Source: Candidatus Nanopelagicus abundans (GTDB taxonomy: Bacteria > Actinomycetota > Actinomycetes > Nanopelagicales > Nanopelagicaceae). Taken from it: a DNA stretch of 64,000 bases. Below, piece after piece: positions 1 to 64,000 of the stretch; within the stretch, counting starts at the first letter, position 1; the number at the start of each line of letters is the position of its first letter. The stretch is taken from assembly GCF_002288305.1 (NCBI RefSeq), contig NZ_CP016779.1, positions 1,054,001 through 1,118,000 of the forward strand. Reading direction: 5' to 3'. Below the pieces are notes generated by a model. The model saw nothing but the letters and a program-made list of their open reading frames with translations. It was not told the origin of the DNA and ran no database searches. Both the position numbers and the translations under genes were made by a program.

Positions 1-265
1 GCCAAGATGAGAAAAAGCCAAAGCCATGAATAGCATGTGGTGGCATAAAAGTTGTTGGCAGTTGATGGCTCACACCCTTACTATCTTTAACTAAACCATC
101 TTTTATGCGCCCAGCCCATGGCGCCATCGCATACCAACCCCAACGCAAAACATCACCATTAAAAGGTACTGCAAACTGCATATCCCGCCATTGAAGTGAG
201 GCAAGGCGGCCGCCTTGATCTAGATCAATTCCAATTGATATCTGATCTCCATCAATATTAAGCAT
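1..265 (-). CDS. Aldose 1-epimerase (galactose mutarotase), N-terminal part, cut by window edge
   Basis: An open frame of 88 codons starts at an ATG (263-265) and runs off the left edge without a stop. The translation has the aldose-epimerase pattern: GGRLASLQW near residue 18, GWYAMAPWAGRIKDG near residues 41-55, and PPHAIHGFGF near residue 75. PWAGR and HAIHG are typical substrate-binding stretches of the mutarotase fold. The family interconverts alpha and beta anomers of aldoses. It lies five bases beyond the stop of a PfkB sugar kinase on the same strand, which suggests a sugar-use operon. The C-terminal catalytic Glu is outside the window. Confidence 0.85.
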   Translation of the reverse strand, partial: MLNIDGDQISIGIDLDQGGRLASLQWRDMQFAVPFNGDVLRWGWYAMAPWAGRIKDGLVKDSKGVSHQLPTTFMPPHAIHGFGFFSSW

Positions 266-270
266 CTTAT

Positions 271-1173
271 TTAAATCTCATCCCTGCCGGGAGGCAGGGC
301 GCCAGATCTTGAAACAGTAATAGCAGCAGCCCTGGCTGCTCTATCAAGCATTAAAGAAAGACGTTCCCCAGTTAACTTATCTAAACCATCTTCAATGATT
401 GCCTCAACCAAAATTGCTCCCACAGTGTCACCAGCTCCCACCGTATCTGCAACAACAACCTTTTTTGCATCAACACTTATCTTTGAATTTTCTCGATACC
501 CTGCTAATCCTTTATCACCGAAGGTAACAACTACTAACTCAGGGCCCATTTCTAACCATCTCTTTGTTACTTTATCTAGGTCTTGCCCTGGATATAGCCA
601 GTAAATATCATCATCACTTACTTTAACTGCACTAGAAATTGATACCCACCGCTCAACCTGCTTCACATACTCATTTCTATCACTCATTACCGCAGGTCTT
701 ATATTTGGATCAAAGACAATTGGCGCAACTAGTGCAACCTTCTTTGCCCATTCAAATAAAACAGATGCTGCAGGCTCTATCGCTGTTACTAGCGTGCCAA
801 TATGAAGCAGTAATGGCTTTTTATCAGCAGCATCAGGCAGCCAAGAGTGTGAGAAATCAAAGGTTGCAGTGTCATCTATTACAAACTCATATGTGGCCCC
901 ACCCTTTGAATTTAAAGAAACAATTGCAAGGCAGGTTGGCTTATCTGAGAACTTAACAAAATCTAGTAAAACGCTATCTTTTTCTAACTCATGAAGTGCC
1001 ATCTGACCATACTTATCAGTTGATATGCCATCAATGAATTGTGTTGAGATCCCAAGCTTTGATAATGCCTTTGCAGTGTTCGCTGGCCCACCACCAACAA
1101 CAGCTTTGCGCTCAGTGCCATCTGGAATTAAATCAATTACTACCTCACCACATACCCAAACTTGATTACTCAC
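271..1173 (-). CDS. PfkB-family sugar kinase, fructokinase-like
   Basis: The 300-residue protein is a typical ribokinase/PfkB kinase that phosphorylates a sugar with ATP. The N-terminal signature GGGPANTAKALSKLG is at residues 27-41. FDPNIRP (about 154-160) is common in fructokinases. The C-terminal signature contains GAGDT (246-250), whose Asp is the catalytic base. The start is GTG at 1171-1173, in a GTGA overlap with the stop of the upstream gene, so the two are probably translationally coupled. Fructose is the likeliest substrate by motif, but the substrate is inferred. The next gene downstream is an aldose epimerase, which fits sugar catabolism. Confidence 0.85.
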   Translation of the reverse strand: MSNQVWVCGEVVIDLIPDGTERKAVVGGGPANTAKALSKLGISTQFIDGISTDKYGQMALHELEKDSVLLDFVKFSDKPTCLAIVSLNSKGGATYEFVIDDTATFDFSHSWLPDAADKKPLLLHIGTLVTAIEPAASVLFEWAKKVALVAPIVFDPNIRPAVMSDRNEYVKQVERWVSISSAVKVSDDDIYWLYPGQDLDKVTKRWLEMGPELVVVTFGDKGLAGYRENSKISVDAKKVVVADTVGAGDTVGAILVEAIIEDGLDKLTGERLSLMLDRAARAAAITVSRSGALPPGRDEI

Positions 1174-1658
1174 AGTAGTTCACCCTTACGTGCTAGAAAC
1201 TCAGTTAATACTTCAACACCGAGTAGATGATCTTGCACATGTGGCAGGCCACTAATTAGTAGAACACCAGAAAGTCCATCATCCTTAGTTATTAATGGTA
1301 GACCGCCGCCATGAATAGCATGGGTTTCATCCAATAAATTATTCTCCTTATGCCAATCAACTCCACGCTCCTGCGCACTAACTCTTTCATACATTGTTGA
1401 GTGATGCTTAAGCATTACAACTCTGGCTTTTCGATCTATCCACCATTGATTCTCTGCTGTAGACCCAGGAAGGGATGCGTGATAAATGATCCAATCTCCA
1501 AGTCTCACCTCAACTGCAATTGGCAGATCTCGCTGGATACCAAATGATTTTGCAATCTCACCTATCTCCACAGCATCTGCCATATCTAACGCAGGCAGCG
1601 TAAGTAAGAGCTCCTCTTGTAATAGCCCAGATGAAGTAAATCCACCAGTAGTACTCAT
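1170..1658 (-). CDS. UPF0303 (HbpS-like) family protein
   Basis: The 162-residue protein matches the UPF0303 family: LPIAVEVRLGDWIIYHASLPG, split around residues 45-65, then NQWWIDRK, then a C-terminal half with HGGGLPL and GVLLISGLPHVQDH. Length fits the family (about 160). The fold is related to heme-binding HbpS/GlcG-type proteins, but the biochemical role is not established. It is the first gene of the minus-strand run UPF0303, PfkB kinase, aldose epimerase, and overlaps the kinase start by four bases. The link to sugar metabolism is by context only. Confidence 0.75.
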   Translation of the reverse strand: MSTTGGFTSSGLLQEELLLTLPALDMADAVEIGEIAKSFGIQRDLPIAVEVRLGDWIIYHASLPGSTAENQWWIDRKARVVMLKHHSTMYERVSAQERGVDWHKENNLLDETHAIHGGGLPLITKDDGLSGVLLISGLPHVQDHLLGVEVLTEFLARKGELL

Positions 1659-1702
1659 AGCCCTACTCTAGGTTAGATGAGTTTAAATGTTAAAAAAGGG
1701 TT

Positions 1703-1708
1703 TAGAAT
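1703..1708 (+). promoter_or_regulatory. Probable -10 element of a leaderless promoter for the polysaccharide exporter operon
   Basis: TAGAAT lies nine bases before the ATG of the permease gene at 1718, and there is no Shine-Dalgarno sequence between them. The spacing puts transcription initiation at or very near the start codon. It sits in the 59-base divergent gap between the UPF0303 gene and the exporter. The assignment rests on sequence and spacing only. Confidence 0.4.
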
Positions 1709-1717
1709 TACTCACAA

Positions 1718-2524
1718 ATGAGGGCTAAAAAAGTATCACTTTATTCACTTACCGGCTTTAGTAAAAACAATCTCCAATTACTAAGACTTCTAATCCAACA
1801 GGAGTTAACTCTTCGTTATAAGCGAAGTGTGATTGGTATTGGCTGGACCCTACTTAATCCAATGCTAACAAGCTTTGTATTATGGATAGTTTTTTCATTT
1901 TTATTTGTTGGTAAATTAGAGGTAGGTCAGCAATTTGCCCCCTACCTTATGGCTGGTATTTTGCTAAATACCTTCTTTAGCCAGGGCTTACTTCAAGCTG
2001 CTAACTCCATAGCTGCAAATGGTGGGGTATTAACTAAGGTGTCTGTGCCTCCAAAGATATTTGCCTTTGCTGCAGCCCTTGCTGCATTTATTAACTTTCT
2101 AATTGGCTTAATTCCACTTGCAGTAGTTGTGTATATCTCAGGCCAAACCCTCTCACTTACCTTTCCTCTGGTTTTAGTCATTGGCCTATTTATGGCCTTC
2201 TTCACCGCCGGTATTGGACTCACACTTTCAGTAATTTTTATCAGATTCGAAGATGCTAAAAATATTGTAAATGTGCTGCTTCTAATCCTGATCTACCTCA
2301 CCCCAATCTTTTATCCAATTGGAATATTAAATGAGTCAATGCAGCAGATCGTCACCCTAAATCCATTAACAAGTTTCCTAGATGCCTTTAGATGGGCATT
2401 CTCCGATAATGCCACCGCCACCTGGCGTGATTTTCTCTATCTCGCTTTAATAAGTATTACTACCTTCGCACTAGGTAATCTGTTTTTTAAAAAGCGCTGG
2501 TCTAAGACGATTGCGATGTTGTAA
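1718..2524 (+). CDS. ABC-2 type polysaccharide export permease (Wzm/TagG-like)
   Basis: The 268-residue polytopic membrane protein has about six hydrophobic spans. Its early motif RYKRSVIGIGWTLLNPML (about residues 33-50) is typical of the ABC-2 permeases that export O-antigen or teichoic-acid-like polymers. Such permeases pair with a Wzt/TagH ATPase, and one follows immediately with a one-base overlap (TAATG). It is the first gene of a plus-strand operon that continues with the ATPase and a glycosyltransferase. The neighbouring sugar-nucleotide genes on the opposite strand support export of an envelope glycan. Confidence 0.88.
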   Translation: MRAKKVSLYSLTGFSKNNLQLLRLLIQQELTLRYKRSVIGIGWTLLNPMLTSFVLWIVFSFLFVGKLEVGQQFAPYLMAGILLNTFFSQGLLQAANSIAANGGVLTKVSVPPKIFAFAAALAAFINFLIGLIPLAVVVYISGQTLSLTFPLVLVIGLFMAFFTAGIGLTLSVIFIRFEDAKNIVNVLLLILIYLTPIFYPIGILNESMQQIVTLNPLTSFLDAFRWAFSDNATATWRDFLYLALISITTFALGNLFFKKRWSKTIAML

Positions 2525-3255
2525 TGAATGTGATTGAGGCTAAAAATATCAGCTTTGCTTACCGAGTATTAAATAAACAACACTCATCCCTAAAAACCTT
2601 ATTTAGAGATTTTCTCCACGGCAAGGTATCTATTGAGGATTATGTAGCAATTAAAAATATTACCTTTGAGATAAAAAAGGGTGAGACAGTTGCAATAATT
2701 GGCAAAAATGGTGCCGGTAAATCCACCCTACTTAAAATATTAGCTAGGGTGATAAACCCAACTACAGGTAGTATTTTAATTACAGGTCAAGTAGCACCAA
2801 TGATTGAGTTAGGTGCTGGCTTTAACTCTGAATTAACTGGTAAAGAAAATATTCTTTTTTACTCAGCCCTATTAGATCGGGATATAGATAAGGTCAAGCC
2901 AAGGATAAATGAGATCATTAATTGGGCAGGGGTTGCTGATCACTTAGATTATCAACTGCGTACCTACTCAACTGGCATGGTTGCCCGGCTTGCTTTTTCA
3001 GTAGCCACTGATGAAATCCCAGATATCTTACTAATTGATGAGGTATTAAGTGTTGGTGATGGTGAATTTGCTATCAAATCAAGGAAGCGTTTACTTGAAA
3101 TTATCACCTCTGGCTGCACAGTAATCATGGTCTCCCATGATCTAGCAACTGTTGCAGAGCTCGCACAAAAGGTTATCTGGATTGAAAAAGGCCAGATTGA
3201 AATGGTAGGACAACCAGCTGAGGTGATAGCGGCGTATCAAGTCAGTGGTGCTTAA
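2524..3255 (+). CDS. ABC transporter ATP-binding protein for polysaccharide export (Wzt/TagH-like)
   Basis: The 243-residue ATPase has a Walker A motif GKNGAGKST (about residues 60-68), a Q-loop region PMIELGAGFN, a signature-like YSTGMVARLAF, and a Walker B LLIDEVLSVGD followed by a switch His in MVSHDL. These place it with Wzt/TagH/KpsT exporters. It ends right after the nucleotide-binding domain, so it lacks the C-terminal carbohydrate-binding domain found in many Wzt proteins. Substrate recognition therefore probably lies with the permease. The first codon overlaps the permease stop. Confidence 0.9.
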   Translation: MNVIEAKNISFAYRVLNKQHSSLKTLFRDFLHGKVSIEDYVAIKNITFEIKKGETVAIIGKNGAGKSTLLKILARVINPTTGSILITGQVAPMIELGAGFNSELTGKENILFYSALLDRDIDKVKPRINEIINWAGVADHLDYQLRTYSTGMVARLAFSVATDEIPDILLIDEVLSVGDGEFAIKSRKRLLEIITSGCTVIMVSHDLATVAELAQKVIWIEKGQIEMVGQPAEVIAAYQVSGA

Positions 3256-3256
3256 T

Positions 3257-4363
3257 ATGATGGTATTACATATTATTGCCAGATTAAATCTTGGTGGCAC
3301 AGCCAAATACCTAATCATATTAAATGATGGTTTAAATAAATCTGGGATTAAATCACTGATTGCAACTGGAAATGTTCAGACAGGTGAGATTGAAGATCCC
3401 GGCTTAAAAAAACTCAAGCTAATTAGGATTAGAAATCTTGGCAGAAAAATATCGCTAACAAGTGATCTGAGGGCAGCAAAAGAAGTACGAGAAGTAATCT
3501 CTAAAATTAAGCCAGACATAGTTCACACCCATACCTTTAAAGCAGGGCTTTTGGTAAGAGCGCAAAGAAATAGGATTGAAGAGGGTTTAGGCAAAAAACT
3601 AAAGGTTGTTCACACCTTTCATGGCCACCTATTTGATAATCCAGAGTTTAAAGGATTTAAAGCACTTCTCATCAAGTCAATTGAAAAAAGCTTATCTAAA
3701 AAAAGTGATCAATTAATAACTGTTGGTGAGAATGTTAAGAGAGATTTAGTGAGTAGGGGAATTAAAGGGAAAAAGAGAACTATTTCTATACCACCTGCAG
3801 TAATACCGCTTAAGTTGTTAAGTAAGGAAAGTGCGTTAAAAAAGCTAAAAGTTCGAGACAAAAAAAGATTTAGAGTGCTCTGGCTAGCTAGAGTTACTGG
3901 AGTTAAAGACCCACACAAAGTAATTGCCATTGCACAATCCCTCCCAGAGATTGATTTCTATATAGCAGGTGGTGGGGATTTATTACAAGAAATAAAAGCA
4001 AATGCACCAAAAAATCTAAAAGTACTTGGTTGGCAAGATGCAAAAAATGTACTACCTATTGCTGATATCTTTCTATCAACTAGTAAGAATGAGGGTATAC
4101 CGATTGCCATGATTGAGGCACAATTAGCTGGAATTCCTACTGTGGCAACTAATGTTGGATCAGTCTCTGAAGTAGTTATTAATAACAAGACTGGTATTTT
4201 ATGTGATGGAAGTGAGAAACAATTAATTGAGGGTATTAAAAAGCTTGCTTTAGATAAAAAACTAAGAAGTACTTTTTCAAAAAATGCAAAATTTATGGCT
4301 TTAAAAAACTTTTCTACCTCTAAATTTATCAAAGCCCACAGAGATGTCTATCTAAAGGCTTAA
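3257..4363 (+). CDS. GT4-family glycosyltransferase
   Basis: The protein is about 368 residues with the GT-B fold signature of GT4 enzymes: an N-terminal LNLGGTAKYLI loop, an inter-domain LWLARVTGVKDPHK, and the EX7E-type motif in KNEGIPIAMIEAQ followed by GIPTVATNVGSVSEV. The frame is open from a GTG at 3245 inside the ATPase gene, but the tandem ATGs at 3257 and 3260, just after the ATPase stop, fit the family start (MMVLHIIARLNLGG) better. It should transfer a sugar from an NDP-sugar during glycan assembly. Donor and acceptor cannot be told from sequence. Third gene of the exporter operon, convergent with the dehydrogenase gene. Confidence 0.88.
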   Translation: MMVLHIIARLNLGGTAKYLIILNDGLNKSGIKSLIATGNVQTGEIEDPGLKKLKLIRIRNLGRKISLTSDLRAAKEVREVISKIKPDIVHTHTFKAGLLVRAQRNRIEEGLGKKLKVVHTFHGHLFDNPEFKGFKALLIKSIEKSLSKKSDQLITVGENVKRDLVSRGIKGKKRTISIPPAVIPLKLLSKESALKKLKVRDKKRFRVLWLARVTGVKDPHKVIAIAQSLPEIDFYIAGGGDLLQEIKANAPKNLKVLGWQDAKNVLPIADIFLSTSKNEGIPIAMIEAQLAGIPTVATNVGSVSEVVINNKTGILCDGSEKQLIEGIKKLALDKKLRSTFSKNAKFMALKNFSTSKFIKAHRDVYLKA

Positions 4364-4364
4364 A

Positions 4365-5546
4365 TTACAATCTATAGTAGCCTTCTATACTGCCGGTGCA
4401 ATCAAAAATTATTGGAGCTGATTTTTTAAGGCTATCTATATCTAAATTACTATGCCTAATTGCAACTACAGACAGATCATAGGCATTTACAGTAAGTGAT
4501 GAACTTTCAATGCTTTCATAGACTTTCACTACCTCATCATGAAAAGCTACCTTTGCACCCTGCTTTTCTAATTCTTTCCATAAGACTAAAGATGGACTTT
4601 GCCTAAGATCTGATACATCTGCTTTATAGGAAAGTCCTATAATACAAATCTTCTTACCTTTTAAATCATTATCTAGTAAAGATTTAATTCTCTCTAAAAT
4701 ATAAAGGGGCATCTGTGCATTAACTTTATTTGCCTGATCAATAAAGGCAGCAGTTGCACCAACACTCTTTGCCTTCTGTGCTAGATAGATCGGATCAATT
4801 GGAATGCAGTGTCCGCCAACACCTAGGCCTGGATTAAATGGCATAAAACCAAATGGTTTAGTTGATGCTGCAGCTATTACCTCATTTGCTGAAATATTTA
4901 ACTTCTGACTTATCTGAGCTAATTCATTTACTAATGCGATATTCACCTGACGGAAGGTATTTTCAAATAACTTTGCAGCCTCTGCCACCTCAGGTGATAA
5001 AACTACTTCAACTTGATCACAGATAGATCTATAAAATACAAGGGCAGCATTTGTTGATGCTTCATCTACTCCTGCAATAACTCTAGGAGTATTTTTAATA
5101 CTCCATTTGGTATTCGCTGGATCAATTCGCTCTGGGGCTGCTGCATATAAAAAGTTAGCTTTATTTGATTTACTAATTTGAGTTATAACAATCTCACGCA
5201 GAGTTCCTGGATAAGAGGTTGACTCATTAATAACTAGAGCGCCATTAGGTGCAGATTCTGCAATTAACTTACTAGCCGCATTTAGATAAGAAATATCAGG
5301 TAAATTATTCTCGTCTAGTGGGGTAGGAACGGCAATAATATAAATCTCTTGATCTTTAACATCTGCTTCTTTATTTGTAGGTAAGTAATTTGAATTGTTT
5401 AAGAACTCATCCTTAGTAATCTGATTATTTATATCTTCAATTACCTTTAGATTTGTATCAAAGCCAACTACTTTATGGCCAGCATTAATTGCTGCTTTTG
5501 CTAAAGCAAGGCCAACATAACCTTGGCCAATAATTGCAATCTTCAC
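4365..5546 (-). CDS. UDP-N-acetylhexosamine/UDP-sugar dehydrogenase (WecC/WbpA-like)
   Basis: The 393-residue protein has an NAD-binding GQGYVGLALA at the N-terminus and the catalytic Cys in GVGGHCIPIDP (Cys247). KLFENTFRQVNIALVNELA (about 192-210) resembles UDP-ManNAc/UDP-GlcNAc 6-dehydrogenases more than UDP-glucose dehydrogenase. The enzyme oxidises C6 of a UDP-sugar to a uronic acid with two NAD. It is in a minus-strand block with GalE, a WecA-like transferase and an SDR, which together would make and prime an acidic amino-sugar glycan. The exact substrate is inferred. Confidence 0.85.
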   Translation of the reverse strand: MKIAIIGQGYVGLALAKAAINAGHKVVGFDTNLKVIEDINNQITKDEFLNNSNYLPTNKEADVKDQEIYIIAVPTPLDENNLPDISYLNAASKLIAESAPNGALVINESTSYPGTLREIVITQISKSNKANFLYAAAPERIDPANTKWSIKNTPRVIAGVDEASTNAALVFYRSICDQVEVVLSPEVAEAAKLFENTFRQVNIALVNELAQISQKLNISANEVIAAASTKPFGFMPFNPGLGVGGHCIPIDPIYLAQKAKSVGATAAFIDQANKVNAQMPLYILERIKSLLDNDLKGKKICIIGLSYKADVSDLRQSPSLVLWKELEKQGAKVAFHDEVVKVYESIESSSLTVNAYDLSVVAIRHSNLDIDSLKKSAPIIFDCTGSIEGYYRL

Positions 5547-5555
5547 TTAGGTAGG

Positions 5556-6536
5556 CTATCTGAGTTGTTGGCTACCCTGCCAACTATCAGCAATAATTTC
5601 TACTAGGCCTGACTTTGGTTGCCAACCTAATATCTCTTTGGCCTTACTGATATCAGCCAACAAAGCCGTAGGATCTCCTGATCTAGCAGGGTAGATATTT
5701 CTATTTAATTTAACCCCAACAGATTTATCAATCTGATCTATCACTTCAAAGACTGAATAACCCTTACCTGATCCTAAATTAATGATTTGGTGCTCACTCT
5801 TTGTTAACTTATTCAAGGCTAATAGGTGGGCGTGTGCTAAATCTTTAACATGTAAATAATCTCTAATACAGCTGCCATCTGGTGTTTGCCACTTATCACC
5901 ATAAACATCAACAGTAACCTCTTTATCACCCTTATTAAGTTTATTTAGAATCTTTGGAATTAATTGGCTTTCATTCTCATGGTTTCTAAAAAACAATTTA
6001 CCTAAACTATTTTTAGAACTGCCAGCAATATTAAAGTATCTAAAAGTAATTGCTGCCAAACCATCTGCAACTTTTTTACCTATCTCTTCTTCACACTTTA
6101 TTTTACTTTGTCCGTATGGATTTAGCGCAGATAACGCTGCATTTTCAGGAATAGGTTGAGTTTTAGCCTCACCATAAACTGCTGCGGTAGATGAAAAAAT
6201 GATCTTATTTATCCCCGCCTGCGTCATTACATCAAGTAATACCTTTGTTCCCTGATAATTTACCTGTTCATATAACTCAGGCTTTTGCACTGACTCTTCA
6301 ACAATTGATTTTGCAGCGCAGTGAATCACGGCATCAACACCAGCTAAAGCTGTTGTAAGAAAAGATTTATCTAAAATACTTCCTTGATAAAAGGTTGCCC
6401 TTTCATCAAGTGCTCCCTTATTACCTGTTGATAGGTCATCAATTACGACAACTTCATACTCATTATCTAATAAGTAGGAAGAGATTACTGAGCCAATAAA
6501 ACCAGCACCACCAGTAATTAATATCTTATGATTCAA
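5556..6536 (-). CDS. galE: UDP-glucose 4-epimerase (GalE-like)
   Basis: The 326-residue extended SDR starts with ITGGAGFIGS (residues 7-16), has an SSTAAVYG motif (115-122) and a catalytic pair Tyr141/Lys145 in NPYGQSK. RDYLHVKDLA and the C-terminal RSGDPTALLAD...LGW stretch are typical of GalE. It interconverts UDP-glucose and UDP-galactose, and possibly the N-acetyl forms. It ends ten bases before the UDP-sugar dehydrogenase stop-side gene and abuts the WecA-like gene (6536/6537), so all are probably one transcript. Confidence 0.9.
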   Translation of the reverse strand: MNHKILITGGAGFIGSVISSYLLDNEYEVVVIDDLSTGNKGALDERATFYQGSILDKSFLTTALAGVDAVIHCAAKSIVEESVQKPELYEQVNYQGTKVLLDVMTQAGINKIIFSSTAAVYGEAKTQPIPENAALSALNPYGQSKIKCEEEIGKKVADGLAAITFRYFNIAGSSKNSLGKLFFRNHENESQLIPKILNKLNKGDKEVTVDVYGDKWQTPDGSCIRDYLHVKDLAHAHLLALNKLTKSEHQIINLGSGKGYSVFEVIDQIDKSVGVKLNRNIYPARSGDPTALLADISKAKEILGWQPKSGLVEIIADSWQGSQQLR

Positions 6537-7487
6537 CTAAATCACCTCAGCTAAAATTATGGCAACACCTGCAAAAAGTACTGCAAAGGTTGTAAGTATG
6601 AATAAAACCACTCTTTGACTAAGCCCGCGATTTAGTAAAAGGTGTGAGATATGGTCTCGCCCACCTTGAAATGGTGATTTGCCCTTTATAATTCTTGAAA
6701 CTACAACCTGTGTTGTGTCAATTACTGGAATTGCTAGAATCAAAATAAGCACTAAAGCTCTAATTGGTGCAGAGTCATTATCTAAATCAATTCTTATCGA
6801 AATTGCAGCAAGTAAGAAACCAAGGTAGAGCGCCCCGGCGTCCCCCAAATAGATGGATGCTGGTCTTTTATTCCAAAATAGAAACCCAAGACAGGATGCA
6901 AATATTGCTAAAGATAAGGCTGCTACTAGGTATTGATTATTTAGGTAAGCCAAAACAAACATTCCAAGGGATGCAACAATTGAGATGCTAGTAGCTAGCC
7001 CATCCATATTATCTATAAAGTTAAGTGCATTAATTATCGCAACTACCCAAAATATTGTGGCTAATGAATTAAGTAATTGATTACCAAATATCTCAACGCC
7101 AGCTCCACTTAAGTAGAGCATAAATGAGGTAATTAACCCCACTGCGCTCTGAGATAGGAATCTAGGCCAGGGTGGTAGTTGGTAAACATCATCTATTAAT
7201 CCAATAAATGCAATTGCTAGTGCTGGCAGTATTAGGCCTAAATACAATTGCTGTTTTAGATCTATTGAGAGTGAGGTAAAAAGTATTAAAAATGAACCAA
7301 GAGTAATTGGGGTAATTATTGCAAGGCCGCCTAGGTAGGCAACAGGGTTTGCCTGAAGCTTTCTACCACCTGGGTAATCTAATATTTTTAATTTTCTTGC
7401 AATACTTCTAAATACTGGAGTAATTACAAAAGCAGTTACAAAAACTACTATAAGTAGGATTGAGTACTGAATTAAATTAAATTTCAT
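6537..7487 (-). CDS. WecA/TagO-like polyprenyl-phosphate N-acetylhexosamine-1-phosphate transferase
   Basis: The 316-residue membrane protein has about nine to ten spans. It carries PNPT-superfamily motifs: LIDDVYQLPPW (Asp pair), NFIDNMDGLA, YLGDAGALYLGF, and a late His-containing loop FQGGRDHISHLLL. These enzymes move a sugar-1-phosphate from a UDP-sugar to undecaprenyl phosphate, starting lipid-linked glycan or teichoic-type polymer synthesis. Next to a Wzm/Wzt-type exporter it is the likely initiating enzyme of this locus. It overlaps the upstream SDR gene by 11 bases. Confidence 0.88.
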   Translation of the reverse strand: MKFNLIQYSILLIVVFVTAFVITPVFRSIARKLKILDYPGGRKLQANPVAYLGGLAIITPITLGSFLILFTSLSIDLKQQLYLGLILPALAIAFIGLIDDVYQLPPWPRFLSQSAVGLITSFMLYLSGAGVEIFGNQLLNSLATIFWVVAIINALNFIDNMDGLATSISIVASLGMFVLAYLNNQYLVAALSLAIFASCLGFLFWNKRPASIYLGDAGALYLGFLLAAISIRIDLDNDSAPIRALVLILILAIPVIDTTQVVVSRIIKGKSPFQGGRDHISHLLLNRGLSQRVVLFILTTFAVLFAGVAIILAEVI

Positions 7488-8445
7488 TAGCCTTTATATA
7501 CTCTGCGACCTCTAAAATAATCTCATCTAAGCTCTTCTTTGGTTTCCAACCAATAGCTTTATATATCTTTGATATATCAGGGACCCTTCTGGCTGGCTCT
7601 TCAAAATCATCACCAAAAACATCGCTATGTTTCTTAAAAACTATCTGCGACTTAGAGTCAGTTAATTCAATAACTTTAGCTGCTAAATCTTTTATAGAGA
7701 TCTCATTAGTTGATCCGATGTTATATGCCTGGCCGATGCTCTCTGAAGTACCCATTAAATCATCCAAAGCCACTACTACATCAGAGACCGCACAAAATGA
7801 TCTACTTTGACTACCATCACCATAAACTAATAACGGTTGATTACTAATTGCAGCTTTTATGAATCTGGGTAGAACCATTCCATATGTGCCACTTTGCCCA
7901 GGGCCAACAGTATTAAATAATCTAGCAATTGTTACCTTGAAAGCCTCTTTCTTATTTAATTCAAATGCATAAAACTCATCAATTGCTTTCGCTTCTGAGT
8001 AGCTCCACCTTGCCACCTTTGGCGAACCCAATACTCGATCAGATTCTTCATTTAGAGGCATAATAGGATTTCTTCCATAAACCTCTGAACTGGAGGCTAA
8101 TAAGCTCCTCACATTAAATTTTGATGCGGCATTTAATACTATTTCAGTTCCTTTAATATTTACTTCAAGAGATTTAAGAGGATCGTTGTTTATGCGCTCA
8201 ACACCAAGGGATGCAGCTAAGTGATAACACTTAGTTACAGATTGCATAAGATCTTCGACTAGATTTTGATCTAAGATTGATCCATTAATTAACTCTACTA
8301 AATCACCCTTTAAAGCTCTATTTAAATTCAGCTCTTCAGATCCACTAAAATCATCTAAAACTAATACCTGCTCACTTTTTGATGTTAAGTACTCAATAAG
8401 GTCAGAGCCAATAAAACCGGCCCCACCGGTTATCAAGGTTTTCAC
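7477..8445 (-). CDS. NAD-dependent sugar epimerase/dehydratase (extended SDR)
   Basis: The 322-residue protein has TGGAGFIGS at residues 6-14, ASSSEVYG around 117-124, and the catalytic Tyr149/Lys153 in YSEAK. LFNTVGPGQSGTYGMVLPRF is typical of UDP-glucuronate decarboxylase and GalE-like SDRs. It probably modifies a UDP-sugar for the adjacent polysaccharide locus. A UDP-xylose synthase-like or 4-epimerase role are both possible. It is the first gene of a minus-strand operon that runs through wecA-like, galE and the dehydrogenase. Confidence 0.8.
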   Translation of the reverse strand: MKTLITGGAGFIGSDLIEYLTSKSEQVLVLDDFSGSEELNLNRALKGDLVELINGSILDQNLVEDLMQSVTKCYHLAASLGVERINNDPLKSLEVNIKGTEIVLNAASKFNVRSLLASSSEVYGRNPIMPLNEESDRVLGSPKVARWSYSEAKAIDEFYAFELNKKEAFKVTIARLFNTVGPGQSGTYGMVLPRFIKAAISNQPLLVYGDGSQSRSFCAVSDVVVALDDLMGTSESIGQAYNIGSTNEISIKDLAAKVIELTDSKSQIVFKKHSDVFGDDFEEPARRVPDISKIYKAIGWKPKKSLDEIILEVAEYIKANEI

Positions 8446-8501
8446 AAAATAATTCTATTTGCTGCCTTGTTTAAATCCTACTCTTAGGCTTTTTATAGCC
8501 G

Positions 8502-8538
8502 AAAGGGCGGCCCCCTCAATTAGAGGGAACCGCCCTTT
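8502..8538 (-). terminator. Terminator hairpin after the surface-protein gene
   Basis: AAAGGGCGG (8502-8510) pairs perfectly with CCGCCCTTT (8530-8538). An inner CCCTC/GAGGG stem closes a five-base loop. On the minus strand it begins 18 bases past the stop of the surface-protein gene. There is no clean U tract, which is common for actinobacterial terminators. It separates that gene from the polysaccharide operon downstream. Confidence 0.75.
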
Positions 8539-8555
8539 ACAGGTTTAGAAGTTAT

Positions 8556-10328
8556 TTATCTTTTTAGGATCAACTTCTGTAGTGCTTGGATCTGCTTGTT
8601 AATTGATGCGATTAACGCAACGATCGACTTCAGAACATCAGCATTTGTAACACCACCAGTTGAAGCGATTGAGTAAGGAATTGTAACTGACTTGTTGTAT
8701 TGAGCGCTTGTTGAAGCAACAGCGATCTTTACAGCACCGTTATAATCACCTTCAGCACCAACATTTACTGTGTATGTGTATGTCCATACGCCAGTGCGTG
8801 ATACTGTCTCTGTATCTGTAGTTGCAGGAGTTGTTACGGCTGTCATTCCTGGCATAGCTACTGAGTAGCCTGCTCCTGGAGTTGTTCCGTATGCAGTTGC
8901 GTTTCCACCAGAACCCTTAGCAGTGATTGTAAGAGTTGCTACGTCACCTTGCTTGTAACTTGCTTTATCAAGTGAAGCTGCGTATGTATAAACTGCAGCA
9001 TCATCACAAGTAAGTGTTTCAGTGTTTGATGTGAGCTTCGCACCAGCAGCTGTGTATGCATAGACACTTATGGCCTTTGTGCCGTAGTCATAGCAGGTAA
9101 ATGTTGCATAACCCTTGCCAGATACGTATGGGTTTGAACCCGCACCGTATGACTGACCAAAGTATGAAGCACCATCTGCTGTAACTTCTGCGAATCCACC
9201 AAGTGTGACTCCGCCAGCACCTGATGTAAGTGTGATGCTTGAGATATTTGATCCAAGAACGTCAGCATCTGAAGTACCAAGAGCTGATGTCAGGCGGTTG
9301 CCTGCAGCATCTTTAGCTTCGTATGTGAAGCGACCAGTACTGCCAGGTGCGCCGATACGGGATGCAGCGATTGTAATCGATGCTAGATCTCCAGCGAACT
9401 TAATCGCCTTTGTTGAAAGAAGGACACCGTTAACAGAGACTGTACAAGTAACTGTCGCAGCAACACCTGAAACAGGTTGCTGTACACGAATTGCACCACC
9501 AGTATTTGTTTCACCTGTGAAGCTTGATGTACTGTAGAAGTTGAACACGGTGCTATTAACGCGTGCTGCGTTATCGCATGAGATAACTAGCAAGTTTGTA
9601 GATCCACCGATTGCAATCTTGTATGCATCGTTTGCTTCGATTGCAATGTATGCAGATGCGTCATTTGCAAACAAAGTACGAACATCAAGTGATGTGTCCA
9701 TGTTTGTTGCTGATTGGTCTGTAGTTGCAAGGAATGCAGTAGAAGTAGTAGCTGTATTTGTTTGACGTGCAATCCAGTTAGCTGCTGTATCGATGTATGA
9801 AGAGCTATCTGACACCTGTACATATGAGTTTGCTACAGATGCACCAGATGTACATGATGCCACACCTGTGATGTAGTAAGTCTCAAGTAGTGTTGTTGCA
9901 GCTGTTGATGTATACCAAGCAACTTGAATAGCACCGGCACCTGAAACGCTGAGTACTGGTACAACTGAACTGTCGCCGTCAGTAAGTGTCAAGGTAGTTT
10001 GTGTGGAATCAAACACCATGCCTGCTGTAGCAGCAGTTGCAGACCAGTTAGCTGGACCAGAAATTACAGCATAGCCTGTATCTGCATCTCCACCAGAAAG
10101 TGTGAACTGATAAGTACCACCAACACCGATTGTTGCTGGTGTTGCTACTGCGGTTGGAGTACCAGCTGCGCAGAGACGAGTTGTGTTCACACCTGCTGCT
10201 GCAGTTGTGTTTACGATTTCAGAAGCAGCGAGTGCATCAGCATTTGCTGCTGTTGCAGACAAAAGACCAAAGCCCATCGCTGATACTGCAACAAGCGCGA
10301 TGCGCTTGCGTAGTGTCTTTGTAGACAT
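8556..10328 (-). CDS. Large secreted surface (S-layer-like) protein
   Basis: The protein is 590 residues from an ATG at 10326-10328, which has a clear GAAAGGA site upstream. An in-frame extension to 10415 lacks this and would bury the signal peptide. Residues 1-30 form a Sec signal peptide: KTLRKR, a hydrophobic core, then a cut near ANA/DA. The mature part is rich in Thr, Ala, Ser, Gly and Val with few Lys, Arg or Cys, and looks like stacked beta-sandwich repeats. The C-terminus is a short helix, VLKSIVALIASINKQ onward, that may anchor or oligomerise. Base composition is clearly more GC-rich and the codons look optimised compared with neighbours, suggesting very high expression. An S-layer or main surface protein is inferred; no domain was recognised. 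Confidence 0.75.
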   Translation of the reverse strand: MSTKTLRKRIALVAVSAMGFGLLSATAANADALAASEIVNTTAAAGVNTTRLCAAGTPTAVATPATIGVGGTYQFTLSGGDADTGYAVISGPANWSATAATAGMVFDSTQTTLTLTDGDSSVVPVLSVSGAGAIQVAWYTSTAATTLLETYYITGVASCTSGASVANSYVQVSDSSSYIDTAANWIARQTNTATTSTAFLATTDQSATNMDTSLDVRTLFANDASAYIAIEANDAYKIAIGGSTNLLVISCDNAARVNSTVFNFYSTSSFTGETNTGGAIRVQQPVSGVAATVTCTVSVNGVLLSTKAIKFAGDLASITIAASRIGAPGSTGRFTYEAKDAAGNRLTSALGTSDADVLGSNISSITLTSGAGGVTLGGFAEVTADGASYFGQSYGAGSNPYVSGKGYATFTCYDYGTKAISVYAYTAAGAKLTSNTETLTCDDAAVYTYAASLDKASYKQGDVATLTITAKGSGGNATAYGTTPGAGYSVAMPGMTAVTTPATTDTETVSRTGVWTYTYTVNVGAEGDYNGAVKIAVASTSAQYNKSVTIPYSIASTGGVTNADVLKSIVALIASINKQIQALQKLILKR

Positions 10329-10449
10329 TTTTTTCCTTTCGTTAGTCAGACTCAGGAATTTCCTGAATCTGGCTCGAAGATCTTTCGATCTTCTAATTCC
10401 GTCCTCCCCTGGCACACACGTGTAATGCCAATGAAGTGCGGAAATCTAT

Positions 10450-11406
10450 TTATTCAGTGGGGGCTGGCCCACCATCTGTTTGCTCTAGTACTTGCAGCAT
10501 TAGAGTCACAGTCTCAAGTTGTGCTACGGAAAGTTGCATGTGATCTGCGTACTCAGTAGCGGTAATACTCTTGGTATTAACTACTGGCTTTACAGCAGGA
10601 GCCTCTGGAGTTACAGGAGCTGCAACTACTGGTAGATCTTGGTTATTTGAAAGCTGGGATGAAGAGGTAGTAATAGAGGTATTAGGTTCATTACCAGTTA
10701 AGGAGTTAAGACCCAGGAATGCGGTTAGAACTAGAATAAAGGTGAGCGCGATCTTTGATGATTTACCGGCAAGCTCAGCTGCTTTCTTATAAGTGGTGGA
10801 TAAAAGATCCAAAGCGGTTAGGCCGCGGGCCTCATCAATAACAAGCTCAGATAGAACCTTACGAAGTGAAGCTCTAGCACGAGAGACTGTGTGGCGAACT
10901 GCAGACTCTTTAATACCAAGCTCTTTAGCAATCTCAGCAGTTGAACGTCCTTCAACCTCCCACATAACTAGAGCAGCACGCTCTGCTGGGGAAAGTAAGG
11001 AAAGTGCTTGACGAATAATTGCAGCATCCTCCGCTGCAGATATTGCTAGTGAGTGGTCCCCTGATACCTGCCAGGTTGATTCAACCTCAGCTGAGGCATC
11101 ATCTAGGGCAACAAGATTTGGCCTACGGTTTTCAGCACGGAATAGATCAATACATAGGTTTTCAATTGTGCGGTGAAGATAAGAAAGAGCATGATCATTA
11201 CTTGATAATTCAGGAGCAGCTAGCATGAACTTAACTAGTGCTTCTTGGGTGATCTCTTCAGCCTTTGCCTTATCCTTAACAATCCGATTGGCATGGGCAA
11301 TAAGCTCAGATCGGTTTTGTGTGTAGAAGGATGAAAATTGGGCAACGCTCCAGGAAGCAGGAGTTGAAGACTCAACTGCCTTGGATTTCTTGGCCTTAAA
11401 TGCCAT
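10450..11406 (-). CDS. ECF-type sigma factor with C-terminal membrane span and extracytoplasmic tail
   Basis: The 318-residue protein contains a sigma region 2 (about residues 25-100, with AEEITQEALVKF and YLHRTIENLCIDLFR) and a sigma region 4 helix-turn-helix (about 130-185, with LSPAERAALVMWEVEG and STAEIAKELGIKESAVRHTVSRAR). Ordinary ECF sigmas stop near 190. This one continues with a basic linker, one hydrophobic span (about 217-236, ALTFILVLTAFLGL) and an outside tail rich in Thr, Ser, Pro and Val. It therefore looks like a membrane-tethered sigma factor. AAGGGG precedes the ATG. The surface-protein gene follows on the same strand, 121 bases after its stop, and is the obvious candidate target. 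Confidence 0.85.
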   Translation of the reverse strand: MAFKAKKSKAVESSTPASWSVAQFSSFYTQNRSELIAHANRIVKDKAKAEEITQEALVKFMLAAPELSSNDHALSYLHRTIENLCIDLFRAENRRPNLVALDDASAEVESTWQVSGDHSLAISAAEDAAIIRQALSLLSPAERAALVMWEVEGRSTAEIAKELGIKESAVRHTVSRARASLRKVLSELVIDEARGLTALDLLSTTYKKAAELAGKSSKIALTFILVLTAFLGLNSLTGNEPNTSITTSSSQLSNNQDLPVVAAPVTPEAPAVKPVVNTKSITATEYADHMQLSVAQLETVTLMLQVLEQTDGGPAPTE

Positions 11407-11551
11407 TTTGTTTTGCCCCTTGTTAACCGGTTTTGTCTTACAGAGTCAGCCGTCGCTGCCTCTATTCACCTCTACGCCTTAGGTGGGTGTTTGTAGTGAA
11501 GATAGGACAAATCGGACACTGTCCTTGATTAGTACCTTAACTATACCAAAG

Positions 11552-11624
11552 TGGGCCCTGTCGGGATCGAACCGACGACCCACAGATTAAAAGTCTGTTG
11601 CTCTACCGACTGAGCTAAAGGCCC
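11552..11624 (-). tRNA. tRNA-Lys (anticodon TTT)
   Basis: The minus strand folds as a full cloverleaf. The acceptor GGGCCTT pairs with AGGGCCC, including one G-U. The D arm is GCTC/GAGC, the anticodon stem ACAGA/TCTGT holds loop CTTTTAA (anticodon TTT), and the T arm is GTCGG/CCGAC with TTCGATC. The discriminator is A and no CCA is encoded. It forms the left border of the AT-rich glycan island. Confidence 0.95.
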
Positions 11625-11639
11625 CAGGTGTAAGACTAT

Positions 11640-11673
11640 AAAAAACCTATTTTTAGGCCTAAGTCATAGGCTG
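11640..11673 (-). terminator. Probable terminator after the repeat-bearing glycosyltransferase
   Basis: On the minus strand GCCTA-TGACT-TAGGC is followed by CCTA-AAAA-TAGG and then TTTTTT. The two short hairpins and the U tract lie about 75 bases past the glycosyltransferase stop and before tRNA-Lys. The stems are short, so the call is moderate. Confidence 0.45.
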
Positions 11674-11746
11674 CACCGAGTGAGCATCATATCGGAGTTT
11701 AGATGTGAGTATTGTGACCTCAACACTGCTCTGTAACTAAAAAATC

Positions 11747-13126
11747 TTACCTAAATGAAATTAATTTTGACTTCAGTAACCTGTAAGGTCTAAAAATTTT
11801 CCAGATAGTAGATTTTTGAATATGATCCCGCTCCACTAGTGCATGATCCCGCTCGGCCACTGCATGATCCCGCTCGGCCACTGCATGATCCCGCTCGGCC
11901 ACTGCATGATCCCGCTCGGCCACTGCATGATCCCGCTCCACTAGTGCATGATCCCGCTCGGCCACTGCATGATCCCGCTCCACTAGTGCATGATCCCGCT
12001 CTACTAGTGCATGATCCCGCTCTACTAGTGCATGATCCCGCTCTACTAGTGCATGATCCCGCTCCACTAGTGCATGATCCCGCTCGGCCATAGCAATATC
12101 GCGCTGAACAATCAAAATGTCGTACTCGGGATTAAATTTAAAAATAAATTTGTAAAAATTTACTAAACTTGAAATGTCAATGTTCTTTAACGGATAGACC
12201 TCAGAGAAGGTATTGCTTAAAATTAATTCATTTAAAACTTTTACCGTTGGTCCGATTGTATTTCGAAATGCAAAGTCAACTCTTGCAAAAGGTTTCCCAG
12301 AATCTAAATTTTTTTCTAATATTTTTGTTGAGTGGAATTCCCAAAAATTATCCAACCCACTCTCACGATTTAACTCGAACAACATTTTCTCTTGCCAACC
12401 AACTACTTCGGGATATTCAGATAACATTAAATTTTCCCCATGTTCAACACGCAATAAAAGTCGTAATTTTGTCAAAAATGGCACGTGCGCTATCTGAAAA
12501 AATTTACTGTCGATAGATATCTCTATATCTTCACGGTATCCCTCCAAATAATGTGCTCCAGAAGCAAGAACATAAGGTGCACTTGCACGAAAAATTATTT
12601 TAGAAGGGAAAGTAAGATCAAAAAAATTAGCTTCATTATTTTTTATTTTCTCTTTCAAAATACTGATATTTGGATATGAAATTGATTGTGGCTCAGAAAC
12701 ATAAATGATATCCAAGAATTCTTCGTAGTGCTTAAGCTCAAAATTGTAATTAGAAATCCAATTTCTTATTTCATATCGCACAGATTGGATTTCAGATGGA
12801 ACCCCTTCTAGGAAATCACAAATACTAAAATCTTCACTCTGAACCATAAATTCATCTGCATCAAAGGCATAGATCCAATCATAGTTCCGATTCTGCATAA
12901 GAAATCTAATGGCATGCACGGCAATTGCTTGATGAAATTTAAATTCTTCCTGATAAAAGATATGTATTCTGTTAGGCCAAAGTTTTTGAAGCAGAATTAC
13001 TTCTTCTCTAAAATCTTGATTGCTATCGTGTACAAGTATACAAACCTCGGTGCAGCCATTCATCAATGCATGACTAACGGATATTGAAATCAAAGTACTC
13101 TCATTGCGGGCTAGAACGATCCCCAA
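11747..13126 (-). CDS. GT2-like glycosyltransferase with C-terminal heptad-repeat coiled coil
   Basis: The N-terminal part, starting GIVLARNES, has the GT-A metal-binding stretch FDADEFMV (about residues 91-98) and resembles the Glyco_tranf_2_4 group of GT2-like enzymes. Residues of about 345-435 are thirteen tandem copies of the heptad ERDHALV/ERDHAVA, predicted to be helical coiled coil. The end, KSTIWKIFRPYRLLKS, resembles the cap found after coiled coils in other bacterial glycosyltransferases. The frame has no ATG at its start: TTG at 13124-13126 is the first usual start codon, but the AGGGAG site sits five bases before an ATT at 13136-13138 that would give MQKILGIVLARNES. The gene is AT-rich apart from the repeat. 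Confidence 0.82.
   Translation of the reverse strand: MGIVLARNESTLISISVSHALMNGCTEVCILVHDSNQDFREEVILLQKLWPNRIHIFYQEEFKFHQAIAVHAIRFLMQNRNYDWIYAFDADEFMVQSEDFSICDFLEGVPSEIQSVRYEIRNWISNYNFELKHYEEFLDIIYVSEPQSISYPNISILKEKIKNNEANFFDLTFPSKIIFRASAPYVLASGAHYLEGYREDIEISIDSKFFQIAHVPFLTKLRLLLRVEHGENLMLSEYPEVVGWQEKMLFELNRESGLDNFWEFHSTKILEKNLDSGKPFARVDFAFRNTIGPTVKVLNELILSNTFSEVYPLKNIDISSLVNFYKFIFKFNPEYDILIVQRDIAMAERDHALVERDHALVERDHALVERDHALVERDHALVERDHAVAERDHALVERDHAVAERDHAVAERDHAVAERDHAVAERDHALVERDHIQKSTIWKIFRPYRLLKSKLISFR
11824..12096 (-). repeat. Thirteen-copy 21-bp tandem repeat inside the glycosyltransferase gene
   Basis: Thirteen units of exactly 21 bases run from 11824 to 12096. Each keeps a constant ATGATCCCGCT core (plus strand), and a variable six-base part comes in three forms: CGGCCA, CCACTA and CTACTA. 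They encode Ala-Val-Ala or Ala-Leu-Val joined to Glu-Arg-Asp-His. Units are almost identical at DNA level and more GC-rich than the gene around them, pointing to recent expansion by slippage or recombination. Confidence 0.97.
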
Positions 13127-13351
13127 TATTTTTTGAATTTCGTCTCCCTTCGCTATCCATCATCGAGACCACGTTTTGCCATCATTACCGTTGATAGATA
13201 AGTAAATCAGAGGTGCCTGGAAGTATTCAACCGGACCTCTAGCCACTTTAAATGGGGAAGCTAGGTCAGTCAAACTATAAATTCAATATTAATGAGTTTA
13301 AATCGTCAATTTTGGTAAAAAGCACCCCTTTTCATAGGGTTAGATTTACCC

Positions 13352-13999
13352 ATGCACTTAGACCATGTCTCATACGTAACTTCCCATGATCAACTAGCCG
13401 ACACCGTTCAACGTCTTGGCGCGCGGCTTGGCAGCACATTTGTTGATGGCGGAATCCACCCACGTTTTGGCACACGTAACTTCACACTTCCATTACAAAA
13501 TGGTCACTACCTATAAGTTGTCTGCCCACTTGATCATCCTTCTTCTGATTCAACTCCTTTTGGTAAAGCTGTCTCACAGCGTGCTGCAGAAGGTGGCGGA
13601 TGGCTTACTTGGGTTGTTGCTGTTGATGATGTTTCAAAGATTGAAACGCGTTTAGGTCGTGCAGCAGTTGATGGTCACCGCACAAAGCCAGATGGAAAAG
13701 ATTTAGCGTGGAAGCAAATAGGTGTTCTTGGAACTCTAGAAGATAAGCAACTCCCTTTCTTTATTGAATGGCTATCACTTGATCATCCATCAACAGATGG
13801 AAAGGCAATTGCAAAGATTGTTAAGGTTGAAATTTCTGGCGATGAATCACATATTGAAGAATGGCTTAGTTCAGAACTACGCGCAGCTATCGGCTCAGAT
13901 CTTGAAGTGGAGTGGGTTGCTGAGTCTGCAAATGATGGAGATTCGGTAATTGTTGCGGTTCATTTGATGACACAAAGTGGTGTTGTAAGATTAGATTAA
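13352..13999 (+). pseudogene. VOC/glyoxalase-like protein gene with one in-frame stop
   Basis: A 215-codon frame starts at ATG 13352 (MHLDHVSYVTS) and ends at TAA 13997-13999, broken only by a TAA at 13514-13516. The sequence reads NGHYL, stop, VVCPLDHPSSDSTPFG. Glu (GAA) fits the family at that spot, so one G-to-T change explains it. The whole frame keeps good codon usage on both sides of the stop. It looks like the Glyoxalase-like 3 type of VOC protein, with an early LDHV and a later FFIEW. The codon use is of core type, unlike the AT-rich flanking island genes. A TAGATT -10-like box lies five bases before the ATG. Recent decay, a sequencing error or readthrough are all possible. Confidence 0.75.
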
Positions 14000-14038
14000 T
14001 TCTTTGAGAGAAATTTGATAGATTTTTGAAGATTAAAC

Positions 14039-14749
14039 CTAATTCATTCTAGATAAGTTTATTTTCAATTTTATGAGCCCAATCAGGTGGGTTATTCCAA
14101 TCCAAATCATTTTTCGATTTAAATAAACCTTCGTCGTTCCTGCAGTTCTCTGGAAGTGATTAACAGGAAACTCTAACACTTTTATCTTTCTTGAATCTCG
14201 CCAAGCTTGAAATTCCCACCAAAACCCAAAATCTAAATTTGGTTTCTGATTCGCAAATTCTGCTATATCTGACTTGTAAGCAATCACCGATCCGGCAGAG
14301 GGATCAATTAAAGCTGGAAATCCTAGAGAACGATAGACGCCTTTAAAAAAACGAGAAAGGATTAACCTTAATTTGGAATCTTGCCTAGGTGCGCGGTAAC
14401 CTACGATAACCAAATTTTCCTCTAACAGAGGCAAAAGTTTTATCAAATCTTCACAGTGGCTTTGTCCATCTCCATCTAGAAATATCAAAATTTCATTTCG
14501 TGCTTCATTAATTGCCCTACAAAGTGCCAATGAATACCCAAGCCTAGGACCGGGATTTGAGAGACGAATCCGCGAATCCCTTTCAATCATCTTGTTTACT
14601 ACATTTCGTGTTTCATCAGAACTTCCATCCTCAGAAACGTAGATCTCAAATGCAATCACAGGATCAATTGCTCCAATTATTTCATTTAATGTTGACTCAA
14701 TAACCATCTCTTCGTTATGCGCGGCTATTAATACACTTAAGGATTGCAC
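14039..14749 (-). CDS. GT2-family glycosyltransferase (polyprenol-phosphate-sugar synthase-like)
   Basis: The protein is about 236 residues from a GTG at 14747-14749, which follows GAGGGTGG. An upstream GTG at 14782 in the same frame has no such site. The GT-A fold is clear: LSVLIAAHNEE at the start, EIYVSEDGSSDETR, and the metal-binding LDGDGQSH. It resembles DPM1-type synthases that load a sugar onto a lipid phosphate, but it has no long C-terminal membrane domain. The neighbour upstream is divergent, starting at 14832. Donor and acceptor are unknown. Confidence 0.82.
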   Translation of the reverse strand: MQSLSVLIAAHNEEMVIESTLNEIIGAIDPVIAFEIYVSEDGSSDETRNVVNKMIERDSRIRLSNPGPRLGYSLALCRAINEARNEILIFLDGDGQSHCEDLIKLLPLLEENLVIVGYRAPRQDSKLRLILSRFFKGVYRSLGFPALIDPSAGSVIAYKSDIAEFANQKPNLDFGFWWEFQAWRDSRKIKVLEFPVNHFQRTAGTTKVYLNRKMIWIGITHLIGLIKLKINLSRMN

Positions 14750-14831
14750 TGCCCACCCTCTTCGACTTGCAAGACAAAACACCTGTTAATGAATAGTAGC
14801 AATTTTGTTAAGGGCAATCTATCATTCAAGA

Positions 14832-15737
14832 ATGCTTAAGGCCCTCATCACCGGCGGTAATGGCTTTGTAGGCCGTCATTTACAGAGTTATTTGCGCAAT
14901 ACCGTAGGTGAAAAAGGTGAGTATACAATTTCAATTTTTGATCTTTCAATGGGTGATGATGTTAGAAATTTTGAAAGCATCAGAACTCGAATAGATCAAT
15001 TTCAACCTGATTATATTTTTCATCTTGCAGCACAAGCCTATGTTCCCGAATCAACAATGAATCCTCGTCGGGGTTTTGAAACAAATCTTACCGGAACTCT
15101 GAACCTCTTGGAAGCAGTACGTCAGACTGGAATGCATTCTAGAATTTTAGTTAGTGGTACATCCGAAGAATATGGATACGATCGAGATGATTCAGAATTA
15201 ACAGAAGAATCTGTTGCTAAACCAACCACTCCTTACGGAGTATCGAAATTAGCAGCGACAACACTTTGCTCAACCTATAGTCGAATTTATGGAATTAACA
15301 TTGTAGTAACACGAGCATGGAATCATATTGGCCCTGGTGCAAGTCCAAGTTATGCCGTTTCTGCATTTGCAAAAAGAGTTGCTGAAGCCGAAAAATTTGG
15401 AACAATCATCAATCATGGAAATCTAGATGCTGTTCGAAACTATACGGATGTTCGAGACATAGTGCGGGCTTACAGGTTGGCTATAGATCTTGAAAGTGGT
15501 ATTTATAATTTAGCGAGTCAAAATACGGTTTCAACTCGAGAAGTACTTTCACAACTAACCAATATGGCAGTTACACAAGTACAAACCAATGAGAACCCGC
15601 ACTTGTTTAGACAAATGTCTAATAAATTTCCGAGACCGAACTATTCAAAATTTTCAAAATTAACCGGCTGGGAACCGAAATTTCAAATGAAAGAAACACT
15701 TCTAGACACGCTTGATTTCTGGCGGGACGCAGTCTAA
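14832..15737 (+). CDS. GDP-mannose-dehydratase/reductase-like SDR (Rmd-like)
   Basis: The protein is 301 residues from ATG 14832 (MLKALITGGNGFVG). An in-frame extension to 14805 is unlikely because it precedes the Rossmann start. It has ITGGNGFVGRHL, LVSGTSEEYG, a catalytic Tyr/Lys pair in PYGVSK, and RNYTDVRDIVRAY. SGTSEEYG and the last motif are typical of GDP-4-keto-6-deoxymannose reductases and related enzymes. It could make a 6-deoxy sugar (for example a rhamnose or talose type) or act on a CDP-linked intermediate of the neighbouring genes. It overlaps the next gene by one base. Confidence 0.78.
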   Translation: MLKALITGGNGFVGRHLQSYLRNTVGEKGEYTISIFDLSMGDDVRNFESIRTRIDQFQPDYIFHLAAQAYVPESTMNPRRGFETNLTGTLNLLEAVRQTGMHSRILVSGTSEEYGYDRDDSELTEESVAKPTTPYGVSKLAATTLCSTYSRIYGINIVVTRAWNHIGPGASPSYAVSAFAKRVAEAEKFGTIINHGNLDAVRNYTDVRDIVRAYRLAIDLESGIYNLASQNTVSTREVLSQLTNMAVTQVQTNENPHLFRQMSNKFPRPNYSKFSKLTGWEPKFQMKETLLDTLDFWRDAV

Positions 15738-16942
15738 TGATAAATAAATGTAGAGCTTGTTCATCAACTGTATTAACAGAAATTGTAAATTTAGGTAATC
15801 AATATCTTTCAGATTTCAGAACCGACACAAGCAAACCAGAGAAATTTCCTTTAATTGTTTTACTTTGTTCAAATTGCAGCCTTGCTCAACTGTCTGAAAC
15901 TGTTGCGCGCGAAAATATGTATCATGATGGTTATGGCTATCGATCCGGAGTAAATGAACAAATTCGCGCAAATTTAAAGATGCTTGTAGAGCAAGCTCTA
16001 AGTTTTGTAGCCACTCCAAAACGTTGGCTTGACATAGCCTGTAATGATGGCACCTTACTTAGTTTTGTACCAAAAACCACTTACAGGGTTGGAGTAGACC
16101 CGGTTAAAAAATTTAAAACTGAGTCCGTGCGCCATGCTGATTTAGTCATCGATGATTATTTTCCAAACGCTGAAATCTTAAGTCAAGATAAATTCGAAGT
16201 TATAACGTCAATCTCTATGTTTTATGATCTGGATGACCCTAATTCATTTGTTGATTCAATAAAAAAACTACTCGCAGAAAACGGAGTGTGGATTGTCCAG
16301 CAAAATTACTTAATGTCAATGTTGGAGAATAATTCATTCGATAATATATGTCATGAACACATTGAGTATTATTCATGCACAGCAATGCAAAAACTATTAG
16401 ATGCTCATGATTTAGAAATTAACAAAGTGATGACGGACTCAATAAATGGTGGAAGCATTATCACAATTATTTCCCACAAGAATTTCAGAGACGTAGACTC
16501 ATCTTTATTGAAGGTTATTCAAAAAGAAAGCGAATTTGGGGTGAAAGAGCCTAAGTCCTATGATGAGTTTAACTCTGCTATAGAAACTGTAACCGCTAAA
16601 CTAGTCTCAACATTGCACAACTTAAAGTCCAGAGGAAAAAAAATAGCAATTTATGGTGCTTCAACAAGAGGTGCGGTGATATGGCAAAATGCAAACTTAG
16701 GTCCCGACATTATTGAGTATGCAATTGAGAGACAAAAAGAGAAGTTTGGAAAATATTTTTCAGCGATCGGGGTCAGAATTATCTCCGAAGAAGAAATGAG
16801 AATTACACCCCCGGATTATTTGCTGATTGGACCATGGTTTCTTAAGGAAAGTTTTATGCACCGCGAATCAGAGTATTTAATGAATGGTGGCAAAATGATA
16901 TTTCCTTTGCCAAATGTAGAAGTTATTGAACACTTGAAATAA
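15737..16942 (+). CDS. SAM-dependent sugar C-methyltransferase (NovU/TcaB9-like)
   Basis: The 401-residue protein has the three-part layout of NDP-hexose C-methyltransferases. The N-terminal zinc site is CRAC...CSNC (Cys5, 8, 44, 47). The central SAM domain has LDIACNDGTLLSF (about 94-106). The C-terminal domain contains the nucleotide-binding stretch IAIYGASTRGAV. HEHIEYYS near residue 208 matches the active-site HEH...Y region. Such enzymes add a methyl group to C3 of a 4-keto-6-deoxy sugar nucleotide. A second member of the same family is at 18097. The start codon overlaps the SDR stop (TAATG). Confidence 0.85.
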   Translation: MINKCRACSSTVLTEIVNLGNQYLSDFRTDTSKPEKFPLIVLLCSNCSLAQLSETVARENMYHDGYGYRSGVNEQIRANLKMLVEQALSFVATPKRWLDIACNDGTLLSFVPKTTYRVGVDPVKKFKTESVRHADLVIDDYFPNAEILSQDKFEVITSISMFYDLDDPNSFVDSIKKLLAENGVWIVQQNYLMSMLENNSFDNICHEHIEYYSCTAMQKLLDAHDLEINKVMTDSINGGSIITIISHKNFRDVDSSLLKVIQKESEFGVKEPKSYDEFNSAIETVTAKLVSTLHNLKSRGKKIAIYGASTRGAVIWQNANLGPDIIEYAIERQKEKFGKYFSAIGVRIISEEEMRITPPDYLLIGPWFLKESFMHRESEYLMNGGKMIFPLPNVEVIEHLK

Positions 16943-17299
16943 AAAAATGTAAACTTCACGAATTCCAAGCAGTGTGGAATTCGGAAAATTGCAAATGAAT
17001 TGTTGTTTATGAGTATTAGGAGCTAGTTCCTAATTCATTTACTCTAATTCTATTACTAGAATTAGAGAATTGTGTAACTTACATTTTTTGTAAATTGCTT
17101 TAGCATGAAGTTCACGGGTTTAAGTGTAGTTTCTCTATTCTCCCCAAGTAGCACTAAGATTATCTCCTGCCACATTTTCAATTCTATTTCAAAGCTAAGC
17201 CGTAGCCCAAACTAGCCTGTATTAAGCGTTTTTGCAGCGTTTATTGTTCAAATTGTATAATTTCAAATAAATCCACAAAGCATTGAGTACAATTTACCT
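16943..17299. repeat. Intergenic stretch with nested inverted repeats, no gene found
   Basis: The 357 bases contain no convincing coding frame. An 11-base inverted repeat, AAAAAATGTAA at 16942-16952 and TTACATTTTTT at 17079-17089, encloses three perfect or near-perfect hairpins: CGAATTCC/GGAATTCG (16959-16983), TTAGGA/TCCTAA inside AAATGAATT/AATTCATTT (16993-17040), and CTCTAATTCTA/TAGAATTAGAG (17042-17067). The rest, to 17299, is plain AT-rich sequence and probably holds the promoter of the cytidylyltransferase gene. Confidence 0.6.
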
Positions 17300-18067
17300 A
17301 TGCAAACTGTCATTTTTGCCGGTGGCTTGGGAACAAGACTGCGGGAAGAAACTGAATACAAACCTAAACCGATGATTCGCATCGGAGGTTATCCAATAAT
17401 TTGGCACATTATGAAGAGGTATGCGAAGTTTGGCCACAAAGACTTTATTGCGTGCTTAGGTTACAGGGGAGATGCTATCCGAGAGTATTTTTTGAATTTT
17501 CATGAAATGAGTAATGATTGCACAATTACTCTAGGCAAGGATTCGAAAATTGATGTCCACGAAAGTACTGGTGATCTTAACTGGAATATTACCTTGGCGG
17601 AAACTGGCGAGAACACCTTAACTGGCGGTCGTCTTCTTAAAGTCAAGAAATACATTTCAGGGAAAACTTTTATGTGCACTTATGGAGATGGATTGGCAGA
17701 TGTGGACATTACGAAGTTATTGGATTTTCATAAATCACATGGCAAAATAGCAACCTTAACGGCAGTTAAACCAATGTCTCGCTTTGGGGTTCTAGAAACG
17801 AATGACAATGGAACTATCTCTAGTTTTAAAGAGAAACCGCAAGTGGAAGATTGGGTGAATTCGGGTTTCTTTGTTTTCAATATGGATGTTTTCAACATCT
17901 TAAGTGAAAATTGTGCCTTAGAAACTGAACCATTAAATAAATTAGTTGAATTAGGTGAACTCATGGCATTTAAGCACCATGGTTTTTTTCAGGCTATGGA
18001 TACTTATCGTGAAATGCAATTACTCAATGGTTTATGGGACTCAGGAAACATCCCATGGGAAAAATAA
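17300..18067 (+). CDS. rfbF: Glucose-1-phosphate cytidylyltransferase
   Basis: The 255-residue nucleotidyltransferase has FAGGLGTRLREETE followed by KPKPMIRIGG and WHIMKRYAKFGHKDFI, the close signature of RfbF/DdhA. CLGYRGDAIREYF and a YGDGLADVD metal-binding motif follow. The enzyme joins CTP and glucose-1-phosphate to CDP-glucose, the first step to CDP-linked 6-deoxy sugars. Its partner, CDP-glucose 4,6-dehydratase, is at 26229 in the same island. The two C-methyltransferases, the RmlC-like epimerase and the SDR nearby would act after it. Length matches the family. Confidence 0.93.
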   Translation: MQTVIFAGGLGTRLREETEYKPKPMIRIGGYPIIWHIMKRYAKFGHKDFIACLGYRGDAIREYFLNFHEMSNDCTITLGKDSKIDVHESTGDLNWNITLAETGENTLTGGRLLKVKKYISGKTFMCTYGDGLADVDITKLLDFHKSHGKIATLTAVKPMSRFGVLETNDNGTISSFKEKPQVEDWVNSGFFVFNMDVFNILSENCALETEPLNKLVELGELMAFKHHGFFQAMDTYREMQLLNGLWDSGNIPWEK

Positions 18068-18096
18068 CTTCTAACTTACCTTGAGGTGCGATTAAC

Positions 18097-19314
18097 ATGA
18101 ATAAACGCGGAGAAACCAATTGCAGAGCTTGTGATCGTGAGCTAGGTCCTACAATTCTAAATTTGGGGCATCAACCGCTTTCTAATGAGTTAATTTCACA
18201 ACCCAAGAACGGCGATATCGAGGCATGGCCTCTAGAATTCAAGATTTGTTCATTTTGTAAGTTAGGACAAATCGGTGAATTCGCAACACCTTCAAGAATT
18301 TTTTCAACATACACTTATTTTTCGTCCACAAGTACTCACTGGCTCGCTCATTCTGAAGAATTCGCAAAAAAAATAATAGAAAAAATGGATTTAAATCGAA
18401 AATCTCTAGTACTCGAGATAGCGAGTAATGACGGTTACATGCTTCAATATTTTCAAAAATTTGGCATTGGAGTGCTAGGTATAGAGCCTGCAAAAAATGT
18501 CGCTGAAATAGCTATAAATAAAGGAATTCCTACCGATGTAGATTTTTTTGGCTATGAGAAAGCAAACGAATTAATTGAAAACGGGAATGTACCGAATCTA
18601 GTCATTTGCAATAATGTAGTGGCGCACGTGCCGGACATAAATGATTTTTTTAAAGGTTTAGCTACTTTGGTAAATCAAGGATCTATTGTTTCAATAGAGG
18701 CACCGTCACTTCTTGAAATGTTGAAGGGCAATATGTTCGATACCATTTACCATGAACACTTTTCGTATCTATCAGTTAACGCAATTCAATATCTCTGCGA
18801 TGAATATGAAATTTCCCTCCAAGAAGTTGAAAAGATTCCAACTCACGGTGGCTCGATTCGTTACTGGCTAAGCAAAAAAAATTCAAAGGACATAAAAGTT
18901 GAATCTGCTTCAAAAGAACTGTCCATCGGTATAAATGACAAAGATTTACATGAACAATTCCGGATAAAGTCTGAAAGAGCTATTCTTGAATTCAAGAATT
19001 GGATAAATCACAATCGTGGATCTGTATTAGGGTTTGGTGCCGCGGCAAAGGCAACGGTTTTGCTAAACGCTGCTCAAATAGATTCTAATGACATGCAATA
19101 CGTTATTGATTCTAATGCATACAAGCAAGGAAAATTTATTCCAGGGTGCAATATTGAAATTGTCAAACCCATAATTGGATATAATAGTAATCCAAAAAAA
19201 ATAATAGTGTTTCCATGGAATATAGCCAACGAAGTAAGTAAGCAAATTCATGATGAATATCCAAAGTTTCAAGGTGAAATTTGGAAAGCCATTCCTACAA
19301 TGACTCAAATCTAA
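18097..19314 (+). CDS. SAM-dependent sugar C-methyltransferase (second copy type)
   Basis: The 405-residue protein is a second NovU/TcaB9-like C-methyltransferase. Zinc ligands are Cys9, Cys12, Cys51 and Cys54 (CRAC and CSFC). The SAM motif is VLEIASNDGYMLQYF (about 106-120), the active-site segment is YHEHFSYLS, and the C-terminal nucleotide motif is VLGFGAAAKATVLL. It is clearly divergent from the one at 15737, so the two probably methylate different sugars or steps. GAGGTG sits nine bases before the ATG. It lies between rfbF and an RmlC-like epimerase. Confidence 0.87.
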   Translation: MNKRGETNCRACDRELGPTILNLGHQPLSNELISQPKNGDIEAWPLEFKICSFCKLGQIGEFATPSRIFSTYTYFSSTSTHWLAHSEEFAKKIIEKMDLNRKSLVLEIASNDGYMLQYFQKFGIGVLGIEPAKNVAEIAINKGIPTDVDFFGYEKANELIENGNVPNLVICNNVVAHVPDINDFFKGLATLVNQGSIVSIEAPSLLEMLKGNMFDTIYHEHFSYLSVNAIQYLCDEYEISLQEVEKIPTHGGSIRYWLSKKNSKDIKVESASKELSIGINDKDLHEQFRIKSERAILEFKNWINHNRGSVLGFGAAAKATVLLNAAQIDSNDMQYVIDSNAYKQGKFIPGCNIEIVKPIIGYNSNPKKIIVFPWNIANEVSKQIHDEYPKFQGEIWKAIPTMTQI

Positions 19315-19330
19315 ATAGTGACATTGTAAA

Positions 19331-19843
19331 ATGCGTAAAGTAGAGAGTATTTACTTACCGGTCCATCGAGATAGAAGAGGAACGTTTCAAAGACTCTACG
19401 ACTATGACTTATTTGAAAATTTTTTGCCATTGCCTTTAATGCAAGTTTCCGTATCTACGAATCCGAAGGTTGGAACACTAAGAGGGTTACATTATCAAGC
19501 GAAGCCCGCTCAGGAATGGAAAATTGTCCAATGTATTCAAGGAGAAGTATGGGACTTGGTTTTAGACCTTAGAAAAGATTCGCAAACTTATGGACAATTT
19601 AATTTCTTTACATTAAGCCAACGCAACAATCTAGCGTTGATCATTCCACCGGGATACGCACATGGGTTCCAAACCTTAAGAAAAAATTCGGTTGTAACCT
19701 ATTTCATGACCGCCAGATATGATGTGGAACTATCGAGACAAATTAATGCGAAAGATGCCAACTTAGGTATTCCTTGGCCACTGCCTATTACAGAGATATC
19801 AGATGCAGATTTGGAAGCAAATTCATGGCCACAAGAATTCTAA
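19331..19843 (+). CDS. dTDP-4-dehydrorhamnose 3,5-epimerase-like cupin (RmlC family)
   Basis: The 170-residue cupin has the RmlC active-site pattern: RGLHYQ with the likely base His54, IPPGYAHGFQ, and Tyr130 in ARYDVE. It is not identical in type to the RmlC at 25637. Its position among CDP-sugar and C-methyltransferase genes suggests a 3,5- or 5-epimerase acting on a methylated 4-keto-6-deoxy sugar, as in NovW-like steps. That substrate is inferred. The downstream SDR starts inside its last 19 bases. Confidence 0.85.
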   Translation: MRKVESIYLPVHRDRRGTFQRLYDYDLFENFLPLPLMQVSVSTNPKVGTLRGLHYQAKPAQEWKIVQCIQGEVWDLVLDLRKDSQTYGQFNFFTLSQRNNLALIIPPGYAHGFQTLRKNSVVTYFMTARYDVELSRQINAKDANLGIPWPLPITEISDADLEANSWPQEF

Positions 19844-20604
19844 TTGTAGGAAGTTCAGGTTTTATTGGTTCACAGCTCTGTGAAAGTCTTCAGAATGATT
19901 ACGAGATCCACCGCAATACATTTAACTTATTAAAAGCGGGCGGACTTGAAGAGCTAAAAAAGTATCTTTTGTTGAATAGAATTTCCGTTGTTGTCCAACT
20001 GGCTTGGAATTCAAATGGGCGGGAAAATTATCATTTATCATTGGCTAATTATGACTGGCGGGATCTAACAATAAATCTTTCTATTTTTTGCCACGACAAC
20101 AATATTAAGTTTGTTGGAGTCGGCTCATGCCTAGACGGAAAGCTTAACCGCACTAACCCGTACATCAATTCAAAATATGAAACAAAAAAACATTTATTGT
20201 CCATGAAGTCAACAAACTTAATTGCCTGGGTGCGGCCATTTTATGTCGTAAATTTTGAACAGAAAAGACCAAGAATTATCGGGGATTATTTCGAGAAAAA
20301 AGAAAGCTTCATACTCAAAAATCCAAACGAAAAACTTGACTACATTTTCAGCGAAGACGTTGTCACGGGGTTCAAATCAGTGATAGATAATCAGATGATG
20401 GGCGAAATAGATATAGGGTCCGGATTCCTAACTTCAAATCTTGATTTCATAAATAGGTTGAATGAAATTCATGGAAAATCTGATTTTAGAATGGAAGGCG
20501 TGGATCGGGAATACAAGGCAGGAGAAGTTGCTTCACCTTTTTTAAGGCAATTCGGTTGGATTCCACACGTTACAGAAAGATTTTTCGGAATACAATGTAT
20601 TTAA
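19825..20604 (+). CDS. NAD(P)-dependent 4-keto sugar reductase-like SDR
   Basis: The protein is 259 residues from ATG 19825 (MATRILIVGSSGFIGS), inside the 3' end of the RmlC-like gene. An in-frame extension to 19774 is rejected because it precedes the nucleotide-binding start. It has GSSGFIGS, VGVGSCLDGK in the place of the usual Ser-rich motif, and the Tyr/Lys pair in NPYINSK. It resembles short reductases such as CDP-abequose/paratose synthase. It would be a good final 4-ketoreductase for the CDP-sugar of this island. Confidence 0.7.
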   Translation: MATRILIVGSSGFIGSQLCESLQNDYEIHRNTFNLLKAGGLEELKKYLLLNRISVVVQLAWNSNGRENYHLSLANYDWRDLTINLSIFCHDNNIKFVGVGSCLDGKLNRTNPYINSKYETKKHLLSMKSTNLIAWVRPFYVVNFEQKRPRIIGDYFEKKESFILKNPNEKLDYIFSEDVVTGFKSVIDNQMMGEIDIGSGFLTSNLDFINRLNEIHGKSDFRMEGVDREYKAGEVASPFLRQFGWIPHVTERFFGIQCI

Positions 20605-20649
20605 TGCCATTTTGCAGAAATTCCAAATATAGATGGGACAGGGGTCTCA

Positions 20650-23600
20650 GTGCTAGCAAAAGCTAAAAAGATTTACACTAGATTGCCATTGGTGATTCGG
20701 AAAAAAACTGATGGATTTGTTTACAAAACGTATAAAAAATGGTTAAAAGAAGCAGAAAAAATATCAACAACCCATTCACTGAAAGAAATACATTTTTCAA
20801 GTAGCCCCTGGATCCCATACTATAAATTTGTTGCCGAACACAATGGCCCAAATCTAACAATTTTGCTGCCATCTTTACGTTCCGGATCGTTCTCTGCCGG
20901 TCCAATGATTGCCCTGCAAATAGCCGCAAAAATTGCGACGAACGGATTTCGTGTACGAGTCATGGCTATAGATGGTGCTCAAGAAAAATACAATATTCCC
21001 GAAGATGAAATCTCAAAGCTACTCAAAGACACATTAGAAATCAAAGATTTGCCTACGTCGCTCGAGTTTGAAGTTCTTAATACAGAATTGGTTGTTTCAA
21101 AAGGTGAGAAATTCATGGCAACTGCATGGTGGACATTTGAAATAGCCAAAGGCGCTGCCAGTTTTATGTCGCCGGAGGGAATTCCTTTTTATTTGATCCA
21201 AGATTTTGAACCCTTGCTGCATTCCTCATCCGATGAGATGGTGTTAGCCAGAAACACTTATGATCAAAACATGATCCCCATTGTGGCATCGCCAATTCTA
21301 GCGGAATATTACCTTGAAAATAAAATTGGAGTCGTTGCAGAAAAAATATCTAAAGATAACGAATCATTCATAATTCCACTACCACTTCTTAAAAATACTT
21401 TATATAGACAAAATGATGAACTACCTCTAAAACTTAAAGAAATGATGATAAAACCAAAAACTCTCCTCTTTTACGCTCGCCCAACAAAGGCACAAAGAAA
21501 CCTATTCCATATTGGAGTTAAAGCAATCCAACTTGCACTCGAGTGGAAAATTTTAGATCCAGAACTTTGGAATTTTATTGCCGTAGGGGAAAATATACAT
21601 GAAGTTGAACTTTCAGAAAATACCTTCTTGAAATCAGCGCCATGGTTGAGTTATGCCGAATATATTTCCTTAATTAGAAAATCGGATGTTTATATGGCTT
21701 TGATGAATTCGCCGCATACAAGCTTTCCAGTAATCGAGGCCATGCAGCTCGACGTGCCTTCAATAACAACAACATTCGCAAACAAAACTAAAACGAGATT
21801 AGCAGAGTACTCAAAATATATTTTTGCATCAGCACCAGAATCAGCTGCAATCGCAAAAAATATTGGGAAAGCATTAGTGAAAAAAATTGAGGAAAATGGA
21901 GGAATCAGCGCCAATAAAGATTTTGAAGACATGAATGTGAGTTTGGAGAACCTATCCCTATGGATAAAACAGTTTCTATGCAATGAACAACCCCAATTAG
22001 AATTCAATGGAGAGTTTTCATGTACGTGTCTACACACAAATACGGGTACAAAAAAAATCAACGTCCCAACCATAGACGTAGGTATTTCAGTTTACAATAT
22101 TAAGAATGAATACTTAGTTGAATTACTTCAATCATTAAAAAATGCATTACAGTATTTTTCAACAAACATAAACATATTGATCCTTAATCATGGATCAACA
22201 ATCTATAGTAATAATGAACTCCAGGATCTAATCCATCAGTATCTACCAGAATTTCGTTACTTACAGACTGCCTCAAATAATGGCATCGCGGCAGGTATGG
22301 CAATATTGTTATCTGAAGCGAAATCTGAATATTTCTTACCAATTGATGCTGATGACTTAGTGGGGCGAGATATCTTCGCTGTTCTTTCGAGTCACATTCA
22401 CGCTAATTCAGAGATAGATTTTTGGTACTCAAGTGAATATCTGCTAGCAAACAAAAACATTTTTCCAGCCACGCGAATGGACTTCGATGAGGTTCTACTT
22501 TCGGAAATGTGTTTCACAACCCATGTAATTTGTTTTAAAACCAAAATAGCTAAACAATTGAACGTATATGAAAACGCACCAAATGGTTCACATGATTGGT
22601 TTACTGCCGTGTGTTTCAATCAAAATAAAAATAAATTCCAATATCTAAACCATGTTTTATACACATGGAGATTGCACCCAGAAAGCACCTCGGAAAATTG
22701 GCTAAGCAAACCCTACGTGCTAGAAAGTCAGGAGCAGGTTTTACGGAAATTTGTATCGAATAGCAATAAAGAATTTAGCGTCATTGGTCATCCAAATTTT
22801 CAAGGTGGACCAAATAGACGAATTTTATTAACTAAGTCAGAAAATAAATTCATAAAATTAAAGTTCAAAATTACAGGCTACAATAAGATTGTCAAATACT
22901 ACCAAAGTAACTTTGGCCAGGAAAATCATGAATTTCAGAATAACACTATCTATTGGTTTACCGATTCCACAACTGACCTAGACACAGAAATGCAATTAGA
23001 GATGGATACCATTTTAGAAATATGGCCAAACTCAGTGGTAACCAGCAGTTCAGTATTGACAAATGAAAATGAATTTCTTCCGATCAAACACAATACTAGT
23101 TTTTCGGGTATGAATTCAGCTCATGAATCTATCAGTCTTCTATGTCGGCAAAGCACACAAATTATCAATCCCTTTAACTTTGCGATTAAGGGAGAAACAC
23201 TAAATCAAATTGGCGCCACGCCGGAACTATCGCTAGAGGAGTTAATCAGTTTAATATTGATAAAGGAGCTGAAGCTTATCTACTCACCAAACTTTAAAGC
23301 TGATACACAACAAAAGGATCTATCTGAAATATATTTAGTAAATGACATTTCCAATAATCTGGCTGGTCGTACAGAAGTTTTCTTAAATCATAAGAATGAG
23401 GATAAAGAAGAAGTATGTTTACAAAAAAACCCCGTATCTGAAACAATCAAAAATTTCGGTGGCATAAACATAATTACAACAGTTAAAAGCACCTCAAATC
23501 TGGATTATGTTTTAGATTTGTACGAAAACCTGAAAACAATTCTATGTGATGATATTCGATGGATGCTAGTAGTTCACGGCGAGAATGAAGAAGCTGAACG

Positions 23601-24684
23601 TTTAAATACATTAAAGAATGATTCGAATGTTGATTTGATTATCGTGAAATTAGATCTGGAATTAAACGAAGCAATTAAAGTCGCATTGGAACATGCAGAG
23701 TTAGAGTGGATATTTCCCATTGATTACGATGATCTTTTACTTTATCCTTTTGTCGAAGAGTTTATCTCTAAAGTTAGGGAGGGTAATGCCGATATTTATG
23801 TGGCAAACGAAGTAGTAGGTAAAACAATAGAAGAATCTAAATATTTCAAAAGGAATCCACCGAATAGGCTTGCGATTAAATTATTCAGTGTCTTTTTTCA
23901 CCCGATAATAATTAGAAGACTACAAGCAATACAGGTAATAAATAAAAAATCGAATTACATTTTTGATTGGCAACTTCTGACATCTTTAACTGAGAATCAA
24001 ACCTTAAGCTTCTTTGATTGTCCAGTTTATTTTTGGCGAGAGCATGAGGCATCTCAAACTAACAATTCTCAAGGTTCTAGGTACTCTAAAGTGGCGGTTC
24101 AAGAAGAACTTATATCGCGAAAATTAGATAATCCAAGCTATAAAAACCATGAAATCGTGTTGAAAAATGGCGATTATCAATTAAGCCAAATTGGAAGTCT
24201 ATTTCCAAAATGTTGCCTTCAAATTCAATCAATAGGTAATGAAGTAGATGACGCAAAAACAATGAACGAATTTAAGCAGAGATACCCCTTTTCGCATGTT
24301 GTTAGAAGGTTACACCAGTCTTATCAATTTTTGAAATGTGATTGTGACGCTGAATTCATATTCAGTACCCCCTCTCGTTCTTATCCAATGAAGGAGTTCG
24401 ATATAAACAAACTATTCTCATTTTCGTTGACCGGAAATCACCCAATTGTCGGACAATTAGTCAATAATGAAACAGGAAAACCCACAATTAGAATTTTAAA
24501 CCAATATGGAATACACAGAAATAAACACTTCCAACCGCAGTTGGGTGATCCAGACTTTAACGCATACTTTCACTTTCCCTCTGCATTAATCCAAGATGGT
24601 TCTCCGATGTTGGGCAAGAATGGAACTAATATTTTGGATCGATTGGGAGTTCATAGTGAGAATCTAAATTGTGAAAAAAAATAA
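20650..24684 (+). CDS. Giant three-domain glycosyltransferase (GT4-like + GT2 + GT2)
   Basis: The 1344-residue protein starts at a GTG with GACAGGGG upstream. Residues of about 50-430 form a GT-B domain like WsaF/GT4 rhamnosyltransferases, with LLPSLRSGSFSAGP, FLIQDFEPLL-type QDFEP, LLFYARPTKAQRN, and HTSFPVIEAMQLDVPSI. Residues of about 472-760 form a GT2 domain (DVGISVYN, metal motif PIDADDLVG near 565). Residues of about 937-1170 form a second GT2 domain (INIITTVKS, PIDYDDLLLY near 1023). The last 170 residues match nothing I recognise. No membrane span is visible, so it is probably a cytosolic, membrane-associated polymerising or multi-step enzyme. An RgpF-like protein overlaps its end. 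Confidence 0.85.
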   Translation: MLAKAKKIYTRLPLVIRKKTDGFVYKTYKKWLKEAEKISTTHSLKEIHFSSSPWIPYYKFVAEHNGPNLTILLPSLRSGSFSAGPMIALQIAAKIATNGFRVRVMAIDGAQEKYNIPEDEISKLLKDTLEIKDLPTSLEFEVLNTELVVSKGEKFMATAWWTFEIAKGAASFMSPEGIPFYLIQDFEPLLHSSSDEMVLARNTYDQNMIPIVASPILAEYYLENKIGVVAEKISKDNESFIIPLPLLKNTLYRQNDELPLKLKEMMIKPKTLLFYARPTKAQRNLFHIGVKAIQLALEWKILDPELWNFIAVGENIHEVELSENTFLKSAPWLSYAEYISLIRKSDVYMALMNSPHTSFPVIEAMQLDVPSITTTFANKTKTRLAEYSKYIFASAPESAAIAKNIGKALVKKIEENGGISANKDFEDMNVSLENLSLWIKQFLCNEQPQLEFNGEFSCTCLHTNTGTKKINVPTIDVGISVYNIKNEYLVELLQSLKNALQYFSTNINILILNHGSTIYSNNELQDLIHQYLPEFRYLQTASNNGIAAGMAILLSEAKSEYFLPIDADDLVGRDIFAVLSSHIHANSEIDFWYSSEYLLANKNIFPATRMDFDEVLLSEMCFTTHVICFKTKIAKQLNVYENAPNGSHDWFTAVCFNQNKNKFQYLNHVLYTWRLHPESTSENWLSKPYVLESQEQVLRKFVSNSNKEFSVIGHPNFQGGPNRRILLTKSENKFIKLKFKITGYNKIVKYYQSNFGQENHEFQNNTIYWFTDSTTDLDTEMQLEMDTILEIWPNSVVTSSSVLTNENEFLPIKHNTSFSGMNSAHESISLLCRQSTQIINPFNFAIKGETLNQIGATPELSLEELISLILIKELKLIYSPNFKADTQQKDLSEIYLVNDISNNLAGRTEVFLNHKNEDKEEVCLQKNPVSETIKNFGGINIITTVKSTSNLDYVLDLYENLKTILCDDIRWMLVVHGENEEAERLNTLKNDSNVDLIIVKLDLELNEAIKVALEHAELEWIFPIDYDDLLLYPFVEEFISKVREGNADIYVANEVVGKTIEESKYFKRNPPNRLAIKLFSVFFHPIIIRRLQAIQVINKKSNYIFDWQLLTSLTENQTLSFFDCPVYFWREHEASQTNNSQGSRYSKVAVQEELISRKLDNPSYKNHEIVLKNGDYQLSQIGSLFPKCCLQIQSIGNEVDDAKTMNEFKQRYPFSHVVRRLHQSYQFLKCDCDAEFIFSTPSRSYPMKEFDINKLFSFSLTGNHPIVGQLVNNETGKPTIRILNQYGIHRNKHFQPQLGDPDFNAYFHFPSALIQDGSPMLGKNGTNILDRLGVHSENLNCEKK

Positions 24685-25651
24685 ACTTTCCGAATCCAGC
24701 AGAGATTTTGGATTTAAGCTTTATGAGTTTATTTCTGCCCTAAAGGATCATTTTTGTTCTGATAGCGAAAATCAAGAGATTTATGTTAATGCGAAGGACG
24801 GCACTTTCAACGAGGCCAGAATCTTTCTGTATGTTAAGTACTCAAACGATTATAAATTTACAAAAATGGAAACTTTACTTTTCGAAAAAGTTAGTTTTGA
24901 AGGCCTTAAGGTTTACATAGTTGTTAATTCAGATTTACCTAAACCATTTGAGTTTTCTCGTTACCCATCAATCGTTCGCAAGAATTTAGGATTTGACCTT
25001 GGAGCGTACAGAGACTTCACAAAGCGATTAGGACCGAATTGTCAACGTCTCGTGATAATTAATGATTCATTGCTTTGGAACCCAAATTCCTTTTTGGAAA
25101 TTGTTCGAAATATTGGAGATAAAGATGGTATTAGCTTTTTCACAAATTCTTTCCAACCCCGAAAACATTATCAATCATATTTTGTTTCTATTTCAGGACA
25201 GGAGGCTTTTTTAGAATTTCAGAACTGGATGAAACAAATTAGGAATTGGAGAAGTAAATTTGCAGCAGTTTCATTTGGCGAGTTAAGAAATGGCAAGATA
25301 CTTTCGAAAGTATCGGTTATTTACCCTTACGAAGATTTGATTACGACATTGAAAAAAGAACAGTTGTCACAAGACAAAAAAGAATCTTCTCGCACTGATT
25401 TTGTTCAAAGGCAAGTTCTAGCCAAAAAGTCTCTAAACCCAACTCATTTTTTTTGGCGAGAGCTCCTTGAGAAAGGCTTCCCAGGCATTAAGAAGGATTT
25501 GGTTTCTAGGAATCCCTCAGGAATTCCAGATCTCTCGAACGCTGTATTGAATGAATTTGGGTTCAAAGGAGTCACTCTATTGCCTAACAATAATGAAATG
25601 AAATCTTCAAAAAAAATCATTACTTTCTTTCGCAATTTAATCTCTGTGTAG
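24671..25651 (+). CDS. RgpF-like rhamnan synthesis family protein
   Basis: The 326-residue protein carries the RgpF/rhamnan-synthesis pattern: ARIFLYVKYSND near the start, VRKNLGFDLGAYRDF (about 97-111), LVIINDSLLWNPNSF, and SYFVSISGQEAF. Members help build rhamnose-containing wall polysaccharides, probably as glycosyltransferases. The GTG start overlaps the end of the giant glycosyltransferase gene by 14 bases, so the two are coupled. The presence of rmlA, rmlC and rmlD in the island fits a rhamnose-type product. It overlaps tail to tail by 15 bases with rmlC on the other strand. Confidence 0.72.
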   Translation: MKKNKLSESSRDFGFKLYEFISALKDHFCSDSENQEIYVNAKDGTFNEARIFLYVKYSNDYKFTKMETLLFEKVSFEGLKVYIVVNSDLPKPFEFSRYPSIVRKNLGFDLGAYRDFTKRLGPNCQRLVIINDSLLWNPNSFLEIVRNIGDKDGISFFTNSFQPRKHYQSYFVSISGQEAFLEFQNWMKQIRNWRSKFAAVSFGELRNGKILSKVSVIYPYEDLITTLKKEQLSQDKKESSRTDFVQRQVLAKKSLNPTHFFWRELLEKGFPGIKKDLVSRNPSGIPDLSNAVLNEFGFKGVTLLPNNNEMKSSKKIITFFRNLISV

Positions 25652-26179
25652 TTTTAAATCCTTTAAGTATGGAGATTCTAAATCTTTTGGTGATACCAAT
25701 GGCGGGAGATTCCGCCAATCTATTCCCAAGGCCGGGTCATTAAAATTCAGGGAGCTTTCACTACCAGAATTCCAATAGGAAGTAACTTTGTATACCACTC
25801 GCGTGTTGTCTTCAAGGGCTTGAAAACCATGTGCATACCCGGGTGGAACCCAAAGCGCAGAAGGTTTTGATTCCGTTAGTTCGGTGCCCAAATACTGGCC
25901 AAAAGTTGGACTATCTACTTTAATGTCCACTACAACATCGTAAATTTGTCCCGTTAAACATGTTACGAGCTTCCCTTGTGCCCAGGGGCTCCTTTGCCAA
26001 TGCAAACCTCGTATCGTGCCTCGACTTGAGAACGATAAGTTATCTTGAACGAAAGGAGGAATTTTAAAACCGTCAAAAACTGTTTCTTTGTAAATTTCAG
26101 AGAAAAACCCCCGATCATCTAGATGGCGATTAAACTCAATAATTTTTACATCATCAAATTTAGTATCCTGAATTTTCAT
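25637..26179 (-). CDS. rmlC: dTDP-4-dehydrorhamnose 3,5-epimerase
   Basis: The 180-residue cupin has all classical RmlC features: DDRGFFSEIY, QDNLSFSSRGTIRGLHWQ with His60, DVVVDIKVDSPTFGQY, VPPGYAHGFQ, and the Tyr-rich YKVTSYW near 130-136. It epimerises C3 and C5 of dTDP-4-keto-6-deoxyglucose in dTDP-L-rhamnose synthesis. rmlA and rmlD are at 29092 and 29961, but rmlB is not in the window. Divergent from rfbG with a 49-base gap that must hold both promoters. Confidence 0.92.
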   Translation of the reverse strand: MKIQDTKFDDVKIIEFNRHLDDRGFFSEIYKETVFDGFKIPPFVQDNLSFSSRGTIRGLHWQRSPWAQGKLVTCLTGQIYDVVVDIKVDSPTFGQYLGTELTESKPSALWVPPGYAHGFQALEDNTRVVYKVTSYWNSGSESSLNFNDPALGIDWRNLPPLVSPKDLESPYLKDLKLHRD

Positions 26180-26228
26180 ATGACGATTCTACCCTAACCC
26201 GCTAGAAGAGTGAATCATTAAACTCAGA

Positions 26229-27263
26229 ATGTATACTGTTGGAGTGCATTTTTACATAACGGGTCACACAGGTTTCAAAGGAACTTGGCTAGTTGCATTG
26301 CTTGCAAATAAAGGACATAAGGTTTCAGGTTACGCTTTAAATCCTACTCCAAAATCAATTTTTGAAATAGCAGATGTAACATCGATGATGGAAAATGATT
26401 TTCGAGGCGATATTCTTGATCTTAATTATTTAGAATCGACTTTAAAAAAAACAAATCCAGATTTTGTCATTCACCTTGCTGCTCAATCAATGGTTCTTGA
26501 TTCGCTCAATCAACCACATGCAACTTTTTTAACGAACGTGACAGGAACACTAAATGTCCTGGAAGTTACAAACAAAATTCCTAGTATTAAATCCCAATTA
26601 ATTGTTACCACTGATAAAGTTTACAAAAATAATGAAAAAAAGATTGCATTTCAGGAAACGGATGAACTATCTGGGCATGAACCATATAGTGCATCGAAGG
26701 CAATGGCAGATATTCTTACGCATAGCTGGAGTAACTACGTTACAAAAATTCCTACAGGTATCGCTCGTGCTGGTAATGTAATCGGCGGAGGAGACAGTGC
26801 CTCCAATCGGTTATTCCCAGACATAATTAGAACATTAGAACAAAATAATAAACTAATACTTAGATCACCACATTCAACGCGACCTTGGCAGCACGTCTTG
26901 GATTGCCTAGAGGGCTATTACCTGGCAACTCTTTACCTAGCAAAAACACAAAAAAACAGTATTTGGAATTTTGGGCCAAATCAAGCAGACGTAAAATCTG
27001 TACGAGAGGTACTTGATATAGTAGAAAAATTCATAGGCAATAAGATTGAATGCCAAGAAATACAAAATGAGATTTACGAAAGCAAATATTTAAGTCTCAA
27101 TTCTGATAAAGCGCAGAGTGAATTAAATTGGCAACCAAGGTTGACGTTGGAACAAAGCATTAAATGGACTCTGGAGTGGCATTCAAGTATAAGAAATAGT
27201 ATCAAGCCCGTCGACATCTTGCGAAATCAGATAGATAGCTTTGAAAGAAATGAAATCAACTAA
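26229..27263 (+). CDS. rfbG: CDP-glucose 4,6-dehydratase
   Basis: The 344-residue SDR has the RfbG-specific start ITGHTGFKGTWLVALL (about 10-25), HLAAQSMV, VTTDKVYKN and the catalytic YSASK. RAGNVIGGGD and RPWQHVLDCLEGYY complete the signature. It converts CDP-glucose into CDP-4-keto-6-deoxyglucose, the branch point for CDP-linked deoxy and C-methyl sugars. It works with rfbF at 17300. A GTG at 26244 is a possible alternative start, but the ATG at 26229 is kept. Its end overlaps the convergent membrane-protein gene by eight bases. Confidence 0.93.
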   Translation: MYTVGVHFYITGHTGFKGTWLVALLANKGHKVSGYALNPTPKSIFEIADVTSMMENDFRGDILDLNYLESTLKKTNPDFVIHLAAQSMVLDSLNQPHATFLTNVTGTLNVLEVTNKIPSIKSQLIVTTDKVYKNNEKKIAFQETDELSGHEPYSASKAMADILTHSWSNYVTKIPTGIARAGNVIGGGDSASNRLFPDIIRTLEQNNKLILRSPHSTRPWQHVLDCLEGYYLATLYLAKTQKNSIWNFGPNQADVKSVREVLDIVEKFIGNKIECQEIQNEIYESKYLSLNSDKAQSELNWQPRLTLEQSIKWTLEWHSSIRNSIKPVDILRNQIDSFERNEIN

Positions 27264-29091
27264 GCAGCTCTAAGCCCAATCCAATATTTGACTTATACGT
27301 CAATGTGTTTTCTTTAAAGGACTCAACCGTGTATTTGTTAGAAAATAATGGAACTCCAACTTTTGCATTTTGAATATTTGTGTATTCATTTATCGAAAAA
27401 CGGAGTTCGTAATTTGTTAAAGGTTCGAGATTTAAATTGCTTAAGTACATTTTCTGCCAGTCTGAGACATTTTTCAAAGTTAGTATTTCAGAATAAATTC
27501 GAGTTCGAACATCTTGATAATTCTTATAAACTGCAATTTTAAAATGAAGTTCTGATGGCTTGGTTCCCCAAGTGACTAATGGAAAAGCAAGTGAATTAGC
27601 TCTAAATGAACCAGTTCGGAAAAGCTGTGTGTAACTAGACGATGGATTTAAAGTCAACGCTTCCTTCATATCTCCAGAATATTGGCGAATTATTTTGAAC
27701 CTATCAACATCTTCACGGTTAGAATAGGGGCCTAGTTTCAGATTATACAATTGCAAACGCATATAGTTGAGATGGTCTTGATTTGGATAAAGTGAAGAAT
27801 CAAATTCAGTTGGTTTAGGTGGTATTTTAAAGCCTTGTGCAAGTTGGTAATTAAGATTATCTATCTGTAAAAAAACTTTACTGGAGGCTTTATGCGAGTT
27901 AAAAGAAAATAAGACGAGAACAAAATACGTAATTAATAGTGTAGAAATTCCAATCTTTCTAAGGTTTGATCTAACTATCTCGTCATAAACATGAAAAATT
28001 AATCCAATGTATAAAACTGTTCCAATTTGGACAAATCTACTGCTATTTGCGTTTTGTACCCCATACGTGTCGAAATTTACCCTTCCAATCGCAGTAAGAA
28101 TTCCGGAGGCAAGGCTGTAAAAAGTGCAACAAAATAGCAACATGCTGCTACCTTGAAGGAAGCCTACTTTTCTTTGGTTTCTGTAAATCAAAACAACGCA
28201 TAACGTAAGAATGATAATTCCTATTACGGTTGTATGTTTTACATATGAATGAGGTTCGAAAGGATTCTGATATTGGAAAGTTATGATAGAAAAAAGTGGG
28301 TTACCAATGTAGCTTAAGGCAAAGTTGAATATTTCGAAAAAATCAGGGAGTTTCGGGCGAGGACTATTAGCAATTGGCTTTAAGTATATGAAAAGTATTA
28401 GTATGAAATTAATTAGCCAAACAACTAGACGTTTTAATTTGATCCTATTTCTGCTGTTTGTAAACAGAATAGCAAACATGATTATTGGAAATAGAAGAAG
28501 ACCATTTGTGAGTGTAAATGAAGCAATCCAAGCCAAGGAGAGAAGTATAACTTCATTAATTTTTCGTTTTTTGGAGAACGCAAATATGAACAAAAAAATT
28601 AATGTAAGTAGGAAATTTAAGTTGAACAAAAGAGGCCAAGACCACCATAAGTTTCCATGTGCTGCTGGCGAGAAAACAAAAATTGTGAGTATTGACAAGA
28701 ACAACCAGTAATATTTTGATTTCGCGGCTACTTTCTTTAAAGCAATTATCAAAATTATTGTTGCAATCGACAAGATAATATAAGTAAATTTATACTCTGA
28801 TTCAATATCCCAATCAGTCGCAACCCCATTAAAAAAAAGAATTAGTCTTGGAAAAATAGGCCTGGTTTCATTCAGGGGTGTGTTAATTATCTGTTGAATC
28901 GCCGCGAACAGGCCATTTTGGCTATAAGTATAGAAGAATTGTACTTGCTCCCAATAGTCCCAGAATGGAAAAACAATCCGGTGCCGAACTATGTGAGAGA
29001 ACAGAAAAAAAGGCGGAAGCCAGGTTATGACAAATGGGATTACTTGTAAATATTTTAACTTAATACTTATACCTTCGGTGATGATTCCCAT
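27256..29091 (-). CDS. Polytopic membrane protein of unknown function, GT-C-like topology
   Basis: The 611-residue protein has roughly 11 to 12 membrane spans in the first 420 residues and a C-terminal extramembrane part of about 190 residues. The first loop, after span one, contains RIVFPFWDYWEQVQF. An acidic residue in this place is typical of GT-C glycosyltransferases that use lipid-linked sugars. The island context supports a glycan role (polymerase, lipid-linked transferase or glucosylation), but I do not recognise the family. The ATG abuts rmlA (29091/29092) on the same strand. Confidence 0.65.
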   Translation of the reverse strand: MGIITEGISIKLKYLQVIPFVITWLPPFFLFSHIVRHRIVFPFWDYWEQVQFFYTYSQNGLFAAIQQIINTPLNETRPIFPRLILFFNGVATDWDIESEYKFTYIILSIATIILIIALKKVAAKSKYYWLFLSILTIFVFSPAAHGNLWWSWPLLFNLNFLLTLIFLFIFAFSKKRKINEVILLSLAWIASFTLTNGLLLFPIIMFAILFTNSRNRIKLKRLVVWLINFILILFIYLKPIANSPRPKLPDFFEIFNFALSYIGNPLFSIITFQYQNPFEPHSYVKHTTVIGIIILTLCVVLIYRNQRKVGFLQGSSMLLFCCTFYSLASGILTAIGRVNFDTYGVQNANSSRFVQIGTVLYIGLIFHVYDEIVRSNLRKIGISTLLITYFVLVLFSFNSHKASSKVFLQIDNLNYQLAQGFKIPPKPTEFDSSLYPNQDHLNYMRLQLYNLKLGPYSNREDVDRFKIIRQYSGDMKEALTLNPSSSYTQLFRTGSFRANSLAFPLVTWGTKPSELHFKIAVYKNYQDVRTRIYSEILTLKNVSDWQKMYLSNLNLEPLTNYELRFSINEYTNIQNAKVGVPLFSNKYTVESFKENTLTYKSNIGLGLELLS

Positions 29092-29961
29092 CTATTTCGT
29101 CCCACTTAAAATTTCCTTTAGGTGAAAGCCGTACCTCGATTTGTTTACTGCAAGGGCTAACTCGGATAATGTTTGGTCCGAAATCCATCCCGCTTCCCAT
29201 GCGACCACTTCAGGAGATCCGATCAAGAGTCCATCCTCTTGTTGATTTTGCTGTACATACAGCGCAGCATTTAGTAAAGAATCCGGAGTTCCTGTATCAA
29301 ACCATTTTACATGGTTTTTTAAGGCAATTACTTTCAATTGTTTGTCATGCATGTAACTTTTGTTCAAATCTGTAATTTCAAGTTCTCCCCTGGATGACCT
29401 GGTGATTTTTCTTGTGCGCTCAATTGCTGTTTCATCATAAAAATATATCCCAGGAACAGCCCAATGACTTTTTGGGTGAAGAGGTTTCTCTTCCAAAGAA
29501 GTCACCACTCCTTTTTGATTAAATTCAACAACCCCAAACGCGATCGGATTGTCAACGTGATAAGCAGTAATGAGCGCACCCGGTTCCTTAAATGATTCCA
29601 TAAGTTGTTTTCCTAGCCCTACGCCATGGAATAAGTTGTCTCCTAATATGAGGACAACAGGCTTATTGTCGATGAAGCTGTCGCCGATCAGCAAAGCTTC
29701 GGCAAGCCCACCTGGCGTTTTTTGTTCAGCATAACTAATTTCAATTCCCCAAATATGAGAGTTTTTAAAAAGCTCTTTGTATGATGGAAGATCATTAGTC
29801 GTGGAGATAATTAAGATATCCCGAATCCCAATGGACATAAGAGTGGATAAAGGGTAGTAAACAAGGGGCTTGTCGTAAACGGGCATAAGCTGCTTACTAA
29901 CTACAAAGGAAGCAGGTTTTAGTCTCGATGCAGTTCCGCCCGCAAGAATAATGCCTTTCAT
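29092..29961 (-). CDS. rmlA: Glucose-1-phosphate thymidylyltransferase
   Basis: The 289-residue nucleotidyltransferase starts with KGIILAGGTASRLKP, then SKQLMPVYDKPLVYYPLSTLM, LILGDNLFHG, and the sugar-binding EEKPLHPKSHWAVPGIYFYD. The usual GGSGTRL of the nucleotide loop reads GGTASRL here, a mild change. It makes dTDP-glucose from dTTP and glucose-1-phosphate. It overlaps rmlD by one base, and rmlD overlaps the SDR at 30824, giving one minus-strand operon. Confidence 0.92.
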   Translation of the reverse strand: MKGIILAGGTASRLKPASFVVSKQLMPVYDKPLVYYPLSTLMSIGIRDILIISTTNDLPSYKELFKNSHIWGIEISYAEQKTPGGLAEALLIGDSFIDNKPVVLILGDNLFHGVGLGKQLMESFKEPGALITAYHVDNPIAFGVVEFNQKGVVTSLEEKPLHPKSHWAVPGIYFYDETAIERTRKITRSSRGELEITDLNKSYMHDKQLKVIALKNHVKWFDTGTPDSLLNAALYVQQNQQEDGLLIGSPEVVAWEAGWISDQTLSELALAVNKSRYGFHLKEILSGTK

Positions 29962-30827
29962 TAAATGTGATCTTTTTCTCTCAAATACTGCGTTAGACCG
30001 TTTTCCCAGGAAGGATGGGTGGAGAGCATTTGAAGGGATTTTGAGGAGTTGAGTGAAGAATTTTTTGGCCTTTGTGGAATTCTGGTGGGATCAGTTTGAG
30101 ATGGTGATATCTCTGCCTTCAAATTCATCTGGCTCAAGATCTCGCGCGCAAAGTCAAGCCAAGTTGTAGTCCCTAAGTTCGCTGCGTGGAGCTTTCCTCC
30201 GAAACCCTCGCTCAATGCATGCAGAAGAATATCTGAAGCACTAATTGTATATGTAGGTGACATGTGTATATCTTCAACAATTTGCAGTTTCTCACCTCGC
30301 CTTGCCTTGGCAATAATTGTCTCAATGAAATTTCCACCTTTACCACTACTTCCCGCTGATCCAAAAACACTAGAAATTCTAACAACGATATTTCTCTTCG
30401 ATATTGATAGAGTTGCAATTTCTCCGGCTGCTTTTGAATGGCCATAAACATTAGTTGGTGAGACAGAATCTTCTTCACTATACGAAAACCCCACTGGGAG
30501 TTCTCCAGAAAAAACATAGTCAGTACTAACAAACACAGTTCTGCACTTTATTTCCTCTGCAATTTGAGCAACATTCTGCGGTCCAATAGCATTAATTCGC
30601 CAAGATTTTTCTGAATTCATTTCGCATTCCTCTAGTTTGTGAAATGCGGCAGTATTTATCACCCAATCCGATTTATACTCCCTCAAAATTTTGTTCACAG
30701 AATCAATATCTTCAACTTGCACTTGTTCATGAGTTATGGGAAAAACCCTCCACCCAGCTTTGGAAAAAGTCTTAACAAGATCTGTCCCGAGTTGACCCCT
30801 TGGGCCGATGATCGCAACTGAGTTCAT
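29961..30827 (-). CDS. rmlD: dTDP-4-dehydrorhamnose reductase
   Basis: The 288-residue SDR starts AIIGPRGQLGTDLV, has FVSTDYVFSGE and the catalytic Tyr/Lys in NVYGHSKAAGE, then a conserved SPTYTISASDIL. It reduces dTDP-4-keto-rhamnose to dTDP-L-rhamnose with NADPH. It overlaps rmlA and the upstream SDR by one and four bases. Length fits the family. Confidence 0.92.
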   Translation of the reverse strand: MNSVAIIGPRGQLGTDLVKTFSKAGWRVFPITHEQVQVEDIDSVNKILREYKSDWVINTAAFHKLEECEMNSEKSWRINAIGPQNVAQIAEEIKCRTVFVSTDYVFSGELPVGFSYSEEDSVSPTNVYGHSKAAGEIATLSISKRNIVVRISSVFGSAGSSGKGGNFIETIIAKARRGEKLQIVEDIHMSPTYTISASDILLHALSEGFGGKLHAANLGTTTWLDFAREILSQMNLKAEISPSQTDPTRIPQRPKNSSLNSSKSLQMLSTHPSWENGLTQYLREKDHI

Positions 30828-31843
30828 AAAACAAATCCGTCAGGAGCTAAATCTTTCAGCCTACTTTCCCATTCAAGTAGAGTGGAATACCAGGCAACAG
30901 TTTTAGTGACTTGATCAGCCTTTACAATCCCACGCTCTAGCGCAACTGCTATTTCTGCTGCACCACGATCAGCAGTCCAGTCAGGCGCAAAGTCCAATAC
31001 TTTTCTAATCTTATCAAAATTAACTTGGTAGGAACGATGGTCTGGCTCACCGTACCATTCAAAATTAAATGGTTTATTTAATCCTTGGGCAACTAATTTG
31101 GCACTCTGAATTATTTGATAGTTTTGCTCGTTGGAACCAACATTAAAAAGTTGCCCTTGGACCAAGTCCTTATCGGCAACAAGTGCAGCAATAAAGGCTT
31201 TTGAAGTATCTCGTATGTGAATCATAGGTCGCCATTGATTTCCATCACGAAGAATTGGAATATTCCCACCTTCCCACAATCCTAAGGTCATTCCATTAAT
31301 GGCAAGATCAAAACGCATTCGAGGGCTTAGACCATACATAGTTGCTTGACGAAAAATGGTAATTCCCATGTCCGTTCCCCGATTGAGTAAATTGATTGCA
31401 GATTCCTCGGCATAAATGTTTGCCTCTGCATATGTAGTTAGAGGGTTTACGGGTGAGGTTTCTTCTAGAATTCCATCTTGAAACCCGTAGACACTGCAAG
31501 ATGACGCCAGAATGTATCGCTCAACTTTAGATTCTGATGCTAATTCTTGAAGGCGTCGACGAGCGCGATAATTTATATCAATTGTTTTTATTCGATCAAG
31601 TTCGCCTGCCGGATCGTTACTTATAGCAGCTAAATCAAGCACTGCATACGTATCCTCTAGGAGTTCTGAAGAAAATGTACGCGAATCAACTTTAATTTTT
31701 TCGATATACTCATTGTCTGGAATTGTGTCGCCAAAAAAAAAGCGATCTAAAATCCGAACTCTATACCCAGATTCAACGAGAAGTTGAGACAGCACTGAAC
31801 CGATATAGCCGCTACCACCCGTGACTACAACTCTTTTTCTCAT
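30824..31843 (-). CDS. NAD-dependent epimerase/dehydratase with unusual catalytic motif
   Basis: The 339-residue extended SDR has VVTGGSGYIGSVLSQLL at the start, LDLAAISNDPAGE, LASSCSVYGFQDG and FRQATMYGLSPRMRFDLAIN. The catalytic YxxxK is not seen: the sequence reads TTYAEANIYAEE, with Asn where Lys is expected. The gene is otherwise intact. It leads the operon SDR, rmlD, rmlA, membrane protein, so it probably acts on an NDP-sugar. It is not rmlB, since it lacks that enzyme's DxxE-type active-site pattern. Confidence 0.78.
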   Translation of the reverse strand: MRKRVVVTGGSGYIGSVLSQLLVESGYRVRILDRFFFGDTIPDNEYIEKIKVDSRTFSSELLEDTYAVLDLAAISNDPAGELDRIKTIDINYRARRRLQELASESKVERYILASSCSVYGFQDGILEETSPVNPLTTYAEANIYAEESAINLLNRGTDMGITIFRQATMYGLSPRMRFDLAINGMTLGLWEGGNIPILRDGNQWRPMIHIRDTSKAFIAALVADKDLVQGQLFNVGSNEQNYQIIQSAKLVAQGLNKPFNFEWYGEPDHRSYQVNFDKIRKVLDFAPDWTADRGAAEIAVALERGIVKADQVTKTVAWYSTLLEWESRLKDLAPDGFVL

Positions 31844-31888
31844 CTATTACCCCTTATTTCTCCAACAATAGTGGAGAAGTCTGTGCCA

Positions 31889-33097
31889 TTAATACAATTT
31901 TGGCAGTATATATTCGCTAGTAATAAATCTTCCAAACGGTAGACTGCTGGTCCAGCCTGGAGATACGGCATTGAGAACATGTGTTGCATTTCCGCTGGAT
32001 CTAACCACGAAATCTTGCTCGAGTAGTCCTGAGGGAAGATGAATAAGTTGGGCGCGAATTCCAGGTGGTTTTCGATACCATTTTTTTACACCTAGTGCAG
32101 TTGGAACAAGTTCGGCTGATTTCTTTACCAAAAGTGGTTGAATGATTTTTGGCCATTCAGACTTTAAAATTGACCCAAAGTCATGTGCATCACCTCTTAC
32201 GAGTGATTTAATTCCTTTAAGTGATTGAATTAGATCAGATCCAGACCAACCACCAAAAAGCGAATACTGTTCTCTTCCGAAGATTGGGATTGCAGTTGGC
32301 CCAATCTTAACCTTTTTATCAATAGTTAAAGTGAAGTGCACGCCAAGAAATGGATTGATCGGATGAGGCACTGGGTAAACTAATCGCCGAAGTGGCAGAT
32401 TTGATTCTTCTGTCGTTCTATACATTCCTATAAACGGAACCATTGCATATTCAGTTCCAACTCCAACTTTACGTGAAATGCGGTCGGCTTGAGCGCCTGC
32501 CGCATTTACAAAATACTTAGCGTCGTATTGATTCGAATCATCATAAATTTCATCTCCTAATTCACTTAGTGAAACATTACTATCAAAATCAATTCGGCCA
32601 CCGAGTGAAAGGAAATCTTTGAATAGTGCCTCTATAATCTGTGTTGGATTGCAAACAGCAGTTGTTGGCGACCAAAGAAAACTATTGTGCGTGATAGCAA
32701 GCGGTTCGAATTTATGAAGCTGGGAAGCATCTTTGATTTCAACCTCAACGCCATTCTTTATTCCACGTTCGCAAAGAGCGTGAAGTCGCTGGATTTCGCT
32801 TTCGTTTCGAGTCACAACAACTTTACCTACTTCTCGAACTTCTATGTTGTGATATTTGGCTAGATTGCGTAGTTCGAAGTTGCCCTCTCTACAGAACTTC
32901 GCCTTAAGTGAATCAGGAGAATAGTAAAAGCCTGCATGTAGTACACCTGAATTGCGACCGCTTGCGTGAAGACCTACAGAAGATTCCTTTTCAGCAATTA
33001 TTACTTTCAAGTTCGATCTAGATTTCAAAAGAGAAATTCCAATTGAAAGCCCGATCACGCCAGCGCCAAGGATCAGTACATCGCATTTTTGAAACAT
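31889..33097 (-). CDS. LhgO-like FAD-dependent L-2-hydroxyglutarate oxidase family protein
   Basis: The protein is 402 residues from ATG 33095-33097 (MFQKCDVLILGAGVIGLS). The in-frame ATG at 33118 adds seven residues before the family start. It has the FAD-binding GAGVIGLSIG, GLHASGRNSGVLHAGFYY, and a C-terminal NATHVLNAVSPGWTSSLPFG of the DAO/LhgO group. Known members oxidise L-2-hydroxyglutarate and feed electrons to quinones. In a glycan island it might instead act on a sugar acid or be a cargo gene. AGGT lies about 14 bases upstream. Confidence 0.8.
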   Translation of the reverse strand: MFQKCDVLILGAGVIGLSIGISLLKSRSNLKVIIAEKESSVGLHASGRNSGVLHAGFYYSPDSLKAKFCREGNFELRNLAKYHNIEVREVGKVVVTRNESEIQRLHALCERGIKNGVEVEIKDASQLHKFEPLAITHNSFLWSPTTAVCNPTQIIEALFKDFLSLGGRIDFDSNVSLSELGDEIYDDSNQYDAKYFVNAAGAQADRISRKVGVGTEYAMVPFIGMYRTTEESNLPLRRLVYPVPHPINPFLGVHFTLTIDKKVKIGPTAIPIFGREQYSLFGGWSGSDLIQSLKGIKSLVRGDAHDFGSILKSEWPKIIQPLLVKKSAELVPTALGVKKWYRKPPGIRAQLIHLPSGLLEQDFVVRSSGNATHVLNAVSPGWTSSLPFGRFITSEYILPKLY

Positions 33098-33460
33098 AGC
33101 ATGAGCGTACCTGAACATAAAAGAATTATGATGTGAATTTACGAGTTGTGTTACTACTATCCGTTAAATATTCAGGTTATGAAAATATTATGGCTCCTAA
33201 AAAAACCTATTGGCTTCCGAATACGGATATTCATCAATTATTTCTGCCCATTAAGGCTGCCCAAAAGATATGCCGGAGGGTAGCCGTTGAACCTTATTCT
33301 GATCTTCGGCAAAATTTGTGGCTCTAAAAGAAATTTTCCTGAAAATTCTTAAAAATTGAAATTCCAAAAATGATTCTCCAAAGAAGTGAATATAGTAGTT
33401 GAGATAGGGTTATCATATGGATAGAGTCGCACGCAGCAGTAAAAATTCTTGAAGGGATTT
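33098..33460. other. Gap with no convincing gene
   Basis: Between the LhgO-like gene and the broken methyltransferase there is one plus-strand frame of 64 codons (GTG 33133 to TAA 33325-33327). It has no ribosome-binding site and no recognisable similarity. It could be a gene remnant (it reads KYSGYENIMAPKKTYWL in part). Nothing else was seen apart from the GAAGGGA site of the next gene at 33451-33457. Confidence 0.3.
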
Positions 33461-34449
33461 ATGATTTCAGAAAATTTTGCTAGCAGAATAAAGCAATCCT
33501 ATATGGAAGCTTTGAATGATTTTGAAACTTATGGTGACTCTATGTGGAGAGAATTAGATGAAAGAAAATTGCCAGTTCATCAAGTTCTTACCACGCAAAA
33601 CCCGAAGTTTATAGCTGACTACCTCTCAAATCCGGCTAGTCATGAACTTTTTTCGGTTTTGATGAGACTTACAGTTCGAGTGATTATGTGATTAATGAGA
33701 TGGGCCCAGAGGATTTAATTATTTCAGCTTTGAACTTTCTTGCACAAGCGGTAGGTGCAGTGCCAGTTGTGAATCCAGAATCAGTAATTCGGGAGGAAAA
33801 AATTTCTCCGAATGGATTAATTGCAAAGATCGCACAATATTTAAAAGTAGATATTTCTTTTCCTTATTCATTCCCAAAGGAGTTTGGACTCCAAACTAAA
33901 TATGGAGTAATTACCTATCGAATAGTTCAATCTCTTTATCAATCACATCTTGTTGTCGAGAATATCCAAAGATTTAACTTAAAAGGAAATACTGTGCTGG
34001 AAATAGGAGGTGGGCTGGGAAGAAATGCTTACTATCTTTCCAATGCAAAAATTCAAACAACTTTGGTGGATTTACCTTTGACTCAGGTAGCCTCAGCTAC
34101 ATACTTAGGTAAAGTTCTAGGCGAAGCAAATATTTCATTAAATGGTGAAAACTTTAAGAATTCTGTTGTTAGATTTTTAACACCTAAGAAGTTGTATCAG
34201 AACTCACATAAAACTTTTACAATTTCTATGAATTGTGATTCATTTGTAGAAATGGATGTTGGAATCGCAAATCGCTATGCCGAGTTCTGCTTGAACAATA
34301 GTAATTTATTGATATCGGTGAATCATGAAGCTAACTCTTTTAAAGTTCTTAACCTTGAATCCCTGAAAGGACATAATTTAAGTCGCGATCAGTACTGGCT
34401 TCGACCCGGATATACAAAAGATATATACAGTGCGAAAGTTAGACTTTAA
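33461..34449 (+). pseudogene. Putative sugar O-methyltransferase (NanM-like) split by a one-base frameshift
   Basis: The first frame starts at ATG 33461 (after GAAGGGA) and encodes HQVLTTQNPKFIADYLSNP and SHELF. It runs out of family after the T tract at 33648-33653. The second frame carries on with FGFDETYSSSDYVINEMGP, a SAM motif VLEIGGGLGRNAYYL and DLPLTQVASATY up to 34449. Adding one T to the six-T run (CAT GAA CTT TTT TTC GGT) joins the two into a continuous protein of about 329 residues. The family methylates sugars in surface glycans. A decayed gene, phase variation or a homopolymer sequencing error all fit. Confidence 0.78.
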
Positions 34450-34719
34450 AACAATACGCCCCTTACTTAGTCTTCTCCGCCTTTGACTCGAATTCGGTCC
34501 AGGACATTTCCACTGCTAGGAGATGGCCCACGAGGTTAAACGATTAGAGCTATCTAAGGTATCTTACTTGCTTTTGGGCACCGGCATTGGTAAAAAGTCT
34601 AAATCAGATAAAAGGCGTTTAGTACCTAATCTCAATCATTCAAAATTTAGCAAACTGAATGATATATATCGTTGTTTATTTCTTTAAACTTCACCAAGTA
34701 AAAGATTTTAAATTAATAA

Positions 34720-35697
34720 TTAAATATTAACAATAAATTCTGCAGCTTTTTGAAGCCGATCACAAACTGCAACTGCAATATCATTTCCCGCTGGCTCAAT
34801 AACGAATACCTTAGATAGCTTTTTGCTATCTGCAAGGCGGAGTCCTTGATACAAAGTTCTGGCATACTCTTCATTAGTCGCCGGAGATGTCAATCTAATG
34901 ACACCAGGTGGGGTTGGAAATTTACTTAGAGCAATAAAGCCATCACCAATTGCTGGTGTGCCAGATAGAAAAACTCTGGCTTTTGGTGAGTAATGTGACT
35001 CTAATAAACCAGGTACTCTTATTTGATCGCTATCATTTTTTGCAAAAACCTCAATTTGAATACCGAGTAAATTATTTATCATGGTAGCCGTAATTGCTCC
35101 CGGTCTTAAGATGCTGGGCATGGTATTGATACAATTAATAATGGTAGATTCAACGCCAATGAAAGATAAGCCACCGTCTAAAATTAAATCCTTTGAATTT
35201 AAGTAATCATATAACTCTGCCTTAACATCATCGGCACAGGTTGGTGATACTTTTCCAAATCTATTTGCACTAGGGGCTGCTACTCCAATGCCGCCTTGGG
35301 ATTCAAATTCTTGAAGTAAGGCAAGTGCAACAGTGTGTGATGGAACTCTGATACCAACATTATCTTGGCTACCGGTAATAAAATCTTTGGCTAAATCTGT
35401 TCTTGGTAAAATCAAAGTCATAGGCCCAGGCCAAAAGTTCCTTGCAAGTTTTACTGCATACTCAGGTATATCTTTCGCCCATTTATCTAACTTATTAATG
35501 GAAGAGATATGAACTATTAATGGGTGATCAGTAGGCCTGCCCTTAACCTCATAGATTCTGGCAACAGCTTGCTGGTTAGAGGCATCTGCGCCTAGGCCAT
35601 AAACAGTCTCAGTTGGAAATGCCACAAGATTTCCAGCTATCAGGGAAGCAGCAGCATCCTTTAGAGCCGCTGCTGTGCAGTTGGAGATTATGGTCAT
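34720..35697 (-). CDS. L-threonylcarbamoyladenylate synthase, Sua5 type
   Basis: The protein is 325 residues from ATG 35695-35697 (MTIISNCTAAAL), or 331 from a GTG at 35713-35715. The YrdC domain has FPTETVYGLGADA, VKGRPTDHPLIVHI and SANRFGKVSPT. A linker and a C-terminal Sua5 domain (LLESHYSPKARVFL onward) follow, so it is the long form. It makes threonylcarbamoyl-AMP for the t6A modification of tRNAs reading ANN codons. It marks the return to conserved core genes right of the glycan island, with three tRNA genes just upstream on the other strand. Confidence 0.9.
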   Translation of the reverse strand: MTIISNCTAAALKDAAASLIAGNLVAFPTETVYGLGADASNQQAVARIYEVKGRPTDHPLIVHISSINKLDKWAKDIPEYAVKLARNFWPGPMTLILPRTDLAKDFITGSQDNVGIRVPSHTVALALLQEFESQGGIGVAAPSANRFGKVSPTCADDVKAELYDYLNSKDLILDGGLSFIGVESTIINCINTMPSILRPGAITATMINNLLGIQIEVFAKNDSDQIRVPGLLESHYSPKARVFLSGTPAIGDGFIALSKFPTPPGVIRLTSPATNEEYARTLYQGLRLADSKKLSKVFVIEPAGNDIAVAVCDRLQKAAEFIVNI

Positions 35698-35800
35698 GAT
35701 GGCTAATTGTTGCACTATCTATCCAAGAGAAGATATTGCGCCTATTTGTTTATTAGTTTTGTCCTGCTTAATTCAACCGATACCCTTACCCTTCCACTAA

Positions 35801-35873
35801 GTCCCCATCGTCTAGTGGCCTAGGACGTCGCCCTTTCACGGCGTTAACACGGGTTCAAATCCCGTTGGGGACG
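35801..35873 (+). tRNA. tRNA-Glu (anticodon TTC)
   Basis: The acceptor GTCCCCA pairs with TGGGGAC. The anticodon loop is CTTTCAC (anticodon TTC) on a CGCC/GGCG stem, and the T arm is ACGGG/CCCGT with TTCAAAT. The discriminator is G, as in Glu tRNAs. The top pair of the anticodon stem is a T-T mismatch. First of a Glu-Asp-Phe cluster. Confidence 0.95.
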
Positions 35874-35874
35874 C

Positions 35875-35904
35875 AAAAGGAAAGGAAGAGATTCCGTTCC
35901 TTTT
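35875..35904 (+). terminator. Hairpin between tRNA-Glu and tRNA-Asp
   Basis: AAAAGGAA (35875-35882) pairs with TTCCTTTT (35897-35904), and an inner GGAA/TTCC closes a GAGA tetraloop. It ends in four T's. It can serve as a weak terminator or as an RNase landing site that separates the two tRNAs. Confidence 0.45.
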
Positions 35905-35910
35905 AAAGTT

Positions 35911-35984
35911 GGCCCAGTAGCGCAGTTGGTTAGCGCGCCGCCCTGTCACGGCGGAGGTCGCGGGTTCAAGTCCCGTCTGGGTCG
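35911..35984 (+). tRNA. tRNA-Asp (anticodon GTC)
   Basis: The acceptor GGCCCAG pairs with CTGGGTC. The anticodon stem CCGCC/GGCGG holds loop CTGTCAC (anticodon GTC). The T arm is GCGGG/CCCGT with TTCAAGT. The discriminator is G. Middle gene of the Glu-Asp-Phe cluster; no CCA is encoded. Confidence 0.95.
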
Positions 35985-36024
35985 CGATTTATTTATTTCT
36001 TAACTGAAGTAAATAAGTTTGATT

Positions 36025-36098
36025 GGCTGAGTAGCTCAGTTGGTATGAGCGAACGACTGAAAATCGTTAGGTCGCCGGTTCGATCCCGGCCTCAGCCA
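36025..36098 (+). tRNA. tRNA-Phe (anticodon GAA)
   Basis: The acceptor GGCTGAG pairs with CTCAGCC. The anticodon stem AACGA/TCGTT holds loop CTGAAAA (anticodon GAA). The T arm is GCCGG/CCGGC with TTCGATC. The discriminator is A and no CCA is encoded. Last of the three-tRNA cluster, 32 bases before the GtrA-like gene. Confidence 0.95.
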
Positions 36099-36130
36099 CA
36101 AAGTACTTATGAATAACAGAGGGGTTACCA

Positions 36131-36535
36131 ATGCAGCAAAAGGTAATCACTTTGATTAAAAAATATGGCTCTATGTGGCGGTGGGCGTTAGTTGGTATAA
36201 CTACAACTGTAATTGATTACCTTATTTTTATATCTTTGTATTCTTTAATTACTTCTGTACTTATTGCAAACTTTTGCGCCGGATTATTTTCAATTACCTT
36301 TAACTACCTTGCCCATTACTTTTGGTCATTTAAGAGTCAGGCTGATCATTCAAAATCAGGGATAAAATACTTACTAAACCTTGTCATCTTTTGGTCTGCA
36401 GGCACATTACTTCTTCAAGTCTTAATTACTGCCGGTATTGATCCTAAGATAGCTAAGTTAATTCCAATACCTTTTATTGCACCCTTAAGCTTTTTATCAT
36501 TAAAGTTTTTTGTCTTTAAGAAGAAAACTATCTAG
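36131..36535 (+). CDS. GtrA-family membrane protein
   Basis: The 134-residue protein has four hydrophobic spans and the GtrA pattern: WRWALVGITTTVIDYLIF near the start, ANFCAGLFSITFNYLAHYFWSF in the middle, and a C-terminal LSFLSLKFFVFK. GtrA proteins are thought to move lipid-linked sugars across the membrane or assist GT-C enzymes. GAGGGG is eight bases before the ATG. It stands alone, downstream of the tRNAs, and could serve the wall-glycan systems in the same window. Confidence 0.88.
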   Translation: MQQKVITLIKKYGSMWRWALVGITTTVIDYLIFISLYSLITSVLIANFCAGLFSITFNYLAHYFWSFKSQADHSKSGIKYLLNLVIFWSAGTLLLQVLITAGIDPKIAKLIPIPFIAPLSFLSLKFFVFKKKTI

Positions 36536-36541
36536 CTAGTT

Positions 36542-36730
36542 TTAAGCAGATCCAGCTTTTCGCCTATGCATCTTTGGAGCAGCCCCGCCTGTTTGGCCGG
36601 CTCCAATCTTAGAACCAGAACTTGGCCCACCAGTTTTGCCACTATTGCCACCTTTTTGTTTCTTAGCGAGCGCAGCTAACATCTTCGCCTTTGGATCATT
36701 ACTTTCTTTTTTAGAAGTTTCTTCACTCAT
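36542..36730 (-). CDS. Small DUF5302-like actinobacterial protein
   Basis: The 62-residue, strongly basic, Gly/Ser/Lys-rich protein has an N-terminal PKAKMLAALAKKQ helix, a disordered middle (SGSKIGAGQTGGA) and a C-terminal PKMHRRKAGSA. This is the DUF5302 layout (helix, GSKxxG, FRRKSG-like end). The function is unknown. It follows bldC at once, with its ATG three bases after the bldC stop start, as in other Actinobacteria. GGTGGGA is a good binding site. Confidence 0.75.
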   Translation of the reverse strand: MSEETSKKESNDPKAKMLAALAKKQKGGNSGKTGGPSSGSKIGAGQTGGAAPKMHRRKAGSA

Positions 36731-36970
36731 TTAATTCCCACCTACCTGATTAGATGTTGTATTTGGCGTAATAGTTTTTAGTAGCGCTTTAACTTCAGAC
36801 TCTTTATATCTGCGGTGTCCGCCAAGTGTTCTAATTGAGGTTAACTTGCCTGCTTTTGCCCACCTTGTAACAGTCTTTGGGTCCACTCGAAAAAGGGCGG
36901 CAACCTCAGCTGGGGTTAGTAAATTCTCCTGGCCACTGACTGAAAGATGGGAGAGATTACTTTGACTCAT
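36731..36970 (-). CDS. bldC: BldC-family transcriptional regulator
   Basis: The protein is 79 residues from ATG 36968-36970, with GGAGG eight bases upstream. An in-frame ATG at 36985 overlaps that site and is less likely. The MerR-like DNA-binding core LLTPAEVAALFRVDPKTVTRWAKAG (split here as two motifs, LLTPAEVAALFRV and DPKTVTRWAKAG) and LTSIRTLGGHRRYKESEV match BldC nearly perfectly. BldC binds DNA head-to-tail and controls development and other programmes in Streptomyces. In a non-differentiating plankton bacterium its targets are unknown. It forms a unit with the DUF5302-like gene. Confidence 0.93.
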   Translation of the reverse strand: MSQSNLSHLSVSGQENLLTPAEVAALFRVDPKTVTRWAKAGKLTSIRTLGGHRRYKESEVKALLKTITPNTTSNQVGGN

Positions 36971-37078
36971 TTTCTTATCCTCCATCTTTCATCTAATAAA
37001 AAGTTAATACAGATTGTCTGATTTAAACCTTATGAGCTAAGTATCCCTTTAAATATATTTAAGGACAAGTACTTCTAT

Positions 37079-37894
37079 TTAGGTTGCAGATTCCAGTGCG
37101 GCCACCTTGCGCCAGCGCGATACCAGCCGCTCATAACCACGGCCTGCGAGTGCCCCGTCCCCGGAAGCTAGCCCTGCAATAGATGTGCTCACATCCTCAA
37201 CTGAAGTGTCAGAATCAAGACCTGCCTCACCATTTTGAATAAGTAAGTTATTCAAATAAATAGCAAGGCCGCCGTAATCTAACTCCACAATTGAGTTGTT
37301 ATCAAAGATTTCAAGCCATTGCAGAAGATCTGCAATTTCACCCTCCACCTGACCGGAACCAAAAGCACTTAGTACTGCTTCATGGGTAAAAGTAGTTCGT
37401 TGTTTTGCCTTACCAATTGAAGTTCGCATAATTGTGAATGGTCCATCTTCATTCTCACCACGTAATCGCTCCTCTGGATGAAAGAGTGCAAACCAACGAG
37501 GTGGGATATTCCAGGTGCAGGTGAGGATATGTGAGACCTTATCTTCAACAATCTCAGTAGTACTTCTAATGGAGTCTTCAATAGTTTGGGGAACAAAAAA
37601 CTTTATTACATCAGCAGGGAGCGTGTATTTAAAATCATCTAAGGCTGCCCAGCACCTTGCAGCTGTTGACCACGGGGCAACATATCTTTTTCCTTCATGA
37701 TCTAAAACGTGTGCGCCATCTAGCTTTAGCGCAGGTGGCTCGTTATTTATTGTTCTAGTAAGCGCTCTTTTTTGTTCATCCCAACTAGTTGGTGAAGTAA
37801 TAACAATCTGTGACCAACGTAATTGATCATCAGCCGCAAATGAATCTATTGGTTCATAAATTCGAAGGGAGGCAACATATGGGGTTGGGCGCAT
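37079..37894 (-). CDS. Conserved actinobacterial protein of unknown function
   Basis: The 271-residue soluble protein starts RPTPYVASLRIYEPIDSF, a pattern I associate with actinobacterial proteins that lie close to bldC. Other conserved-looking stretches are RYVAPWSTAARCWAAL, WNIPPRWFALFHPEER, and LDYGGLAIYLNNLL. No catalytic motif, signal peptide or membrane span is visible. Position upstream of bldC on the same strand, with a 108-base gap, suggests a conserved cluster. I give no function. Confidence 0.75.
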   Translation of the reverse strand: MRPTPYVASLRIYEPIDSFAADDQLRWSQIVITSPTSWDEQKRALTRTINNEPPALKLDGAHVLDHEGKRYVAPWSTAARCWAALDDFKYTLPADVIKFFVPQTIEDSIRSTTEIVEDKVSHILTCTWNIPPRWFALFHPEERLRGENEDGPFTIMRTSIGKAKQRTTFTHEAVLSAFGSGQVEGEIADLLQWLEIFDNNSIVELDYGGLAIYLNNLLIQNGEAGLDSDTSVEDVSTSIAGLASGDGALAGRGYERLVSRWRKVAALESAT

Positions 37895-37928
37895 TACTTA
37901 ACGCTACTCCTATTTTTAATAATTTTAT

Positions 37929-38105
37929 TTAAGAACGAGGTTTATAGTTATCTTCTGAATAGGGATCATTATTTTGATCACTAGATTTATCAGGTAATTC
38001 ACTATGAAGCTCTTTTGCAAGGCTCTCTAAATCCATATCTTGATTTGAATACTTAAGGTCTCTAGCAACCTTGGTTTGTTTAGCTTTTGAACGGCCGCGT
38101 CCCAT
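37929..38105 (-). CDS. DUF3073 small actinobacterial protein
   Basis: A 58-residue gene starts at ATG 38103-38105 with a strong AAGGAGG site, reading MGRGRSKAKQTKVARDL, then KYSNQDMDLESLAKEL, then an acidic C-terminus with DPYSEDNY. The GRGRxKAKQTKVAR start is diagnostic for DUF3073, found across Actinobacteria, usually near purine genes. The basic N-terminus could bind nucleic acid; the function is unknown. The stop is TAA at 37929-37931. Confidence 0.9.
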   Translation of the reverse strand: MGRGRSKAKQTKVARDLKYSNQDMDLESLAKELHSELPDKSSDQNNDPYSEDNYKPRS

Positions 38106-38187
38106 AGCTTTGGCCTCCTTACAATTTCTTTTCTGTCGTAGGGTGAAGATTAACCAATTACCCTCACTTTATGCCAAATCACGAAGA

Positions 38188-38496
38188 TTAGGCTCTATAT
38201 TTCACCTCTGCTTGAGCGAAAACATTAGATAAGTCACTAAGTAAACCTGAAGCCCTTACCTCACCTGACTCACAGAGAGAGATCCAAAGAGATGGCTCAT
38301 TTATCAGCCTAATTAAAGTTTGCCCACTCATTTCAACAGTATTGGGTGGTGTTCCTCTTCGGTGATTACTACCTGCAACACATTGAATCGCGCCGTAGGG
38401 TGGCACTCTTAACTCAACAGATTTTCCAGGTGAAATTGATTTTATTAGATCTAAGACCAATTTTACCTGGAGCTTAATATCTAAATCTTTTGACAT
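38188..38496 (-). CDS. Sterol-carrier-like protein (SCP_3 family)
   Basis: The 102-residue protein matches the short actinobacterial sterol carrier orthologue domain: GKSVELRVPPYGAIQCV (about 24-40), HRRGTPPNTVEMSGQTLIRL, and SGEVRASGLLSDLSNVF. The fold forms a hydrophobic tunnel for lipids, but the ligand in these bacteria is not known. It lies just upstream of DUF3073 on the same strand, an order also known from larger actinobacteria. Confidence 0.85.
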   Translation of the reverse strand: MSKDLDIKLQVKLVLDLIKSISPGKSVELRVPPYGAIQCVAGSNHRRGTPPNTVEMSGQTLIRLINEPSLWISLCESGEVRASGLLSDLSNVFAQAEVKYRA

Positions 38497-38541
38497 AAAA
38501 GAACTTATATTCTTTTAATCATTATTCTGTTTTGAAGTTAC

Positions 38542-38970
38542 TTATTTGCCTTTTTTACAAAAAGTATTTTTCATAACAGCTTCACTGTCGGTAATTGATT
38601 TAACCAACTCATTAACATCTTTTTGCTCTTGACCACCTAAGGCATTGCCTAGATCGGTCAATGTTTTATAGCCAAAGATGTTGGCTTGTATAAGCATATT
38701 TTCTTCAGCTTCTTTTAGTTGTACCAATAGATCATTAGATAGCTTGCAGTTAGTGAGCATCCATGTTCGCTTTGTTGGTGTTATATATGGATTGTAGCCA
38801 CAAACATAACCCTTACTGCCAACTTTAGTTTTTGAACCGGTCTTGGTACAGCTCACGCCATTTTTAACTGTGGCGGCATTTGCAGAGGTTGCATAAGAGG
38901 TAGTGGCAAGGAATAAGCCAAATGTGGCCACAAGTACCGATGCTCTTACTTTATTTGACGCCTTCAACAT
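38542..38970 (-). CDS. Small secreted protein with Cys-rich N-terminal module
   Basis: The protein is 142 residues from ATG 38968-38970, preceded by GTGGGA. The in-frame start at 38988 is less likely. A signal peptide covers about residues 1-32 (KASNKVRASVLVATFGLF, then SANA). The mature start, KNGVSCTKTGSKTKVGSKGY then VCGYNP, is a two-Cys Lys/Gly motif that recurs in the secreted protein at 55567. The rest is a helical, acidic domain ending FCKKGK. Four Cys in total could form two disulphides. Function unknown; probably wall-associated. It lies downstream of purB. Confidence 0.7.
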   Translation of the reverse strand: MLKASNKVRASVLVATFGLFLATTSYATSANAATVKNGVSCTKTGSKTKVGSKGYVCGYNPYITPTKRTWMLTNCKLSNDLLVQLKEAEENMLIQANIFGYKTLTDLGNALGGQEQKDVNELVKSITDSEAVMKNTFCKKGK

Positions 38971-39107
38971 TTGAAATCCCACTTTCACTTTGACTTTAGA
39001 TGATAAGAATAACCTCTACAGGCGCTCTGTCTACCCCAAATTTAAGTGAATTGCCTGTGAATTGGCTAAATTTATTAAAAAAGGTACTTAATGGTAGCTA
39101 GTCATAC

Positions 39108-41806
<2,699 letters not shown>

Positions 41807-41867
41807 TTAGCAGCGTTGCCTTTTTGTAGTTGAATTATCTACGGGATTACGGCTAATTCCATCACAT

Positions 41868-41897
41868 TTTGGGCGGTTTTAAAAATCACCGCCCAAA
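41868..41897 (-). terminator. Terminator hairpin after the 39-codon gene
   Basis: TTTGGGCGGT (41868-41877) pairs perfectly with ACCGCCCAAA (41888-41897) around a ten-base AT loop. It lies 19 bases beyond the stop of the small minus-strand frame at 41916 and before purA. Sequence and style are close to the hairpin at 8502. No long T tract follows on either strand. Confidence 0.65.
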
Positions 41898-41915
41898 TGC
41901 TCACTATTTATCTAC

Positions 41916-42035
41916 TCACACCCCAAGTAACATCAAAGCCTTTCTAAAAAGGGCTGATAGGGCAGTTGTTAAAGCACCGGTTGCAAGTAGGCGCTCTAAA
42001 ATGGTGATTAAGGTAATTAGGGTAGTAGTTAACAA
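41916..42035 (-). CDS. Candidate 39-residue hydrophobic peptide
   Basis: A TTG at 42033-42035 follows GAAAGGAAG with a five-base gap and opens a frame of 39 codons ending in TGA at 41916-41918. The peptide begins with LLTTTLITLITILERLL, an evident membrane helix, and continues ATGALTTALSALFRKALML. A strong hairpin follows 19 bases later. So the frame has its own binding site and terminator in a gap between two divergent genes where no other gene fits. No similarity is recognised. It could be a small membrane protein, a toxin-like peptide, or simply a leader or sRNA that looks coding. Confidence 0.45.
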   Translation of the reverse strand: MLTTTLITLITILERLLATGALTTALSALFRKALMLLGV

Positions 42036-42157
42036 GATAACTTCCTTTCAGTAGGTGTTAATTGATTTTTATTAAATTTAGGCGGTAGCACGGCAACCTA
42101 CTAAAGGATTAAGTGTAAAAAGTTATAAATCTGTACTGGTGGGGAAAAGTTTTCGCT

Positions 42158-42172
42158 GATAATCTACTAACT
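42158..42172 (+). promoter_or_regulatory. Probable leaderless promoter (-10) of acs
   Basis: TAATCT (42160-42165), or the overlapping GATAAT, lies seven to nine bases before the ATG at 42173. There is no Shine-Dalgarno sequence. An ACTGGT-like -35 lies 17 bases upstream. Start of transcription at the A of the ATG is likely. Confidence 0.45.
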
Positions 42173-44140
42173 ATGAGTAATGAGATTAGCGGTGAATCAT
42201 TTGAGAATTTATCTTATGAAGATCGCACCTTCACCCCATCACAATCATTTATTGATAATGCAAATACAAAAAGTGATATTTATGATGAAGCAAATAAAGA
42301 TCGATTAGCTTTCTGGGAAAAGCAAGCAAATAGATTATCTTGGAATAAAAAATGGGATCAAGTAGTTGATTGGCAATTACCCTTTGCTAAATGGTTTGTT
42401 GGTGGAAAATTAAATGCAAGCTTTAATTGCTTAGACCGGCATGTAATAGAAGGCCGGGGGGAACGAGTTGCATTTCATTTTGAAGGTGAACCTGGGGATA
42501 CCCAAACAATTACCTATAAACAATTACTAAGTGATGTTTGTAAAGCTACAAATGCGTTAATTGAGCTAGGTGTTAAACAAGGAGATCGCATAGCTATTTA
42601 TATGCCGATGATCCCGCAGGCTGCGATTGCAATGCTTGCTTGCGCCAGGTTAGGAGCGATGCACTCTGTTGTCTTTGGCGGTTTCTCAGCAGATGCGCTT
42701 TTATCTAGAATTCAAGATGCTGATGCATCTCTAGTGATTACTGCGGATGGTGGCTATCGCAAAAGCGCAGCCTTTGCACTAAAAGGTGCGGTAGATGAAG
42801 CACTAAAAGGTTCTACAAATGTTAAAAATGTATTAGTTGTTAAAAGAACTGGCCAAGAAGTGGCGTGGGGCAGTAAAGATGTTTGGTGGCATGAGATTGT
42901 TGATAGGCAATCTGATAAGCATGAGCCAGAGTTTTTTGACTCTGAAAATGGTTTATTTATTCTCTATACCTCAGGAACTACTGCAAAACCAAAGGGTATT
43001 TATCACACTACCGGTGGTTACTTAACACAGGCTGCTTTTACTCATCACGCAGTATTTGATTTAAAACCTGAAACAGATGTTTATTGGTGCACCGCAGATG
43101 TTGGCTGGATTACTGGACATTCATATGTTGTCTATGGGCCGCTAATAAATGGCGCCACTCAGGTGATGTATGAAGGAACTCCTGACACACCAACAAAGGG
43201 ACGTGTATTTCAGTTAATTGAAAAATATAAAGTAAGCATTTTATATACCGCTCCCACCTTAATTAGAACCTGGATGAAGTGGGGGGATGAGTATCCAAAT
43301 GGATCTAATCTTTCATCTCTTCGCCTTCTTGGTTCAGTTGGTGAACCAATTAACCCAGAAGCTTGGATGTGGTATCGAGAAGTAATTGGTAAAAATAATT
43401 GCCCAATTGTTGACACATGGTGGCAAACAGAGACTGGCGCAATCATGATCTCACCATTACCGGGAGTAACTGCAACTAAACCAGGTAGTGCTATGAAGGC
43501 TCTTCCTGGAATTGGCGCTGAAGTAGTAGATGATGAAGGTAATGCGGTTGGTAATGGTCGTGGTGGTTACTTAGTACTAACGCAGCCTTGGCCATCAATG
43601 ATGCGTGGTATTTGGAAAGAGCCAGTACGTTATAAAGATACATACTGGTCAAGATTTAATAATTTATATTTTGCCGGAGATGGCGCTAAGTTAGATAAAG
43701 ATGGCGCTATCTGGTTACTTGGTCGAGTAGATGATGTTATGAATGTTTCAGGACACCGAATCTCAACAACTGAAGTAGAGTCGGCGTTAGTTTCTCATGA
43801 AGCAGTTGCAGAGGCTGCAGTAGTTGGTGCTAAGGATGAGATGACTGGGCAAGGCATTGTTGCATTTGTTATTTTGCGCGGTGGAATAGAGGCAGCTAAG
43901 GGTGACACCTTAGTTAAGCAATTAAGAGATCATGTTGCAAAAGAAATAGGCGCAATTGCAAAGCCAAGGCAGATCATGGTCGTTGCTGAGCTGCCAAAGA
44001 CAAGAAGTGGCAAGATAATGCGAAGGTTATTAAAGGATGTTGCAGAAAACCGAGCAGTAGGTGACTCAACTACTTTGGCTGATCCAAATGTTATGAAGTT
44101 GATCTCTGAAGGCCTACAAAGTGGTAAATCAGAAGACTAG
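42173..44140 (+). CDS. acs: Acetyl-CoA synthetase
   Basis: The 655-residue AMP-forming ligase has WFVGGKLNASFNCLDRHV at the start, the AMP-binding loop LYTSGTTAKPKGIYH, CTADVGWITGHSYVVYGP, WWQTETGAIMISP, and the C-terminal PKTRSGKIMRR with the Lys that is acetylated in related enzymes. It activates acetate to acetyl-CoA via acetyl-AMP and feeds acetate scavenging or overflow recycling. It is convergent with the cvpA-like gene: the two TAG stops share CTAG at 44137-44140. Confidence 0.96.
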   Translation: MSNEISGESFENLSYEDRTFTPSQSFIDNANTKSDIYDEANKDRLAFWEKQANRLSWNKKWDQVVDWQLPFAKWFVGGKLNASFNCLDRHVIEGRGERVAFHFEGEPGDTQTITYKQLLSDVCKATNALIELGVKQGDRIAIYMPMIPQAAIAMLACARLGAMHSVVFGGFSADALLSRIQDADASLVITADGGYRKSAAFALKGAVDEALKGSTNVKNVLVVKRTGQEVAWGSKDVWWHEIVDRQSDKHEPEFFDSENGLFILYTSGTTAKPKGIYHTTGGYLTQAAFTHHAVFDLKPETDVYWCTADVGWITGHSYVVYGPLINGATQVMYEGTPDTPTKGRVFQLIEKYKVSILYTAPTLIRTWMKWGDEYPNGSNLSSLRLLGSVGEPINPEAWMWYREVIGKNNCPIVDTWWQTETGAIMISPLPGVTATKPGSAMKALPGIGAEVVDDEGNAVGNGRGGYLVLTQPWPSMMRGIWKEPVRYKDTYWSRFNNLYFAGDGAKLDKDGAIWLLGRVDDVMNVSGHRISTTEVESALVSHEAVAEAAVVGAKDEMTGQGIVAFVILRGGIEAAKGDTLVKQLRDHVAKEIGAIAKPRQIMVVAELPKTRSGKIMRRLLKDVAENRAVGDSTTLADPNVMKLISEGLQSGKSED

Positions 44141-44631
44141 TTGATCTGCTTAAATAATTTATCACCATATGTTTTAAGCTCAGTTACTACCTTTGGTAGA
44201 TGTGAGTCTGTGTAGGTATAAAACTGAGAGTTAGAAATATATTTATCACCAATACTCCAAGGCGTCGCAATTAAAATTACAGAGAGTAAATACACAATAA
44301 ACACAGCACGAATTGTGGCAAGTATGGCGCCGAGTAATGAGTCAAGTAGCTTTAATGGAGAGATAAAAAGTACTTTTCTAAAACCTAGACCAATTTTACC
44401 CAAAATAAACTCACCAATCGTTGCAAATAATAAAATTAGTATTATTGCACCCGCTGCCTTAGCAATATTATTACTCCACGTACTCATTACCTCTACTGCA
44501 ATAGCAACCCCTGCTACACCGCCTGCGATATAACCAACAGTTTTAAATACTGTTTGGATAAAACCATTTTTAAAGCCGCCGTATGCAGTAATTAGAAGAG
44601 CTAGGAGAACTAATAAATCAAATGTCCTCAA
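44137..44631 (-). CDS. CvpA-family membrane protein
   Basis: The 164-residue protein has four hydrophobic spans and the CvpA start pattern DLLVLLALLITAYGGFKNGFIQ. Then GFRKVLFISPLKLLDSLLGAI and LLSVILIATP follow. CvpA proteins are known from colicin V production but their exact role is not defined (envelope homeostasis). The ATG overlaps the tlpA-like gene stop by four bases, and that gene in turn overlaps nth, so the three form one operon. Confidence 0.85.
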   Translation of the reverse strand: MRTFDLLVLLALLITAYGGFKNGFIQTVFKTVGYIAGGVAGVAIAVEVMSTWSNNIAKAAGAIILILLFATIGEFILGKIGLGFRKVLFISPLKLLDSLLGAILATIRAVFIVYLLSVILIATPWSIGDKYISNSQFYTYTDSHLPKVVTELKTYGDKLFKQIN

Positions 44632-45176
44632 AGTTTGACCTTAAAATACTTTTCAACTGCTTCATAAAGCTGGCTTTTAGATCGATAGGCGCCTATGTGT
44701 TTATGAATAACTATGCCACTTTTATCTAGAAAGTAAGTGACAGGAACTCCTGGGCCAAATACCAACTTTGACCTGCTATCTGTGTCTTCTAAGTGAGGCC
44801 AGCTCATGCCATGAGATTTAATAAAATTTGGCCCACTATCAGCATTTTTCTCATCAACATCAATACCAAGTAATTTAATCTCACCACTTTTAAATATTGG
44901 GTTTGCATAAAGATCAACAAAGTAAGGCATCTCCTCTTTACACCCCGTGCACCAAGAGGCCCAAACGTTAATAACTATTGGTCCTTTAATGCTGTGGTAA
45001 TTAATTTCTGATGAGCCATCTAGACAGGACAATTTGAGTTCTTTACTAGTCTCTTTGCTTATATCGATCTGATCACAGTTTGGAATAACACCTAATGCAG
45101 TAGTTTGTGACTGCTCACCAGTAGAGCAACCACTTAGTAATAATGCTGTAATAACAAACACAGAAAATTTTCTCAC
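44628..45176 (-). CDS. TlpA/ResA-like thiol-disulphide lipoprotein
   Basis: The 182-residue protein has a lipoprotein signal ending LLLSGCST (lipid Cys at about 17). The thioredoxin domain has [18 protein letters not shown] with the CxxC pair (near residues 74-77) and the cis-Pro loop [11 protein letters not shown]. It is probably anchored outside the membrane, where it would reduce cytochrome c apoproteins or other disulphides. It sits between nth and cvpA-like in an overlapping operon. Confidence 0.88.
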
Positions 45177-45874
45177 CTAAAATCTGCCTCCACTTTAACT
45201 AAACGCTTTGCTTTAATTGGATCACTCTCACCAATTCCAAATGATGGGCATAACTTAGCCAATCCACAGGCACCACATGCTGGCTTACGTGAGTGGCACA
45301 CCCGCCGGCCATGCCAAATTAGGCGCTGCGACAAATTTGTCCATTCTTTTCTAGTAATTAGTTCACCAACTTCAAACTCAACCTTTACTGGATTATTTTC
45401 TTTACTCCAACCAAATCTTCTACTTAATCTACCAAAATGTGTGTCAACAGTTATCCCTGGGATGCCAAAGGCATGGCCTAAAACCACATTAGCCGTCTTT
45501 CTTCCAACACCAGGTAAGGTAATTAAATCCTCTAAGTTTTCTGGAACTTTGCCATTAAAATCAATTAGAATCTTTTGACTTAAGGATTTAATATTTTTTG
45601 CCTTTGCTCTAAAAAATCCAGTTGATTTTATTAATCTTTCAAGATCACTTCTATCAGCTGTAGCCATCTTTTTAATTGTGTTATATTTTTTAAACAAAGC
45701 GGGCGTTGTTTGATTTACCCGTTTGTCGGTGCATTGGGCAGATAAAACTGTTGCAACTAATAGTTGAAAGGGATTTGTATAATCTAACTCACATCTAACA
45801 TTTGGATAACTCTTTGTCAGCACACGATAGATCGCTTTAGCCCTAATTTTTTTGTTCACACTACTCTCTCGCAT
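45173..45874 (-). CDS. nth: Endonuclease III
   Basis: The 233-residue DNA glycosylase/AP lyase has [11 protein letters not shown], the helix-hairpin-helix [18 protein letters not shown] with catalytic Lys, and [11 protein letters not shown] with the catalytic Asp. A four-Cys iron-sulphur cluster is at the C-terminus ([17 protein letters not shown]). It removes oxidised pyrimidines. It is divergent from the crp gene, an arrangement well known in Actinobacteria. The ATG at 45872-45874 sits back to back with the crp promoter region. Confidence 0.94.
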
Positions 45875-45916
45875 TTGCCAAGATTACGCTCATTAGCGTG
45901 TGCTTGCTTAAAGTTG

Positions 45917-45928
45917 TATTATCCCCAC
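45917..45928 (+). promoter_or_regulatory. Leaderless promoter (-10) of the Crp-type regulator
   Basis: TATTAT (45917-45922) is followed by six bases, CCCCAC, and then ATG 45929. A weak TTAGCG -35 lies 18 bases upstream. No ribosome-binding site exists. This places the mRNA start at the ATG, and supports choosing 45929 over the in-frame ATG at 45875. Confidence 0.55.
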
Positions 45929-46618
45929 ATGTCACAAAAAGATGAAGAAGAAGCGGTAAGACGGGCGCCAATTTTTACTGCCATTGATGAAGTTTCCGCC
46001 GCCAGCCTGCGTGCTTCTATGACTGCAATTAAAGTTACAAAAGGGCAAGTTATATTTAAAGAGGGTGATGCTGGAGATAGATTATTTGTGGTCATTTCCG
46101 GTAAATTAAAATTAGGAACTTATTCAAATGATGGCCGAGAGAACTTACTTTCAATACTAGGGCCGGGGGATATGTTTGGTGAGTTATCACTCTTTGATCC
46201 AGGGCCAAGAACTGCAACTGCAACTGCGGTAGTTGATTCAAAACTTTTAGCATTAGCTCATGATCAGGTAATAGGTTTAGTGAAAGAGCACCCACAAGTT
46301 GCTCTGCAATTACTAAGACGACTAGCTCAACGTCTTCGTAAAGCAAATGAAGTTTTATCTGATTTAGTCTTTGCTGATGTGCCAGGCAGAGTTGCTAAAG
46401 CAATTATTGAGTTAAGTGAAAGATTTGGCACACAAAAAGATGATGGGCTACATGTTAACCATGATCTAACCCAAGAGGAGTTAGCTCAATTAGTCGGAGC
46501 ATCTAGAGAGACTGTTAATAAGGCATTAGCTGATTTTGCAACCCGTGGTTGGGTAAAGCTTGAGCCAAGAGCAGTAATTGTTTTAGATTATGAAAGATTA
46601 TCTAAACGAGGTCGTTAA
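45929..46618 (+). CDS. Crp/Fnr-family transcriptional regulator (actinobacterial Crp/GlxR-like)
   Basis: The protein is 229 residues (MSQKDEEEAVRRAPIF). The cyclic-nucleotide domain includes FKEGDAGDRLFVVISGKLKL and GPGDMFGELSLFDPGPRTATATAV, where GELSLFD and the following Arg-Thr match the cAMP pocket. The C-terminal winged helix reads LTQEELAQLVGASRETVNKAL. It is very like Mycobacterium Crp and GlxR, which respond to cAMP. An 18-codon extension to 45875 would run through the promoter and is dropped. It is convergent with ridA (stops share TTAA). Confidence 0.93.
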   Translation: MSQKDEEEAVRRAPIFTAIDEVSAASLRASMTAIKVTKGQVIFKEGDAGDRLFVVISGKLKLGTYSNDGRENLLSILGPGDMFGELSLFDPGPRTATATAVVDSKLLALAHDQVIGLVKEHPQVALQLLRRLAQRLRKANEVLSDLVFADVPGRVAKAIIELSERFGTQKDDGLHVNHDLTQEELAQLVGASRETVNKALADFATRGWVKLEPRAVIVLDYERLSKRGR

Positions 46619-47076
46619 GATTTAAGTTGAACTAAAACCTCTACCTCAACTGGGGCATTAAGTGGTAGCTCTGCCACACCAATTGCAGTTCTAGCATGTT
46701 TACCATTTACTTCACCAAATAATTTAATAAATAACTCACTAGCACCGTTAATAATTGGCGGGATTGCAAAAAAACCAGGAATACCATTAACAAATCCACC
46801 GACTCGAATAATTCGCTCTATCTGATCGATATCTGCAACTAAAGTAATAGCAGCTAATGCGTTTAGTGCACAAACCTGCGCCATCTCTTTGGCTTCCTCA
46901 GGAGTTACCTCTTTACCAACTTTGCCCTCTTTAACAATCTTGCCATCAACTAATGGAAGTTGTCCTGCAACAAAAACTAAATTACCAGTTTTAACTGCTG
47001 GCACATACGCCGCAATTGGTAGGGCAGCAACTGGCAGAGTTAAACCAAGGGACTCTATTTTTTCTTTTAAACTCAT
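46615..47076 (-). CDS. RidA-family (YjgF/UK114) protein
   Basis: The 153-residue protein is a long RidA-type member: PIAAYVPAVKTGNLVFVAGQLPLVDGK split near residues 22-46, then an Arg in RIIRVGGFVNG and a final HARTAIGVAELPLNAPVEVEVL. RidA proteins deaminate reactive enamine/imine intermediates, but this subgroup is less well studied and its exact substrate is open. It overlaps the DUF4177 gene by ATGA. Confidence 0.85.
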   Translation of the reverse strand: MSLKEKIESLGLTLPVAALPIAAYVPAVKTGNLVFVAGQLPLVDGKIVKEGKVGKEVTPEEAKEMAQVCALNALAAITLVADIDQIERIIRVGGFVNGIPGFFAIPPIINGASELFIKLFGEVNGKHARTAIGVAELPLNAPVEVEVLVQLKS

Positions 47077-47228
47077 TTAATCTCTCTCTTCATATAGGCA
47101 ACTAATTGATCCCCACCGCCAGGGGCTGGAATTACTTGTACTAACTCCCAACCATCAGAGCCCCAGGTATCTAGGATTTGTTTAGTTGCATGGGTAAGTA
47201 GTGGAACAGTTACATATTCATACTTCAT
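47073..47228 (-). CDS. Small DUF4177-type protein
   Basis: A 51-residue gene starts at ATG 47226-47228 after AAGGAAG and reads MKYEYVTVPLLTHATKQ, then ILDTWGSDGWELVQVIPAPG, then LVAYMKREIK. The WEYVTVPLL and DTWGxDGWELVQV patterns are strongly conserved in short actinobacterial proteins of the DUF4177 type. Function is unknown. It is the middle of a minus-strand run yqeY-like, this gene, ridA, with a four-base overlap to ridA. Confidence 0.88.
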   Translation of the reverse strand: MKYEYVTVPLLTHATKQILDTWGSDGWELVQVIPAPGGGDQLVAYMKREIK

Positions 47229-47259
47229 ATCTACTTCTTCCTTTATCTGTTATTTAAAA

Positions 47260-47712
47260 TTATTGGGCAAGGGCTGCTTTAACTAGAGCTGAAACTAACC
47301 CACCATCTGCTTTTCCAGCAATCTTAGGTTGTAATACCTTCATGACTAATCCCATCCCAGCAGGACCTGAAGCATTTGTTTCAGTGATTGCCTCCGTTAT
47401 TAACTTCTTAATATCAGCCTCACTTAACTGCTCTGGTAGATAAAGTGCGATTACCGCTGCTTCAGCTTTTTCTTTATTGGCAAGATCATCTCTTTTTGCT
47501 TGGGTGTATGCCTCAACTGCCTCACGGCGTTTTTTTGCCTCACGTGATAAAACAGTAATTATTTCAGCATCTACTAAAACTTTGGCCGCCTTACCAGCAA
47601 CCTCTTCATTTGTTATTGCAGCTAATAACATACGGATAGTTCCGCTTTTAACCTCATCCCGTGCGCGAATCGCATCGGTTAAATCTGTTTGTAGTTTTTC
47701 TTTTAGTCCCAT
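47260..47712 (-). CDS. GatB/YqeY-domain protein
   Basis: The 150-residue protein has the YqeY layout: MGLKEKLQTDLTDAIRARD, SGTIRMLLAAI, REAKKRREAVEAY, and a C-terminal ASGPAGMGLVMKVLQPKI and GKADGGLVSALVKAAL. The fold matches the tail domain of GatB and is thought to bind tRNA, although its role is unclear. It is divergent from a metallophosphoesterase 14 bases away. Confidence 0.9.
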   Translation of the reverse strand: MGLKEKLQTDLTDAIRARDEVKSGTIRMLLAAITNEEVAGKAAKVLVDAEIITVLSREAKKRREAVEAYTQAKRDDLANKEKAEAAVIALYLPEQLSEADIKKLITEAITETNASGPAGMGLVMKVLQPKIAGKADGGLVSALVKAALAQ

Positions 47713-47726
47713 AGCGGTATCTTCTC

Positions 47727-48545
47727 ATGCCTATGGCATATAAAGTACAAAGATCTATCCTGCCCCTACTTCCAAAAGGGTCTAGTGATATCAGTATTTT
47801 GCACTTTTCTGACCTTCATCTGCGCCCAGGCCAAAAACGTAAGATCGCGGATATTAAAAGCTTTATCAATTTAAAACCAGATTTAGTTATCACAACCGGT
47901 GATTTTCTAGCCCATAAAGATGCAGTTGGGCCAGTCATTAATGCCTTAGATGAATTACTTGATCTACCTGGTTTTTTTGTATTTGGTTCAAATGACTATT
48001 ACGGACCAAAGTTTAAAAATCCATTTTCCTATCTAAAAAAAGATCACGGCGAGCGAAAACTTGGTAACAAATTGCCTTGGCAGAGTTTACAAAAAAAATT
48101 AATCAGCAGAGGCTGGAAAGATTTAAACCACAATAAAGTGAAAATAAAGGTGAATGAAGTCATGGTTGAAGCTCGTGGCACAGATGATGCTCATCTTGAG
48201 TTAGATAACTATCCGTTAGTAGAAGGCGCGGTGAGTAAAAGTGCTGATATTTCACTCGGTGTAACTCATGCTCCATATGAGCGAGTACTTGCTGCGATGG
48301 CACAAGATAAATTAGATCTAATCTTTGCAGGACATACTCATGGTGGACAGGTGAGATTGCCCTGGTTAGACGGAAGTAGATCTCTTACAACAAATTGTGA
48401 TTTAGAAAATTGGAGATCACGTGGAGTTACCAGAGTAAATAATGAGCCTTGGCTTAATGTTTCAGCAGGTATTGGAATGAGCCCGTTTGCACCAATTAGA
48501 TTTGCATGCTCACCTGAAGTTTCACTTATTACCTTAACTGCTTAA
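47727..48545 (+). CDS. Metallophosphoesterase (YkuE-like)
   Basis: The 272-residue protein has the dimetal motifs of calcineurin-like phosphoesterases: LHFSDLHLRPG (about 27), VITTGDFLAHKD, FGSNDYYGPK (the Asn-Asp-type motif) and AGHTHGGQVRLPW (about 200). There is no signal peptide, so it is likely cytosolic or peripheral. The substrate is unknown; relatives act on UDP-2,3-diacylglucosamine or on cell-wall linked metabolites. It ends exactly next to asd (48545/48546). Confidence 0.9.
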   Translation: MPMAYKVQRSILPLLPKGSSDISILHFSDLHLRPGQKRKIADIKSFINLKPDLVITTGDFLAHKDAVGPVINALDELLDLPGFFVFGSNDYYGPKFKNPFSYLKKDHGERKLGNKLPWQSLQKKLISRGWKDLNHNKVKIKVNEVMVEARGTDDAHLELDNYPLVEGAVSKSADISLGVTHAPYERVLAAMAQDKLDLIFAGHTHGGQVRLPWLDGSRSLTTNCDLENWRSRGVTRVNNEPWLNVSAGIGMSPFAPIRFACSPEVSLITLTA

Positions 48546-49592
48546 TTAAAACTCTGCTGCTACTAACTCCGCTATCTGAGCAGTATTAAGGGCGGCGCCT
48601 TTTCGAAGATTATCCCCGCAAACAAATAGATCTAGCGCATTTGCATCATCGAGTGATTTTCTAACCCGACCTACCCAAGTTGGATCAGTTCCAACTACAT
48701 CTGCTGGGGTTGGAAACTTATGATTTTCTGGATCATCGACTAACTCAACTCCGGCAGCATTTTTAAGCACATCTTGGGCTACCTGCCTAGATACTTCCTT
48801 TTCAAAGATTGCATGCACAGCTAGTGAGTGAGTTGTTAGTACTGGAACTCGAACACAGGTGACAGATACTTTTAAATTAGCAAGACCTAATATTTTCCTA
48901 GATTCATTTCTAACTTTTAGCTCCTCAGATGAATAACCATCCTCTTTTAATGAACCTGCCCAAGGAATAACATTTAAGGCAAGGGGTGCTGGAAAAGGTC
49001 CATGATCTGAAATTACTTTGTGAATATCACCGGCCGTATCGCCAACTGATGTGTTTGCTACCTTACTTATTTGATCACGCAGCGTATCAATTCCAGATTG
49101 GCCCGCACCTGATGCTGCTTGATAGCTTGCAACTACTAATTCTTTTAAGCCATATTGTTTATGAAGTGCGCCCATAGCAACGATCATAGAAAGAGTTGTG
49201 CAGTTTGGGTTTGAAATAATTCCTTTGCTTCTGTTTTTTACCTGATCTGGATTTACTTCAGGCACAACTAGTGGAACATCTTTATCCATTCGAAAGGCTC
49301 CTGAGTTATCTACTACTACGCAGCCTTTACCTACTGCAATTGGCGCCCACTCTTTAGAAACCTCATCTGGCACATCAAACATTGCAATATCAATTCCTTC
49401 AAACGCCTCAGGTGTTAATGCCACAACAGTTAACTCTTGACCACGGCAGGTAAGTTTTTTACCAGCACTACGGGCTGAGGCAATTAATCTAATCTCACCA
49501 TAAACATCTTTACGCTTAGATAAAATATCTAGCATTACTGTTCCAACAGCGCCGGTTGCGCCAACTACAGCAAGTGAAGGTTTTTTACTCAT
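48546..49592 (-). CDS. asd: Aspartate-semialdehyde dehydrogenase
   Basis: The 348-residue protein has [16 protein letters not shown] at the start and the catalytic Cys in [12 protein letters not shown] (about 126-137). The active-site [11 protein letters not shown] and [13 protein letters not shown] (catalytic His) follow. It reduces aspartyl phosphate to the semialdehyde in Lys, Met, Thr and diaminopimelate synthesis. Its ATG overlaps the lysC stop by four bases, so both are made from one mRNA. Confidence 0.95.
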
Positions 49593-50860
49593 CGCCCACT
49601 GCCGCCATATACAACAGCTTCAATTTGATCTGCATCTAAATCAAATGCGGTGTGAGCTGCTTTAACCCCTTTATCTAAATCACTTGAACGGCAAACAATT
49701 GAGATGCGAATTTCAGAGGTTGAAATCATCTCAATATTTACGCCAGCCTCTGATAAACAAGCAAAGAAAGTGGCAGTTACTCCTGGATGACTTCTCATAC
49801 CAGCGCCAATTAAAGATAATTTACCGATCTGATCATCGTATTGAAGGGATGCAAAACCAATCTCACCTTGAATGCGTTTTAAAACTGCAGTTGCATCAGC
49901 ACCTTCAGTTTTAGGTAGTGTGAATGAGATATCAGTTAAGCCAGTTGCTGCTGCTGACACGTTTTGCACAATCATGTCGATGTTTATGTCAGCGTCGGCA
50001 ATAGCTTGAAATATGGCAGCTGCCATACCAGCTCTATCTGGCACACCAACAATGGTCACCTTTGCCTCACTTTTATCATGTGCTATTCCTGCGATTATTG
50101 CTGCTTCCATTTCGCCTCCTTCAGGATGATCCTTAACCACCCAGGTTCCTTCTTTGTTGGAAAAAGATGATCTAACATGAATTGGTAACTCATAACGGCG
50201 TGCATATTCAACACAACGTAGATGTAATACTTTGGCTCCACTTGCTGCTAGCTCAAGCATTTCATCATATGTAACTGTTGAAAGTTTTCGTGCCTGCGGC
50301 ACAACTCTTGGATCAGCAGAGAAGATGCCATCTACATCTGTATAGATCTCACAAACATCTGCTTCAAGGGCTGCAGCGAGCGCCACAGCAGTTGTGTCAG
50401 AGCCGCCTCGTCCTAAAGTTGTCACATCATTTGTATCTTGTGATACACCTTGAAAGCCTGCAACAATTGCAATGGCGCCCTCTTTAAGTGCTTCTTGAAT
50501 TCGACCAGGTGTTACATCAATAACTCGCGCCTTACCATGTGTTGAAGTTGTGATAATTCCGGCTTGGCTGCCAGTAAATGATCTTGCTTCATGTCCTAAA
50601 TTTGAAATTGCCATAGCAAGGAGCGCCATTGAGATTCGCTCACCCGCTGTAAGTAACATATCTAACTCACGTCCATTAGGAAGTGGAGATACTTGATTAG
50701 CTAACTCAATTAATTCATCAGTGGTGTCACCCATTGCTGAGACCACAACTACAACCTGATGCCCGCTTTTTTTGGTGGCAACTATTCGGCTGGCAACGCG
50801 CTTAAGCCCTTCAGCATCTGCAACGGAGGAGCCGCCAAACTTTTGCACTATTAAGCCCAT
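49589..50860 (-). CDS. lysC: Aspartate kinase
   Basis: The 423-residue protein has the kinase start [11 protein letters not shown], then [18 protein letters not shown] and [15 protein letters not shown], and two C-terminal ACT domains (about 265-420, including [23 protein letters not shown] and [23 protein letters not shown], each given here as two parts) that bind the feedback amino acids. It phosphorylates aspartate at the head of the aspartate family. Operon with asd. The 84 bases upstream hold an inverted repeat. Confidence 0.95.
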
Positions 50861-50896
50861 GGGTTAAGTGTGGAGCATGGATATGGAAAAAAGGGA

Positions 50897-50944
50897 ATTA
50901 TCTCAGATAGTAAGACGCTTAATTATCTTATATGTTGAGATAAT
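50897..50944 (-). terminator. Long imperfect hairpin between recR and lysC
   Basis: ATTATCTCA (50897-50905) and TGAGATAAT (50936-50944) are perfect inverted repeats, and the interior (AGATAGTAAG versus CTTAATTATCT) pairs further with a bulge. It begins directly at the recR stop and ends before lysC. It may be a recR terminator or an mRNA-leader fold of lysC. Confidence 0.35.
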
Positions 50945-51544
50945 CTAGTTATCGTAGCTTCTTCGCCCTTCAAAAGCTCTTCCAAGTGTGATCTCATCGG
51001 CGTACTCAAGATCTCCCCCTACTGGAAGTCCTGAGGCAAGACGAGAAACTTTGATCCCAAGTGGCTTAATTAATCTAGTCAGATAGGTAGCAGTTGCTTC
51101 ACCTTCAAGGTTTGGATCAGTTGCAATAATAATTTCACTAATCTCAGTTGCAGCTAATCTGCTCATTAGCTCTTTGATTCGAAGATTCTCTGGCCCTATG
51201 CCATCTATCGGTGAGATAGCACCGCCCAACACATGATACTTGCCTTTAAATTCTCTAGTTTTCTCAATTGCAATAACATCTTTACTTTCTTCAACTACAC
51301 AAATAGATGTGTTATCCCTCCTTGGATCCCGACATATTCTGCATAGATCCTCCTCAGAGATATTGCCACAGGTAGTGCAGAACTTAACTCGCTCTTTAAC
51401 AGTTTTTAAAACTTCTGCAAGACGTGTCACATCCACTCGATCTGAAGCAATGATGTGAAAAGCAATTCGCTGGGCGCTCTTAGGGCCAACGCCAGGAAGT
51501 CTGCCTAGCTCATCAATTAAATCTTGGATTATTCCTTCATACAT
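50945..51544 (-). CDS. recR: Recombination protein RecR
   Basis: The 199-residue protein has the helix-hairpin-helix [20 protein letters not shown], a four-Cys zinc finger ([16 protein letters not shown]), and a Toprim domain with CVVEESKDV and [17 protein letters not shown]. It works with RecO and RecF to load RecA at gaps. It lies on the same strand as lysC and is usually linked with dnaX, which is here 2 kb away across a plus-strand gene. Confidence 0.95.
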
Positions 51545-51708
51545 ATTAATGTCACTAAGGTGATACTTAGTTAGACTCCTTAATAACTTTATTGCTACAC
51601 TTATTTTAGGCGATTAGGAAAGTATACCCCCAAGATAGTGTCGGTAAGCGGCAGATAGTATGAAGTTATCATAAAGGTTATTTGGGTATTTTTTACTCAT
51701 CCCTAGCC

Positions 51709-51714
51709 TATAAT
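51709..51714 (+). promoter_or_regulatory. Consensus -10 box upstream of the Wzy/ligase-like gene
   Basis: A perfect TATAAT stands 28 bases before the likely start at 51743, so this transcript has a short leader. AGGAG at 51732-51736 directly precedes the first ATG (51737) but has normal spacing to the second (51743). No clear -35 was found. Confidence 0.5.
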
Positions 51715-51742
51715 TGTGAAAGTCCATTTATAGGAGATGACC

Positions 51743-53578
51743 ATGCTGTTTTTGCAAAAGCGTGCTCAGTTGATACTCCTGTCCACTATCACTTTAATGG
51801 TCTTGTTCGTATTTTCACCTTTTTATGACACTACTAATACACCTAAATATTCAGTGCTTTTCATTGGGGCTGCTCTTGGATTATCTTGTTTACTTAATCC
51901 TAAATTTGGGGTTCTGGAAAAAAAGAACTGGAAAAGCACACTACCACCAATAGTTTTTATATTTATAATGCTTTTGCTTGCTCTTGCAACAGATCAGAAA
52001 TATATAGCTTTTTTTGGAAAATATGGCAGAAATAATGGCTGGATTCAATATCTGTGCTTTATTGTCTTATTCTTACTTGCAGCTTTCTCATTTAGCACAT
52101 TAGCTGTGTCTAAATTACTAAACCTTTTGATATTGCTTGGCGCTATTACATCTTTGTATGGATTTCTCCAATATAACGGGATTGATTTTCTAAATTACGC
52201 AGATACTGGTCTTCCAGTTATTGCAACCTTGGGTAACTCAAACTTTGCCTCTGCTTTCATTGGATTAACAACCATTGCGCTGGTATGGAAAATTTTAGAA
52301 ATCACTGACCTTAGGTTTAAATTTTTATTTCTTGGAATTTTAGTTTTTGAGCTATATGTAACTTATATATCAAAATCTTCACAGGGAATTTTTATTGCAA
52401 TTCTTGGAATATTTCTCTTTCTTGGCTTTAAATATTTTACATCAAATAAAAAATATACAATTACATACTTTACCTCCTATATAACTGTGCTTATATTGGG
52501 ATTGATTGGTTTACTTCAAATAGGACCACTCACTAAATATGTTTACCAGGCTTCCACTTCCTACCGTGGTGATTACTACAGAGCTGCGTGGAAAATGTTT
52601 AGCTCTGATAAATTCACCGGTATCGGTATTGATCGCTATGGTGATAACTATCGAATTTTCCGAGACGCAGATGCAGCCTTTAGACTTGGTCCAAGCTCTG
52701 TTGCATATTATGCTCACAACACTTTTCTTCAATTCCTTGCAACTGGTGGCATATTTCTTTTACTTGCATATGTATTTACCATTGCAATGGTGTTGTTTGC
52801 GGCTACTAAAGGAATTAAGAAATTCACCGGAAAAGATCGAAGTATTTTTACCGCGCTATTTTCAACATGGATTGCCTACCAAGGCCAAGCTCTAGTGTCT
52901 ATAGATCAGGTCTCTATAGCAGCATTAGGTTGGGTTCTATCCGGGGCAATAGTTGCACTTGGCTTTAATAATGAGCTAATCGCATTGCGGGGTCAGCGCC
53001 AATACACTTATGTAAATAAGTGGAATAATAATTTTAAGATTTCCACAATGGTCCCGAGTTTAATTGCAATTATTGCCGTAATACTTTCACTCAGCTGGCT
53101 AACTCCTGTATGGAAAGCTGAATACAACATAAAAATGGCCAATAATTTAAAAGGTATCTTGACTGACCCTAGATATGTTGAGGCGAAAAAGAATTACGCA
53201 CTTAATGCAGTTAATGCAAAGCCATCAGAAATTAATTATAGAATTTTAGCAGCTGATGTTTTAGTTCAAGTTAATGAATTAGAACTTGCTCGGCAACAAT
53301 TACAAATAGCATTAGATTCAGATGAAAAATCATATGAGTCAATCATTTATACTGCACAAGTTTATGAGCGGGCAGAATTTTATGACTCTGCAATTAGATC
53401 AAGAATTGCAGCAAGTAAATTTGATAAATATGATACAGATAATTGGTTAAAACTAGGAAATAACCTTGTAATTGTGGGTGATTTTGAATCAATAAAGAAA
53501 ATAATTAGTATGTTAGCTCCATTGAAAAGTAAAACAAATATTGTAAGTGAGCTTACAAAACTTGTACCTAAAAGCTAA
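51743..53578 (+). CDS. O-antigen ligase/Wzy-like membrane protein with C-terminal TPR-type region
   Basis: The protein is 611 residues from ATG 51743, six bases after AGGAG. A second ATG at 51737 is too close to the site. About 12 spans cover residues 1-440. The large outside loop has YRAAWKMFSSDKFTGIGIDRYG and AYYAHNTFLQFLATGG, the Wzy_C/WaaL pattern with a functional His in HN. A soluble C-terminal part (about 475-611) holds helical repeats (LVQVNELELARQQLQIAL, LKLGNNLVIVGDFESI) of TPR kind. It joins or ligates lipid-linked glycan outside the cell, or attaches glycans to protein. Unrelated gene neighbours; convergent with dnaX. Confidence 0.82.
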   Translation: MLFLQKRAQLILLSTITLMVLFVFSPFYDTTNTPKYSVLFIGAALGLSCLLNPKFGVLEKKNWKSTLPPIVFIFIMLLLALATDQKYIAFFGKYGRNNGWIQYLCFIVLFLLAAFSFSTLAVSKLLNLLILLGAITSLYGFLQYNGIDFLNYADTGLPVIATLGNSNFASAFIGLTTIALVWKILEITDLRFKFLFLGILVFELYVTYISKSSQGIFIAILGIFLFLGFKYFTSNKKYTITYFTSYITVLILGLIGLLQIGPLTKYVYQASTSYRGDYYRAAWKMFSSDKFTGIGIDRYGDNYRIFRDADAAFRLGPSSVAYYAHNTFLQFLATGGIFLLLAYVFTIAMVLFAATKGIKKFTGKDRSIFTALFSTWIAYQGQALVSIDQVSIAALGWVLSGAIVALGFNNELIALRGQRQYTYVNKWNNNFKISTMVPSLIAIIAVILSLSWLTPVWKAEYNIKMANNLKGILTDPRYVEAKKNYALNAVNAKPSEINYRILAADVLVQVNELELARQQLQIALDSDEKSYESIIYTAQVYERAEFYDSAIRSRIAASKFDKYDTDNWLKLGNNLVIVGDFESIKKIISMLAPLKSKTNIVSELTKLVPKS

Positions 53579-55245
53579 TTTGATTCAGCAATAACCTTAG
53601 CGCCTAATTTACTTGCTAATAGATCAGCACCTGAGAGCATATCTTTATCGCCAGGATCCTCATCATTTCTGGTCATAGTTGTAGTGGTAACGGATGAATC
53701 AACTGTTGCAAGAATCTTTCGCCTAACTCCTGTTACCTCTTCAAAAGCATCAGATAAAATTACGTCACTTTCTGATCTAACAAATGAATCCTTCGCTCCT
53801 GAATTAACAATGCCAATTGTTATGTTCTCATCATCTAATGAAAGAATCTGCGCGCTAGTTGCTAGTAATGACCAGGTGAGACGGCGCTTGCCTTTAACCG
53901 AATCAATTACTTGTGGCCACATCCTGCGAAGGGAAGTAATATCAATACTTCCGCTAGGTTTGTTTGAAGCTGGTTTATTTTCAATAGGCTTACTTTCAAC
54001 TACTTTATCAACTACCTCTTTAACAGGTTTAGCTTCTTTAATAGGCGCACTTTGTATAACAGCCAGTTGGGTTGGGTGAGATGGCGTAATTAAAGATGAG
54101 CTTTTCTCAAGCTTTTCAATCCGGGCAGTTATATTCACATTATCACCAGTTGGCAGCATCATTTGCCCACAAATTAACTCTAAAATTAATCTTGGCGGGG
54201 TGGCGCCCCTCATTTGAGTAAGTCCTTGCGCAATTAAATCTGCTGATCTAATCAGGGTTGCAATTCCAATTAATTTTGCTTGGGTGCGAATTCGATCTAG
54301 TTGATCAGTTGGCAGAGAAATTAGAATTGCTGAGTTATTTTCATCAGATGCTCCAACAATAATTAAATCTCTCATTCGCTCAAGTAGGTCTGAGGCAAAT
54401 CGCTTTGGATCTTGTCCTGATTCAATTACTCGATCAATGGTTGTAAATAAAGAAGCGCTGTCTTGAGCAGCTATGGCATCAAGTGCTTCATCAATTAGTG
54501 CACTATCTGTATAACCAAGCAATGCAACGGCAATTTCATATGTAACACCATCACTGCCAGCACCCGCTAGTAATTGACCAAGTATAGAAAGGCTATCTCT
54601 TACTGAACCACCTGAAGCTCTAACTACTAATGAAATAACACCTTTAGCAACCTTAATACCTTCTGATGCGCAGATCTTTTCAAGATGTAAATTTAGAATT
54701 ACCGGTGGAACTAATCTAAACGGATAGTGGTGAGTCCTTGACCTAATTGTTGAAATTAATTTATCTGGTTCAGTTGTGGCAAATATAAAAAGTACATGAG
54801 CAGGTGGTTCTTCAACTACTTTAAGTAACGCGTTCGCCGCCCCAGGCCCAAGTTGATGAGCCTCATCAATAATATAAATTTTATATCTTGAGGAGACTGG
54901 CGCGAAAAAAGCTTTATCCCGCAGATCTCTAGCATCATCTACTAAGCCATGTGTTGCAGCATCTAATTCAATTACATCTAATGAGCCAGGTCCATTTGCA
55001 ACTAGATCCTTACATGATTGGCAAATGCCACACGGATTAGGTGTTGGTCCTTTCTCGCAATTTAAAGATCTTGCCATAATCCGAGCACTAGAAGTTTTAC
55101 CACAACCTCTTGGGCCACTAAATAAATACGCATGGTGAATCTTTCCTGATTCAAGTGCGTTACTAAGTGGAGTTGTTACATGCTCTTGGCCAATAACATC
55201 AGCAAAAATAGATGGGCGATATTTACGATATAAAGCTAATGACAT
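53575..55245 (-). CDS. dnaX: DNA polymerase III subunit gamma/tau
   Basis: The 556-residue AAA+ clamp-loader subunit has Walker A GPRGCGKTSSARI (44-56), a four-Cys zinc module (CEKG...CGICQSC), Walker B IYIIDEAHQLG, and the sensor SIRSRTHHYPFRL. The region of about 370-440 is a Lys/Pro/Glu-rich linker, followed by a tau-type C-terminal domain. It is shorter than most tau proteins. GGGAGG precedes the ATG. The SRP RNA gene lies just upstream, on the same strand, and tRNA-Ser beyond it, a familiar bacterial order. Confidence 0.93.
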   Translation of the reverse strand: MSLALYRKYRPSIFADVIGQEHVTTPLSNALESGKIHHAYLFSGPRGCGKTSSARIMARSLNCEKGPTPNPCGICQSCKDLVANGPGSLDVIELDAATHGLVDDARDLRDKAFFAPVSSRYKIYIIDEAHQLGPGAANALLKVVEEPPAHVLFIFATTEPDKLISTIRSRTHHYPFRLVPPVILNLHLEKICASEGIKVAKGVISLVVRASGGSVRDSLSILGQLLAGAGSDGVTYEIAVALLGYTDSALIDEALDAIAAQDSASLFTTIDRVIESGQDPKRFASDLLERMRDLIIVGASDENNSAILISLPTDQLDRIRTQAKLIGIATLIRSADLIAQGLTQMRGATPPRLILELICGQMMLPTGDNVNITARIEKLEKSSSLITPSHPTQLAVIQSAPIKEAKPVKEVVDKVVESKPIENKPASNKPSGSIDITSLRRMWPQVIDSVKGKRRLTWSLLATSAQILSLDDENITIGIVNSGAKDSFVRSESDVILSDAFEEVTGVRRKILATVDSSVTTTTMTRNDEDPGDKDMLSGADLLASKLGAKVIAESN

Positions 55246-55280
55246 TTATCGCCTCCCATCTTTAATTGGATAAAAATAAG

Positions 55281-55368
55281 GATCCCCCGCACACCCACTA
55301 AAAATTACCTACCCTTGCTGCATTCCTGCCCTGGGGGAGTTCGGCACCCAAGTGCCGCACGGGGGATC
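55281..55368 (-). ncRNA. ffs: Bacterial small SRP RNA (4.5S type)
   Basis: On the minus strand GATCCCCCGTGCGGC at the 5' end pairs with GTGTGCGGGGGATC at the 3' end. The conserved apical part has CCAGGGCAGGAATGCAGCA and AGGGTAGG with the GGAA-type tetraloop region and internal loops bound by Ffh. It is about 88 bases. Position between dnaX and tRNA-Ser is typical. It is the RNA core of the signal recognition particle. Confidence 0.92.
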
Positions 55369-55421
55369 TAAAGGTAAATCATAGTAAGTTGCACCGATAC
55401 TCTTATCCTTCAAGTAATACT

Positions 55422-55509
55422 GGAGGATTCGCATAGCGGCCGAGTGCGCACGCTTGGAAAGCGTGTGTAGGGTGACCTACCGAGGGTTCAAATCCCTCAT
55501 CCTCCGCCA
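55422..55509 (+). tRNA. tRNA-Ser (anticodon GGA), CCA encoded
   Basis: The acceptor GGAGGAT pairs with ATCCTCC. The anticodon stem CACGC/GCGTG holds loop TTGGAAA (anticodon GGA). A long variable arm, GTAGGGTGACCTAC, shows it is class II, and the T arm is GAGGG/CCCTC with TTCAAAT. The discriminator is G and the gene includes its own CCA (55507-55509), unlike the other tRNAs in this window. Confidence 0.95.
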
Positions 55510-55566
55510 GACTGCATTTTCTCATAGTTCATCACTAAACTGCAATGGTCCTAAGGGGGAGTTAAT

Positions 55567-56817
55567 ATGAAGTCTCGAGTAACTCTACTTGTTTTCATAA
55601 TTTTAGTTGCTTGTATTTCAGGAAATTCTTTCACAACTGCAAGTGAGACTTCATGGCAGAAGCCTATTTTAAAGTCATTTACATTCACGCCAACTGAAAT
55701 TGAACTCTCTTCTGAAAATACCGAGGTAGAAATTTTACTGACAGTTACACACCCAAGTGGTATTTCAAATCAAAGCATTGATGTTTATTTGGAAAACTCC
55801 ACTTATGGTGCGAATTTCATTTACAGCACAAAGTTATTTAGAACTGAATCACCTATCAATTCAAGTTTAACTATTGTAAATTTCAAAGGATCACTTAAAT
55901 TAGATCCGACTATTTTTCCAGGCGTTTGGATATTCTCATCTGACTCTGTTACGGCAAACCCGATTCTAGATTCACCAAACTTTGTACCAAAGTCTTCTAC
56001 CTTTACGCCACCGCCGTTTAGAGATTTTGTGGGTGCCGAGGCAGGATTACTCATTAGACGCCTCGGTAATCTTTCATTTGATTTTCAGACATTTGTGGGA
56101 CCTTCACATCCCGCAAACAGTTACTTTGAAGATGGAAAGCCGACTATTTTTCCAATGATGAGGCCGATATGGAGAGTTAAAGAGTCATACGATCCGAAAG
56201 ATTTTTTTCAGCTACGCACTAATCGCACTTCACTTCAGATTACCTCCTTAACCCCATTAACTTGCTCAGTCAATTCATCTATTTTGAACTTTATTTCGAC
56301 TGGAGATTGTCAATTTAAAGTGTTTACGCAAAAAACAACTGATTTCGTTGCAAAAGAGCTTTTTTTAAATGTAGAAATACTTCCTGAGCGAAACAAAGTC
56401 AATTTAAATCTCCCCACAATTCCAACTCAACTGGTAACAGAATTCCCAAAAACTATTTCCCGCTCGGTAATTACATTAGACGGTGCAGAGGTATCTCCAG
56501 TATCAGATACTCCTACAGTCTGTTCGGCGTTTGGAAATGTACTGACAATGTATTTAACTGGAAATTGTGTACTTTCATATTCAACTGTTGCGACTGAGTC
56601 TAGATTAGCTTCAGGTATTATTAAACAAGCGTTTATAGTCCTTCAAGAAGGCGTGGTGGAACCTCGCCCATCTCCTACCGCATCTCCTACCGCATTTCCT
56701 ACCGCATCTCCCAAGTCACCCACTAAAAATCGAATTATTTGCGCTAAAGGTAAAACTAGTAAAAAAGTAAGTGGTGATAATCCAAAGTGCCCTAAGGGCT
56801 ATAAGTTAAAAAAGTAA
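55567..56817 (+). CDS. Secreted cell-surface protein with Pro/Thr linker and C-terminal Cys-Lys module
   Basis: The 416-residue protein has a signal peptide (residues 1-27: KSRVTLLVFIILVACISG) after AAGGGGGAG. The mature part seems all-beta (Ig-like stretches with paired Cys, for example TCSVNSS...GDCQF and PTVCSAFGN...GNCVL). A 12-base repeat gives SPTASPTAFPTASP at about 371-384. The end, ICAKGKTSKKVSGD then NPKCPKGYKLKK, is a two-Cys basic module also seen in outline in the protein at 38542. It is probably displayed on the wall. Function unknown. Confidence 0.75.
   Translation: MKSRVTLLVFIILVACISGNSFTTASETSWQKPILKSFTFTPTEIELSSENTEVEILLTVTHPSGISNQSIDVYLENSTYGANFIYSTKLFRTESPINSSLTIVNFKGSLKLDPTIFPGVWIFSSDSVTANPILDSPNFVPKSSTFTPPPFRDFVGAEAGLLIRRLGNLSFDFQTFVGPSHPANSYFEDGKPTIFPMMRPIWRVKESYDPKDFFQLRTNRTSLQITSLTPLTCSVNSSILNFISTGDCQFKVFTQKTTDFVAKELFLNVEILPERNKVNLNLPTIPTQLVTEFPKTISRSVITLDGAEVSPVSDTPTVCSAFGNVLTMYLTGNCVLSYSTVATESRLASGIIKQAFIVLQEGVVEPRPSPTASPTAFPTASPKSPTKNRIICAKGKTSKKVSGDNPKCPKGYKLKK
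56669..56712 (+). repeat. Short 12-bp tandem repeat encoding a Ser-Pro-Thr-Ala linker
   Basis: CATCTCCTACCG is repeated, with small changes, between about 56669 and 56712 (three and a half copies). It encodes SPTASPTAFPTASP, a flexible wall-spanning linker before the C-terminal basic module. Confidence 0.8.
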
Positions 56818-56832
56818 ATTACTCTTTAGAGA

Positions 56833-58257
56833 CTAAATTTCAACTCCAATATATTTAGTCTCTAAAAATTCCTCAATACCAGCGAAGCCACCTTCGCGTC
56901 CTAGTCCTGATTGTTTAAACCCACCAAAAGGCGCGGCAGGATCTGAGATAACACCTTTATTAATCGCAACCATTCCAGATTCAAGTGCCTCTGCTGTTCG
57001 TATCGCCCTCTTTAAATCAGATGAATAAACATAGGCAATAAGACCAAACTCTGTGGCATTTGCAAGAGTGATCGCTTCCTCATCAGATGATGTAATAACA
57101 ATTGGAGCTACTGGGCCAAAGATCTCCTGTTTTAATATTGGATTATCTTTACTTACTGTAAGTACTGTGGCTGGGTAAAAAGCGCCACTGCCATCAATAG
57201 ATTTACCACCAACGTTAATTTTTGCACCATTTGTAACTGAATCATCTACTAATTGGGCAATTTTATTGCGTTCTTTAACTGAAACACTTGCGCCGAGTTG
57301 GGCGCCTGTCTCAAGTCCTGGGGCAAGTTTTAACGCGCCCATAGCTTTAGTTAATTTTTCAGTAAACTCAGCAGCAACCTCTTTAGCAACATAAAAGCGG
57401 TTTGCAGCTGTGCAAGCTGCGCCACCATTTCTCATCTTGGCCAACATGGCTCCGGCAACTGCGTCATCAACATTGGCATCTGCTAGAACTAAAAATGGTG
57501 CGTTACCACCTAGCTCCATTGAGCAACGGATCACTTGATCAGCTGCCTCTTTAAGTAAGACTCTGCCTACTTCAGTTGAACCAGTAAATGAAAGATTTAC
57601 AACTCGTGGATCTTTTAAAATTTTGGCTATCCCGGGTCCTGATGGCACTGGCAGAATTAAATTAACAACACCGGCGGGTACTCCGGCACGCTCTAATATC
57701 TCAACAATTGCCATAGCGGTCAGTGGCGTCTCACCAGCTGGTTTTAAAATTACGGTGCAACCAGCAGCCAGGGCTGGGCCAATCTTTCTAGTTGCCATAG
57801 CAGCTGGAAAATTCCATGGCGTAATTAATAATGAAACTCCAACTGGTTGCTTGGTAACTAAAATTCTTTTATCTCCACTTGGCGCAGTTCTAAACTCACC
57901 ATTTATTCGAACTGCCTCCTCTGAAAACCAACGGAAGAATTCTGCGGCGTATAAAATTTCACCCTTAGCATCAGTTAAAACTTTGCCATTTTCTTTAGAG
58001 ATAATTTCAGCAAGACGATCTGCCTCTGCCACCATAATTTCAAATGCTTTACGTAATATTTCACCACGAAGGCGAGGAGCAGTTTTAGGCCAAGTTTTAA
58101 AAGCACTAGAAGCTGCGTCCACTGCCAGAGCGCATTGAGCATCTGTTGCAACTGAAACATTTGCAATGATTGATTCATTACTTGGATCAGTAACTGGGAT
58201 GGTAGATGTTCCATCAACCCATTTACCATCAATATAAAGCTGCGTCTTTAACTGCAT
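56833..58257 (-). CDS. NAD(P)-dependent aldehyde dehydrogenase (succinate-semialdehyde type)
   Basis: The protein is 474 residues from ATG 58255-58257 (MQLKTQLYIDGKWV), the family start. The frame is open to 58302. It has PWNFPAAMATRKIGPALAAG, GSTEVGR, the general base Glu in MELGGNAPFLV, the nucleophile Cys in GGAACTAANRFYV, and the end PFGGFKQSGLGREGG. GGKSIDG and the ANRFYV stretch suggest a GabD-type succinate-semialdehyde dehydrogenase. The substrate is inferred. A TATGCT box seven bases upstream and a palindrome across it suggest a leaderless and regulated transcript. Confidence 0.88.
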   Translation of the reverse strand: MQLKTQLYIDGKWVDGTSTIPVTDPSNESIIANVSVATDAQCALAVDAASSAFKTWPKTAPRLRGEILRKAFEIMVAEADRLAEIISKENGKVLTDAKGEILYAAEFFRWFSEEAVRINGEFRTAPSGDKRILVTKQPVGVSLLITPWNFPAAMATRKIGPALAAGCTVILKPAGETPLTAMAIVEILERAGVPAGVVNLILPVPSGPGIAKILKDPRVVNLSFTGSTEVGRVLLKEAADQVIRCSMELGGNAPFLVLADANVDDAVAGAMLAKMRNGGAACTAANRFYVAKEVAAEFTEKLTKAMGALKLAPGLETGAQLGASVSVKERNKIAQLVDDSVTNGAKINVGGKSIDGSGAFYPATVLTVSKDNPILKQEIFGPVAPIVITSSDEEAITLANATEFGLIAYVYSSDLKRAIRTAEALESGMVAINKGVISDPAAPFGGFKQSGLGREGGFAGIEEFLETKYIGVEI

Positions 58258-58263
58258 AAAGAT

Positions 58264-58288
58264 AAGCATACGCTTACTGCGTGTGCTT
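58264..58288 (-). promoter_or_regulatory. Palindromic operator-like site over the promoter of the aldehyde dehydrogenase gene
   Basis: AAGCATACGC (58264-58273) and GCGTGTGCTT (58279-58288) form an inverted repeat with ten-base arms, a five-base spacer and one mismatch. Read on the minus strand, the -10 box TATGCT (58265-58270) lies inside one arm and seven bases before the ATG at 58257. A repressor bound here would block the promoter. Confidence 0.5.
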
Positions 58289-58343
58289 AAAAAATCTCGC
58301 ATAAAAACAGGCGTATACTTAGGATCTAACTTCGTATAGGAGT

Positions 58344-60695
58344 GTGTTTAAAAAAGTGCCAAAGTCTTGGAGTGATAACGCACCTACTCCTAAGGTGTTA
58401 ACTGAGCACGCACACCTTAAAGACTCATTTTTATATAAATTAAAGGTCAAACTACTAGGTAAACCAATAAATCGCCATGATTTAAATGAGCAACGATTAC
58501 CTAAAAGGAATGCTTTTGGCATCTTGTCTTCAGATTGCATTTCATCTAGTGCCTATGGTGGTGAGCAGATATTAGTTGCCCTAATACCAGCTTTTGGTCT
58601 TGCCGCTTTTACTATTTTCACGCCCCTTGTTGGGCTGATTTTAATAATTTTATTAGTTATTACTTTTTCCTACCGAGATGTCATAAATACCTATACTAAA
58701 AGTGGTGGTGCATACGTAGTAGCTAGAGAAAATTTTGGCAAAGTAATCTCCCAGATTGCAGCCGTAGAGTTAATTTTTGGTTACATAATCACAGTTGCTA
58801 TTCAAACTGCAGCAGGTGTTGCAGCTATCGTCTCAGCTATTCCTGAGTTATCAGATAATAAAGTTTTATTAACTCTTGGCATTATTACTGTGCTCACCTA
58901 TATAAATTTACGGGGGGTAAAGGAAGCCGGGATTATCTTTGTACTACCCTCATATCTTTTTATTTTTTCTATGTTTATAGTTTTTGTATTTGGAATTTGG
59001 CGTAATTTAAATTCTGATCTAATGCCATACCCAACAGATACTCCTGGCTTAATCGCTCTAGGTGAGCCCCAAGGATTATTAAGTTTGGCAGCAATTCTTT
59101 TAGTGTTAAAAGCATTTGCCAATGGCAGTGCTTCCCTTACTGGGTTAGAAGCTATTTCAGATAGCGTGGCATTATTTAAAGAGCCTGAACACAATAATGC
59201 TAGAAAAACTTTAATGATAATGAGCGCAGTCCTTGCCACTTTAATCACTGGTATTGCCTGGCTGGCGTATCAGGTAGTAGCAATTCCTTATGAATCTGGC
59301 ACACCTACTGTTATCTCACTTGTTGCCCAAGCAGCCCTAGGTGATTCAGTTTTTGGCCAAAGTTTTTACTATTTCGTGCAGGCTTCAACTACCTTTATTT
59401 TATTTGCTGGTGCTAATACCTGCTTTAACGCCTTTCCAAATATGGTCAATATTGTGGCGGCAGATGGCTTTTTACCAAAGCAGTTAACTAAGCGTGGACA
59501 CCGGTTAGCATTTTCAAACGGAATTATTTTTATCTCAGGATCTGCTGGCCTATTAGTTATTGCCTCTGGTGCATCTATTACAGCGCTAGCTGCTATTTAT
59601 GCATTAGCAGTCTTTATTGGCTTTACTTTAACCGGACTTGGCATGGCAAAGAAAACTAAAAATCAAGGCGCTAAATACTATTTACATCTAACATCTGGAT
59701 TAATTTCACTACTTACTGTAATTATTTTATCCTCAGTGAAGTTTGCAGAAGGTACTTGGTTAGTAGTTATTGGCACACCCATTGTGGCTGTAATTATGCT
59801 TAAATTTAATGATCGATATGCCCAAGAGAGTAAAGCACTACTACTTTCAAGTAAGGACTCTAGAGCAACCTCTATTACAAGACATGATGTAACAGTCTTA
59901 GTTGATCGAATTGATATTGCCACAGTTGGCGCAGTTAGATATGCCAGAAGTTTAAATCCGCGTAATTTAAATGCAGTTCATTTTGTAATAGATGATTTAA
60001 GAGCTGCCAGATTGGCTAAAGCTTGGGCAGAGAATCCAGCTTTTGATGATATTTCACTTCAACTCATTGATTGCCCAGATAGAAGATTGGCAAACTCAGT
60101 TGTGGATTATGCAACTATTGTTACCGCATCTAATAATGTGGAGCTAACTCTGCTTTTGCCACGGCGGGCGTATTCAAAGTTTTTGGGAAGACTATTACAT
60201 GATCAAACTGCTGAAACTATCGCAGGACCAATCTCACAACTACCTAAAGTAGTTGCGACAATTATTCCATTTGATGTGCAAAAAATTATCTCTGGCCGTA
60301 TTTTATCAATTCATAACGAGAGTAAAACAAATACTGCTAAAAACGAACAGCCAATTAGGGCGCAAAGTGCCTTTACTAAAACAGATACCGTGGTTAAGAA
60401 AAGTGAACCAATTAGTCACTACGCAGAAAATATGACGCCAATTAGTAGCATTACTTGGCGCATGAGGGCCCACGTTCAAGGAAAAGTTAACTCAATTAAG
60501 GCTGCTCCCTCTGATTCCTCCCCATTAGTTGAAGTTGAGATCTGGGATGAAAGCGGTGGCGTTACATTACAGTTTTTAGGAAGGCGTGAAATTTCAGGTC
60601 TTGAAGTTGGTTCTGAAATGCGAGCCGAAGGTATGGTGGGTGAGAATAACGGTCAATTAGTTATTTTAAATCCATCATATGAAATTGTTATTTAA
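58344..60695 (+). CDS. APC-family permease fused to a C-terminal OB-fold domain
   Basis: The 783-residue protein has about 12 spans in residues 60-490, with SSDCISSSAYGGEQILVAL (about 62-80), SGGAYVVARENFG and ANGSASLTGLEAISDSVALF of APC amino-acid/polyamine transporters. A soluble section (about 510-640) resembles the USP-like tail of these carriers (RHDVTVLVDRIDIATVGAV). Residues of about 700-783 form an OB-fold (WRMRAHVQGKVNSI, LVEVEIWDESGGVTLQFLG, GSEMRAEGMVG). In other Actinobacteria this OB protein is a separate gene. The GTG at 58344 is next to AGGAG; another GTG at 58356 is also possible. Substrate unknown. Confidence 0.85.
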   Translation: MFKKVPKSWSDNAPTPKVLTEHAHLKDSFLYKLKVKLLGKPINRHDLNEQRLPKRNAFGILSSDCISSSAYGGEQILVALIPAFGLAAFTIFTPLVGLILIILLVITFSYRDVINTYTKSGGAYVVARENFGKVISQIAAVELIFGYIITVAIQTAAGVAAIVSAIPELSDNKVLLTLGIITVLTYINLRGVKEAGIIFVLPSYLFIFSMFIVFVFGIWRNLNSDLMPYPTDTPGLIALGEPQGLLSLAAILLVLKAFANGSASLTGLEAISDSVALFKEPEHNNARKTLMIMSAVLATLITGIAWLAYQVVAIPYESGTPTVISLVAQAALGDSVFGQSFYYFVQASTTFILFAGANTCFNAFPNMVNIVAADGFLPKQLTKRGHRLAFSNGIIFISGSAGLLVIASGASITALAAIYALAVFIGFTLTGLGMAKKTKNQGAKYYLHLTSGLISLLTVIILSSVKFAEGTWLVVIGTPIVAVIMLKFNDRYAQESKALLLSSKDSRATSITRHDVTVLVDRIDIATVGAVRYARSLNPRNLNAVHFVIDDLRAARLAKAWAENPAFDDISLQLIDCPDRRLANSVVDYATIVTASNNVELTLLLPRRAYSKFLGRLLHDQTAETIAGPISQLPKVVATIIPFDVQKIISGRILSIHNESKTNTAKNEQPIRAQSAFTKTDTVVKKSEPISHYAENMTPISSITWRMRAHVQGKVNSIKAAPSDSSPLVEVEIWDESGGVTLQFLGRREISGLEVGSEMRAEGMVGENNGQLVILNPSYEIVI

Positions 60696-61141
60696 CGCTT
60701 TGTTGCAAAAAAATCAGTAAGTAATTTCGCACATTCATCCTCTAGTACTCCACTTACAACCTCAACTTTGCTAAGTGCTCGCACATCTCTGATTACATCG
60801 AGTGAAGAACCGACTGCGCCAGCTTTTTGATCAAAGGCGCCAAATACTAATCTTTTTATCCTAGATTGTAGTATCGCGCCAGCGCACATCACACATGGCT
60901 CAAGAGTGACTATTAAAGTTAAATCATCAAGTCGCCAGCTATCTAGTTTTTCACCAGCTCTTCTTATTGCCAGGATCTCTGCGTGAGCAGTTGGATCATT
61001 ATCTTTTTCGCGCTCATTTTTTCCAGAACTAACTATTTCACCCACCTCATTAACAATTAAAGCGCCCACTGGCACATCACCTGAGGATTTAACTTCACGT
61101 GCAAGAGATATCACCTGCTGCATTAACGATTGGTAGTTCAC
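60692..61141 (-). CDS. tadA: tRNA-specific adenosine deaminase
   Basis: The 149-residue enzyme has the zinc site HAEILAIRRAGEK (His and the proton-shuttle Glu) and PCVMCAGAILQSRI with the Cys pair. It changes A34 to inosine in tRNA-Arg. It shares four stop bases (TTAA) with the permease gene. It overlaps by one base the upstream gene for a TadA-associated protein. Confidence 0.93.
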   Translation of the reverse strand: MNYQSLMQQVISLAREVKSSGDVPVGALIVNEVGEIVSSGKNEREKDNDPTAHAEILAIRRAGEKLDSWRLDDLTLIVTLEPCVMCAGAILQSRIKRLVFGAFDQKAGAVGSSLDVIRDVRALSKVEVVSGVLEDECAKLLTDFFATKR

Positions 61142-61608
61142 TAATTACTTTCAATCACCTGATTAAATTGTTCACCAAAACCTAATCGATTTGCAATCGC
61201 CTCTAATTGCTCATCTGGATATAACTCTGTGTCATCTAAAATGCTTAAAAGTTCCATCTCACTCACACCTAAATCATTTAGTAAATCAAGGTCACCGCCA
61301 GGTTGTGATTCATCATCTTCTTCTGGGAACTCTAGATCTAATACCTCAACTAGATCTGCTGCTACCTCATAATCAATTGCGTATGTAACATCTGAAATCA
61401 TCATCTGCATTGATCCACCGAGTGATCTTGCGATAATTACAAACTCATCCTCTATTGCAATTAATGCAATTGCTCCACCATTAGTTTGTTGAGCTTTAAG
61501 TGAATCCATAACTGCGCCAATATCTCGGGTAGTTAGGATCTGCGCAGCATCCCATCTGCCATCTTCATGCCAGGCTATGAGTCCAAAATCTACTGACATT
61601 AGATTCAC
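61141..61608 (-). CDS. tRNA adenosine deaminase-associated protein
   Basis: The 155-residue acidic protein starts VDFGLIAWHEDGRW and has ATRDIGAVMDSLKAQ-like TTRDIGAVMDSLKAQ, IALIAIEDEFVIIARS and a long acidic tail (FPEEDDESQPGGDLDLLND). This family is found next to tadA across Actinobacteria and is named after that. The function has not been shown. AAAGGAGG is ten bases before the ATG. Coupled to tadA by a one-base overlap. Confidence 0.9.
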   Translation of the reverse strand: MNLMSVDFGLIAWHEDGRWDAAQILTTRDIGAVMDSLKAQQTNGGAIALIAIEDEFVIIARSLGGSMQMMISDVTYAIDYEVAADLVEVLDLEFPEEDDESQPGGDLDLLNDLGVSEMELLSILDDTELYPDEQLEAIANRLGFGEQFNQVIESN

Positions 61609-61673
61609 GCCTCCTTTATAACCCTTAATGAATACCTTCTGAGCACACTTATTCTCTCTTTAATCTGCGCTAA

Positions 61674-61708
61674 TTGGTAGTAGCACCTCTTGCTTGTAGA
61701 GTAATTAT
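61674..61708 (+). promoter_or_regulatory. Leaderless promoter of upp
   Basis: TTGGTA (61674-61679), a spacer of exactly 17 bases, TAGAGT (61697-61702), then six bases and the GTG start at 61709. No ribosome-binding site lies between. It is the clearest promoter in the window and places the mRNA 5' end at the start codon. Confidence 0.7.
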
Positions 61709-62347
61709 GTGAAAATCCACATTGCCTCCCACCCATTGCTTACTCATAAGTTAACTGTGCTGCGGGATGAGAAAACTGATTCACCAACCTTTAGGCGCTT
61801 GACTGAGGAAATTGTCACCTTACTTGCATATGAGGCGATGCGTGAAGTTAAAACAATTGCTGTAACTGTTAAGACACCAGTTGCCATGGCCCAAGGTGAG
61901 CAGCTAGCTAAACCAAAGCCTGTAGTAGTTCCAATCCTTAGAGCAGGTCTTGGCATGTTAGAGGGAATGTCGCGTCTTATTCCAACTGCTGAAATTGGCT
62001 TTTTGGGAATGGTGCGGGATGAGAAAACTTTAAAGGCAACAACTTATGCAAATAGATTACCTGAGGATTTAACTAATCGTCAGTGTTATATCTTAGATCC
62101 GATGCTTGCTACCGGTGGCACATTGGTTAGCGCAATAGAGTTCTTAGCAGCAAAGGGTGCTACTGATATAACTGCAATTTGTATATTAGCTGCGCCAGAG
62201 GGTATTGCTGTTCTTGAAAAAGCGTTTGCAACATCAAAGTTATCTTTAAAACTTGTAACGGGTGCACTCGATGAGCGCTTAAATGAGAAGGGTTACATCA
62301 TCCCGGGCTTAGGAGATGCTGGAGATCGGTTATATGGTGTTGTTTAA
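61709..62347 (+). CDS. upp: Uracil phosphoribosyltransferase
   Basis: The 212-residue protein has [20 protein letters not shown] at the start, [13 protein letters not shown], and the PRPP-binding [17 protein letters not shown], with the C-terminal [16 protein letters not shown] that binds uracil. It makes UMP from uracil and PRPP (salvage). The start codon is GTG, six bases after the -10 box. Confidence 0.96.
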
Positions 62348-62350
62348 CTA

Positions 62351-62373
62351 ACAGTAAAAGTCCTTATTACTGT
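62351..62373 (+). terminator. Weak hairpin after upp
   Basis: ACAGTAA (62351-62357) pairs with TTACTGT (62367-62373) over a nine-base loop, four bases beyond the upp stop. A second pairing of TAAAAGT with ACTTTTA further on excludes it. AT-rich and without a T tract, so a low-confidence terminator. Confidence 0.3.
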
Positions 62374-62443
62374 GTGTAATTACTTTTATACTAAGACCGA
62401 AAGTTTTTAAAATATCAAAATTTGAAAGATGAGGTAGAAGATT

Positions 62444-63052
62444 GTGTTAAACCTTGCTGCCTCATTTAATGAACAATTATCTCCAGTTGCGCCTTTTTTA
62501 TTTTATGTAGTTATTGCTGGCATTATCTTTGTTGAAACTGGTTTATTAATCGGCTTCTTCCTACCTGGTGACTCATTGTTATTTAGCGCAGGACTTGTTG
62601 CCGCAGCTAGAGATGATATTAATATTGCCTTCTTAGTTTTTGCAGTTTTTTTAGCTGCATTTATCGGCGATCAAGTTGGATATGTAATTGGTCGAAAGAT
62701 AGGCCGGCCCTACCTTGAAAAACATAAATCTAAGCGAATGATTAAAATGCTTGAAAGATCTGAACGTTTTTATGAAAGATATGGCTGGTGGTCAGTAGTT
62801 ATTGCTCGCTATATCCCATGGGTTAGAACATTTGTGCCACCAATAGCAGGTACTGTAAAAATGAATTACTACAAATTTTTATCTGCTAACGCATTAGGAG
62901 CCCTGCTTTGGGGAGCTGGTATTACCTTGGCAGGATTTTATTCTGGTTCAATCTCTTGGGTTAAAGATATTTCATACGCACTTGCTGCCTTTTTTATTAC
63001 CGCTTCATTACTCTCTGCTTTAATAAATTACTTACGAGAAAAACGGGACTGA
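62444..63052 (+). CDS. DedA-family membrane protein
   Basis: The 202-residue protein has four to five spans and the DedA motifs FVETGLLIGFFLPGDSLLFSAGL and RYIPWVRTFVPPIAG (Arg pair), with FIGDQVGYVIGRKIG between. DedA proteins are flippases or scramblases for undecaprenyl phosphate or phosphatidylethanolamine. A GTG start follows GAGGTAGAAG. Its last 25 bases overlap the convergent transporter gene. Confidence 0.92.
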   Translation: MLNLAASFNEQLSPVAPFLFYVVIAGIIFVETGLLIGFFLPGDSLLFSAGLVAAARDDINIAFLVFAVFLAAFIGDQVGYVIGRKIGRPYLEKHKSKRMIKMLERSERFYERYGWWSVVIARYIPWVRTFVPPIAGTVKMNYYKFLSANALGALLWGAGITLAGFYSGSISWVKDISYALAAFFITASLLSALINYLREKRD

Positions 63053-63921
63053 CCATTTGCTATCACACCTAAATAGGTGAGGAATATTCCAGTAATTAGG
63101 TAAGGTGAGATTTGTGTTCCTTCAGTTGGCACAAATACATCAAGTAGTAATGATCCAATCAGCATTCCGCCAACACTAAGTAGTGTGAACTCTAAGACGC
63201 CAACATATTGCACAGCAACGGCTGAGAAAGCAATATAGAAAACCCCAATTGAGCCACCTAAGAACATCCACCAAGGCCCTGAGGTTAGATTCATAATTGA
63301 GTGATCGGTAAAGAGTGAGCGAAGTATTAATAAAAATGTTAGAAAGCTAAAGCCAGTAATAAAGTTAAGTTGTGAGGTAGCAAAGCTCTTCTTTGAAAAA
63401 GAGTTGATCTGACCATTTAACGCTCTCTGCACGCCAACCCAGCTACCAGCAAAAACAGCTAATGTAATTGCAAGAATTGAAAAATCACTCATTACAAATC
63501 TATCCCAAGTAGATATAACTACTGCGCCCACCGTAATAATTGCTGCAATTACCCGCCGCTTTGAAATCACAGATTTAATACCGCCAGCTAAGCCAACATG
63601 ATCAACCCAAAGTGAGATTGCAGTCTGACCAGCTAGGGATGCCACTGTAAACAAAGCAACTCCTGCAATAGGAACAACATGGGTTTGCATTGCCACAAAT
63701 GAGGCGCCTAACATTCCTGCGCTTAGTCGCCACATTGGAAGTTGTTTTAATTTAACTGCTTTAAAAATATCAGCAAAGCCTGCTCTGACATCTTTTCTAA
63801 ATAATGAAATTAGTGAGACAAAGATTAATCCAGTACCAAATGAAACTAGGGCTGCTTCGAGAGAGTCACCCATTTGATTAGATAACTCACCATTTACTCG
63901 AGATTGCAAGGCAATTAGCAC
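63028..63921 (-). CDS. DMT-type transporter, YdcZ (DUF606)-like
   Basis: The 297-residue protein has about ten spans in two related halves. The QSRVNGELSN start, GGSIGVFYIAFSAVAVQYVG and LLLDVFVP are typical of the YdcZ/DUF606 group of small-molecule exporters. The only usual start codon is GTG 63919-63921, which would begin within the first membrane helix. The frame stays open to an ATT at 63973-63975, eight bases after AAGGAG, adding ISKPSKLRGLEVLSAFSG to complete the helix. The true start is probably there, making 315 residues. Substrate unknown. Confidence 0.82.
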   Translation of the reverse strand: MLIALQSRVNGELSNQMGDSLEAALVSFGTGLIFVSLISLFRKDVRAGFADIFKAVKLKQLPMWRLSAGMLGASFVAMQTHVVPIAGVALFTVASLAGQTAISLWVDHVGLAGGIKSVISKRRVIAAIITVGAVVISTWDRFVMSDFSILAITLAVFAGSWVGVQRALNGQINSFSKKSFATSQLNFITGFSFLTFLLILRSLFTDHSIMNLTSGPWWMFLGGSIGVFYIAFSAVAVQYVGVLEFTLLSVGGMLIGSLLLDVFVPTEGTQISPYLITGIFLTYLGVIANGQSRFSRK

Positions 63922-64000
63922 GCCAGAGAATGCGGAAAGTACTTCAAGCCCACGTAACTTACTTGGCTTAGAAATCTAAGGTTCTCCTTTTTTATTTGGA

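Follow-up and report, generated by a model that had tools for sequence, protein, structure and literature searches.

A candidate self-activating operon joins a membrane-tethered ECF sigma factor, a structured RNA leader and a hypervariable surface protein in the Nanopelagicaceae

Introduction

Nanopelagicaceae-type actinobacteria are among the most abundant bacteria of freshwater lakes and have genomes near 1.2 Mb with few regulators. What, then, does a membrane-anchored sigma factor do beside the gene for a large secreted protein in such a genome? The original prediction for this locus was a one-component envelope circuit, in which the outside tail of the sigma factor senses the surface layer and the freed sigma domain drives the layer gene. 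Following it up, we think it reasonably likely, judging from sequence, that the two genes form a self-activating operon composed of an ECF-like promoter, a tethered sigma factor, a structured leader and a surface-layer-like protein. If so, a dedicated tethered sigma factor has been kept for one coat operon despite the small genome and the few regulators, and the coat may be tuned by both this factor and an RNA leader.

The window analysed here is a stretch of 64,000 nucleotides (bases 1054001-1118000 of a complete 1.16 Mb genome; Table 1). The named relatives of its sigma gene occur in Ca. Planktophila lacus, Ca. Planktophila versatilis and freshwater isolates such as IMCC26103 and IMCC25003. 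Thus, we place the genome in the Nanopelagicaceae, the family of Ca. Planktophila, which comprises freshwater actinobacteria.

Table 1. Features of the sigma-surface locus, with positions counted from the first base of the window.
Feature	Position	Strand	Basis
tRNA-Lys (upstream neighbour, outside the circuit)	11551..11624	-	ARAGORN, Rfam
Conserved upstream element TGTCCGATTTGTCC	11505..11518	-	Type A loci only
Candidate ECF-like operon promoter, CTACAAA (~-35) and GCGTAG (~-10), ACAA-N14-CGTAG	11472..11496	-	Type A conservation, PWM
Hairpin in predicted sigma-gene 5' UTR, stem CAGC/GCTG, GACG tetraloop	11442..11463	-	Covariation
ECF sigma factor, 318 aa	10450..11406	-	ORF, Pfam, NCBIfam
Membrane-span codons, residues 219-237	10696..10752	-	Hydropathy
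Outside-tail codons, 81 aa, Thr/Pro-rich	10453..10695	-	C-terminal to span
Structured RNA leader, subtype 2	10329..10449	-	z-score -6.67; covariance-model R1 match 4e-10; family covariation
Outer stem TTTCCG/CGGAAT, enclosing the P2 hairpin	10396..10444	-	Fold
P2 hairpin with bulged base and ACGU tetraloop (AC-ACGU-GU)	10410..10430	-	Alignment, fold
Hairpin GAAGATC-GAAA-GATCTTC, in place of variable P3	10376..10393	-	Fold
P4 hairpin AGCC...GACT, just 5' of the ribosome-binding site	10344..10374	-	Alignment, fold
Ribosome-binding site GAAAGGA	10334..10340	-	Unpaired in predicted fold
Surface protein of 590 aa, hypervariable and Ig-like, predicted to be secreted	8556..10328	-	ORF, CAI, profile, model
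Conserved C-terminal helix codons, residues 562-589 (NADVLKSIVALIASINKQIQALQKLILK)	8562..8645	-	Model helix, pLDDT ~90

Conservation of the gene pair

A membrane-tethered ECF sigma gene and a large secreted-protein gene do lie side by side in the window, and the pair is real and conserved. A sigma profile searched against 296 family genomes (an order-level search gave the identical 296) returned 95 matches, and 60 of the 108 near-complete genomes are represented. All 73 homologous loci with enough flank (230 nt or more beyond the sigma stop codon) contain the second gene, with its leader and start codon found 119-200 nt past that stop, so the linkage expected in sister genomes holds. The secreted protein is complete at 61 loci, where its length is 562-918 aa. 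Viral contigs contained no relative, and literature searches of open-access papers returned no report of the operon or of its leader.

Many metagenome contigs end at or just past the sigma gene (for example L079, L103, L136 and L138), as expected where the surface gene differs among strains, and many assemblies break at the surface gene itself. In several relatives, too, the tRNA-Lys gene precedes the sigma gene. On the far side of this tRNA gene in the window, a glycosyltransferase-like ORF (11747-13126, minus strand) encodes a C-terminus composed of about 15 copies of a seven-residue unit (ERDHALV or ERDHAVA). A Cys-Lys motif ends secreted proteins encoded at window positions 55567-56817 (plus strand) and at positions 3179-6548 of the relative L041 (CAKGKTSKKVSGDNPKCPKGYKLKK and CVKGKTTKRVTAANPKCPTGFKKK), and is recurrent in relatives.

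The sigma factor and its outside tail

The sigma protein matches Sigma70_r2 (6e-13) and Sigma70_r4_2 (3e-15) in Pfam and lies over the NCBIfam cut-off for sigma70-ECF; regions 2 and 4, with no other sigma domain required, identify it as an ECF factor. The genome holds three region-4 matches. A single hydrophobic span with a mean hydropathy of 2.0 is preceded by four Lys or Arg residues and followed by none, which puts the basic residues on the cytoplasmic side. Both the span and this positive-inside pattern are kept in all sigma homologues checked, confirming that the sigma factor carries its own transmembrane span. The Thr/Pro-rich character ascribed to the outside tail is likewise borne out, with 11 Thr and 8 Pro among its 81 residues, which are also rich in Val, Ala and Ser.

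Most relatives have a much larger outside part of 200-270 residues, and the window and the genomes G005 and G157 have only about 80-90. In an AlphaFold2 model of a long-tail relative (L091, 30 sequences) the sigma domains are followed by a helix through the span (198-235), then by roughly 60 residues of disordered linker before a compact beta domain (301-456, pLDDT mostly > 90). This outside domain has no Pfam match, and in the window the short tail stands in place of a beta domain of about 150 aa that most relatives carry. Because the window has lost the folded domain and keeps just 81 residues, a sensing mechanism shared by all these tails is weakened as an idea. The rows of the VIA-align alignment span the sigma part only. 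Direct evidence of a protease cut site, or of a tail that inhibits the sigma domain, was not seen.

Tethered ECF systems are known in kind. ECF52 (SCO4117 of Streptomyces coelicolor), ECF48 and ECF53 have a C-terminal span and an outside region, and autoregulation and proteolytic release have been proposed for them (PMC5826349, PMC8999054). The window protein resembles them as an actinobacterial ECF factor with a C-terminal membrane helix and an outside region. ECF52 is defined by a zinc-finger (anti-sigma) domain (PMC5826349) and a carbohydrate-binding module, whereas here a Pfam search of the window protein and 30 homologues gave no zinc-finger family, none of the 30 homologues matched a carbohydrate-binding module, and the window's tail contains no domain; a beta domain or a short tail is present instead, so we do not file this sigma factor under ECF52. 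It also differs from ECF52 in that its operon is dedicated and includes a surface-protein gene and an RNA leader. IutY (ECF243) of Pseudomonas putida is likewise a sigma factor fused to a membrane-spanning C-terminal part, and is activated by proteolysis (PMC8999054), but its Gram-negative partners in iron-starvation cell-surface signalling are not seen here. Against this background, the sigma-surface operon is a new variant and its leader a new candidate cis-RNA.

The surface protein

A GTG start listed for the surface gene at 10415 falls within the leader; the true start is the ATG at 10328, after which comes an N-terminus that by eye resembles a signal peptide. The codon adaptation index relative to ribosomal genes is 0.705, the highest of the 56 ORFs in the window and close to that of EF-Tu (0.742), compared with 0.594 expected from the amino acids of the protein and 0.654 for the highest of 1000 simulations. 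The optimised codons noted in the original prediction are thus genuine; for the abundance implied by "dominant", codon bias serves as no more than a proxy.

A profile of 26 family members has weak matches to invasin-type and S-layer Ig-like chains (5e-5 and 0.009), and five members match Big_1. The family is predicted to be secreted and beta-rich, with Ig-like features. Foldseek matches of the window protein's low-confidence model (mean pLDDT 57) include S-layer and adhesin folds (4uic, 4aq1, 6hhu), at low TM values common to many Ig-like proteins. The predicted secreted, beta-rich Ig-like chain is reminiscent of the S-layer proteins SbsB, SbsC and Sap; unlike these, it has no known S-layer anchor domain. 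The middle part of the protein is hypervariable, and identity to G005 drops from 91% in the sigma protein to 36% in the surface protein. The C-terminal helix of the window protein is common only to G005 and G157.

A structured RNA leader

The strongest feature of the locus, overlooked in the original prediction, is the 120-200 nt between the two genes; this stretch starts no more than a few bases from the sigma stop codon and runs to the surface-gene ATG. An alignment of 49 leaders gives hairpins P1, P2, a variable P3 and P4, then GAAAGGA and the ATG. Across 35 named pairs, 94.9% of cells can pair as opposed to 75.7% in shuffles, both sides have changed in 26 of the 35, and not one of the five covariation measures was matched in any of 500 shuffles; the structure was derived from these same, related sequences, so the shuffle figures are not probabilities. 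Sliding the structure by 1-3 columns leaves at most 53% pairing. The compensatory changes include G-U pairs, which indicates pairing as RNA. There is little doubt, on this comparative evidence, that the leader is a covarying, structured RNA.

The window has its own subtype, in which an outer stem around P2 replaces P1, and the covariance model still detects it (Table 1). That model finds the leader in 61 of the 108 near-complete family genomes, mostly those with the sigma gene; as it is undetected in the other 47, the circuit is not universal. No Rfam family matches the leader, either at the gathering score in the window or at E-values up to 1-5 at 11 loci. A covarying leader without an Rfam entry is a concrete new RNA to probe.

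Stems vary freely and loops hardly at all. The ACGU loop of P2 is present in all 49 leaders (within GC-ACGU-GC in most relatives), and CCGGA of P1 in nearly all, a pattern that suggests recognition. The chief alternative is that the leader is a passive element for stability or processing, its hairpins protecting a long-lived coat mRNA. It does sit between a gene of low need and a gene of high need, its stems are strong with the ribosome-binding site unpaired, and its coding strand has no terminator-like site. Near-invariant loops on changing stems are not what such a protective element would predict, and we regard this alternative as possible but unlikely. If the loops instead bind a factor that sets the stability or translation of the surface mRNA, the leader could raise or tune output so that a shared transcript yields little sigma factor and much surface protein.

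Long mRNA leaders are known from S-layer genes, such as slpA of Lactobacillus and Thermus. The leader described here is like the slpA leaders in being a long 5' leader before the gene of a presumably abundant surface protein, and unlike them in its multi-hairpin fold, its conserved loops and its location inside a sigma-surface operon.

Three further candidates were rejected. The leader frame is open into the surface gene at many loci, but the palindrome lies in different frames in the window and in G013 and the ribosome-binding site precedes the ATG, which argues against a coding extension. End changes in a kissing-loop palindrome (GCACGUGC) are equally explained by 2 bp closing the ACGU tetraloop. 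Hairpins P5 and P6 in the first codons are 96% and 91% paired, but mostly invariant, with 92% and 87% in shuffles. The operon has another small RNA element, the hairpin in the predicted sigma-gene 5' UTR, seen in the window and in L039-L151, with an invariant GACG loop and a stem 87% paired versus 52% with shuffled arms.

Promoter and proposed control

In PWM scans of the window and some other loci, the candidate promoter ahead of the sigma gene scores 20.4 (at 11498), and the next best site in the window 5.0; the best score along the sigma gene and leader, read on their coding strand, is -7.9. The shared promoter motif anticipated upstream of the surface gene therefore did not materialise: the ECF-like promoter occurs only ahead of the sigma gene, from where the sigma factor would drive the surface gene within its own operon. 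Sigma-70-like sites are absent from 8400-11700, where 5.2 were expected, suggesting one self-activating operon. On the points where the original prediction was most exposed it has stood, as the linkage is kept, the span is conserved and a housekeeping-type promoter for the surface gene is not found in that interval.

Two promoter layouts exist. Type A reads GCGACAA-N14-CGTAG with TGTCCGTTTTGTCC further upstream, and type B CAACATTTG-N10/11-GTGTCTT; in the rows compared they correspond to two sigma clades, including in one genus that holds both. This match fits autoregulation by the sigma factor, although promoter and sigma gene are physically adjacent and co-inheritance alone could match their types. 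The upstream element of the window is the only perfect match to TGTCCGATTTGTCC in the whole genome. TGTCCGWTTTGTCC, conserved ahead of the type A promoter in the window (11505-11518) and in relatives of that type, makes direct as well as inverted TGTC repeats with the -35 region; judged by eye, reversed copies of it precede some type B sigma genes and some extra surface cassettes.

The sigma factor could instead sense a cue other than the coat (a glycan, an ion, phage or envelope stress) and control genes elsewhere, the surface gene being one target. Several targets are usual for known ECF factors, the surface locus adjoins sugar-nucleotide and glycan genes, and the long-tail domain lacks a Pfam match. 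The gap in promoter scores within the window points the other way, as do the tail-matched surface C-termini described below and a strict motif with 7 of its 11 matches in 13 genomes at the sigma-surface operon, although the site in the window itself and several other loci escaped that strict pattern, which therefore bounds the regulon poorly. We consider a multi-target role rather unlikely.

Improbable, in our judgement, is a linked but uninvolved sigma factor beside a constitutively transcribed surface gene. Many real promoters in this group escape simple scans, and a coat protein could well be expressed at a high, steady level; the missing sigma-70-like sites, the leader beginning so close to the sigma stop codon and the conserved ECF-like promoter upstream of the sigma gene all speak against it.

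An autoregulated tethered sigma factor driving one operon thus seems the most likely arrangement. The sigma factor would activate its own promoter and co-transcribe the surface gene, while the outside tail would report the state of the coat or envelope. A conformational change could free the sigma domain, or clipping by an outer protease and then by a site-2 protease, for which the genome has a single M50 candidate. The first part of this model is drawn from comparative sequence; tail sensing, proteolytic release and leader tuning are proposed by analogy with ECF52 and IutY (PMC8999054, PMC5826349).

Modularity and extra surface cassettes

G157, from another genus, has a sigma core 94% identical to the long-tail sigma factors of its own genus and 81% identical to that of the window. 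Its short tail, its leader of subtype 2 and its surface C-terminus resemble those of the window instead, with 64% identity over the last 60 surface residues (28-37% for others). Thus, tail, leader and surface anchor appear to travel together, independently of the sigma core, in a pattern resting on two lineages. This co-travel of tail type and surface C-terminus, like the single M50 protease, is compatible with tail sensing and proteolysis.

Several genomes encode further surface genes without a sigma gene, mostly lacking P1 and P2. Most of these copies have only the 3' half of the leader, and they match the main copy from mid-P3 through the signal peptide. P4 identity between main and extra copies is 0.94 within a genome and 0.69 between genomes (1 in 20000 permutations), indicating recombination between them. 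Conservation of the leader simply as DNA, where crossovers would exchange surface-gene cassettes with the extra copies, would account for the shared segment and for the P4 identities, but it is very improbable given compensatory changes with G-U pairs, the lack of P1 and P2 in most extra copies and a window genome without a second copy of the surface gene.

A wider version of the operon model, which we offer as speculative and doubtful, is that an undescribed cis-RNA family and a one-operon ECF circuit jointly set the coat of the Nanopelagicaceae. An anchor-matched tail would read the coat, the leader would respond to a second signal, and its 3' half would mark the crossover boundary at which cassettes are swapped into one expression site. 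With conserved tail, leader and anchor types on the one hand and a hypervariable coat on the other, control and variation of the surface become directly testable. At some loci (L183-L188, L190 and L196) the extra surface copies lie near the main site, often on the opposite strand, and share its 5' and 3' ends; inversion or cassette exchange is possible there.

Follow-up and report, generated by a model that had tools for sequence, protein, structure and literature searches.

The window, by which we mean the whole stretch of 64,000 nucleotides that was analysed, comes from the genome of Candidatus Nanopelagicus abundans, a single contig of 1,161,863 bases. It contains a glycosyltransferase gene with a repeat tail, located beside a tRNA gene at one edge of an island of surface-sugar genes. 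The features of the locus are the following:

11551-11624, minus strand: tRNA-Lys, edge of the variable site (ARAGORN)
11625-34719, no strand: surface-sugar gene island, from tRNA-Lys to a YrdC-like gene (gene order in six genus genomes)
11747-13126, minus strand: gene for a glycosyltransferase of 459 aa with a repeat tail; it starts with TTG at 13126, and the open frame reaches 13159
11750-11812, minus strand: basic cap STIWKIFRPYRLLKSKLISFR with a net charge of +6 and the conserved pattern S-x-x-W-[KR]...R (alignment of ten proteins belonging to six family genomes)
11813-11833, minus strand: worn last unit ERDHIQK, adjoining the cap; its first 12 bases equal those of the array units
11834-12085, minus strand: array of 12 complete 21-bp units coding ERDHALV/ERDHAVA (TRF, frame reading, AlphaFold)
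12086-12106, minus strand: worn edge unit QRDIAMA, sharing 15 of 21 bases with unit C and 12 of 21 with unit A
12133-13126, minus strand: catalytic part, putatively of GT-A type, with a DADEF (D-x-D) motif; D-x-D is kept in 6 of 6 aligned homologues

The identity of the enzyme as a glycosyltransferase, proposed in the first-pass annotation, is supported by a match to PF13704 (Glyco_tranf_2_4) at residues 7-98, with 33.4 bits against a cut-off of 27.5 and an E value of 7e-8. This match spans positions 1-88 of the 98 in the profile, and no other glycosyltransferase model matches the protein. The D-x-D motif, which is typical of GT-A enzymes, reads DADEF or DGDEF in the aligned homologues. Two other profile matches were rejected as compositional: PF06217 (GAGA_bind), a plant family with a C-terminal DNA-binding part, which scores 40.8 bits, above its cut-off, with its best stretch (positions 33-84 of 284) on the heptads, and NF047368. 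The catalytic part was found in one of 25 genomes of the genus (N. abundans itself, G000), in 3 of 296 genomes of the family (G000, G087 and G088) and in 3 of 396 genomes of the phylum (G000, G366 and G484). None of the other 24 genus genomes searched, most of them incomplete, has the repeat-tail gene. The tail is missing in four of five catalytic-domain homologues (L056, L057, L058 and L086) and is thus an add-on, dispensable for that activity; the fifth (L087, in G366) ends in a short helix-like stretch followed by the cap SSVTWRMLDAF. No related DNA or proteins were detected in the viral contigs, plasmids or phages searched. A literature search found no work on heptad repeats in Nanopelagicales, and the accessible part of PMC10202952 holds nothing on a repeat-tail glycosyltransferase gene.

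The tail is encoded by a near-identical 21-bp tandem repeat, as first described. TRF reports a period of 21 and 12.6 copies with 92% match at 11822-12086; its score of 376 compares with 79 for the second-ranking array of the window. Over 252 bases, the self-identity of the sequence shifted by 21 is 0.91, a value that elsewhere in the window reaches no more than 0.38 at this shift, and 0.42 when all shifts between 6 and 59 are considered. The extent given initially (11824-12096) is correct to within about 10 bases, but the count of thirteen heptads has to be amended to 12 full units plus a partial one. The complete in-frame units (11834-12085) comprise seven ERDHALV and five ERDHAVA, encoded by only three DNA variants in the order A B B B A C A C C C C A. 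Unit A is one base apart from B and four from C, bases 1-15 are invariant in all 12 units, and the worn ERDHIQK unit matches unit A at 14 of 21 bases. The claims of a GC-rich repeat in an AT-rich gene (59.9% GC in the array vs 32.9% in the rest of the gene) and of a unit that preserves the reading frame hold as well. Each of the residues E, R, D, H and L has a single synonymous codon across all 12 units; for arginine this is CGG, which accounts for 7-8% of the Arg codons nearby. Such uniformity is the mark of recent DNA amplification rather than of codon choice, and the interspersed unit variants mean that the array is not brand-new. Worn edges around a uniform middle would be the usual picture of homogenisation by slippage or unequal crossing over. 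The repeat DNA has one copy in the genome; among 60 relatives searched, G046 alone gave a match, 34 bp long and at chance level. As a repeat of 21 bp would lead one to expect, another frame of the minus strand stays open across 11822-12098, and one frame of the plus strand almost does. Another short tandem repeat of the window, a 12-bp unit CATCTCCTACCG in 3.6 copies at 56669-56711, lies in a Pro/Ser/Thr-rich stretch of the ORF at 55567-56817.

The first-pass annotation described the tail as a coiled coil; its helical nature is supported, and the coil itself is marginal. AlphaFold, run on the single sequence, predicts one continuous helix over residues 339-445, with pLDDT of about 85-92 over the array, mostly below 50 in the catalytic domain and 41-63 in the cap. 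In a COILS-like scoring (GCN4 control, P 1.0), the array reaches P 0.55 at best; its heptads scored singly give 0.04 for ERDHALV and 0.54 for ERDHAVA. The register places His at a and Val or Ala at d. By the same score, 3731 of the 5040 orderings of the seven heptad letters surpass the actual one, and the tail found in genome G124 rates as a clear coil, with P 1.00. A PDB sequence search returned weak matches only, mostly designed helical bundles and SYNZIP, at E 0.05 or worse. These predictions support a long helix and do not establish an ordinary coiled coil; with a marginal score, there is no support for the oligomer on which a ruler may depend.

The heptads sit between the PF13704 domain and the basic cap STIWKIFRPYRLL. 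The putatively amphipathic cap has an Eisenberg moment of 0.42. In an alignment of ten caps from six of the seven genomes with tails (G179 being left out), S, W, [KR] and a later R are present in all ten, and the net charge ranges from +4 to +6. In seven of these ten tails, a heptad of the form [EQ][RK][DNQE]xxxx has its end precisely at the serine of the cap, which indicates that the arrays grow in fixed phase to the cap. A tail profile (A2), built from five tails and searched against the 296 family genomes, matched 30 of them at E <= 0.05 and recovered tails outside its building set in G183 (E 3e-9), G124 (2e-8), G157 (1e-7) and G026 (1e-4). Eleven loci among these matches were read in frame, the remaining weak ones (E about 0.014-0.045) being left out of the count. 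One of the eleven, in G179, is a true tail and another (L090) is a G183 tail already counted. The matches in G115, G108, G110 and G102 were discarded as one conserved non-tail protein, which we take to be PrmC-like, and the five other loci are short or doubtful and were not counted. Hand curation by frame gives true tails in seven of the 296 genomes (G000, G087, G183, G124, G157, G026 and G179).

The enzymes that bear the cap fall in several classes: PF13704 glycosyltransferase, Methyltransf_24, sulfotransferase-like and TOD1/MUCI70-like. G183 has six tail ends with an S-x-x-W-[KR] cap (L118, L119 and L120), belonging to at least two enzyme classes, five of them in long open frames and one in a frame of 67 aa. 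Pfam finds Methyltransf_24 in three of these proteins, one just under the cut-off, and TOD1/MUCI70 in another. The proteins of G157, G026 and G179 are presumably sulfotransferase-like, by motif or general look; Pfam gives no informative match for those of G157 and G026, that of G179 not being in the scan. No NCBIfam model matches the tail in the six proteins scanned. A resemblance of the cap to the ends of other coiled-coil glycosyltransferases had been noticed at the outset; what the searches bear out is that the cap recurs on other, unrelated surface-sugar enzymes in these seven genomes. Our principal finding is this tail module common to unrelated enzymes.

Arrays of near-identical 21-bp units, with different heptads, lie directly upstream of the cap in four of the seven tail genomes, with 4.5 to 12.6 copies. 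Besides the array of N. abundans, these are ERDIAIS in G157 (4.6 copies, 100%), QRDELTQ in G124 (6.0 copies, 98%) and ERDGAIA in G087 (4.5 copies, 100%). The G124 array is at a contig edge that cuts off the protein start and the catalytic domain, and the G087 protein has no Pfam match. The tails of G183 and G026 have no comparable amplification, although one G183 tail has 1.9 copies of a 21-bp unit. A cap-independent pattern of four xRD heptads in a row found six loci in 5 of 171 family genomes, four of which are the arrays with caps already described. The other two are capless. One, in G089, runs antisense to the end of a frame that looks like a helicase; the other (L128), at about 31446 on contig 9 of G124, consists of three near-identical 21-bp repeats that belong to no long reading frame. 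The backwards control of the pattern matched 4 of 171 genomes, so the genome count alone proves nothing; the evidence that counts in this search is that each of the four loci whose coding frame reads as heptads has the cap. An earlier, narrower pattern (ERDxxxx) had matched 2 of 296 genomes. Different heptads have thus, as judged from the DNA of these arrays, been amplified separately in four species.

Beyond the family, a scan of the genome collection for ERDHAxxERDHA found three loci, in two species of Siccirubricoccus and in Ruegeria. The Siccirubricoccus loci combine a methyltransferase-like N-terminus, heptads and a SSSWRLTRP-type cap; that of Ruegeria has heptads without such a cap. The tail search in 396 phylum genomes matched 21, mostly other charged repeats, and a few of these matches (L065, L074, L075 and L076) are sugar-enzyme-like with heptads and a basic end.

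The neighbourhood of the repeat gene is devoted to surface-glycan synthesis, as exemplified by WsaF_N/C plus GT2 domains. The island occupies about 23 kb in the window; its borders, tRNA-Lys and the YrdC-like gene, are 47 bp apart in G013. In G005, whose ortholog of the flanking sigma-like gene is the closest (91%), a different gene lies no more than about 110 bp from tRNA-Lys. The gene with the tail in G157 is located between a WecA-like gene and a run of tRNA-Phe/Asp/Glu, YrdC and tRNA-Lys, so that two unrelated tailed enzymes occupy the same variable region in two genera. The whole tRNA-Lys/YrdC/tRNA-Glu-Asp-Phe/WecA-like neighbourhood (11551-35985; L050, L051, L053, L055 and L121) is a hot spot with different sugar genes in different species. 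A 1,344-aa protein at 20650-24684 (plus strand) joins WsaF_N/WsaF_C to a GT2 domain, which suggests a rhamnan-type polymer. Next to the glycosyltransferase, a gene at 13319-13999 (plus strand), which we assume to be glyoxalase/VOC-like, is split by an in-frame stop at about 13514 and looks broken. Outside the island, at 1718-3255, are genes for an ABC-2 permease (ABC2_membrane) and an ABC ATPase (ABC_tran). A MutS_V domain was not found in the N. abundans genome and is present in 11 of 14 control genomes; its lack would favour the survival of slipped repeats.

The anatomy of the tail, that is, array, helix and cap module, seems to us very well founded. Our best explanation goes further, to a length-adjustable helical spacer between the catalytic domain and the membrane or a partner, similar to the one of FutA/FutB, and we give this whole chain of steps a probability of about one half. 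The repeat would encode a rigid alpha-helical spacer within a transferable C-terminal module of heptads plus the basic, tryptophan-bearing cap, which may tether the enzyme to a partner or to the surface of the membrane. An alpha helix rises 1.5 angstroms per residue and has 3.6 residues per turn. Helix length would set the reach of the catalytic domain at about 10.5 angstroms per 21-bp unit, or about 13 nm for 12 units, and each unit of seven codons would turn the helix, by arithmetic, only about 20 degrees. Gain or loss of a unit keeps the frame and nearly the same helical face, so that reach could change stepwise with the enzyme unbroken. In populations, whole units might be gained or lost by slippage or unequal crossing over; the one N. 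abundans genome examined gives a single copy number, 12 complete units. The reach might then influence at what lengths or positions the enzyme modifies glycans, in the manner of the FutA/FutB heptads. The original reading of the locus is in this way partly supported, and what appears to strengthen it is the shared module with its separate 21-bp amplifications, not proof of a coil.

The strongest competitor, which we consider rather unlikely, is neutral slippage, in which a permissive linker helix gathers harmless, frame-keeping 21-bp duplications and length has no function. Any exposed helix tolerates whole-codon units, and the missing MutS_V domain, the tailless catalytic domains of four of five homologues and a copy number known from one N. 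abundans genome all fit this idea. Strictly neutral linkers would nevertheless be expected to vary in place and phase, and here four species amplified separately, each directly upstream of a conserved cap that was itself kept. A further rival is that the repeat acts as DNA, serving for recombination or integration where the island begins, and it takes its appeal from the distance of only about 200 bp between the array and tRNA-Lys, which borders the variable site. It is hardly credible, given that the repeat is single-copy in the genome, that the island extends from the 5' end of the tRNA gene, and that the frame is kept and the other arrays are built of different DNA units.

Two further possibilities assign the heptads a function known from other enzymes. 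A coiled-coil terminator or ruler of WbdD type, measuring chain length in an ABC-transporter-dependent pathway, would agree with the ABC genes at 1718-3255, with the clear coil score of the G124 tail and with the description, in the accessible text of PMC11231755, of a coil-carrying enzyme as a marker of that assembly strategy. We regard it as improbable in view of the marginal coil score of the array with His at position a, of a profile scan that finds no methyltransferase-kinase or known terminator domain in the protein, and of ABC genes that are outside the island. Still less probable is a regulatory tail like that of NeuO, in which heptads bind the acceptor and activity rises in proportion to their number, with no ruler or coil. 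The available portion of PMC3046976 describes VNTR-coded heptads with linear activity with number, disordered in the crystal, and this precedent means that repeated heptads need not be a coil. The heptads of NeuO, however, are basic and N-terminal, and the present ones, with E, R and D, carry a net negative charge, stand at the C-terminus and are predicted to be helical.

Should the spacer reading be right, a wider picture can be drawn, which we offer tentatively and with the odds against it. One tail module, heptad helix plus S-x-x-W-[KR] cap, would be shared by numerous surface-glycan enzymes whose folds are unrelated, both within the actinobacteria and outside them. Recurrent in-frame 21-bp amplification of the last heptads of the module would retune the reach of each enzyme from the membrane, so that free-living, streamlined bacteria could alter their surface glycans rapidly with no on/off switch. 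Heptad-number rulers in glycosyltransferases have been described from a host-adapted pathogen. The same DNA logic would then operate in free-living freshwater actinobacteria, on several unrelated enzymes with one cap, as a general route to quick surface-glycan change, possibly under phage pressure, and it would yield a sequence signature to search for.

The closest known systems are those of Helicobacter pylori. The catalytic domain of FutA and FutB is a fucosyltransferase of family GT10; the protein described here has PF13704 instead, and thus is not a member of the FutA/FutB family. In the parts of the sources available, the heptads of FutA/FutB are a ruler for the O-antigen chains that get fucosylated (PMC2583950), the H. 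pylori FucT has 2-10 heptads followed by two amphipathic helices (PMC4202792), and a galactosyltransferase gained one 21-bp repeat, from 8 to 9, between the strains of spouses (PMC3858298). As far as these sources go, FutA/FutB (DDLRVNY/DDLRINY) and the beta-1,4-galactosyltransferase (DELTGKY) share with our enzyme C-terminal heptads coded by 21 bp and followed by a tail. The catalytic family, the heptad and the cap are all different, and the cap plus array recurs here on unrelated enzyme classes. A ruler of the FutA/FutB kind would be expected to show a repeat number that varies and correlates with glycan size; here the number is known from one genome of the species. WbdD and other coiled-coil terminators, according to the available parts of PMC5082667 and PMC11231755, have the same succession of catalytic domain, long helix and C-terminal part, which binds the membrane or a partner in those enzymes and may do so here. 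WbdD is, however, a trimeric coiled coil with a methyltransferase-kinase, and in the repeat-tail glycosyltransferase the profile scan matched no kinase or methyltransferase model, the coil score is marginal and the units are near-identical DNA repeats. The polysialate O-acetyltransferase NeuO is likewise a surface-glycan enzyme whose heptad number varies via a tandem repeat (PMC3046976, in part). It differs, from what that text describes, in its 7-nt repeat with on/off phase variation, in the N-terminal position of its basic, disordered heptads and in being an acetyltransferase. The protein belongs to none of the three families; it is a variant of the heptad-repeat glycan enzymes with another catalytic family and, by analogy, it may well work like FutA/FutB.
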